Virus record (IMG/VR): IMGVR_UViG_3300030101_004247
Span: 1 to 30,434 of that record
Strand: one strand, 5' to 3'
DNA length: 30,434 nucleotides
Source: a virus
The position numbers were made by a program, and so were the translations under genes. Numbering within the stretch: the stretch's first letter is position 1; each line of letters begins with the position of its first letter. Below the pieces are notes generated by a model. It was given only the letters and a program-made list of their open reading frames with translations, ran no database searches and was not told the DNA's origin. This document shows, piece by piece, positions 1-30,434 of this stretch.

Positions 1-773
1 TCTGTTTTTGGGTTTTGATAAACATTGCACAAAGTTTGTACAGGGTCATATCTTAAACTGTTTCCTGAAGTTACACAGGTAAAAGCTTGACCTTCTATAC
101 TAACACTGTTTTCTGTTTGCATTTTTCCTTTATCTCTATGCAACCATAAATACAAATTGCTAAATTCAGTGCTATCAAAAAACTCACCTGTTTTAAATGT
201 TAAGCCATATTGCTCTTCTATTGCTTTTATAACTAAACTAGCTTTTATTGCTGGTTTTAAATCTTCAGGAAATACACCTCTAGTTTTATCATTTGCACTA
301 TCATCAGATAAATTACCAACATCTGTAAGATTGCTAGTATCATCATAAATGTATCTTTGAGTATGTGTAATTAAAGGGTAAATAATTGCATTATTGTAAG
401 TAACACTATCAACTGTAATGTTATGTCCTGTTTGCAACCCTGTAAGAACATTTGCAGTAAGTGATGGCAGTTTGAAGTTATCCATCCAAACTAAATTGTT
501 CAGTTTATCCTCACCAAATAAATTATTTAAACTAACTGTTTTACCAAAGAAAGTAACCTTGTAAGTATGTGGTCTGTTATCTTTCATCTTGACCTCTTGC
601 AATCTTATTTTGCCCTCTCTAAATGGTTGGTAGTTTAATTCAATCTTTGCATCACTTTGTATGTTAGCATCAAAACCCTTAACATCTGGATTATACCAAT
701 GTTTGAACAGCTTGTTGTTCTTTTCACTTGCTGGAATGTTGAACGTTCTGCTGAAATCAGTAAACACTTTATC
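1..773. repeat. Terminal near-direct repeat, left arm
   Basis: Bases 1-773 align without gaps to 29662-30434. I counted 40 mismatches by eye, about 95% identity, of which 36 fall at third codon positions of the tail gene running through both copies. The alignment runs into both window ends, as expected for a circular or terminally redundant genome whose ends were sampled from two related strains. Confidence 0.85.
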
Positions 774-902
774 AATATCCCTAACATCTTGTATAACCTG
801 TGTTAAGCTTACATTCTCATCAGAAAACAAATCCACCTTTACAAAGTTTTGATCTGTTTTATCCCTTTGCTGTGGTTTTATGTAAAGTATTAATTCTTGC
901 AT
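1..902 (-). CDS. Large tail protein, N-terminal part (left-end copy, runs off window)
   Basis: This is the N-terminal 300 residues of a large phage tail protein; the reading frame is open to base 1, so the C-terminus lies outside the window. It starts MQELILYIKP at 902, and this ATG overlaps the stop of the upstream gene as TAATG, which suggests translational coupling. Bases 1-773 are a diverged copy of 29662-30434, the same part of the gene that runs off the right end. Joined across a circular junction the gene would encode about 738 aa. Amino-acid differences between the copies are few (for example Ser/Gly, Asn/Ser, Ser/Ala and Glu/Gln). No enzymatic motif is visible. Its position before the tape measure in transcription order suggests a tail-tip or baseplate component, which is inferred from context. 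Confidence 0.75.
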   Translation of the reverse strand, partial: MQELILYIKPQQRDKTDQNFVKVDLFSDENVSLTQVIQDVRDIDKVFTDFSRTFNIPASEKNNKLFKHWYNPDVKGFDANIQSDAKIELNYQPFREGKIRLQEVKMKDNRPHTYKVTFFGKTVSLNNLFGEDKLNNLVWMDNFKLPSLTANVLTGLQTGHNITVDSVTYNNAIIYPLITHTQRYIYDDTSNLTDVGNLSDDSANDKTRGVFPEDLKPAIKASLVIKAIEEQYGLTFKTGEFFDSTEFSNLYLWLHRDKGKMQTENSVSIEGQAFTCVTSGNSLRYDPVQTLCNVYQNPKT

Positions 903-1975
903 TAATGAATATTGTTTATAGTATCAAAAGCAAACTTTAAGTTTATAGTGTAATTAATCAGCTTATCATTCAACCCTGTTTTAAATGTAAGTGCTGATTC
1001 CTGTATATTTACTGGCAATGTATCACCACTTCTTACTATCCAAACATATTGGCTTAATAATAGTTCTTTGAAAGTATCATTCATAGCTTCAGGAACAAAA
1101 CCAGAGTTCAACACTAGTGATTCATTTGCAATGATGTTAAACTTCTTTGCTTGATGTTCTTTGAATTGGAATCCAGCAATGTATGGAAGTGTTTCATCTA
1201 ATATATTCCTGTTGAAATTATCCTTATTTACTTGTAAGCTTTCAACTGATTTTTTAAAGAAATACAAATTTTGTAAAGCTCCATATTTATTTATAAAAAC
1301 AATTTTGCTTACTGTGTGTTTACATTCCAATACCTCTTCAATAGTAAATGATTGTGTACTTGCTCCACTATTGTAAACCACATCAACAGCATCTACATTT
1401 GCAGCAGTTGTTGTAATGTATTGAATCTTTTGGTTTGTATTGCCACTATCAGTTATTGAATGTGTGCTTACAGTTGATCCATTTAATTTGTAGTTTACAG
1501 TTTCTGCTATTTCAGCATTTACAGGAATCTGTGCTGCTTCACTTTCAAGAACTTGTATTTTACTTGAACTTAATAATGTTGGAAGTGTGTAAGTAGCATT
1601 TATTGAACCACCATTTGAAGCTGCTTCTTGAAAATAATTATATCCATCAAAGGCTAAGAATGTTGTGCTTACTGTTGAACCTACTGAACTGCTTGTTGAA
1701 CCTGTTACATCTGCAATTGCCCAAAGTGCATATCCTGTGCTGTTGCCTGTTGTTGGTGCAATGTGATCGTAGTAATCTCTAATCAATTGGTTAATCTCAA
1801 ATGTAACTTGTGTTTCACTATTTATGGTATCTTTTTCAAGTGTATAAGTTGGGGTTGCGGGTTTATCAGATGTTGTTCCAGTAAAGATGTACAGCTTTAA
1901 TTCAAACTTTATTGCATTTGCAAGTGCTGTTGTTCTTATATATCTTGGTGACCTTGTTAGTGTTAATGTACTCAT
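902..1975 (-). CDS. Phage tail structural protein
   Basis: A 357-residue protein rich in Ser, Thr and Asn in its first half, with alternating beta-type segments and no transmembrane segment, signal peptide or catalytic motif. The second half contains a charged stretch around KSVESLQVNKDNFNRN. Proteins of this type sit next to large tail proteins in Bacteroidetes siphophages. It starts at 1975, overlapping the gp10-like gene by 4 bases (ATGA), and its TAA overlaps the ATG of the large tail protein by one base, so the three genes form a coupled unit. A distal tail or baseplate-adaptor role is inferred from position only. Confidence 0.65.
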   Translation of the reverse strand: MSTLTLTRSPRYIRTTALANAIKFELKLYIFTGTTSDKPATPTYTLEKDTINSETQVTFEINQLIRDYYDHIAPTTGNSTGYALWAIADVTGSTSSSVGSTVSTTFLAFDGYNYFQEAASNGGSINATYTLPTLLSSSKIQVLESEAAQIPVNAEIAETVNYKLNGSTVSTHSITDSGNTNQKIQYITTTAANVDAVDVVYNSGASTQSFTIEEVLECKHTVSKIVFINKYGALQNLYFFKKSVESLQVNKDNFNRNILDETLPYIAGFQFKEHQAKKFNIIANESLVLNSGFVPEAMNDTFKELLLSQYVWIVRSGDTLPVNIQESALTFKTGLNDKLINYTINLKFAFDTINNIH

Positions 1976-2475
1976 TCTTCAATATTTAAATTGTCATTTA
2001 AAAAACCTTCTATAAATTCATCACTATATTTATTTAAACCATCTTCAAAGGGTTTTGTAAAAAACATTGTAGCCCTGATTCCTTTGCTGTAAATACTTCT
2101 AGCAATTATGAAGCTTAATGATTTTCTTGTAATAAATCTTCCTGTTTTTTTATCTCTTCCTTGTATTCCTTTTTTCTTTATCCACTTTTCAAAAGGTTGT
2201 GCTGGTGGGATTTTATTTTTGTATTTAAATGGACTGTTTGCAGTTTCATCAGCATAATAAGAATTCTTACCTCTTACACCTTGGTCTTGATATTCTCCAT
2301 ATTCAAGCATATTAAATACAATGCCATTTTTTTTTACATTGAATTTTAAGCTGTTGTATAATTGCTTTGAAGAATTTATTGTTCCATAAGGTTGCCTACC
2401 TTTTGTTAATCTTGTTCTTGCCTGTTGAACAACATACTTGCCATACTTCTCTAATGCCTTTTCAAATTCTCCCAT
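1972..2475 (-). CDS. HK97 gp10-like head-tail/tail completion protein
   Basis: A 167-residue basic protein. The centre, with EYGEYQDQGVRG followed by a KNSYY region and an IPPAQPFEKWIKKKGI segment, resembles the HK97 gp10-like and minor tail family, whose members help finish the neck or tail terminator. The C-terminal part contains an amphipathic segment (SLSFIIARSIYSKGI) before FFTKPFEDGL, also typical of the family. It lies one base after the preceding gene and overlaps the following tail gene by 4 bases. Family assignment is by eye; a tail-terminator role is equally possible. Confidence 0.6.
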   Translation of the reverse strand: MGEFEKALEKYGKYVVQQARTRLTKGRQPYGTINSSKQLYNSLKFNVKKNGIVFNMLEYGEYQDQGVRGKNSYYADETANSPFKYKNKIPPAQPFEKWIKKKGIQGRDKKTGRFITRKSLSFIIARSIYSKGIRATMFFTKPFEDGLNKYSDEFIEGFLNDNLNIEE

Positions 2476-2476
2476 C

Positions 2477-2932
2477 TTAACAAATAGTCATTTCTGTTTT
2501 GGTGTTTATTGTAAATGTAACTGCCCAACCAGCCAATCTGTTTTCAAAACGTTCTGTAAATGGTTCACAAGCTGCATCACCTACAATCTCAAATTCATCC
2601 CTATATAAATCACCTTTTCTTAATAGCTGTATTACTCTTGTTGCAAGTGCTAACTGTGTGTTTAAAATGTCCTGTGTATTGTCATTGCCAAGAAAAAAGC
2701 TTTCATCCTCTGAATTACTTACATCAACTAAATCCATAAAGAAAACTGTCATATTATGCTGTACAAGGTTTTCAGTAATGGTTGCATTGTTAACTGTTAT
2801 GTGTGATAAAGGGAACATTGATTGCTTTCTTAAATCAACATCTGCAATATCACCAAAGGTGACCTGGTTGTTAAATGGTTCAGAGCTTACTGCCTGTTTA
2901 ATTTTATCTATTACTCTATAAAAACTGTTCAT
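2477..2932 (-). CDS. Putative tail completion/terminator protein
   Basis: A 151-residue protein with no membrane segment. The NNQVTFGDIADVDLRKQSMF region followed by VNNATITENLVQHNMTVFFM resembles a conserved Bacteroidetes phage family found between the tail assembly chaperones and the gp10-like gene. Size and place fit a tail terminator or neck protein, and the predicted mix of strands with a central helix (NTQLALATRVIQLL) is compatible. It overlaps the upstream gene by 4 bases. The function is inferred from synteny, and no active-site residue is apparent. Confidence 0.5.
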   Translation of the reverse strand: MNSFYRVIDKIKQAVSSEPFNNQVTFGDIADVDLRKQSMFPLSHITVNNATITENLVQHNMTVFFMDLVDVSNSEDESFFLGNDNTQDILNTQLALATRVIQLLRKGDLYRDEFEIVGDAACEPFTERFENRLAGWAVTFTINTKTEMTIC

Positions 2933-3195
2933 ATTAATTTTATATATAATGGTGAATGCTCCCCAACATCTTCTTCTGTTAATTGGTTTAAGTAATCAAT
3001 GGAATCATCAAAATTCATTTCATTTGATTTAATAATAATATCTAAGCACTTCCAATAATCATAAATTGCTCTGGTTGGAGTTGTTGAGGTTACTCCCATA
3101 AATGCTTCTTCCAATCCATCAGTAAGCACCAATGATTCAGATTGCCCAAACAGCTTTCTAGTAATTAGCTGATCTATGATTTCATCTCTTTGCAT
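2929..3195 (-). CDS. Hypothetical phage protein in tail operon
   Basis: An 88-residue acidic protein starting MQRDEIIDQL. The residues FMGVTSTTPTRAIYDYWKCL and the C-terminal YLNQLTEEDVGEHSPLYIKL form two probable helices. It overlaps the end of the chaperone -1 frame by 14 bases and the next gene by 4 bases, so it is translated as part of the tail operon. I do not recognise a domain. Its position suggests an accessory tail assembly factor, but nothing in the sequence proves it. Confidence 0.55.
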   Translation of the reverse strand: MQRDEIIDQLITRKLFGQSESLVLTDGLEEAFMGVTSTTPTRAIYDYWKCLDIIIKSNEMNFDDSIDYLNQLTEEDVGEHSPLYIKLI

Positions 3196-3439
3196 TTTTC
3201 ATCAATTGCTGTTCAACTTCCATTTTATCTTTTTCAAATGCTAACATAGTTAAGCAAGTATGTAATTTAGTTGAGGTTACAGTATCTATTTTATTAACCT
3301 CTCCTTTTGTAAGTCCATAAATGGATTGATACCAACCCCACTTTCTAGCAAATCCTTCAAGCTTTGTGGAATGTCCACTATATCCTGAGTTTTCAAATAG
3401 TTCATTATATGTTTCAGTAATTCGTTCTTTAAATCGCAA
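3182..3439 (-). CDS. Tail assembly chaperone T-like C-terminal frame (probable -1 frameshift product)
   Basis: An 85-codon reading frame that overlaps the end of the upstream 212-aa gene by 154 bases in the -1 frame. It has no ATG at its beginning; the first codons read TTG CGA TTT, directly on the T-run of the slip site. The product reads RFKERITETYNELFENSGYS and has a helical, charged C-terminus ending EVEQQLMKNAKR. The layout is that of the lambda G/GT tail chaperones, in which the T domain is made only as an extension of G. If the ribosome slips back one base on the T9 run, the fusion would be about 247 aa (162 residues from the upstream frame plus 85). Independent initiation at TTG is the alternative. 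Confidence 0.6.
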   Translation of the reverse strand: MRFKERITETYNELFENSGYSGHSTKLEGFARKWGWYQSIYGLTKGEVNKIDTVTSTKLHTCLTMLAFEKDKMEVEQQLMKNAKR

Positions 3440-3924
3440 AAAAAAACTAAAGAACCAAGTACAACATTCAAAGGCATTTCACTTAAATCGTACTTTTCAG
3501 AACTTACATAATCTTCAATTAAATACTTACCTTTTCTTTTGTATGTTACTGGTCTGAATAATACAGCCATTGCTGAATCCATCTGCTGCCAATCTGCAAG
3601 GTAGTTATCTAAATCAATATATTCTCCAAATGTCATTTCATCCAGCTTTGGAATAAAACCAAACTCTTCATCTTCTAATTTAAACAAGGGTTGAAACTCT
3701 GGTGTATTATTAAATAAAGAATCCAAGTGTGTTGTAATCTCTTGAATGTCCTTTAACCTCATCTGCATAATATCTTGTAAGTTAGCATTGCAGAATATTT
3801 CAATCATCTTCTGTTGGTAAAAAGTATTTACTTCTTCTTGCTTTTCAGCTATTTTGATCCAACGTTGATACTGTGCAAGTGTTATCTCACTTAAATCTTC
3901 AGGAACATTTAATTTAATCCTCAT
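3286..3924 (-). CDS. Tail assembly chaperone, G-like
   Basis: A 212-residue, mostly helical, acidic cytosolic protein starting MRIKLNVPEDLSEITLAQYQ. Its place after the terminase genes and ahead of the tail genes, and the long out-of-frame overlap at its 3' end, match tail assembly chaperones that bind the tape measure during tail building. A T9 homopolymer lies in codons 160-163 (Val-Phe-Phe-Cys) and would let a fraction of ribosomes enter the -1 frame. The start ATG overlaps the downstream end of the two-block motif at 3923-3958, so its leader would be very short. There is no enzymatic motif; the assignment rests on layout and general character. Confidence 0.6.
   Translation of the reverse strand: MRIKLNVPEDLSEITLAQYQRWIKIAEKQEEVNTFYQQKMIEIFCNANLQDIMQMRLKDIQEITTHLDSLFNNTPEFQPLFKLEDEEFGFIPKLDEMTFGEYIDLDNYLADWQQMDSAMAVLFRPVTYKRKGKYLIEDYVSSEKYDLSEMPLNVVLGSLVFFCDLKNELLKHIMNYLKTQDIVDIPQSLKDLLESGVGINPFMDLQKERLIK
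3437..3447 (-). promoter_or_regulatory. Candidate -1 frameshift / slippage site (G-T9-G)
   Basis: On the minus strand the sequence reads GTT TTT TTT TGC in the frame of the 212-aa gene. A one-base backward slip gives TTT TTG CGA TTT and enters the 85-codon frame. A run of nine T can act through ribosomal -1 slippage or through polymerase slippage. I did not identify a firm downstream stem-loop by eye. Confidence 0.55.
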
Positions 3925-3958
3925 ACTATTAATGTAAATTTTTTAGCTAAGTGTTATA
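3923..3958 (-). promoter_or_regulatory. Two-block motif, copy 1 (candidate late promoter/operator)
   Basis: Read on the minus strand this is TATAACACTT, then ten bases containing a shared GC, then TTTACATTAATAGTAT, directly upstream of and touching the ATG of the tail chaperone gene. The same two blocks with the same spacing occur at 24522-24557 ahead of the scaffold and capsid genes. TATAAC could act as a -10 box, leaving about a 25-base leader; the second block would then be in the leader. It does not match the usual Bacteroidetes TAnnTTTG element, so a phage-specific factor is possible. Confidence 0.5.
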
Positions 3959-3984
3959 TACAAAATTAAAAAAGTTTGTGCATC

Positions 3985-4047
3985 TTATCTTATCTTATTT
4001 TATCTTATCTTAATGCTTGGGCATTGGTTAAGCATTGCTTCCTCTGT
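3985..4047 (-). repeat. Iteron-like element, non-coding copy B
   Basis: This lies in the 139-base gap between TerL and the tail chaperone. On the minus strand there are about three 11-bp units (GAGGAAGCAAT, GCTTAACCAAT, GCCCAAGCATT), followed by a pentanucleotide tract built from AAGAT/AAAAT units. AATGCTT and AAGCATT also form a 7-bp inverted repeat with an 11-base loop. Over 55 bases it matches 10233-10287 at about 46 positions without gaps, by eye. It has no T-tract, so it is not an obvious terminator. Candidate roles are a replication-initiator binding site, an origin, or a relic of the initiator gene. Confidence 0.6.
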
Positions 4048-4063
4048 TGAGAGCTGTTTTTTG

Positions 4064-5269
4064 CTAATAAAGGAAATATTCACCACTGTTTGGATTTTGC
4101 AATTGATAGCTTACTGCATACCGTAATGCATCCAAGCAATGATTCCAATTGTCGCAAGGTGTTTGGCTTTTCTTTTCTAACCAACAATAGTTGTTAAGTT
4201 CTTTAATTAACTCAACACTATCTTCAGTAATTACTAAATCATAATCCTGTAGTAAACTAATACCATAAGTAATACTACCTTGTCCTTTGATTGCTGGTAC
4301 AACTTTGTTGTGTCTGCTTAACTCATTTATTAATCTTGGTTCTGCACTATCACCAACAATTAAATTATCACCAGCATACTTTTTATTCAGCACTGCAATC
4401 TCACTTGTAGTTAGCTTTGTTTGATAGAAGCATTGCTGCACATAAATAATCTTGTTATCCTTATCTATGCTTGTTTTAATTAATGTTGAAGGATCATTAC
4501 TAAACCCATAATCCTGACCAAATACTATTTTACCAACTTGCTTAAATTCTCCAATACTCCAATTGCTGTAAATAACACCTTCTGCTTTATCCAACCAACT
4601 GCCAAGTATTGTATGCTTGTATCTGTTTGGTCTTCTCTCTTTCATTTGCTCTATTTGCTTTATATAGCTTTCAGAAAGGTTTTCTATGTTATCTAAATAA
4701 GTTGTATGTATGTAAGTTGTATCATCTTTGATAATATTGCTTCCAGCTTCCACACCTCTTGCTTCAAAGAACCTTTGGTAAATAAAGTTTTCTTTTGTGG
4801 TTGGGTTAAGTATTAATATTACTCTGTTGTCTTTATCCTTTTGCCTAATGGATAAATCTATTTTATCAAATATACTTTCATCAGTTAACTCTTCAGCTTC
4901 ATCCAACACCCAAGTAGTAACACCCTGCAAAGATTTTAAGTTTGCAGTTTGATCTCCTGAACTTGTTTTGATTCCTCTAAATAGTATCTTACTGCCAGTT
5001 TGCTTGTTTATTATTTCATCTTTTGTAATGTGGAAGTCTTGCTCAATCTTTTGTAGTTCTAGCTTTTCAATAAATTCTGGGATGATTGAAATACTAGCAG
5101 CTCTTAATGTGTATCTAGTAAATAGTATCTTATGTCCTTGCTCATAAGTTAGAAGTGTAAGTAGTGTGTTTATTGCAAAGGATTTGCCTGAACCTCTACC
5201 ACCTGTGCAAATAAAGTATCTAGTATCATTTTCTAATACTAAATATTTATTGCTTAGCTTTAATTCCAC
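4064..5269 (-). CDS. terL: Terminase large subunit
   Basis: The 401-residue ATP-driven packaging motor and nuclease. The N-terminal ATPase has a Walker A motif GGRGSGKS at residues 23-30, a Walker B with catalytic acid in VLDEAEE (Asp123, Glu124) and a coupling motif LNPTT near 154-158. The C-terminal RNase H-like nuclease shows its metal-binding acids in GQDYGFSNDPS (Asp253), IVGDSAEPR (Asp307) and NHCLDALRYAV (Asp380). Length and motifs fit the PBSX/Terminase_3 group. The start overlaps the end of TerS by 23 bases. Downstream comes a non-coding gap with an iteron-like element and a two-block motif before the tail genes. Confidence 0.95.
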   Translation of the reverse strand: MELKLSNKYLVLENDTRYFICTGGRGSGKSFAINTLLTLLTYEQGHKILFTRYTLRAASISIIPEFIEKLELQKIEQDFHITKDEIINKQTGSKILFRGIKTSSGDQTANLKSLQGVTTWVLDEAEELTDESIFDKIDLSIRQKDKDNRVILILNPTTKENFIYQRFFEARGVEAGSNIIKDDTTYIHTTYLDNIENLSESYIKQIEQMKERRPNRYKHTILGSWLDKAEGVIYSNWSIGEFKQVGKIVFGQDYGFSNDPSTLIKTSIDKDNKIIYVQQCFYQTKLTTSEIAVLNKKYAGDNLIVGDSAEPRLINELSRHNKVVPAIKGQGSITYGISLLQDYDLVITEDSVELIKELNNYCWLEKKSQTPCDNWNHCLDALRYAVSYQLQNPNSGEYFLY

Positions 5270-5585
5270 TTATTAAATGTTTGAAATCAATTGAACGTTT
5301 CTCATTGCTGTTAATATCAACAGTATCTTTTGCAGTACCATAAGCTGAATCCATCAATGCCTTATATGCATTTACATCACCTTTCAAAGCTTTTAACAAT
5401 ATACTAATTGTCATTCTTTGCTCATTGGTTAACCATTCTTCTTGGCCTGTTAATGGGTTATCTTCTTTTGAAAGCATTTGTAAAACTTCCTTTACAATTG
5501 TGCTTCTGTTTCTGCTTCCCTTTGGTCTGCCATTTGGATTTCCTGACTGTCCTTTTTTAAATGGTATTAAATCTTCTTTTGACAT
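5247..5585 (-). CDS. terS: Terminase small subunit
   Basis: A 112-residue DNA-recognition subunit of the packaging enzyme. I chose the ATG at 5585 because the product then starts MSKEDLIPFKKGQSGNPNGR, with the KGQSGNPNGRPKGSRNRST motif that opens many small terminases and related DNA-binding proteins. The upstream in-frame extension to 5663 is Asn/Lys-rich and overlaps a membrane micro-gene. The helical remainder (NEQRMTISILLKALKGDVNA) would form the oligomerisation region. Direct overlap with TerL supports the assignment. Confidence 0.8.
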   Translation of the reverse strand: MSKEDLIPFKKGQSGNPNGRPKGSRNRSTIVKEVLQMLSKEDNPLTGQEEWLTNEQRMTISILLKALKGDVNAYKALMDSAYGTAKDTVDINSNEKRSIDFKHLISGIKAKQ

Positions 5586-5628
5586 TTTTTTGTACTGTAT
5601 CTGTTCTGTATTTGTTTGTAAATAATTT

Positions 5629-5709
5629 TTATTGTTTAATTTTTTTTGCCAAAACATAAACAAGAATTACAAAACCAATTATCCAACTTATTTCCCAAAT
5701 CTCTAACAT
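5629..5709 (-). CDS. Membrane micro-protein (26 aa)
   Basis: A 26-codon reading frame, MLEIWEISWIIGFVILVYVL followed by a basic AKKIKQ tail, consistent with one transmembrane helix with its C-terminus inside. It starts three bases after the stop of another 29-aa membrane peptide and ends 43 bases before TerS. Coding status rests on the hydrophobic pattern, the positive-inside tail and the tight spacing. It is too short for codon statistics. The function is unknown. Confidence 0.4.
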   Translation of the reverse strand: MLEIWEISWIIGFVILVYVLAKKIKQ

Positions 5710-5712
5710 AGT

Positions 5713-5802
5713 TTACAAAATCATTTCCATAGTAACCAATAGCAATAAAATTATCAATCCAGTAATGATTGCAGCAAGTATTTCATCACCTTCATTTTGC
5801 AT
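5713..5802 (-). CDS. Membrane micro-protein (29 aa)
   Basis: A 29-codon reading frame with an acidic head, MQNEGDE, followed by a hydrophobic helix ILAAIITGLIILLLLVTM. Its ATG lies inside the last codons of the 47-aa upstream gene (11-base overlap), and another membrane peptide follows three bases later. This arrangement suggests a coupled pair of single-pass peptides. A small holin-like or envelope-modifying role is possible but not shown by the sequence. Confidence 0.45.
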   Translation of the reverse strand: MQNEGDEILAAIITGLIILLLLVTMEMIL

Positions 5803-5935
5803 ATTTATCTTTGTTTGCATAAGTAGATGAGCATTGTGCAATTGCTTGTTCTCTACTTTTACCTTCTTTGATAACCATAGGGATGCACCTCATCATAAAG
5901 TCCTTCCTTGATTCATTTGCTTTTGGCTTTGGCAT
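5792..5935 (-). CDS. MPKPK-type small phage protein (47 aa)
   Basis: A 47-residue product: MPKPKANESRKDFMMRCIPM, then a VIKEGKSREQAIAQC segment. Short proteins beginning MPKPK..NES..DFM.RC with a later QA.A.C motif recur in tailed phages near packaging or head genes, and I recognise that pattern here. Its function is not established as far as I know. It lies ten bases after the 53-aa Cys-containing gene and overlaps a membrane micro-gene, all ahead of TerS. Two conserved Cys residues (17 and 35) could pair or bind metal. Confidence 0.7.
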   Translation of the reverse strand: MPKPKANESRKDFMMRCIPMVIKEGKSREQAIAQCSSTYANKDKYAK

Positions 5936-5945
5936 AATTGTTTAT

Positions 5946-6107
5946 TTATCCACTGCAAGATTCACAGTTATTATCATTAATACTGCATTGTCTTGTTGGT
6001 ACTGGTTTCTTTTCTAATTCTTCTAGTAGTTTTTCAAACTCTGTTTTTTTTGTTTTGCTTAAATATCTTAATAGTTTTTTTTCTTTTGCTTGGGTATCTT
6101 TATCCAT
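5946..6107 (-). CDS. Small charged protein with C-terminal Cys cluster (53 aa)
   Basis: A 53-residue protein starting MDKDTQAKEKKLLRYLSKTK, with a Glu/Lys-rich helix and a C-terminal Cys cluster CSINDNNCESCSG. The ATG overlaps the end of the upstream 133-aa gene by eight bases (ATGGATAA), a strong sign that it is translated. The Cys-x6-Cys-x2-Cys tail could bind zinc together with a partner; the upstream neighbour also ends in a CSSC segment. I do not recognise a family. Confidence 0.6.
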   Translation of the reverse strand: MDKDTQAKEKKLLRYLSKTKKTEFEKLLEELEKKPVPTRQCSINDNNCESCSG

Positions 6108-6501
6108 TATAATTATCAAATAAACGTTTGCAATCTGCTATCAATTCTCTTACACAGCTAGAACAACTGCTGATTTCTTTTTTGGTGTGAAGCACCCTAT
6201 TGCTTATTTGTATAAGTTGGACTTGTTCTTGTTCTGTTAAGGTTGTTTTATTTAGTTTAAAAAATTCTTTTAGGAATGTATATTCTTGTTCTTGTAGGCA
6301 TTCAGGTTTGTTGTATGGGAATAGTTTGTTAAGTTTTATTCTTCTTTCTTCACATCCACAGTCTTCACCAGCAATAAACTTTACTACCTTTTCAATGCCT
6401 GTTACTTTTGTAACCTTTGCAATAGTATCACCTAATCCTTTTGACTTGGTAGATTTTTTCTTTCTTACAGTTTTATTTTGTTTTTTAGTTCCTGTTTGCA
6501 T
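6100..6501 (-). CDS. Conserved Bacteroidetes-phage Cys-rich protein
   Basis: A 133-residue protein with a very basic N-terminus (KKQNKTVRKKKSTKSKGLGD), then a conserved-looking KVTGIEKVVKFIAGEDCGCE segment, a LNKLFPYNKPECL motif and a C-terminal CSSC. I recognise this layout from uncharacterised proteins of Bacteroidetes phages near the terminase. The DCGC and CSSC pairs could make a zinc site. It overlaps the sigma-like gene by 37 bases upstream and the 53-aa gene by eight bases downstream. A nucleic-acid-binding role is suggested by the basic tail but remains unproven. Confidence 0.65.
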   Translation of the reverse strand: MQTGTKKQNKTVRKKKSTKSKGLGDTIAKVTKVTGIEKVVKFIAGEDCGCEERRIKLNKLFPYNKPECLQEQEYTFLKEFFKLNKTTLTEQEQVQLIQISNRVLHTKKEISSCSSCVRELIADCKRLFDNYNG

Positions 6502-6968
6502 TTTGCTATTGTTTTATGAACGGTTGCGTGACTTATTTTTGTTGCCTTGCTGAGTTTTCTAATACTGTGAAATTCTTTTCTATATAGGTTAAATAACTTT
6601 CTATCAAACCAATACATAGTGTTAAGTACCTCATCAATCTTTTTTTCAATATCTTCTTGCTGTTCTTGTGAGTCAGCAATTTGTTTATGTGAATTATTTA
6701 AACTCACTTTTTTGTTCTTGTTTTTACTTTTTACTTGTATTATTCTTTTAAGTATAGTTTTAACAATTCCAAAATGTGGTTTATTATTTACAATTAAGTT
6801 TGCAATTTGAAGTTCATTGTTGGTAAGATCATCAAAAACCTTTACATACATATCTTGTACAATATCAATAGGGTTTAGCTCAGTGTTTTGGTACAGCAGC
6901 TTATTAGCCATTGCCTCCCATTTTTTCTGATGTTGTGCCAAGATATTAAGAACCTCATTATGTGACAA
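6465..6968 (-). CDS. Sigma factor-like / HTH transcription regulator
   Basis: A 167-residue protein with the two-part look of small phage sigma-like regulators. An N-terminal helical part contains LNPIDIVQDMYVKVFDDL, like region 2 of ECF-type sigmas (AEDIVQDxF). A C-terminal helix-turn-helix follows, RKLSKATKISHATVHKTIAK, like region 4. The middle is Lys/Gln-rich and probably flexible. It sits at the end of the early region just before packaging and late genes, where a late-gene activator would be expected. It is a natural candidate to recognise the two-block motifs at 3923-3958 and 24522-24557, but that link is inference. Confidence 0.6.
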   Translation of the reverse strand: MSHNEVLNILAQHQKKWEAMANKLLYQNTELNPIDIVQDMYVKVFDDLTNNELQIANLIVNNKPHFGIVKTILKRIIQVKSKNKNKKVSLNNSHKQIADSQEQQEDIEKKIDEVLNTMYWFDRKLFNLYRKEFHSIRKLSKATKISHATVHKTIAKCKQELKNKIKL

Positions 6969-6993
6969 AATATATTTTTGTGGTTATACAAAA

Positions 6994-7341
6994 TTAATAA
7001 CTTTTAGTTACATTATTGTATTCTAATTTTAAAAAACTGATGTTACTTCTTATTGCATCACAAACCCTGTAACCAGCAGAGGTTAGTTTTCTTAATTTAT
7101 ACACTTCAGGAACAGCAATATTTGCTTCATTGGTTGCTCTTGCTACAGATAGCTTTTCATTGTTTACTTTGTTGTATATTATTTCTTCAAAGTCTTGATG
7201 GTATTTACTTTTAATACCCTCAATGTAATACAAGTAGCTTGTAAGGTTTTTTAACTGTTCATTTAACTTAACACCATCATTTATACTTGTTTTGTTGTAC
7301 TGTTCGATAATATCAGCAATTTTATTTAATACTTCATTCAT
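6994..7341 (-). CDS. Hypothetical helical protein
   Basis: A 115-residue protein starting MNEVLNKIADIIEQYNKTSI, predicted mainly alpha-helical, with no membrane segment. The C-terminal part, SVARATNEANIAVPEVYKLR, resembles the helical core of small phage proteins that I cannot name. It overlaps the methyltransferase stop by one base, so the two are probably co-translated. No catalytic residues are apparent. Confidence 0.55.
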   Translation of the reverse strand: MNEVLNKIADIIEQYNKTSINDGVKLNEQLKNLTSYLYYIEGIKSKYHQDFEEIIYNKVNNEKLSVARATNEANIAVPEVYKLRKLTSAGYRVCDAIRSNISFLKLEYNNVTKSY

Positions 7342-7982
7342 TAGAATAATTCAGTTTGGTTAACATTTTGTTTTTTAATAATTCCTAAAGCAGTTTCAAA
7401 TATTGTTTTGCCAGCTTCATAATCAACTAAATTTCTTGCTATTTTATCAGTTCTTTGTGTGCCTTTGTACTTCGTAAAATCGTAATTGTGAAACTTACAC
7501 CATCTTTTTACCTCATTTTCTCCCTCCATTATTGAGGATTTTCTACTTGTTAAATCATTAGGTAAATTAAAGTTAGTCCAATATAAATGTCTACCTCTTT
7601 TCTTTGCAATTATTAATGGCTCATAATATGGGATTACATTCTCAACACAATACTTTCCTTTAAACCAATTTGATAAAAACAATATTTCTTCATAAAGTTT
7701 TAAATCTGGAAACTTTGTAGATGTTGTGTTTTTTCTTGCAAATCTAGCTCTACTATGTGTTGGGCAAGGTGGACTACTCCAAATAAAATCAAACTCTTTG
7801 TAATGTTCTAACAAGTATTGGTGTGCATCTGCTACAATTACTTTATCATTTGGAAATCTTTCTTGGTATAGTTTGGCTAATTCAGGATCAAGCTCTACAG
7901 CAGTTACTTCTATATCATTTTTAACATCATTCCATTTGTATCTATTGCCACCTAAACAAGCATATAAATTAAGTATCTTCAT
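7341..7982 (-). CDS. C5-cytosine DNA methyltransferase
   Basis: A 213-residue Dcm-type enzyme that would place a methyl group on carbon 5 of cytosine. The AdoMet-binding motif I is degenerate (ILNLYACLGGN, residues 3-13), an acidic loop follows (AVELDPE), the catalytic Pro-Pro-Cys is at 71-73 in WSSPPCPTHSRAR, and the Glu-Asn-Val motif is at 114-116. RGRHLYW near 129-135 fits the family's Arg motif. It is shorter than cellular Dcm enzymes (usually over 300 aa), with little room for a target recognition domain, as in other phage short forms. It overlaps the nuclease gene by 14 bases. No partner restriction enzyme is visible, so protection of phage DNA is the likely role. Confidence 0.85.
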   Translation of the reverse strand: MKILNLYACLGGNRYKWNDVKNDIEVTAVELDPELAKLYQERFPNDKVIVADAHQYLLEHYKEFDFIWSSPPCPTHSRARFARKNTTSTKFPDLKLYEEILFLSNWFKGKYCVENVIPYYEPLIIAKKRGRHLYWTNFNLPNDLTSRKSSIMEGENEVKRWCKFHNYDFTKYKGTQRTDKIARNLVDYEAGKTIFETALGIIKKQNVNQTELF

Positions 7983-8319
7983 TCCTTAACTGTTCTAATT
8001 CTAATAATAATTGTACAAAATCTTCTAACCTCAACGCAACATAATCTTTTTGAAAGTTCTTTGTAAATACTACTAAAGGTTGTTTATGTGAACCTATGCA
8101 ATCATTTGCAGACTGCTCCAATGCCTTCCAGATGTTGAGCTTTTCTTGGTTTTTACATTCCCAGTTAAACTCTGATAGTATTCCCTGAGTTGCCATAATA
8201 TCACCCTTAATACTTAAACCACCACTGTTTGGAGTTCTTCTTATTTCTGATCCAAATTCTTTGCTTAAATACTTTGCTACTTGAAGCTCAAACCTTTTAC
8301 CTTTTTTATTTGCATTCAT
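7969..8319 (-). CDS. PD-(D/E)XK nuclease (Hjc/VRR-like resolvase candidate)
   Basis: A 116-residue protein with a compact PD-(D/E)XK fold signature: Glu11 in KGKRFELQVAKYL, an Asp at 40 in NSGGLSIKGDI, and Glu54-x-Lys56 in FNWECKN, followed by a helix (IWKALEQSANDC). Length and the RRTPNSGG segment fit Holliday-junction resolvase-like nucleases encoded by phages. It would act on branched DNA during replication or before packaging. It sits between two DNA methyltransferases, so a restriction-type role must also be considered, though its small size argues for a resolvase. Confidence 0.65.
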   Translation of the reverse strand: MNANKKGKRFELQVAKYLSKEFGSEIRRTPNSGGLSIKGDIMATQGILSEFNWECKNQEKLNIWKALEQSANDCIGSHKQPLVVFTKNFQKDYVALRLEDFVQLLLELEQLRNEDT

Positions 8320-8331
8320 CTTCTTTTGGTT

Positions 8332-8955
8332 TTAAAACATTCTTATTTGTGCTTTATGCTGATTAATTCTTTTTATAGCTGCATTAAAGTATTCAGTATC
8401 TAATTCACAAGCTGTTAAATCAAACCCTAAATTATGACAAGCTATTGCTATTGAGCCACTACCTAAATGAGTATCAAGTATTTTATCTCCTTCATTTGCG
8501 TAGTTCATTAAAAGCCATTCATATAATTTAATAGGCTTTTGTGTTGGGTGTATTCTTACTTTATCTGCGCCTAAAAAACCTTTATATCTTATCTGCGCAA
8601 TCCTTAAAACTTTATCAAAACTACACCAAGCTAATTCGCCATCTGCAAAATCACAATCGGCATATATGCCTTTATCCCAAAAAATATAACATCTACTTGG
8701 TTTTAATTTATTTGCAAAATAATTACCTCCCCAAATTATTTGATTTTTACTTACTCTTTGCAATTCATTAAAATATTCTTGCGATGGCGTTTCATTATCC
8801 CATTTTTTACCTTTTTTATATTTTTTATTCTTACCTCTTCCCATCGTCATTTCAGAAGCATTTATACCATAAGGGGGGTCAATTATTGCTAAATCAAAAT
8901 AATTATCTTCATACCTTGCCATTAGTTCCATATTGTCCTCATTAGTAATATTCAT
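8332..8955 (-). CDS. DNA methyltransferase, N6-adenine/N4-cytosine type
   Basis: A 207-residue amino-methyltransferase. The catalytic motif IIDPPYG is at residues 24-30 and the AdoMet-binding motif lies near the C-terminus (GDKILDTHLGSGSIAIACHN), preceded by HPTQKP. This order (catalytic motif first) is that of the beta class. A Lys/Gly-rich loop GRGKNKKYKKGKKW and a central segment with IIWGGNYFA provide the target recognition part. Leu replaces the usual Phe of FxGxG, which is common in phage enzymes. The gene begins inside the stop region of a 28-aa membrane peptide. It probably protects phage DNA or marks it for replication and packaging. Confidence 0.88.
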   Translation of the reverse strand: MNITNEDNMELMARYEDNYFDLAIIDPPYGINASEMTMGRGKNKKYKKGKKWDNETPSQEYFNELQRVSKNQIIWGGNYFANKLKPSRCYIFWDKGIYADCDFADGELAWCSFDKVLRIAQIRYKGFLGADKVRIHPTQKPIKLYEWLLMNYANEGDKILDTHLGSGSIAIACHNLGFDLTACELDTEYFNAAIKRINQHKAQIRMF

Positions 8956-9038
8956 TCATAAATTGCTTTTCCTATTAATATACCTAAAATAAAAACACAA
9001 AGCATCACAGCTACTATTGAAACATAATAACAAATCAT
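8952..9038 (-). CDS. Membrane micro-protein (28 aa)
   Basis: A 28-codon reading frame, MICYYVSIVAVMLCVFILGI, continuing LIGKAIYE, which is essentially one transmembrane helix. Its ATG overlaps the upstream coiled-coil gene's TGA as ATGA, and its own TGA overlaps the ATG of the methyltransferase (four-base overlap). Coupling on both sides makes chance very unlikely. The function is unknown; it belongs with three similar peptides in this genome. Confidence 0.6.
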   Translation of the reverse strand: MICYYVSIVAVMLCVFILGILIGKAIYE

Positions 9039-9328
9039 TTCATCAGCTTTTCAATTTCCTTATTTTGTAATTTAATTCTTTTATTTAGTGTATTAATATC
9101 AATTTTAAGTGTTTTAATCTCTAAATATTTTCTTGCTAATTCTAAATCTGCTTTTCTTTTCTTAGCATTTACCTCATCTATTTTTTTATGAAGAATATGC
9201 AACAACTCTAAAGTTTCTGTTAATACACTTAAATTTTTAAGTTGTTCTTTACTCTTTGCTTTTTCTTTTGCTTTTAAAATAAGTATGTGAAACTCATTTT
9301 TAATATTTATAATTTCTAATAAATTCAT
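9035..9328 (-). CDS. Coiled-coil protein of unknown function
   Basis: A 97-residue protein, almost entirely charged helix. KAKEKAKSKEQLKNLSVL and a C-terminal KIDINTLNKRIKLQNKEIEK show the heptad spacing of a coiled coil. There is no membrane or enzymatic signature. It starts one base after the helicase stop and is coupled to a membrane micro-protein through ATGA. It may bridge the membrane peptide to the replication machinery, but that is speculation from position. Confidence 0.55.
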   Translation of the reverse strand: MNLLEIINIKNEFHILILKAKEKAKSKEQLKNLSVLTETLELLHILHKKIDEVNAKKRKADLELARKYLEIKTLKIDINTLNKRIKLQNKEIEKLMK

Positions 9329-9329
9329 A

Positions 9330-10181
9330 TTATTTATTTAAAGGGTTAACACCTCCTAAAGTAAAACCCATTCCAAAATTGTAATCAAATCTTAAAGGTT
9401 CATCAAGTGTAGGTTCTCCACCAGTAAGCTTATCTTTTATTTTTTCTATTCTAACTTCAGTCATCATCCACAAATCAGGATGGTTTATGTAACGGTGTAT
9501 GGAAATAAAAGCGTCGCACCTGTTTGCAAAAACTTGCCCCCCCTCAACATCAGATTTTCTGCAAGGTTGTATGTAAGAAGCTAATGTATGGTTTGGAGGG
9601 TAAACCCTTCTAGCTGCTTCAGTCATTGGATGGGTATTTACATAAACAGCTTTACCAGTATTATTACAAAAGTTTCTAATATCGTTACATATTAAATAAT
9701 TTCTTTCATACTGATTAACATTTCTATTATGATTAAGAGCTGTGAATGGATCAACAAAACAAGCATCACATTTTTCCTTTTTAAATATTTTAATTAAATC
9801 AGTATGTGAGTATAGTTTTTTATTATCTACAAATGTGAACCAATCACTTATTTTATCATTGTATTCTTTAATTTGTGTTTTAGTTAAATCAACTAATTTT
9901 TTTTGAGAATACATTTGTATTAAATCTCTTTTAAGTTGACCTTCAGAATTTTCTCCACTCCAGATACACCATTTTAAATTGTGTTTAACTGATAAAACTA
10001 AAAAATACCACATCATAAAGTTTGTTTTACCTACATTATCCATCCCCACGCAAATTGTAAAGCTTCCTTTTTTGTAAACAAGGTTTTTATCTAATCCACA
10101 ATCTATACCTAAACCTCTTTTAATTTTACCATCTTTGAAAGCAAATAAATACTTTAATGCATTGTCTTTAGGTATAATCAT
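9330..10181 (-). CDS. RecA/DnaB-fold replicative helicase-like ATPase
   Basis: A 283-residue single-domain P-loop ATPase. Walker A is GMDNVGKTNF (Gly46, Gly51, Lys52, Thr53), Walker B is CFVDPFTAL with Asp144, and VYVNTHPMTEAARR (residues 179-192) resembles the H3/sensor region of DnaB/Twinkle-type helicases. It lacks a DnaB N-terminal or primase domain, so it is a short helicase-core type common in small phages. It overlaps the DnaD-like initiator gene by four bases, as expected for an initiator-helicase pair. A RepA- or Sak4-like recombination ATPase is the main alternative. Confidence 0.75.
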   Translation of the reverse strand: MIIPKDNALKYLFAFKDGKIKRGLGIDCGLDKNLVYKKGSFTICVGMDNVGKTNFMMWYFLVLSVKHNLKWCIWSGENSEGQLKRDLIQMYSQKKLVDLTKTQIKEYNDKISDWFTFVDNKKLYSHTDLIKIFKKEKCDACFVDPFTALNHNRNVNQYERNYLICNDIRNFCNNTGKAVYVNTHPMTEAARRVYPPNHTLASYIQPCRKSDVEGGQVFANRCDAFISIHRYINHPDLWMMTEVRIEKIKDKLTGGEPTLDEPLRFDYNFGMGFTLGGVNPLNK

Positions 10182-10588
10182 TTTTTAGTACTTAAATATT
10201 CATTTAATCCTTTTGTGCTTAAATAAGGTGTATTATCTTTTCTTTTCTTTTCTTTTCTTAATGCTTGAGCATTGCTTGAGCTTTGCTTACCACCTAATCT
10301 TCCAGCTTCAACCCTTTTTTGGTGTGCTGTTTTTCTTTCTTCAAACTGTTGATCTAACCACTTAATCTTAATTAATTTGTTTTCAACCTTAATTAAATTA
10401 GTTTCTAATAATTTATCGTAATAATCTCCAACAATGTTTTTAAGTTCACTGTTCGAAACCTTGCATCCCTTACTCCAGTAAAAACAACATACTCTCATAA
10501 ATGCACCTTGTACATCAAAGTTTTGAAAAGCAATTGTTCCTGTAAGCCATTGGTTAGGAAAGAATTTAAAATATGGTAGTTCTATCAT
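10178..10588 (-). CDS. DnaD/DUF1376-like replication initiator
   Basis: A 136-residue protein. The N-terminal 80 residues carry a winged-helix-like domain of the DUF1376/DnaD-N type (YFKFFPNQWLTGTIAFQNFD, then GAFMRVCCFYWSKGC). The basic linker AHQKRVEAGRLGGKQ and the low-complexity SSSNAQALRKEKKRKD follow. In phages this type of gene lies beside a DnaB-like helicase and is thought to recruit it to the origin. The linker codons contain 11-bp iteron-like repeats and a purine pentanucleotide tract, which recalls lambda, where the origin lies inside gene O. The C-terminus is short, so it may act only as an origin-binding module. Confidence 0.65.
   Translation of the reverse strand: MIELPYFKFFPNQWLTGTIAFQNFDVQGAFMRVCCFYWSKGCKVSNSELKNIVGDYYDKLLETNLIKVENKLIKIKWLDQQFEERKTAHQKRVEAGRLGGKQSSSNAQALRKEKKRKDNTPYLSTKGLNEYLSTKK
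10230..10291 (-). repeat. Iteron-like element, coding copy A (candidate origin)
   Basis: This lies inside the 3' part of the initiator gene. On the minus strand GCTCAAGCAAT and GCTCAAGCATT are adjacent 11-bp units with a partial unit before them, followed by a tract of four AAAAG/AAGAA-type pentanucleotides. It matches the element after TerL at roughly 46 of 55 positions without gaps. The 11-bp period puts the units on one face of the helix and is not a multiple of three, so amino-acid selection alone does not readily explain it. Confidence 0.6.
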
Positions 10589-11055
10589 TGTTTTGGATTA
10601 TATAAATAATTTCTTGAATTATATTTTTTTAACTCGTTTTTTTCATTTTCAGTTAAATCAAATAAATAAATTAAATCTTTTAAAAACCAACAAACTATAT
10701 ATTTATTTAATTTAAAAGGTTCAGGTAAATTATTTAAAAGCTGTTTATATACTTTCCCTTCCATTTCATCTACAAAATAAATATAAAACGGTAGTTGGGT
10801 TGTATTGATTAATCTAGTGTAATCTTTGTAATGTTTTGCGTCAATACCTGTTGCTCTATAATTATTCAAACGTGCTTTTGTTTTAACATCTAAAGCTATT
10901 ACTTCTTGTTTGTTTTTTGTGGCTAACATATCAAAATAATGAGCACCTTTTGTTTTTGGTTGATAAACTTTGTAGCCATTTTTCTCTAAATATTTACGAA
11001 TAATATTTTCACCTATTGTGCCTTTTTTTACTTGATCTTTTTCTTCCCAACTCAT
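10585..11055 (-). CDS. PD-(D/E)XK endonuclease-like protein
   Basis: A 156-residue protein with a resolvase/restriction-type nuclease core. Glu16 lies in GTIGENIIRKYL, Asp42 in GAHYFDMLATKN, and Asp56-x-Lys58 in VIALDVKTKARLNN. A Tyr-rich HYKDYTRL helix follows, and the C-terminal third is Leu/Asn-rich. The layout matches small PD-(D/E)XK nucleases near phage replication genes. The gene overlaps the initiator gene by four bases and follows the MT-A70 methyltransferase by one base. DNA repair, junction resolution or host-DNA breakdown are all possible; the sequence does not decide. Confidence 0.6.
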   Translation of the reverse strand: MSWEEKDQVKKGTIGENIIRKYLEKNGYKVYQPKTKGAHYFDMLATKNKQEVIALDVKTKARLNNYRATGIDAKHYKDYTRLINTTQLPFYIYFVDEMEGKVYKQLLNNLPEPFKLNKYIVCWFLKDLIYLFDLTENEKNELKKYNSRNYLYNPKQ

Positions 11056-11056
11056 A

Positions 11057-12055
11057 CTAAAATTTATTTATATCATTTCCAAAAACTTCCCAACCTTCTC
11101 TTTTTTCTCTACTAAAATATTCAAGTTTTCTGCCTAAAGTTATTTTATCAACCATATCAAAAAACACATCTGGTTTTCTTGAATGTTGCCTTCTTGGTTC
11201 ATTCATAATATCTCTGTAAATGGTGTTATTCCAGTAAGGTTTTCCTTTAATACCTACTAAACAAAATTCACACTGCATTCTAAACCAAGCACCCATACCA
11301 ATTTTTTCTTTGTTCCAAACAAGTGTTGCTTTGTAATCAAGCTCCCAACTTCTTAAAATATCAAAAGCATCTGGTAAAAATTTATGCGTTGTCCAAAGAA
11401 AAACAACTGCATCTTCCATTAAGGGTAAATTAATATTTTTAATTTCTTTTGTGCTCATTTCAGGGTATGGATTTGCAACTCTTCTTCCATTAGCATCATA
11501 AGAAGTTGTATTTTTATTTTCACCCTCATAATTCCAAGCTGGATCAATACTTATAACATCATATAAACCTTTTAATTCTGGTATATTACCATTTTGAATT
11601 TCTTCAATCTGTTCTTTAATTTCATTAATACGTTTTTCTTTTTTAATAATTTTTCTAATCTCTGATTGAACTTTGTTAGGTGTAATAACTTCTCCTTTTA
11701 GTTCTATCTCATCCATAACTTGATTAGATAATTCTTTTTCTCTGTTTATTAAACGTGCATTAGAAGATTCATTACTTTTAATAGGCATTTGATGAAGTTT
11801 GGTCTGTTCAAACTTCATCTTTGTATATTTATTTTTACCTCCTTGTGGATAGTTTTCATCTAACCAAGCACCTTTTTTTCTTTCTATATCAATTCTAAAC
11901 TTGCCGATTTCATTTTGTTTATCTAATGCAATTTTATTTCTTTTTGCAAATTCTGCTGCTGCTGCTGCTGCTGATTCGTGTGTTTTAACTTCCTCAAAAG
12001 TTTCTGCAAGTGCAAGTTCTTTTTTCCAAGTTTTAAGCTTTTCAATTTGCTTCAT
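11057..12055 (-). CDS. MT-A70-family adenine methyltransferase
   Basis: A 332-residue protein. The N-terminal 165 residues are helical and charged, with an Ala6 run, and may bind DNA. The C-terminal half is an MT-A70 catalytic domain: ISIDPAWNYEGEN (DPAW at 171-174), a PYPEMSTKEI segment, VFLWTTHKFLPDAF, and RRQHSRKPDVFFDMV near the end. The family usually has DPPW; here Ala replaces the second Pro, which still keeps the catalytic Asp and the aromatic residue. It would methylate adenine N6 in DNA. No cognate nuclease is obvious. Confidence 0.85.
   Translation of the reverse strand: MKQIEKLKTWKKELALAETFEEVKTHESAAAAAAEFAKRNKIALDKQNEIGKFRIDIERKKGAWLDENYPQGGKNKYTKMKFEQTKLHQMPIKSNESSNARLINREKELSNQVMDEIELKGEVITPNKVQSEIRKIIKKEKRINEIKEQIEEIQNGNIPELKGLYDVISIDPAWNYEGENKNTTSYDANGRRVANPYPEMSTKEIKNINLPLMEDAVVFLWTTHKFLPDAFDILRSWELDYKATLVWNKEKIGMGAWFRMQCEFCLVGIKGKPYWNNTIYRDIMNEPRRQHSRKPDVFFDMVDKITLGRKLEYFSREKREGWEVFGNDINKF
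11953..11973 (-). repeat. (CTG)7 trinucleotide tract
   Basis: Seven CTG units on the plus strand encode the Ala6 run near residues 29-34 of the MT-A70 methyltransferase on the other strand. In-frame slippage would change the length without breaking the gene. Confidence 0.8.
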
Positions 12056-12058
12056 ATT

Positions 12059-12358
12059 TTAGTTATTTTGTTTTAAGTTGTTGTAATAAAGTTCTTTTTC
12101 TGTTTCACTCAGATCATCAAAGCTGTAAGTTGGAATGCTGCTATACTGCATTTCATCTTTGAAATAGGGTTCTTGTTTTGAATTAAGGGAGACATAATCT
12201 CCCTTTTTATGTTTGAATTCATAGTAGTATAAATACTTCCTTACTGTTACAAGATTCAATCCAGTAATGTGTTTTATTTCATTATCACTGTAACCTCTTG
12301 ATTTTAGGGATAGTATTTTATAGTACCTTTCAGGGTTAATTTTAAAATGGTAAGTCAT
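12059..12358 (-). CDS. Helix-turn-helix DNA-binding protein
   Basis: About 99 residues if translated from the ATG at 12358 (MTYHFKINPERYYKIL), which overlaps the SSB-like gene by 17 bases; an ATG two codons earlier is possible. SLKSRGYSDNEIKHITGL followed by NLVTVRKYLYYYEF is a clear helix-turn-helix pattern, with a short acidic C-terminus. It may regulate early genes or serve the initiator. The family is not recognised beyond the HTH. Confidence 0.6.
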   Translation of the reverse strand: MTYHFKINPERYYKILSLKSRGYSDNEIKHITGLNLVTVRKYLYYYEFKHKKGDYVSLNSKQEPYFKDEMQYSSIPTYSFDDLSETEKELYYNNLKQNN

Positions 12359-12596
12359 CACCATCATCAATACTTTCAGTTTGAGCTTTTGGTTCAGGTT
12401 GCCATTTATCAATGCTTATTGCAACATCTTTATTGAACTGATCTATTTCATCTTTGATATTGATGTTTATTCTAATAAACTTATGTCCTTTAAACTCTTC
12501 TATATGGTCTTTAATTTTATTGATGTTTATTGTAGCTTTTAGCCAAGTTTCACTTTGTTTTTTACCACTTCCACAGTATACTTTTTTTTCACTCAT
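12342..12596 (-). CDS. SSB-like single-stranded DNA-binding protein
   Basis: An 84-residue protein starting MSEKKVYCGSGKKQSETWLK. It is short compared with bacterial SSB and lacks a full OB-fold match that I can see, but it ends in the acidic tail ESIDDGDDLPF, like the partner-binding tail of SSB (DDDIPF). The KVYCGSGKKQ..TWLKATIN segment is one I recognise from Bacteroidetes phages. It lies between the exonuclease and the HTH gene, as part of a recombination/replication set. The tail probably recruits host or phage DNA enzymes. Confidence 0.65.
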   Translation of the reverse strand: MSEKKVYCGSGKKQSETWLKATININKIKDHIEEFKGHKFIRININIKDEIDQFNKDVAISIDKWQPEPKAQTESIDDGDDLPF

Positions 12597-12608
12597 TTTT
12601 ATTTGTTT

Positions 12609-13307
12609 TTAGATTAATTTTATTTCACTACTGTAACTCATTGGTTGCCCATCCCATTCTTTAAATTCATCAACCAAATCGTTGTATTTTTCAACACCCC
12701 TGTAAATTGATTTTTCAGATAATTCATACACCTGAACATTGTAGGGTTCTGATTTTTCAATTGCAATAATATAGTAAACAGTATCTTTTGGAAATGCTTC
12801 TAAGTACATTGCACCTTGCATAATATAGCCAAGATTATCATAATACAAATCCCTTTCAAATCGTTCACCAGCATCAGTTGTAGTTTTAATATCAGCAATA
12901 AAACCTTCTCCAACCATATCAACAAACCCGTGAAAGTTTACACCCTTGCACTGCCATTCTATATGCTTTTCAGTTTCTGTTGTTTTGGATAATAAATCTT
13001 TAAATATTTTATTTTGTAAAGCTTTGCTGTAAGTTTTATAGCAATGATTGTACAATTTTGTAGTTACAATTGTTTTACTTAAATGCAGTTCTTGAAACTC
13101 TGTCCAGGCTTTACCAGCTCTTCTTCCTTCATATTGAATATACTCTTGCAATAATTCTTCAGGTTCAAGCACCATTTTATGCAACAGTTTGCCAAACTCC
13201 TGTGCATCTGTTGGTGGTGTTTCTTCTTTGTTCCAATAGCTTAATAAATGGTTTGGGGATTTACTAAAAGCACTTAATGCTGAATAACTTAATCTGTCTT
13301 TTTTCAT
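12609..13307 (-). CDS. RecE/YqaJ-like PD-(D/E)XK exonuclease
   Basis: A 232-residue protein from the ATG at 13307 (MKKDRLSYSALSAFSKSPNH), two bases after the stop of the annealing-like gene; a longer start would overlap that gene with an unlikely N-terminus. The sequence shows GKLLHKMVLEPEE (His43), GFVDMVGEGFIADIKTTTD (Asp130, Asp139-x-Lys141) and GYIMQGAMYLEAF, a typical set of PDDEXK_12/exonuclease VIII-like phage nucleases. It would resect double-stranded ends to give single strands for the annealing protein encoded just upstream. Confidence 0.8.
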   Translation of the reverse strand: MKKDRLSYSALSAFSKSPNHLLSYWNKEETPPTDAQEFGKLLHKMVLEPEELLQEYIQYEGRRAGKAWTEFQELHLSKTIVTTKLYNHCYKTYSKALQNKIFKDLLSKTTETEKHIEWQCKGVNFHGFVDMVGEGFIADIKTTTDAGERFERDLYYDNLGYIMQGAMYLEAFPKDTVYYIIAIEKSEPYNVQVYELSEKSIYRGVEKYNDLVDEFKEWDGQPMSYSSEIKLI

Positions 13308-13308
13308 C

Positions 13309-13686
13309 TTAATTGTTTTTAAAGGATTCGCTTTCATCTTCTCCAAATACCCCAAGCTCATAAAAACCACATAGCTTTAAAACGATTCTGCTCATTGCTC
13401 TCTTTTCTGCAATCGCTACTGGATAAGCATTCCTATTGTTTTCAGGGGAACACTCACCGTAGGTTTGAATCACTACATCATTGCATTTGCCTGTTGCTTT
13501 AATTATACAGGTTTTTAAATCTGGATTGTAATGCTTCAAATCATAATCAATTGAAATCTCTGCTCTTGCTTGAATTTTATCTATACCACTTCTTGTTATA
13601 ATGTGATAGTGTTTATGCTTAAATGTATCTTCAACATCAAGCTCATACTTTTGAAACAAAGTATTAAGTTGTTCTTTTCTGTTCAT
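13309..13686 (-). CDS. Putative single-strand annealing protein (Rad52/Erf-like)
   Basis: A 125-residue protein starting MNRKEQLNTLFQKYELD. The block YPVAIAEKRAMSRIVLKLCG near the C-terminus resembles the helix with AEKRA..R..LKL seen in Rad52/Erf/Sak-type annealing proteins. An upstream segment HYHIITRSGIDKIQARAEIS fits a beta-sheet floor. The direct neighbour is an exonuclease, the normal partner. Its short length leaves no recruitment tail. The family assignment is by pattern only, and a different recombination mediator is possible. Confidence 0.55.
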   Translation of the reverse strand: MNRKEQLNTLFQKYELDVEDTFKHKHYHIITRSGIDKIQARAEISIDYDLKHYNPDLKTCIIKATGKCNDVVIQTYGECSPENNRNAYPVAIAEKRAMSRIVLKLCGFYELGVFGEDESESFKNN

Positions 13687-14017
13687 CGTTAATGAATTTT
13701 AATGTTAATAATTGTAATTGTTTAGTTTTTGAAAGTATTTGTTTGCAACGTAAACTTTTTGAGTTTATCAATCTTAGTTTTCTTTGCAAATCTTCCAAGT
13801 TGTATATTTCCTTTTCAAAGCCATTTAAAAGACTTCTAAGGGACTTTTGTGAAATTTGTGAATGTTTATTAAGTAGAATGTTTTTATGCCAGTTAACTCT
13901 TGTTAAACAGCTTTTAACATTTCCAAGAAGTTCTTGCTCAAAATGGTGTGTTTGCCATTGATCTAAACGCTCTTGCAGATATTTGTAGTGTGCTTCTTCT
14001 TCCAATGTGTAATTCAT
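13664..14017 (-). CDS. Hypothetical helical protein
   Basis: A 117-residue basic protein starting MNYTLEEEAHYKYLQERLDQ, with long helical segments and few hydrophobic clusters; KQILSKTKQLQLLTLKFI near the end may form a coiled coil. It overlaps the annealing-like gene by 23 bases and the 66-aa gene by four. No motif is recognised. Its place suggests a helper of recombination, without direct evidence. Confidence 0.5.
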   Translation of the reverse strand: MNYTLEEEAHYKYLQERLDQWQTHHFEQELLGNVKSCLTRVNWHKNILLNKHSQISQKSLRSLLNGFEKEIYNLEDLQRKLRLINSKSLRCKQILSKTKQLQLLTLKFINDEQKRTT

Positions 14018-14214
14018 AATTCTTGTTTTAAGGTTTCAAGAATCTTAAGCAGTTGCATAAATTCACCATTATTTACACAAATAGAATATTGAGTTTTGAA
14101 GCTTTTGAATTTAACAGATTTAAAATTGTCATTTTGTACAATCTCAACATCTACTTCTGAATGCCTGTCAGATAGGGTAACAATGTGTTTTTTATGTTTA
14201 CTTGTTACTTCCAT
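14014..14214 (-). CDS. Hypothetical small protein (66 aa)
   Basis: A 66-residue protein starting MEVTSKHKKHIVTLSDRHSE. The pattern is beta strands followed by a C-terminal helix (NGEFMQLLKILETLKQEL). It overlaps the next gene by four bases and the RHH-like gene by 17. No family is recognised. Confidence 0.5.
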   Translation of the reverse strand: MEVTSKHKKHIVTLSDRHSEVDVEIVQNDNFKSVKFKSFKTQYSICVNNGEFMQLLKILETLKQEL

Positions 14215-14362
14215 CTTTTACTTTTTTTGAATGTTCTTTATTGAATTTTTGCATTAACTCAACAAGAGTAGCTGAGTAATTTAAACCAAGTTTCTCATTG
14301 GTTTCTTTGAATTTGTGCATTATATCTTCTTTACCTTTCTGCACATAAAATGTTCTTACCAT
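14198..14362 (-). CDS. Ribbon-helix-helix-like small protein (54 aa)
   Basis: A 54-residue protein, MVRTFYVQKGKEDIMHKF, with the core KLGLNYSATLVELMQKFN. A short N-terminal strand followed by two helices matches the shape of Arc/MetJ-type regulators. It overlaps the following 66-aa gene by 17 bases. It could regulate early transcription; the identification is by shape and length, so it is tentative. Confidence 0.5.
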   Translation of the reverse strand: MVRTFYVQKGKEDIMHKFKETNEKLGLNYSATLVELMQKFNKEHSKKVKDGSNK

Positions 14363-14366
14363 TTTT

Positions 14367-14456
14367 TTAAAGATTAATTATTAAATAACTGATTATTTTG
14401 TAACTAATGTAAAGTGCAGTTACCAGCACTGTTGTATTGAGTATTTCCTTTTTCAT
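14367..14456 (-). CDS. Membrane micro-protein (29 aa)
   Basis: A 29-codon reading frame: MKKEILNTTVLVTALYISYK, continuing IISYLIINL. It has a short basic head followed by a hydrophobic helix. Its ATG overlaps the upstream gene's TGA (ATGA), and the next gene begins four bases after its stop. The coupling argues that it is translated. The function is unknown. Confidence 0.55.
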   Translation of the reverse strand: MKKEILNTTVLVTALYISYKIISYLIINL

Positions 14457-14698
14457 TTTTTAATATTAATCCTACCTATTTTATAATCTTTATTTATTTC
14501 GTCAAAAGTTTCTTCTAAAGTAGCTTTATATGTTGTTACTTCTTCAAGTAGAAATTCTACAATATCTCTATTAATAGTATTAATACAATCTTCAGCAGAA
14601 ATCCTACCCATTTTATAATCTTTTATATAAGGATAGATAAATTGAAGAGCATAAATAGTATGTGTATCATATGTGTTTATAGTTTTATCTAATTTCAT
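14453..14698 (-). CDS. Hypothetical protein with internal repeat (81 aa)
   Basis: An 81-residue acidic helical protein. KDYKMGRI (26-33) and KDYKIGRI (70-77) are near-identical segments 44 residues apart, matched at the DNA level (about 22 of 23 bases, 14469-14491 versus 14601-14623). It is coupled by ATGA overlaps to the 59-aa gene upstream and the membrane peptide downstream. No function is recognised. Confidence 0.55.
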   Translation of the reverse strand: MKLDKTINTYDTHTIYALQFIYPYIKDYKMGRISAEDCINTINRDIVEFLLEEVTTYKATLEETFDEINKDYKIGRINIKK

Positions 14699-14874
14699 AA
14701 TAAAGATTTTTTAAGTTCTTTTAAAAAAGGTTTGAAGTTGTGTTTGCCATATGAGTCTTTTAAAACTATACTCACTGCAATTGCTAAATCCTTAACTGAC
14801 AATGATTCATCTACATTTGTAATAGCATTGTCAATTGATTCAGATAGTTTTTTTATGTTTTGAATTTTATCCAT
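14695..14874 (-). CDS. Hypothetical small protein (59 aa)
   Basis: A 59-residue protein, MDKIQNIKKLSESIDNAITN, with a C-terminal SYGKHNFKPFLKELKKSLL that resembles short helical phage proteins carrying a VLKDxYGxHN-type motif. Its stop overlaps the next ATG as ATGA. It sits near the start of the early operon. There is no catalytic residue and the family is not named. Confidence 0.55.
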   Translation of the reverse strand: MDKIQNIKKLSESIDNAITNVDESLSVKDLAIAVSIVLKDSYGKHNFKPFLKELKKSLL

Positions 14875-14891
14875 AGTAGTAAAGTTAAGTG

Positions 14892-15086
14892 TTAGATTGT
14901 CTGAATTTCGTTTTCTTTGAAATCTCTTGTTATTCTATCAAAACCACGAGAAAGTTTTGTATCGTGAGCAGCTTCACAGAAATAAATTTTTCTACCACTT
15001 AAACCAATGTTTACTTCTAATATTCTCCAAGTAGTTAAAGTGTTATGAATGTTTAATTTTGATTTTACTAATTCTCCTTTTTTCAT
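14892..15086 (-). CDS. Hypothetical early protein (64 aa)
   Basis: A 64-residue protein starting MKKGELVKSKLNIHNTLTTW, predicted as small beta-rich with a charged C-terminus (GFDRITRDFKENEIQTI). It is the first gene after the 70-base gap with a promoter-like element, so it probably opens the early operon. First early genes often encode host-takeover factors, but no feature shows that here. Confidence 0.5.
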   Translation of the reverse strand: MKKGELVKSKLNIHNTLTTWRILEVNIGLSGRKIYFCEAAHDTKLSRGFDRITRDFKENEIQTI

Positions 15087-15106
15087 AGTTTTAATGTTTG
15101 TTTGTG

Positions 15107-15138
15107 TAAATATATAAATAATAATTATAAATATACAA
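15107..15138 (-). promoter_or_regulatory. Candidate Bacteroidetes-type early promoter
   Basis: On the minus strand TTG (15138-15136) is followed after 21 bases by TATATTTA (15114-15107), close to the Bacteroidetes TTG-N(about 19)-TAnnTTTG promoter and differing only in the last G. It lies 21 bases ahead of the ATG of the first early gene, in the 70-base gap after the metallophosphoesterase. The region is very AT-rich, so a chance match is possible. Confidence 0.4.
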
Positions 15139-15156
15139 TACTTAAATAAAAAAAAA

Positions 15157-16230
15157 TTAAAATAAATGTGTTAACCTTGCTACCTGACCATTGTTTTTAG
15201 AGAATATAAAGCTTTCTATCGCTTGGTTGTTAGATGAGGTATAACCATATTTTGAATGCCATCTATCTGCTGGTGATGGACTGCGAAAACTTGATAAATT
15301 TACACCAACAAAATCTTTAGCTATTTTGTGGTGAACGTGATGAGTAAACATATAACGGTATTTACACTTGCTCCAATCCTTGCATTCATCAGCCATAAGC
15401 ATTGGCAATAAATCCCACTTTGCTCCATCACCGTGAGTACTGCCAATTAAATTGTTATTGTAAGTATAATATTTTCTATATTGTAAACTAATATCAAAGC
15501 TTATGTTCTTATTGTTTTTAAAGTATGTAGCAATAACATCTGCTAACATAAAACCAGTCAAGTAATCGTGATTGCTGCTATTATACATAATATGTAAATC
15601 TGGATAAAATGCCAACAACATCTCAATTATATTAATATACAACCTTTTAGCAATGTGAAAATGCTCAAAGAACATTCCATCCACATCTTGCTCAGTTCCT
15701 CTTGTGGTTTTGTTGCTAAAGCTATCAATGTGCATTACATCGTTACCAATAACAAGAAGTATTTTATCTATGTTAAAACCTCTGCTTTTATTTAAGCAAC
15801 CTTGTACACCTTCAAGCGTTCTAATTACAGCTTTCTGCTTGTTGTATTCCTCACCACTTACAAAACTTTTACATAATTTACCAATATGTATATCTGCTGG
15901 TGATATCAACAATAAATGTCCATCACTAACATTTGGTTTTTCAATGTATTTAAACTGTGGTGCATACTGCTGAAGCTCTTGAATTAAATCTTCTTTGAAT
16001 TGTTTTAAATCTCTTGATCTGAAATTTGCATTCTTGAAGTATAAACTTGCATTTTTAGATTTTATCCAACCACTGTGTACATCATTTGGATCTAAACCCT
16101 CACTTCTTGCTTCTTCTTTTACCCTTCTATATTGCTGAATGATGTTTGCTTCATCTTCAGATAATCTGTATCTAGGATTGCCCTTTTCACTTTTATATCG
16201 TTCTGAAAAATCTTTGTTTAAATCTCTCAT
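15157..16230 (-). CDS. Calcineurin-like metallophosphoesterase
   Basis: A 357-residue protein with a full set of phosphoesterase motifs: Asp113-x-His115 in ISPADIHIGK, GND at 162-164, Asn220-His221-Asp222 in YNSSNHDYL, His266 in GSTHGDG, and a His-rich THHVHH (296-301). The N-terminal 100 residues are charged and helical and may bind DNA, as in SbcD/Mre11-like nucleases. Related phage proteins are usually unassigned. It overlaps the spanin candidate gene by four bases, so it is transcribed with the late/lysis genes. The likely substrate is DNA or a nucleotide, but this cannot be read from the sequence. Confidence 0.8.
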   Translation of the reverse strand: MRDLNKDFSERYKSEKGNPRYRLSEDEANIIQQYRRVKEEARSEGLDPNDVHSGWIKSKNASLYFKNANFRSRDLKQFKEDLIQELQQYAPQFKYIEKPNVSDGHLLLISPADIHIGKLCKSFVSGEEYNKQKAVIRTLEGVQGCLNKSRGFNIDKILLVIGNDVMHIDSFSNKTTRGTEQDVDGMFFEHFHIAKRLYINIIEMLLAFYPDLHIMYNSSNHDYLTGFMLADVIATYFKNNKNISFDISLQYRKYYTYNNNLIGSTHGDGAKWDLLPMLMADECKDWSKCKYRYMFTHHVHHKIAKDFVGVNLSSFRSPSPADRWHSKYGYTSSNNQAIESFIFSKNNGQVARLTHLF

Positions 16231-16676
16231 TTTGTTAGTCTTTTATAAATAACCAACAAAACAAAAGCAATAAGAAAAATGTAAATTAAGCTTTGGTATT
16301 TTTCCCACCAGCTTATTTCTTTATATACAATCTTTTCAACTTCAATCGGTATAATCTTCTCCTTAATAATCGTATCATTAGGTAGTTTAACTGAATGAAT
16401 GATTTTCTCTGTGATTGTGTCGTATTGATAAGATATCTTAACCCTTTCATTATTTAGTACAATTACACAGTCTTGTTTTATGAAGTTGTTTATTAAAGTT
16501 GTATCGTATTGCTGAAGTATAAAGGTATCAATAACCCTTATTGTATCAATAGAAACCTCTGTTAAATGTGGGTATTTTTTTACTAATCTATTTAGCCTTT
16601 TTTGTGGTGAACAACTAAACAGTAGTACTACTGTGAGAACTTGGATAATATGCCTTTTAAGGCTTTTCTTAACCAT
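16227..16676 (-). CDS. u-spanin candidate (lipoprotein with C-terminal membrane helix)
   Basis: About 149 residues from the ATG at 16676 (MVKKSLKRHIIQVLTVVLLF). A short basic head and hydrophobic stretch end in LLFSC, a lipobox-like site with Cys at residue 22 followed by SPQKRLNRLVKK. A C-terminal membrane helix YIFLIAFVLLVIYKR follows a periplasmic region of strand-like character. A lipid-anchored N-terminus plus an inner-membrane C-terminus in one chain is the plan of a unimolecular spanin (T1 gp11 type), which fuses the two membranes at the end of lysis. The neighbours are holin and amidase candidates. A longer start at 16736 lies further inside the holin gene and lacks a proper signal. 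Confidence 0.6.
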   Translation of the reverse strand: MVKKSLKRHIIQVLTVVLLFSCSPQKRLNRLVKKYPHLTEVSIDTIRVIDTFILQQYDTTLINNFIKQDCVIVLNNERVKISYQYDTITEKIIHSVKLPNDTIIKEKIIPIEVEKIVYKEISWWEKYQSLIYIFLIAFVLLVIYKRLTK

Positions 16677-16840
16677 CTTTTTGTATTTTCTGCTTTGAAT
16701 AAAAACAATACTAATGAAAAGCAAAGAACTACACAAAAATCAAGTAAATCTACTTGCATCCAATAGAAAGCATACACATTCAAAGCCAATATAATTAAAC
16801 CAATGATGTTGGTTAATATGTTTTTTTGCTGGTCATTCAT
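16628..16840 (-). CDS. Holin candidate (70 aa, two membrane helices)
   Basis: A 70-residue protein starting MNDQQKNILTNIIGLIILAL. It has two hydrophobic helices (about 12-28 and 35-48) and a basic C-terminus, RWLRKALKGILSKFSQ. Size, topology and direct placement between the amidase and the spanin candidate fit a class II-like holin. It overlaps the amidase stop by one base and the spanin gene by about 49 bases. Confidence 0.55.
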   Translation of the reverse strand: MNDQQKNILTNIIGLIILALNVYAFYWMQVDLLDFCVVLCFSLVLFLFKAENTKRWLRKALKGILSKFSQ

Positions 16841-17289
16841 TATTTCTTACTTTTTTTCTGGTATTTGTAACCCTTTGGTTGTAGCTCTGCATATTCATCA
16901 CCAGCATTAAAACAAGGACAGGCTTTGTTAGCATACTCAAAATGACTGTGAATTGAAGCTTCTGGGTAAATGTGTGTTAAGGTTTTAAGAATATTCACAA
17001 GTGCTTCTTTCTGTGCTTCTGTTCTTGTGTCCTTTGCTCTTTTCTTATCACTCAATCCACCTATGTAACAAATTCCAATGCTGTTCTCATTTTCTCCTTT
17101 ACAATGAGCTCCAGAACGTGCCAACTCTCTACCATATTCAATTTCACCATCCAATGGAATTATATAATGGTAGCCTATATCACTCCAACCTCTGCCTTGA
17201 ACGTGCCATCTTTTAATTGTAGATGTAGAAACATTTACACCTTCAACAGTTGCAGAACAGTGTATAATTATTTTATCAATCTTTCTCAT
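16840..17289 (-). CDS. N-acetylmuramoyl-L-alanine amidase (endolysin)
   Basis: A 149-residue type-2 amidase (PGRP/T7 lysozyme fold) that cuts the bond between muramic acid and the stem peptide. The zinc ligands are visible as His10 (KIIIHCSAT), His116 (HSHFEYANKA) and Cys124 (KACPCF). The catalytic Tyr40 in GYHYIIP and Lys122 correspond to T7 Tyr46 and Lys128. GAHCKG and SIGICYIGG are further family hallmarks. It has no signal peptide, so it needs a holin to reach the cell wall. The gene opens the lysis group and its stop overlaps the holin start by one base. Confidence 0.92.
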   Translation of the reverse strand: MRKIDKIIIHCSATVEGVNVSTSTIKRWHVQGRGWSDIGYHYIIPLDGEIEYGRELARSGAHCKGENENSIGICYIGGLSDKKRAKDTRTEAQKEALVNILKTLTHIYPEASIHSHFEYANKACPCFNAGDEYAELQPKGYKYQKKSKK

Positions 17290-17291
17290 AA

Positions 17292-17597
17292 TTATTTATT
17301 TTCTTTACGCCTTTGAGTTCTAGCTGATTTTTTCCTTGCGTTTTGTAACAACCTTTCTTCCATTTTTGCTACTTGCCTGTGAAGTTCAGTATTCTCTTTT
17401 ATTAATTCATCAATCTTTAATTCTAAACCCTCAATCTTTGTTTTAAGTTCTTCTATTACTCTATATGAAAGTTCATCATTACGTTCTTCTTTTTTTGCCT
17501 TAATGTCAATGCGTTGCTTTATTAAAGACCATATTTCCTTAACACCTAGTGCAGTTACTAGGGTTGATATTAATACTATCAAATTATGATCTTCCAT
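17292..17597 (-). CDS. Membrane-anchored coiled-coil protein (holin-like candidate)
   Basis: A 101-residue protein from the ATG at 17597 (MEDHNLIVLISTLVTALGVK), with one N-terminal membrane segment and a long charged coiled coil, ELKTKIEGLELKIDELIKEN, ending in a very basic tail. A start six codons upstream is possible. Single-pass proteins with coiled coils often lie next to endolysins in phages and are annotated as holin-like. Here it directly precedes the amidase. Function is uncertain. Confidence 0.5.
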   Translation of the reverse strand: MEDHNLIVLISTLVTALGVKEIWSLIKQRIDIKAKKEERNDELSYRVIEELKTKIEGLELKIDELIKENTELHRQVAKMEERLLQNARKKSARTQRRKENK

Positions 17598-17627
17598 ATT
17601 TAAAGCTTTTTGCACAATATTCTACCT

Positions 17628-17882
17628 TTATTCTTCAACAGGTTCTGGTTCACTCCAAGCTTCACTTCTCATTAATTCTAAAGCTTCTGAATGAGTTAAA
17701 GTTTGAGATGGTTTTACTGTACCATCTTTTATAAATGTTGGTTCTGAACTGTATTTAATTACAAATAAAGTGTCATCTAAACTTCTTCTAATTGTTGAAG
17801 CTGAACTTTCACCTACTTGGCTGAAGTCAATGTTTTTTAAATCTGTTGCTATGTTGCATATTGCATAAGTTTTATTATTCAT
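17628..17882 (-). CDS. Hypothetical protein (84 aa)
   Basis: An 84-residue acidic protein starting MNNKTYAICNIATDLKNIDF, ending in a Glu/Pro-rich SEAWSEPEPVEE. The segment RRSLDDTLFVIKYSSEPTFI and the THSEALELM helix form a compact small domain. It lies between the LamG adhesin and the lysis genes. I recall similar small proteins next to tail fibre genes in pelagic phages. It could be a fibre chaperone, which is unproven. Confidence 0.55.
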   Translation of the reverse strand: MNNKTYAICNIATDLKNIDFSQVGESSASTIRRSLDDTLFVIKYSSEPTFIKDGTVKPSQTLTHSEALELMRSEAWSEPEPVEE

Positions 17883-17893
17883 TTTTTTATGTT

Positions 17894-19606
17894 TTACGTG
17901 GGTACGTCTGTTTCTCTGTCACTTTCAGTCATATTGAACGAAACAGCATTGTTATCACTATTTGGAGCATTTCCTACTCTATCTTCTATTGTCATATTGC
18001 TACTTGTTCCATCGTTGCTGCCAACTTGGTCAGGTATTGTCCAGTTAGTGCTAAATGTTGCTTCTTCACCTAACCTCCAATGTGCAACAGCTCCACTTAA
18101 CGTAGTTGGAACGCCACCATTATAGATGTTAGCTACATTTTCTGATTGGTCAGTATCAAAAATAGCAACCTCATCTAATTGCTCATCTAAAAATTGAGAA
18201 TTATTAAATTTACCTATACTATCGTATGTTCCTGTTCCAACGTTTGCAGTTGAGGGTGAACCAAAAGCAGAACCATTTCTAAAAACAGTTACAATATTAC
18301 TTGAGTTTCTTATGATTAAAATATGTTGCCAAACACCAATTTGAAAATTGTTACTTCCACCATCTGTTATAGTAGATATAATTCCACCTAATTTTACTTG
18401 AACTGAAGAAGGTGAAGAAATACCTATTTTATGTGCGTTGCTTGTTGCTGAACTTATTATGTTACCTTGATTTGCACTTAAACTTACAGGTTTAACCCAA
18501 GCAGAAAGAGTAAAAGTTCCGGACAATGATATTGATGGACTTATTGTAAAGAAGTCATCCACCCCATCAAACTCAAAACTATAATTACTATATCTTGAAT
18601 TTGCAAAATTACTATTCTCTGGCATTAACCATTGTGGAGATTTGTAGTTGGCATTTTCTCCCATACGATACCAAGCAACAGGGTTTAAGGAGCTGATGTC
18701 GTTGGGAACTCCTGAATTGTAGATAGAACTTACATCTGAAGAACTTAAGGTGTTTGTAAATATAGCAAATTCATCAACGTTACCATTTAAGTAAGTTCCA
18801 CTTGGGTAGTGACCAATAATAAAATCACTTGTTGAACTAAAGAAGGAAGATGCAGCTCCACCAATATTTCCAGTTAATTCATTAGTATTGATAAATACCT
18901 TAACCCTATCTGTTGAAGTTGCTAGTGAACCATCATAAGTAATAACTAAATTAAACCATTCACCAGTTGATAATCCACTTATTACAGCATTTGAAGAAAC
19001 CCTGAAAGCTAAATTCCCACTAATATAAATATCAATTCTACCTCCAGCAAGCCATATAAAAGAATATATTAATCTATCAGAACCACTTCCATATTGATTG
19101 AAAAGACCCAGTATGCCAGTTGCATCTAATTTTAACCACATTGAAAAACTACCTGAATTAGTACCATTTAAAGCAGTTATATTTCCTAAATTAAATGTAT
19201 CATTCACCCCATCAAAAGAAAACGACTGTGTAGATGCAAACGGTGCTGCTGTAACTGATAAATTAAAATTAGAACTAACACCACCAACTGTATATGTAAC
19301 AACGTGTGCAGCAATCGTAGAAGCACTTAAATCAATCTGCCCTGTTGAGGTTGAAACAAATACTAATCCAGTAGTACCACTAAATGTTCCTCCTGTTGTT
19401 CCTGTTATTGTTGGAGTTGGGTCAGCATCTGCTTGAGTAAATGAACTTGCTGAATAACTAAATGCAGCACTTGTTCCAATTAATGCAGTATCACCACTTG
19501 CACTGTTCTCATAAACAGAACCAGCACCAATAGTGTTGGTAGCTAATTTACCCCAACCATTAGTATTGTTAATTACTCCTTGTCCCCATCCATTTGTTAC
19601 TGCCAT
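17894..19606 (-). CDS. LamG-domain adhesin / receptor-binding tail protein
   Basis: A 570-residue protein with a Ser/Thr/Gly-rich N-terminus (about residues 1-120) followed by two concanavalin A-like LamG repeats. Signature strings for the repeats are SFSFDGVNDTFNLG, VDEFAIFTNTLSSSDVSSIY and VAWYRMGENANYKS in the first, and FEFDGVDDFFTISPSISLSG, LDEVAIFDTDQSENVANIY and VAHWRLGEEATFS in the second. This fold binds sugars. As a structural gene after the connector and before lysis genes, it is the best candidate for host surface recognition. The C-terminus is Asn/Asp-rich. Confidence 0.8.
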   Translation of the reverse strand: MAVTNGWGQGVINNTNGWGKLATNTIGAGSVYENSASGDTALIGTSAAFSYSASSFTQADADPTPTITGTTGGTFSGTTGLVFVSTSTGQIDLSASTIAAHVVTYTVGGVSSNFNLSVTAAPFASTQSFSFDGVNDTFNLGNITALNGTNSGSFSMWLKLDATGILGLFNQYGSGSDRLIYSFIWLAGGRIDIYISGNLAFRVSSNAVISGLSTGEWFNLVITYDGSLATSTDRVKVFINTNELTGNIGGAASSFFSSTSDFIIGHYPSGTYLNGNVDEFAIFTNTLSSSDVSSIYNSGVPNDISSLNPVAWYRMGENANYKSPQWLMPENSNFANSRYSNYSFEFDGVDDFFTISPSISLSGTFTLSAWVKPVSLSANQGNIISSATSNAHKIGISSPSSVQVKLGGIISTITDGGSNNFQIGVWQHILIIRNSSNIVTVFRNGSAFGSPSTANVGTGTYDSIGKFNNSQFLDEQLDEVAIFDTDQSENVANIYNGGVPTTLSGAVAHWRLGEEATFSTNWTIPDQVGSNDGTSSNMTIEDRVGNAPNSDNNAVSFNMTESDRETDVPT

Positions 19607-19616
19607 AATCTATTTT

Positions 19617-20129
19617 TTAAAGTACAAAACCTCCAAAATCTGCAACATCATCAGGGTTCATATCTCCATTGCTGTTGCTATTATATTCTGGAAATAATGT
19701 TTGATTAAAAGTAATGTAATCAATAAACCTTCTAGTGTAATGCTGTGCTGTATCTCTTGCTTTTTCAATTAAGCTGTCAACTCTGTTTTTATCCAATACT
19801 GTACTGTTTTCAGGTTGCATTGAAAAAATACCATTGTTTGTAATATTCACACCAGCATAAGGTAAATACTCTACCATTCCCCAATATATTAGCATATCTT
19901 TAACGTGGTCTTTTACCAAATTAAAATAATTAGGATTATCTGCCAAAGTTAAAGTTCCAGCAGTAATCAAACTTTCAATTTTCTCCATCAAATCAGTACC
20001 TAGATAATTCTGAATATGTATATCTTGCGCAATACGGATATAAGGTAAGAATTTATCTGGATCAAGGTTACCATTTGCAGTTGTGAATGTAACTAAATCT
20101 TGTCGTGATATAAAAAGTGCTTTTGGCAT
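19617..20129 (-). CDS. Head-tail connector / head completion protein
   Basis: A 170-residue protein of the small adaptor type. The N-terminus ALFISRQDLVTFTTANGNLD is followed by PYIRIAQDIHIQNYLGTDLM, and the following helices (HVKDMLIYWGMVEYLPYAGV) match connector proteins seen in Bacteroidetes phages (DUF6712-like, as far as I recall). Its start overlaps the portal stop by one base, consistent with assembly on the portal ring. The C-terminus is acidic and low in complexity. Confidence 0.6.
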   Translation of the reverse strand: MPKALFISRQDLVTFTTANGNLDPDKFLPYIRIAQDIHIQNYLGTDLMEKIESLITAGTLTLADNPNYFNLVKDHVKDMLIYWGMVEYLPYAGVNITNNGIFSMQPENSTVLDKNRVDSLIEKARDTAQHYTRRFIDYITFNQTLFPEYNSNSNGDMNPDDVADFGGFVL

Positions 20130-21910
20130 TATCTAGCGTCTTTAGGTAAATTTTTATTTCTTGGACTAAATCCTTTTCTTGGCATATCATTAGGAGCAAC
20201 AGGTACTTTCTGTGGGTTTTTAGGTGCTACAAAACCTTTGCTTCTTGCTCTGCCTGTTGTTATCTCTGTTTGCTTATCATCCTTTAGCATATAAGTTTTC
20301 CTGAACCATTTGTGTCTGCATCTTGCACCGCCTTTATAGAGCCAGATTGAATACGTATCAGCACCACCCTCACCAAAACCAGCATTTACTGGCTTTTTAT
20401 CCATCATCATAATGTCTTCTTTTCTGTACACTTTATCTGCTGCAACCATTTTTTTACAAAATTCTCTTGAATTTGCACTTACTTTCTTAGGTGAATAAGT
20501 GTATCTAACTTTAAATAATACACCTTTCTGGCTTTCTTGCTTTGAAGTGCCATCTTGCTCACTTTTTGCTTTTGGTCTTGCAACACCTGTACTAGCTAGG
20601 TTAAGCATTTTATCCAAACTTGCTTCATTATCATAATCAACTTCCCTTTCATCTACAACAGTGTAGTTTTCTAAATCTTCATCTTCACCTAAAGCTATAA
20701 GCTCATCAGCAATGCTGTTTAATACTTTATCATCTATGTTATGAAAGCAGTGCCTTGTAGCTTCCAATGCTTCAGCATCATCCTCTTGCTTAATTCCAGT
20801 TTCTTCTTCTTTTGTTTCTGCATCTAAATCATCATCTAAATCCATAAACTCTAAAGGTTCAATGGTTTTAAAATACATATTTAAGGATATATTATTTACT
20901 GCAAACAATTCATCTAAGGCATCTAAAATTAAATCTTGATAAGGTTTTATAACAACATTGTTAAATAACAAACTAGCATTTTTGATCTCATCAGCATTTG
21001 AACCTAAACCATTGTTGCCATCCCTTAAACCAATTAACAAAGGAGAAGTAACCCTGTGTGTTACAAGTATTTTTCTTGTACACTCTTCTGATAAATAACT
21101 GTAGTGTTCTGGAGCATCTGTTAAGCTTACATCGTCAATTGAAGTCTTGCTTTCTGCATTGTTGTTAAATGCTACAATTACTTTTTCTCCATAGCTGCCT
21201 GTAAGCTTTTGTAATACCTGTGATTTAATGTGTTCTTGTTTTTCCCTATCTGGAACACCATTGTTGAAGTTAATTATTTTAGTACCACTGAAGCTGCATT
21301 GTGCATCGTTTATTAAATAATCTGCAATCTCTTTTTCTAGTGTAGCATAAGAAGTTTGATAATCGGCTGGTGAGTAATAGAAGTACCCACTTACATAACG
21401 CCTAACAATAAATATTTCATTAGTTGCACCACTACCAAAAACAGGAAATTTTTTAAGCTCTGTTTGCTTTGTCACTTTTGTCCAATCAGCACTGTATAAA
21501 TAATTTTTTATTTTACCATCTTCACCACACTTTTCTGCTCTTAATGTTTCTCTTGGAAAATGTGTAATACTTGCAATCTTATCACCTGAATAAGTTACTT
21601 GAAAAGCACCTTCACCTAATAATTTTAAATCCTGAACAACCCTTCTTAGTTCTTTAGGTTTTAAGATTTTTTTCATTTCAGCATACTGCTCTGGCTTTCT
21701 ATTGCTATCTGTTGCATCTAACCCTTTTCCATATATCTGGTTTACAATACCATTTATAACAGCATTGTTTGTAGTGCTATCCATATAAGCATCAATCAAA
21801 CTTTGGTAATAATCATTGTTATCACCAATGCCTACCCAATCCTGATTCTTTTCCTCAGTGATTGTTGGTCTTTCGTAGCTGCTAAGTTGTATTAAGTGAA
21901 CATTGTCCAT
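20129..21910 (-). CDS. Portal protein with C-terminal extension
   Basis: A 593-residue protein. The first 370 residues have portal character: an N-terminal segment with DNNDYYQSLIDAYMDSTTN, a beta-rich middle with RRYVSGYFYY, and LVTHRVTSPLLIGLRDGNNG before the helical stem region. This would form the dodecameric ring through which DNA enters. A further 200 residues follow an acidic stretch and contain YTYSPKKVSANSREFCKKMV and GADTYSIWLYKGGARCRH, a Cys/His-containing domain like extensions on Bacteroidetes phage head proteins. The order portal after capsid is unusual. It overlaps both neighbours by one base. Confidence 0.8.
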   Translation of the reverse strand: MDNVHLIQLSSYERPTITEEKNQDWVGIGDNNDYYQSLIDAYMDSTTNNAVINGIVNQIYGKGLDATDSNRKPEQYAEMKKILKPKELRRVVQDLKLLGEGAFQVTYSGDKIASITHFPRETLRAEKCGEDGKIKNYLYSADWTKVTKQTELKKFPVFGSGATNEIFIVRRYVSGYFYYSPADYQTSYATLEKEIADYLINDAQCSFSGTKIINFNNGVPDREKQEHIKSQVLQKLTGSYGEKVIVAFNNNAESKTSIDDVSLTDAPEHYSYLSEECTRKILVTHRVTSPLLIGLRDGNNGLGSNADEIKNASLLFNNVVIKPYQDLILDALDELFAVNNISLNMYFKTIEPLEFMDLDDDLDAETKEEETGIKQEDDAEALEATRHCFHNIDDKVLNSIADELIALGEDEDLENYTVVDEREVDYDNEASLDKMLNLASTGVARPKAKSEQDGTSKQESQKGVLFKVRYTYSPKKVSANSREFCKKMVAADKVYRKEDIMMMDKKPVNAGFGEGGADTYSIWLYKGGARCRHKWFRKTYMLKDDKQTEITTGRARSKGFVAPKNPQKVPVAPNDMPRKGFSPRNKNLPKDAR

Positions 21911-22260
21911 TATGCATAAATGTATTCGTTATCTCCAGTTGAGGTTTCAGTGTAAACATTGTTGCTTATGTTGAAAGTGCTAACTGTTTGATCTGTTGCA
22001 AAAATTTTATCTTTAAATACTAATGTGTTGTCAGTAGTGTTTCTTACCTCGTAGGTGTAAAAATTAGCTTCTGTAAGAGCTTGAGTAGTGCTGTAGGTGT
22101 AGTAATAGTCAACTTCTGAAAAAGTTGCATTAGAATCAGTAAAAATCACTTTATTTAATTCTTCAGATTTTATCACTAATGAATAGGTTTTAGCACCAGA
22201 AAATTTTTCTCTTGGTACTAAATTAATCAATCTTGTTCCAGTTGTTGTTATTACTTGCAT
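21910..22260 (-). CDS. Hypothetical beta-rich structural protein
   Basis: A 116-residue protein starting MQVITTTGTRLINLVPREKF, built of beta-type segments with Tyr/Thr-rich character (FSEVDYYYTYSTTQ). It has no membrane or catalytic motif. It comes right after a terminator-like hairpin and its stop overlaps the portal start by one base, so it belongs to the portal transcript. A minor capsid or decoration role is possible. Not recognised. Confidence 0.5.
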   Translation of the reverse strand: MQVITTTGTRLINLVPREKFSGAKTYSLVIKSEELNKVIFTDSNATFSEVDYYYTYSTTQALTEANFYTYEVRNTTDNTLVFKDKIFATDQTVSTFNISNNVYTETSTGDNEYIYA

Positions 22261-22270
22261 TTTTTTTAAT

Positions 22271-22304
22271 AAAAAAAGGGTAAGTTATTTTCCAACCTAC
22301 CCTT
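22271..22304 (-). terminator. Rho-independent terminator after putative tail tube gene
   Basis: On the minus strand an 11-bp stem, AAGGGTAGGTT paired with AACTTACCCTT and one G-U, closes a 7-base loop and is followed by a T tract of seven (two in the stem). It lies 33 bases after the stop of the 182-aa structural gene, in a 76-base gap. Confidence 0.75.
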
Positions 22305-22336
22305 CCTTAACAAACACTAATTATTAACTATACTAC

Positions 22337-22885
22337 CTATGAATTAGTACCTTGTACAATGGTAAATGTTCCAGCCATTCCAGCAAATGGATCACCAGCT
22401 ACTGCACTTTCAATAAAGTTTGCAGGCATTTTCTCAGTACCAGCAAGAGTTAAAGTATATCCACTCAAATCTCCCATTGCAGCACCTGTTGAAATTGTTC
22501 CACCTGTTACTTCACAGCCAAAATCTACTCCACACATCATACAATTTCCGTTATAATCCTCAACTACTATGTGAGGTCTTCCAAAGGAAATTAATTTTAA
22601 TTCTTTGTTATCTTCTTTGCTTAATTTAGGCAAAGTTAAAGTTATAGTTTGTTCAAAAAAGGTTGTTCCATTTTCTCTAGAACTTGTAATTGCTTGTTCT
22701 AAAGAGCTGTTGCCTTTTACATCATATTGGAATGCTGAAGCAGTTCCAGTCATATTAGAAATTTCATCCCCAGAGTTCAATGTTACTGTTCCAAGTGTAC
22801 CGAAGTTCAAAAAATAAACTTTAGTAATCCCCCCAATAACATCTTTACAAGGTACTTTTCTTCCTACAGATAAATCACAAGCCAT
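22337..22885 (-). CDS. Putative major tail tube protein
   Basis: A 182-residue protein starting MACDLSVGRKVPCKDVIGGI, a beginning that I recognise from abundant structural proteins in Bacteroidetes phages. Alternating strands, no membrane segment, and motifs such as TLTLPKLSKEDNKELKLISF and YTLTLAGTEKMPANF fit a beta-sandwich tail tube subunit. It is flanked by terminator-like hairpins on both sides, consistent with separately controlled high expression. The alternative is a capsid decoration protein; structure would decide. Confidence 0.5.
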   Translation of the reverse strand: MACDLSVGRKVPCKDVIGGITKVYFLNFGTLGTVTLNSGDEISNMTGTASAFQYDVKGNSSLEQAITSSRENGTTFFEQTITLTLPKLSKEDNKELKLISFGRPHIVVEDYNGNCMMCGVDFGCEVTGGTISTGAAMGDLSGYTLTLAGTEKMPANFIESAVAGDPFAGMAGTFTIVQGTNS

Positions 22886-22905
22886 CTTGTTGTTTTTTAA
22901 AGGTT

Positions 22906-22932
22906 AAAAATAGGGGAGCTTTTACACTCCCC
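22906..22932 (-). terminator. Rho-independent terminator after major capsid gene
   Basis: On the minus strand GGGGAG and CTCCCC form a 6-bp GC-rich stem with an 8-base loop, followed by TATTTTT. It lies 8 bases after the capsid gene stop and before the next structural gene, so it probably attenuates rather than ends all transcription. Confidence 0.75.
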
Positions 22933-22940
22933 AAAGTTAA

Positions 22941-23873
22941 TTAAGCGTATATAACTACGTCTGAAGCAATTCCAATCTGAACACCAGCAGTAAATCTCAT
23001 AACTACTCGTACATTTTGAGAACCATCTAAATCTCCCATATCAAGAAGCTTAACTTCATTATGGTCGGAAAGTAATCCTGTACCGAAGTATAGGTTGCTT
23101 TTCTGTGCAGCCATCATTGAATCATCTGGCAATCCAGCTCCAATTACAACTTTAACACCATCATAAGAAAGTGCTCCATTGTTCCACCATTGTGTTCCTT
23201 GTGCGTTAACACCAGCAGCTCCTAAGCCATTAGCACCAAATCCACCTAAAGCTCTAACGTATAATTTAGCAGCTTTTCTTGAAACATAGATATACAAATC
23301 TTCTTTTCCATAAACTCCTGAAGGAATTGCATCAACCACTTTACCCATTTCATCAATGATGTTAGAAGCAGTTAAAGGTGAACCAGATACTGCAACAGTT
23401 CCAGCACCACCAGCAGTAGCTAAATAGTAAAAGCCATCAAACTCACCAGCGTTTCCTGTTTGTCCACTCCAGATGTTTTGTTCTGTTTTCTCAGCAACCA
23501 ATCCAGCAACGTGTGCTAGGATGAAATCAGAAAATGCTGGGGGTAAGTTATCATAAGCTGAATAGCCCATTTGAACTGCTTCCCAATCGCTTCTAAAATC
23601 TTTTTTACAAAGATTCAAGTTAATCTGAAATTCTTCAGGTTGTAAAATTCTTTCTGTTAATGTTAAAGTTCCAGTTGGTGTGAAATCACAAGTTGCATCT
23701 TTGATAACATTTGCATCAGTTGCTACTTTCTTTAAAACCTCTTTGAACTTAACATTAGGTTTTACGGTAATTAAACCGTTTTCAATTGTTGAACCACTCA
23801 ATAGAGCCGCAGAAATATACTTTCCAGCAAATTCACCAGCGTAAGTTGAAGTGATTGAAGTTGTTGTTGCCAT
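22941..23873 (-). CDS. Major capsid protein
   Basis: A 310-residue protein, starting MATTTSITSTYAGEFAGKYI, with the features of HK97-fold capsid subunits: an N-terminal helical arm, an E-loop-like region (PTGTLTLTERILQPEEFQIN), a long spine helix region (AFSDFILAHVAGLVAEKTEQ) and a beta-rich A-domain ending in VRVVMRFTAGVQIGIASDVV. It follows the scaffold-like gene by 15 bases and is followed by a strong terminator. Assignment rests on length, neighbours and pattern. Confidence 0.8.
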   Translation of the reverse strand: MATTTSITSTYAGEFAGKYISAALLSGSTIENGLITVKPNVKFKEVLKKVATDANVIKDATCDFTPTGTLTLTERILQPEEFQINLNLCKKDFRSDWEAVQMGYSAYDNLPPAFSDFILAHVAGLVAEKTEQNIWSGQTGNAGEFDGFYYLATAGGAGTVAVSGSPLTASNIIDEMGKVVDAIPSGVYGKEDLYIYVSRKAAKLYVRALGGFGANGLGAAGVNAQGTQWWNNGALSYDGVKVVIGAGLPDDSMMAAQKSNLYFGTGLLSDHNEVKLLDMGDLDGSQNVRVVMRFTAGVQIGIASDVVIYA

Positions 23874-23888
23874 TTTTCTTTTTTTTAA

Positions 23889-24503
23889 TTAATTACTAGC
23901 TATTTTACTAAAAACTCTATCCATTGTAGTTTCAGTACGTTTTTGCCCAAATAAAAACTTTCCTTTTTTGTTTTGCTCAGTTTCAGGATTGTGCTTTATT
24001 GGTTCAACTGCTTCCTCTTTGGTTGCAGATAATTCAGTTTCTTGAAGTTCTTCTTTAACTTCTTCAGTTGCAGTTTCTTCAGACATTTCTTCTTTATCTT
24101 TGCCCATTTTATCAATCATTGCTTTGATTTCATCAACTGCTTTTGTAAATTCTTCTTTAGTTACATATCTCATTTCCTCTTTCTCCTCTTCCTTTTCTAA
24201 TTCAGCAGCTTCAACTTCTTCTTTTTCTTCTTCTTCTTTCTCTGCTTCAACCTCTTTAATTTCTGAGATTAACCCTTCTTCTTTAACTACAAGAACCATA
24301 TCGTTCTCTAGTTTGTATTCACCAACTGGAAGTGCAATTTGTTCTTCTTCTGATTTTATAAAGATTGCTTCACCAGCTTTAAATTCTTCAGCTACCAATA
24401 CAGTACCGTTTTCAAGTTTCATTTCAGCAAGATTTACTGTTTCTTCAGCAAGTTCGACTCCGACTATGCCTTTAATTTTGTTTAGAATTTCTGTTGCTTT
24501 CAT
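23889..24503 (-). CDS. Scaffold-like acidic protein
   Basis: A 204-residue, very acidic protein. The N-terminal 80 residues are a beta-rich domain (KLENGTVLVAEEFKAGEAIF). A Glu-rich helical stretch of about 60 residues follows, then MRYVTKEEFTKAVDEIKAMI, probably a coiled coil, and a basic C-terminus (FLFGQKRTETTMDRVFSK). Acidic helical proteins directly before the capsid gene usually act as scaffolds. The preceding two-block motif suggests strong late expression. Confidence 0.6.
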   Translation of the reverse strand: MKATEILNKIKGIVGVELAEETVNLAEMKLENGTVLVAEEFKAGEAIFIKSEEEQIALPVGEYKLENDMVLVVKEEGLISEIKEVEAEKEEEEKEEVEAAELEKEEEKEEMRYVTKEEFTKAVDEIKAMIDKMGKDKEEMSEETATEEVKEELQETELSATKEEAVEPIKHNPETEQNKKGKFLFGQKRTETTMDRVFSKIASN

Positions 24504-24521
24504 ACTTTTAAATGTAATTGT

Positions 24522-24557
24522 ATACTATTAATGTAAAAAAAAGTGCAAAGTGTTATA
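24522..24557 (-). promoter_or_regulatory. Two-block motif, copy 2 (candidate late promoter/operator)
   Basis: On the minus strand TATAACACTT is followed after ten bases by TTTACATTAATAGTAT, the same blocks and spacing as at 3923-3958. It lies in the 67-base gap between the small Cys-rich gene and the scaffold-like gene, 18 bases before the ATG. An adjacent inverted repeat (AGTGTT, AACACT) and an eight-T tract make this site look partly like a terminator as well. Confidence 0.5.
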
Positions 24558-24570
24558 CCCAACACTGTAA

Positions 24571-24729
24571 TTATGCCTGTGTTTTGCCTATTCCCTGTGC
24601 GCCAATGCTACCATCACAGCAAGAAATACTGTATCTTTTGCCATCTTTACATAAACAACCTCTTCTTCCACCTTTTGGCGATGTTCTACTTGGGATATGT
24701 GTTTCTTTTTTTCTTCTTTTGGTTTTCAT
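24571..24729 (-). CDS. Small Cys-rich phage protein (52 aa)
   Basis: A 52-residue product from the ATG at 24729, starting MKTKRRKKETHIPSRTSPKG. The segment GCLCKDGKRYSISCCDGSIG followed by AQGIG is a recurrent motif in Bacteroidetes phages, located between head genes. Four Cys (CxC and CC) could form a metal site or disulfides in the virion. It begins one base after the protease gene stop. A longer upstream start would lie inside that gene in another frame and is less likely. Function unknown. Confidence 0.7.
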   Translation of the reverse strand: MKTKRRKKETHIPSRTSPKGGRRGCLCKDGKRYSISCCDGSIGAQGIGKTQA

Positions 24730-24730
24730 T

Positions 24731-26317
24731 TTATTTGTTTTTAGGTGATTTAGGATGTTTGGCTGGTAACAGATCAAAGTCACCTGTGTATTTTGGGTTT
24801 TGTGGTCTGCCATTTCTTACTAAATACAAGTATGCATTTACTCTTGCTTGCGCCCAAGCTGTAGGTGATTTAATTCTAGGACTGTGGCTTGTGTTGAATG
24901 CTCCTAATCCTCTTTGAAATACTGCTTTCAATTGCCCAATAGTTACACCATAGCCAAGTTTCTTTTTATACCTTTCATTAAAATCATCTGATTTCTTTTG
25001 CAGTGCTGCTTCATCCTTCTTGCTAACCTTTGCACCTCTTGTTGTAGATGCATCACCCTTTGCTGTTCCTTTGCCTTTTGGGTTTGGGTTTGGAGTTCCT
25101 GACTTTGGAGCTTTTGGACTTTTTCTTATTCCACCTCTTGGACCAACTTCAGCCATCTTTACACATTTGCCATCCTTGTTTTTTTTGTAACCCTTTGGGC
25201 ATTTAGTTTTATACATTTCATCTTTGATATGCTTTTCACAAGGCATATACCAAGTTTTTTCTTTACCTTCTAAATCTTGAAAAATATGTGTGTGGAATCC
25301 TTTACAACCTATGTTTCTTGCCATTTCTTCAGCTTTCTCTTGTGTTGAGTATGCCAACCTATCATCAATAACTGCAAACTGATCATCAATAACCATTGAA
25401 GCAAGTTCAATTTCACCAAGTTCTTTTAATTTACTTTTACTCCACCTCAACGCTGCCTTACCACCCCATAATAAATAGCTGATAGTTCCACAAGCTTCTG
25501 TGTTGCCTTCATCATAATATTCACCAGCTCTTGAAAGAAAACTATACATCCTTTTTATAGTATCTACACTTACAGCACGACCAGCAGCCAAATCAGCACT
25601 ACGCATTTTTCCTACATCAGTAGCACATTTGTTTCCCACCTTTTCATTTAACTCTCTTCCTCTTTTTGCATTGTTGCTTACTGCCTGTGGATAATCTGTA
25701 TAGCTTTGTAATTCTGTTTTTTTAGTAAATAAGTTTTTAATCTCTTCAATCTTTTTCAATGCTTCTTGCTCTTCGGAATCAATTGCACTTAGCTTTGCTT
25801 TGTCAGCAAAATATCCCTCAATGCTAAACCCTTTTACTTTGCCAGTCTTTACAAAATCATTCCAAATTTCATTATTATTTACCTTCATTGAAATCATCCA
25901 AGTACCTTCAGGAACATCCAAACCATACAGAGAGCTTTTATCTTTTTCTTTATTTTCTACAATCCAAGATTCTACAACTGTTAAATTATTAACTTGCATT
26001 TTATGCTCTAGGGTTGCATTGTTTTGATTGCCATTTTGAAAGAACAATTCACTTGCTTTTCTTACAGTATCAGCAGAAAAATATACATAATACTCTTTAT
26101 CACCTTGCTTTCTGTATATAGGTTTGTTGGGGATCAATGCAGCTCCCATTAATATTTTTTTTTCATCATCTACTTTGGCAAGTTGTATCTCTTGGCTTTT
26201 AAGTGCCACAAAATCACTCTCAATTGCTGGTGCTTCAACGATGCTCACTGCTTCTATTCCAGTGACCTCATTTTCTTCATCCAGAAGAAGTTCAATTATT
26301 TCCATTTTTCTTTCCAT
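24731..26317 (-). CDS. XkdF-like prohead protease fused to head-associated domains
   Basis: A 528-residue protein with three parts. Residues 1-170 look like an XkdF-type (Peptidase_S78_2) prohead protease, with PNKPIYRKQGDKEYYVYFSA, ATLEHKM (candidate His105), GLDVPEGTWMISMKV and GFSIEGYF (candidate Ser165). Residues about 205-360 carry a helical domain with DYPQAVSNNAKRGRELNEKV and GTISYLLWGGKAALRWSKSK. The C-terminal end, about 430-520, contains YGVTIGQLKAVFQRGLGAFN and AWAQARVNAYLYLV, a DUF5824-like domain seen in viral proteins. The start at codon 5 (MEIIELLLDEE) is an alternative. It matures the head shell; the added domains may bring other head parts in. Confidence 0.75.
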   Translation of the reverse strand: MERKMEIIELLLDEENEVTGIEAVSIVEAPAIESDFVALKSQEIQLAKVDDEKKILMGAALIPNKPIYRKQGDKEYYVYFSADTVRKASELFFQNGNQNNATLEHKMQVNNLTVVESWIVENKEKDKSSLYGLDVPEGTWMISMKVNNNEIWNDFVKTGKVKGFSIEGYFADKAKLSAIDSEEQEALKKIEEIKNLFTKKTELQSYTDYPQAVSNNAKRGRELNEKVGNKCATDVGKMRSADLAAGRAVSVDTIKRMYSFLSRAGEYYDEGNTEACGTISYLLWGGKAALRWSKSKLKELGEIELASMVIDDQFAVIDDRLAYSTQEKAEEMARNIGCKGFHTHIFQDLEGKEKTWYMPCEKHIKDEMYKTKCPKGYKKNKDGKCVKMAEVGPRGGIRKSPKAPKSGTPNPNPKGKGTAKGDASTTRGAKVSKKDEAALQKKSDDFNERYKKKLGYGVTIGQLKAVFQRGLGAFNTSHSPRIKSPTAWAQARVNAYLYLVRNGRPQNPKYTGDFDLLPAKHPKSPKNK

Positions 26318-26329
26318 TGCTTTTTTTAT

Positions 26330-28213
26330 TTAAAATGTTGCTGTATCTATTATATTGTTTTCTAATGCTTGTGCTGAAGTTACATCACCACTAACTACAA
26401 ATGCTTTTATTGGTGTGCTGTTCTGCTGTCCTAATGCTTGTGCTACTTGATTGAATCCTGATTGCCCAACAACGTTGAATGCTGGTGCTTGTGAACCTAT
26501 GCCTGTTCCACCACCAGCACCACCTGTTGAAACATTTGTTGGTATGTTTGGAGTTGGCCCTTCAACCTTTGATAAAATTGCCTTTGCACTTGCTACACCA
26601 GCTAAAACTTGACCAACCAATTGAGCAATTAAAATAGGTGTAACAACTGGTGCTGCTGGCCCTGTTGCTGCTGCTGCTGCAGTTGCTCCAGCTATTGCAC
26701 TAGAAATACCACTTGCTGTATCTATTAATATCTGTGCTAATGCTGCTGCTTTGCCAACCTTTGTGCCTTCACCAGCTAAAGTTACTAAACTACCCAAAGC
26801 TGTAGAAGTTGCAGAAACTAAATCTTGTTGATTTTTAATTTTAGCTTCTTTTAAAAGTTTAGAATTTTCTAATTCAGTTTTAGTTAAATCATTATCTAAT
26901 GCCTTTTTTTGAATATTACTTTCAGAAATAAAATTTAAAAGCTCTTCATCTGCATCTTTTCTTGCTTGTGTACCTTCTTTAAAAAATTGCCTTTTTCTTT
27001 CTAGCCTTTCTGTTTCAATTCTTATTTCCTCTTCTAATGTATCTATTTGAGCCTGTATTCTTTTTGCATTATCTTCAATTAGTTCATCTGCTGCCTTACG
27101 TTCAGCAATTGTTCTTTGATTAGTACCATCTATTGAAGTTTGATTAAGTTCTATTAATTCTTTTTCTAATGCTGTTTTATTTACTAACTGTTCACTTCTA
27201 AAACCTTCAATCTGTGCTTCAACTGCTAATTTTTCATTTTTAGCTTCTATTAAAGCAATAGCGTTTTCTTGTGTTTTATTTAAGTTAAAAGCTGTTTGTG
27301 CTTGTTTAATTTGAATGTTAACATTATTAAGCATTGCTTTTTCTTGTTCATCTAAAACATCTTTGAGTTTGTTATTTGCTTCAATACGTTCCTCAATTGT
27401 TTTGAACTCATCATCTCTTATTTGCCTTTGTTGTTCTGCCTGTCTGTCAAATTGCTCAATCAATCCTTGATTAACAGCAGCAGCAATTTCAGCAGATTTA
27501 GCAAGTTCAACATTTGATTTAGCTGCTTTTATTGTTTCAGTAACATACCCTGAAACTGATTCTTTTACTTCATTAAAAGTTTCTTTGATTTTTGCAACAC
27601 TATCATCTACTCCAGTAATTACATCAACAGCTTCTACTTGTGCTTTTTTAACCAATTCAAATGCTTTTGTGAAATCACCAGCAAATAAAGCACTTAATGA
27701 TTGACCAAAAATTCCAATTGTTTCTTTTAATTGATTGAAACGGTTTATTAATCCATCTACAATAGCATTCCCAAAATCTTTAATGCTCTGTATAGGGTTT
27801 TGAAAAACTTCTTTAAAAGATTTTGCAATAGCACCAAAGTTATTATTTACAAAATTTACAAAATCACTAAAAATTATACTTAAAGTTTGAAATGCAGTAT
27901 TGAAAATATCTACAACCCTTTGATTGGATTGAAATAATTCTTTAAGTGTTCCTAATGCTGCAATCAATAAACCAATACCAACAGCTTTCAATGCAACACC
28001 CATTTTTTTAAAACCTTGTGTAGCATTTTTTGTACTGCCTTCAGTTTTCTCAACACTATCATTTAGCTTCTTTGAATCCTTTGTTGCATCAACAAAACCA
28101 TCAGCAGTTGATTGTACTGATTCATTTATACCATCTAACTGTTTTGAAACATCATTTAAGTTTTTTTCTAACTTATCTGTTTTTGCTTCAAGTTCAATTA
28201 CTCTCTTTTGCAT
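26330..28213 (-). CDS. Tape measure protein
   Basis: A 627-residue tape measure that sets tail length. It has an N-terminal coiled coil (ELEAKTDKLEKNLNDVSKQL), hydrophobic segments near 75-90 (VALKAVGIGLLIAALGTLKE), a long central coiled coil with QIDTLEEEIRIETERLERKR, and an Ala-rich C-terminal region. At about 0.15 nm per residue this predicts a tail near 90-95 nm, an inference from the general rule. The start overlaps a 50-aa gene by 20 bases. Confidence 0.8.
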   Translation of the reverse strand: MQKRVIELEAKTDKLEKNLNDVSKQLDGINESVQSTADGFVDATKDSKKLNDSVEKTEGSTKNATQGFKKMGVALKAVGIGLLIAALGTLKELFQSNQRVVDIFNTAFQTLSIIFSDFVNFVNNNFGAIAKSFKEVFQNPIQSIKDFGNAIVDGLINRFNQLKETIGIFGQSLSALFAGDFTKAFELVKKAQVEAVDVITGVDDSVAKIKETFNEVKESVSGYVTETIKAAKSNVELAKSAEIAAAVNQGLIEQFDRQAEQQRQIRDDEFKTIEERIEANNKLKDVLDEQEKAMLNNVNIQIKQAQTAFNLNKTQENAIALIEAKNEKLAVEAQIEGFRSEQLVNKTALEKELIELNQTSIDGTNQRTIAERKAADELIEDNAKRIQAQIDTLEEEIRIETERLERKRQFFKEGTQARKDADEELLNFISESNIQKKALDNDLTKTELENSKLLKEAKIKNQQDLVSATSTALGSLVTLAGEGTKVGKAAALAQILIDTASGISSAIAGATAAAAATGPAAPVVTPILIAQLVGQVLAGVASAKAILSKVEGPTPNIPTNVSTGGAGGGTGIGSQAPAFNVVGQSGFNQVAQALGQQNSTPIKAFVVSGDVTSAQALENNIIDTATF

Positions 28214-28346
28214 CTTCTAATTTTTTTATGTAAAATCCTTCTTTTATTGTTAATGCTACCTTGTTAACACCCAAAGCAATAATTATGTTTTTATCATAAG
28301 CTTTGATTTCTTTAATAAACTCTAATCCATCCAGTATTGTTTTCAT
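28194..28346 (-). CDS. Hypothetical tail-operon small protein (50 aa)
   Basis: A 50-residue protein, MKTILDGLEFIKEIKAYDKN, with a hydrophobic IIIALGVNKVALTI and charged ends. It begins immediately after the stop of the large tail gene (TAA-ATG) and overlaps the tape measure start by 20 bases. Coupling on both sides supports translation. The function is unknown; a small tail assembly factor is possible. Confidence 0.6.
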   Translation of the reverse strand: MKTILDGLEFIKEIKAYDKNIIIALGVNKVALTIKEGFYIKKLEDAKESN

Positions 28347-30434
28347 TTAGCTTGGTTCATTTAATAATTCAAGTGTACTTCTTCCAGTTTGTAAATCAGT
28401 AGTTATTTTGTTAATTGTAAATGCTCTGCCTGTTACAAATATTTTATCTGCTAGACTGTATGTCAATAAAAACTTTAAAGGCAGTACAGCTTTGTATTTG
28501 AATATTCTAGTTTTAGTATTGAATACCCTTTGAATATAACTTTGATAAAACTTTTGGAATAAACTGTTGTTGCTTCCACCATAATCTGTAAGTGTGTAGC
28601 TGTTGATCTCACTACCAAAATTTAAATTAAATGCTGGTGCTGTTGAGGTTGTTCCTAACTCATTTGCATTATGTGGCATCCAGTAATTGTTTATAGTTGT
28701 ATTTGTGATTCCTGAAATTGAGTCAACTGGTCTTGTGCTATCTACATAGTTTATTGGTGTGCTAATGCTTGTGTTGTAAATACCATAAAAAAGTAAAGGT
28801 GCTGTTTTTACTGAATTATCATCTTCATCAACTGCTAAACCATACTGAACATCTGTATTTACTTTTGTAGTTCCATCAGCTAACCTTTCAAAAAGCATAT
28901 GCTCAAAAGGTGGTAATACTTCATACTTTCTGTTTTGACTAGCATCAGCAATAAAATTCAAGCTTCCATATTCTGTGTTGTTTAAATTTAAAAATGCTTG
29001 TGCAAGTTTTGTTTTAGGTTCTGGATATTCAAACTTTATATTGCTAAATGGAAGTGCTTCACTTACTGTATGTTCATCTTTTACAATAAATTTACTTATA
29101 TCGTGTGTTGTTGTTGAATCACCATAAAAATCATCTAATGTTTTTACTACAACTCTGTCGCTACTATCTAAAAATGCTGTTAAATTAAATACCTTAAAAA
29201 TACCTTTTAGAAAATCTATAACCTTGATGTCAGGAACTTGTTCAGTTGGTTTTATATCATCAATTACAACAGATATATTTGTTGCATTTGAATTAAATGT
29301 ACAGCTTTCAAAAGTAACGCCTGGATTTAAAAAATGTTGACCAACAGTCACATTAGCTCCAAATTCAAAACTACCAGCAGAGGAAATTATTGCTGTGATT
29401 TTTCTAGTTTGACCAGTTACCATTGGACTTTCAGGCAAATCAAATGTACCACCAAACAAGGATAAATTACCTGTTGTAGTTATACTTGCAATTTCTGAGT
29501 TATCAATTAAATCTACTATTCTTACACTGTAAGGAGTTGAACCAAAACCTGTATTAGGATTTATTGCTACACCATAAAAAAAACGATTAAATAACTGCAC
29601 TTGCCCTGTTGGTGGAAAAATATATTCTTCTTTTGTTACTGTATAAACACCATTAGAAAATTCTGTTTTTGGGTTTTGATAAACATTGCACAAAGTTTGT
29701 ACAGGGTCATATCTTAAACTGTTTCCTGAAGTTACACAAGTAAAAGCTTGACCCTCTATACTTACACTGTTTTCTGTTTGCATTTTTCCTTTATCTCTAT
29801 GCAACCATAAGTACAAATTGCTAAACTCTGTACTATCAAAAAACTCACCTGTTTTAAATGTTAATCCATATTGCTCTTCAATTGCCTTTATAACTAAACT
29901 AGCTTTTATTGCTGGTTTTAAATCTTCAGGAAATACTCCCCTTGTTTTATCATTTGCACTATCATCAGATAAATTACCAACATCTGTAAGGTTGCCAGTA
30001 TCATCATAGATGTATCTTTGAGTATGTGTAATTAAAGGATAAATAATTGCACTATTATAGGTAACACTATCAACTGTAATATTATGCCCTGTTTGCAATC
30101 CTGTAAGAACATTTGCTGTAAGTGCTGGTAGTTTGAAGTTATCCATCCAAACTAAATTGTTTAGTTTATCCTCTCCAAATAAATTATTTAAACTAACTGT
30201 TTTACCAAAGAAAGTAACTTTGTAAGTATGTGGTCTGTTATCTTTCATTTTGACCTCTTGCAATCTTATTTTACCCTCTCTGAATGGTTGATAGTTTAAT
30301 TCAATTTTTGCATCACTTTGTATATTAGCATCAAATCCCTTGACATCTGGATTGTACCAATGTTTGAACAGCTTGTTGTTCTTTTGACTTGCTGGAATGT
30401 TGAACGTTCTGCTGAAATCAGTAAACACTTTGTC
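28347..30434 (-). CDS. Large tail protein (right-end copy, 5' end outside window)
   Basis: At least 695 codons of a large tail protein. The window ends about 129 bases short of the start codon predicted from the left-end copy, so the full product would be about 738 aa. The protein is beta-rich, with aromatic repeats in its middle and a C-terminus ending AFTINKITTDLQTGRSTLELL, typical of tail-tip components. I see no peptidase or lysozyme motif. It is followed directly by the 50-aa gene and the tape measure. Confidence 0.75.
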   Translation of the reverse strand, partial: DKVFTDFSRTFNIPASQKNNKLFKHWYNPDVKGFDANIQSDAKIELNYQPFREGKIRLQEVKMKDNRPHTYKVTFFGKTVSLNNLFGEDKLNNLVWMDNFKLPALTANVLTGLQTGHNITVDSVTYNSAIIYPLITHTQRYIYDDTGNLTDVGNLSDDSANDKTRGVFPEDLKPAIKASLVIKAIEEQYGLTFKTGEFFDSTEFSNLYLWLHRDKGKMQTENSVSIEGQAFTCVTSGNSLRYDPVQTLCNVYQNPKTEFSNGVYTVTKEEYIFPPTGQVQLFNRFFYGVAINPNTGFGSTPYSVRIVDLIDNSEIASITTTGNLSLFGGTFDLPESPMVTGQTRKITAIISSAGSFEFGANVTVGQHFLNPGVTFESCTFNSNATNISVVIDDIKPTEQVPDIKVIDFLKGIFKVFNLTAFLDSSDRVVVKTLDDFYGDSTTTHDISKFIVKDEHTVSEALPFSNIKFEYPEPKTKLAQAFLNLNNTEYGSLNFIADASQNRKYEVLPPFEHMLFERLADGTTKVNTDVQYGLAVDEDDNSVKTAPLLFYGIYNTSISTPINYVDSTRPVDSISGITNTTINNYWMPHNANELGTTSTAPAFNLNFGSEINSYTLTDYGGSNNSLFQKFYQSYIQRVFNTKTRIFKYKAVLPLKFLLTYSLADKIFVTGRAFTINKITTDLQTGRSTLELLNEPS
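29662..30434. repeat. Terminal near-direct repeat, right arm
   Basis: This is the partner of bases 1-773 at a constant offset of 29661, with no indels and about 40 substitutions by eye. It lies within the large tail gene. If the ends join, the unit length is about 29661 bases. Confidence 0.85.

Follow-up and report, generated by a model that had tools for sequence, protein, structure and literature searches.

Candidate late promoters with lineage-specific spelling, and a phage-encoded ECF-like sigma factor as their putative reader, in Bacteroidota phages

The window, which is the whole 30,434-base stretch of viral DNA analyzed here, has all of its long genes on the minus strand. A two-block motif, TATAACACTT-N10-TTTACATTAATAGTAT, occurs in it as two exact copies, both also on the minus strand, at 3923-3958 (site 1, TATAACACTTAGCTAAAAAATTTACATTAATAGTAT) and 24522-24557 (site 2, TATAACACTTTGCACTTTTTTTTACATTAATAGTAT), against an expected mean of 0.00 copies in 100 dinucleotide shuffles. 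The spacers, AGCTAAAAAA and TGCACTTTTT, have only GC in common, which confirms what a preliminary description of this DNA had reported, namely exact blocks of 16 and 10 bases at equal spacing with spacers that otherwise differ. No third site was found in a position-weight scan of the window (the two sites score 45.4 and 44.5, and the next match, on the opposite strand, 11.9). Site 1 is flanked by the terminase large subunit gene (terL, 4064-5269) and the first tail gene, a tail chaperone candidate (3286-3924) whose start codon is conserved, and the motif ends on the AT of this gene's ATG at 3924. Site 2 lies ahead of a scaffold candidate (23889-24503), which is followed by a capsid candidate (22941-23873), and here the ATG at 24503 is 19 bases past the motif end. 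Both sites have an upstream, -35-type block, TATAACA, with the core AAC (3952-3958 and 24551-24557), and a downstream, -10-type core, CATTA (3930-3934 and 24529-24533), in the arrangement AAC-N18-CATTA; these elements are delimited by the exact repeat and by their conservation in relatives.

The record itself shows other features. Its ends (1-773 and 29662-30434) are a repeat of ~770 bases at ~96% identity (a 300-base family at 96%), which indicates a circular or permuted genome, and the record probably overlaps itself as two strain variants. Between terL and site 1, the 56 bases at 3985-4040 are 84% identical to 10233-10288, inside an ORF at 10178-10588, as if they were a copied fragment of it. 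A search of phage records for DNA near to the window gave no match, and a portal search in genome contigs gave no host assignment.

A small gene at 6465-6968 (minus strand, 167 amino acids) encodes the sigma-like protein that we propose as the reader of both sites. The preliminary description had noted such a protein, and weak profile matches and structure prediction point the same way. It weakly matches TIGR02937 over residues 34-164 (E=7.2e-6; 25.7 bits, under the curated cut-off of 42.9) and the sigma factor family PHROG 1740 (E=2.4e-5). The AlphaFold model (pLDDT 79) has helices at 3-80 and 100-165, joined by a low-confidence or disordered linker at ~84-103, and Foldseek ranks 1-12 are all ECF sigma chains or complexes (probability 0.99-1.00, E 1.5e-3 to 1.5e-2), with low whole-chain TM-scores of 0.3-0.4. 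The sub-cut-off matches and low TM-scores may be attributed to domain arrangement or divergence; a PDB sequence search returned chance matches only. The model and the Foldseek matches have sigma2 and sigma4 connected by the linker, and neither sigma1.1 nor sigma3, so that the product is predicted to be a small, divergent, two-domain ECF-like sigma. Profile searches identified homologues in the lineages 46-99% identical, in the lineages at 54% and 60% TerL identity, in Nonlabens phage P12024S, and in contigs L103-L106. For P12024S the homologue is gp33, which is matched at E=1.5e-5 by a profile built without it and is annotated in its record as containing Sigma-70 region 2; pairwise BLASTP between the window and P12024S sigmas was not significant, so this link runs through the profile only. 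A tblastn search of phage records with the window sigma gave no match. In the window and its syntenic relatives the gene precedes terL by a few genes, and across the group it is usually just ahead of the terminase genes. Its start (6966-6968) is TTG in the window and GTG in the lineage at 80%, a possible brake on its translation. An overlapping gene at 6100-6501 encodes a Cys-containing protein, adjacent to the sigma in far lineages where both are seen; there it retains 46-56% identity, compared with 22-26% for the sigma, and it is a possible candidate for a partner or anti-sigma.

The housekeeping promoter of Bacteroidota, that of sigmaABfr, is characterized by TTTG or TAnnTTTG (PMC6847099). 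The strict pattern TTG-N17-23-TAnnTTTG returned mostly in-gene noise in the window; position-wise conservation alone proved informative. Upstream of the sigma-like gene, TAATTTTG is found at 6989-6996 (minus strand), and TAnnTTTG is present at the orthologous position in all 13 of 13 genomes, at -28 in the window type or -15 in the 80% lineage. It is absent before the scaffold gene (0/13) and present before the tail gene in 8 of 14 genomes. In the window, TAATTTTG at 3961-3968 (minus strand) is a perfect match directly upstream of site 1, and in window-type genomes TAAATTTG or TAATTTTG directly precedes TATAACA there. The preliminary description was right that the motif itself has no host-type TAnnTTTG, but it missed this element. 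Because the site 1 element is missing from most of the 80% lineage and from site 2, we place it outside the core; it may be a tandem host promoter giving some early tail transcription. In several relatives, intrinsic terminators (a hairpin and a T run, such as CCTCCC...GGGAGG-T9 and GAGCTAC...GTAGC-T9) end just upstream of site 1, and the tail module would thus need a start of its own.

TerL relatives of the window fall at ~94-100%, 78-82%, 59-60%, 53-55%, and 46% identity, and the syntenic set consists of the window and 13 other records. The preliminary description had placed the copies ahead of the tail chaperone and the scaffold and capsid genes, and had suggested looking for the spaced motif upstream of late genes in related phages; this placement is borne out, as every one of the 13-14 syntenic genomes keeps both sites at these two genes. 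Among close relatives, the upstream sequence is swapped to within ~20 bases of the motif at site 1 and almost up to the motif at site 2, and at each site the motif itself stays. Within a genome, both copies have the spelling of that lineage, and the spacers differ. One such spelling is CACTT/TTACATTA; both copies in G004 have AAAA, with TATAACAAAA and TTGCATTA, those in G010 have CATAACACTT and CT(A/G)CATTA, and those of the G005 type have A10-CATTTATATA. In the ~80% lineage, site 1 is TATAACAAAGTC-A10-CATTTATATAATATGG and site 2 is TATAACAAGTTC-A10-CATTTATATAGTATGA. We compared true with permuted site pairs in the 70-base upstream regions of ten lineages; permuted pairs scored 87.7 +/- 9.1, and true pairs reached 133.0 (p=2.5e-5). 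With far lineages alone, the true pairing was the best of 5040 (exact p=1/5040), and eight shifted control regions gave no pairing signal (p 0.09-0.83). Blocks that change together, with spacers that stay different, are the trace expected from a shared trans-acting reader. One contig (L011) has a third copy of the motif at 17763-17798. It immediately precedes the ATG of an additional gene located before the scaffold gene, and we read this as a putative inserted gene with its own late promoter.

The same architecture is found, in other spellings, in lineages with ~53-62% TerL identity. Claims here use lineage-specific patterns, because a loose pattern, AAC-N15-19-[CT][AGT]TT[AT], also matches within coding sequence before portal and protease genes. 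In the 54% lineage, terS and the tail gene are preceded by AAC-N17/18-GTTATC(A/T)TAATAT (0 expected), L103 has CGTTATAT(A/T)GNT before the tail and protease genes (2 found versus 0.015 expected), and L105 and L106 have TCTATTATATA before terS, tail, and head genes. The 60% lineage, with AAC-N16-GTTA before terS and the tail gene, is a weaker case, its pair being second of ten in the permutation test, and in L104 no second site was found. The phage contigs L105 and L106 are filed under an archaeal MAG and a Pseudooceanicola MAG, probably through binning errors.

The isolated Nonlabens (Persicivirga) phages P12024S and P12024L (genus Inhavirus) resemble the window in having a sigma-like gene, gp33, ahead of the terminase genes, and late-type sites. 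They differ in having more of these sites (seven) and in having CGTTA as the counterpart of CATTA, and their TerL and portal are 53% and 35% identical to those of the window. In both, AAAAC-N17-CGTTA occurs six times (0.11 expected) on the coding strand, each time directly before an annotated start, and the seventh site has an N16 spacer. When 2.9 million viral contigs were scanned for AAAAC-N17-CGTTAATATANNATG, seven Inhavirus-type stretches matched, one of which is P12024L; the relaxed sites in these stretches all abut an ORF start (19/19), and the sigma gene is present in four stretches other than P12024L. With the A of ATG as +1, five of the seven P12024S sites have the A of AAC at -32, and six have the G of CGTTA at -11. 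The sigmaH promoter of M. tuberculosis has GGAAYA at -34 to -29 and G-11T-10T-9 (PMC6411747), and the P12024S sites match its frame (A-32A-31C-30 / G-11T-10T-9) given a transcription start at the ATG. Since the two frames coincide if the start is the ATG, leaderless late mRNAs are predicted for P12024S. In the window, CATTA is 2 bases closer to the ATG than CGTTA is in P12024S. Applied strictly, the sigmaH frame would there place the first transcribed base just within the ATG, which leaves an uncertainty of ~2 bases in the start position. Near 2990, 5380, and 23930 of P12024S (L101), small genes on the opposite strand have TAnnTTTG elements that overlap or adjoin the late upstream block, and these would be face-to-face pairs of early and late promoters. 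We found no promoter description for P12024S or P12024L in the literature searched.

Taken together, we consider it very likely that the two sites in the window are phage late promoters, in a cascade leading from the host sigma to the phage ECF-like sigma and on to the late genes. The preliminary description had favored a phage-specific late promoter, and this reading is supported by placement, by the joint re-spelling of the two copies, by the terminators, by the sigma2/sigma4 layout, and by the agreement of P12024S with the sigmaH frame. The distribution is that of a late promoter: the window has exactly two copies, both preceding late structural modules, relatives have them at these two genes, and the six strict sites of P12024S all precede genes on the coding strand. 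The host-type element before the sigma gene in 13/13 genomes, and before the scaffold gene in none, points to an order of host sigmaA, phage sigma, and late promoters. Host RNA polymerase would transcribe the sigma-like gene from its TAnnTTTG promoter, and the ECF-like sigma would then steer the core RNA polymerase of the host to both sites, with sigma4 reading the upstream block around AAC and sigma2 the downstream CATTA. The tail module would be switched on from 3924, and the scaffold, capsid, portal, and lysis module from 24503. At site 1 and in most relatives the ATG is approximately at the expected start, so late mRNAs are probably leaderless or nearly so, and a leader of ~20 nt is predicted at site 2 of the window. 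Most mRNAs of F. johnsoniae carry leaders (PMC6847099). Several observations count against the promoter reading. The spacing from AAC to the downstream block differs by lineage (N16, N17, N18), although ECF sigmas are said to require a rigid spacer, the upstream block of L103 is GATAAAA rather than AAC, and with a host-type -7 element upstream of site 1, the motif could lie in a leader there. The sub-cut-off sigma matches with low TM-scores, the shorter CATTA-to-ATG distance of the window, the weak 60% lineage, and the single site of L104 also count against it.

The preliminary description had named an operator and an RNA leader element as alternatives, and neither fits as well. Host sigmaA polymerase could transcribe the late modules itself, with the blocks bound by a repressor or by a phage activator, possibly the sigma-like protein. 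The joint re-spelling would suit any trans-acting protein, and TAATTTTG is directly upstream of site 1 in the window lineage, but none of the 13 genomes has a host-type -7 element at site 2, and none was found on the coding strand before the late genes of P12024S. In addition, the blocks do not form a dyad (the ATTAAT palindrome of the window is lost in relatives), and the spacing of the blocks and how far they lie from the start are as expected for a sigma footprint. Without a conserved dyad, we rejected the operator as the main reading and regard it as unlikely.

The motif might instead be transcribed and act in the 5' UTR, either as a leader of the RNA or in translation initiation, where it could provide a ribosome-binding context specific to the phage. 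The ATG abuts it at site 1 and in most relatives, and mRNAs of Bacteroidota have no Shine-Dalgarno sites and favor A at -3 and -6 (PMC6847099). On the other hand, the ATG is ~20 bases further off at site 2 of window-type genomes, motif RNAs fold no better than shuffles (z 0.5, 0.2), an Rfam search of the motif gave no match, a block 30 bases upstream holds its spacing to the downstream block, and the terminators directly upstream of site 1 in relatives call for a new start. With no fold, no Rfam match, and a variable ATG distance, the leader was rejected and appears very unlikely. Slimmer still is the chance that the copies have no regulatory role and are kept alike by recombination between modules. 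A third copy precedes an inserted gene in G002, and a small ORF is found behind site 1 in G007-type genomes, as recombination might leave them, but the blocks agree within each genome where the spacers differ, the architecture recurs in other spellings at ~53-62% TerL identity, and the sites occur solely at module starts on the coding strand.

Returning to the late promoters, the same putative arrangement recurs, with each lineage's own spelling, in a broad range of phages of Bacteroidota from marine and freshwater settings. A broader proposal, to which we give evenly balanced credence, is that a group of Bacteroidota siphophages expresses its late genes from ECF-like sigma promoters that start at the start codon, giving leaderless capsid and tail mRNAs in hosts with mostly leadered mRNAs and no Shine-Dalgarno sites, under lineage-specific sigma/promoter codes that have changed jointly and repeatedly. 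Little has been described of how phages of Bacteroidota control late transcription, and the cascade offers a testable scheme, with P12024S as a test case. The at least six spellings of naturally diversified sigma/promoter pairs could allow DNA recognition rules to be read, and such pairs are candidate orthogonal tools for Bacteroidota. The predicted leaderless late mRNAs also bear on translation start by Bacteroidota ribosomes. In the mostly freely accessible literature searched, neither these promoters nor a late sigma of flavobacterial phages was found described, and the phage group and its motif code appear undescribed there.

Phage proteins that redirect host polymerase to phage-specific late promoters include T4 gp55, SPO1 gp28/gp34, and PBSX Xpf, and the Xpf gene is near the terminase genes. 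The sigma gene of the window is likewise near terminase genes, but its match to Xpf (NF005385, E=0.003, 17.3 bits versus a cut-off of 136) is too weak to file it with Xpf, and motif and hosts differ from those of all these systems. The sigmaABfr promoter type occurs in the same genome, before the sigma gene and upstream of site 1, whereas the late motif has no TAnnTTTG. ECF (group 4) sigmas such as M. tuberculosis sigmaH and E. coli sigmaE share sigma2 and sigma4 joined by a flexible linker, and sigmaH promoters, like the sites of P12024S, have AAC in the -35 block and GTT in the -10 block at the same positions relative to the start (PMC6411747). Unlike these, the protein at 6465-6968 is phage-encoded, beside the terminase genes, and very divergent. 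ECF promoters have AAC, then GTT or similar, with a spacer of 16-17. P12024S agrees with this (AAC-N17-CGTTA), and the window, with AAC-N18-CATTA, is alike in layout and differs in the -10 core, which is CATTA in the window lineage and GTTATC, CATTT, or CTATTATATA in others; the spacing varies by lineage (N15-N18), and a start codon coincides with the predicted start of transcription. Late promoters driven by a sigma that the phage encodes are thus of a known kind, and what appears new is the ECF-like layout, the way paired sites have been re-spelled together again and again across Bacteroidota phages, and the prediction of leaderless late mRNAs.
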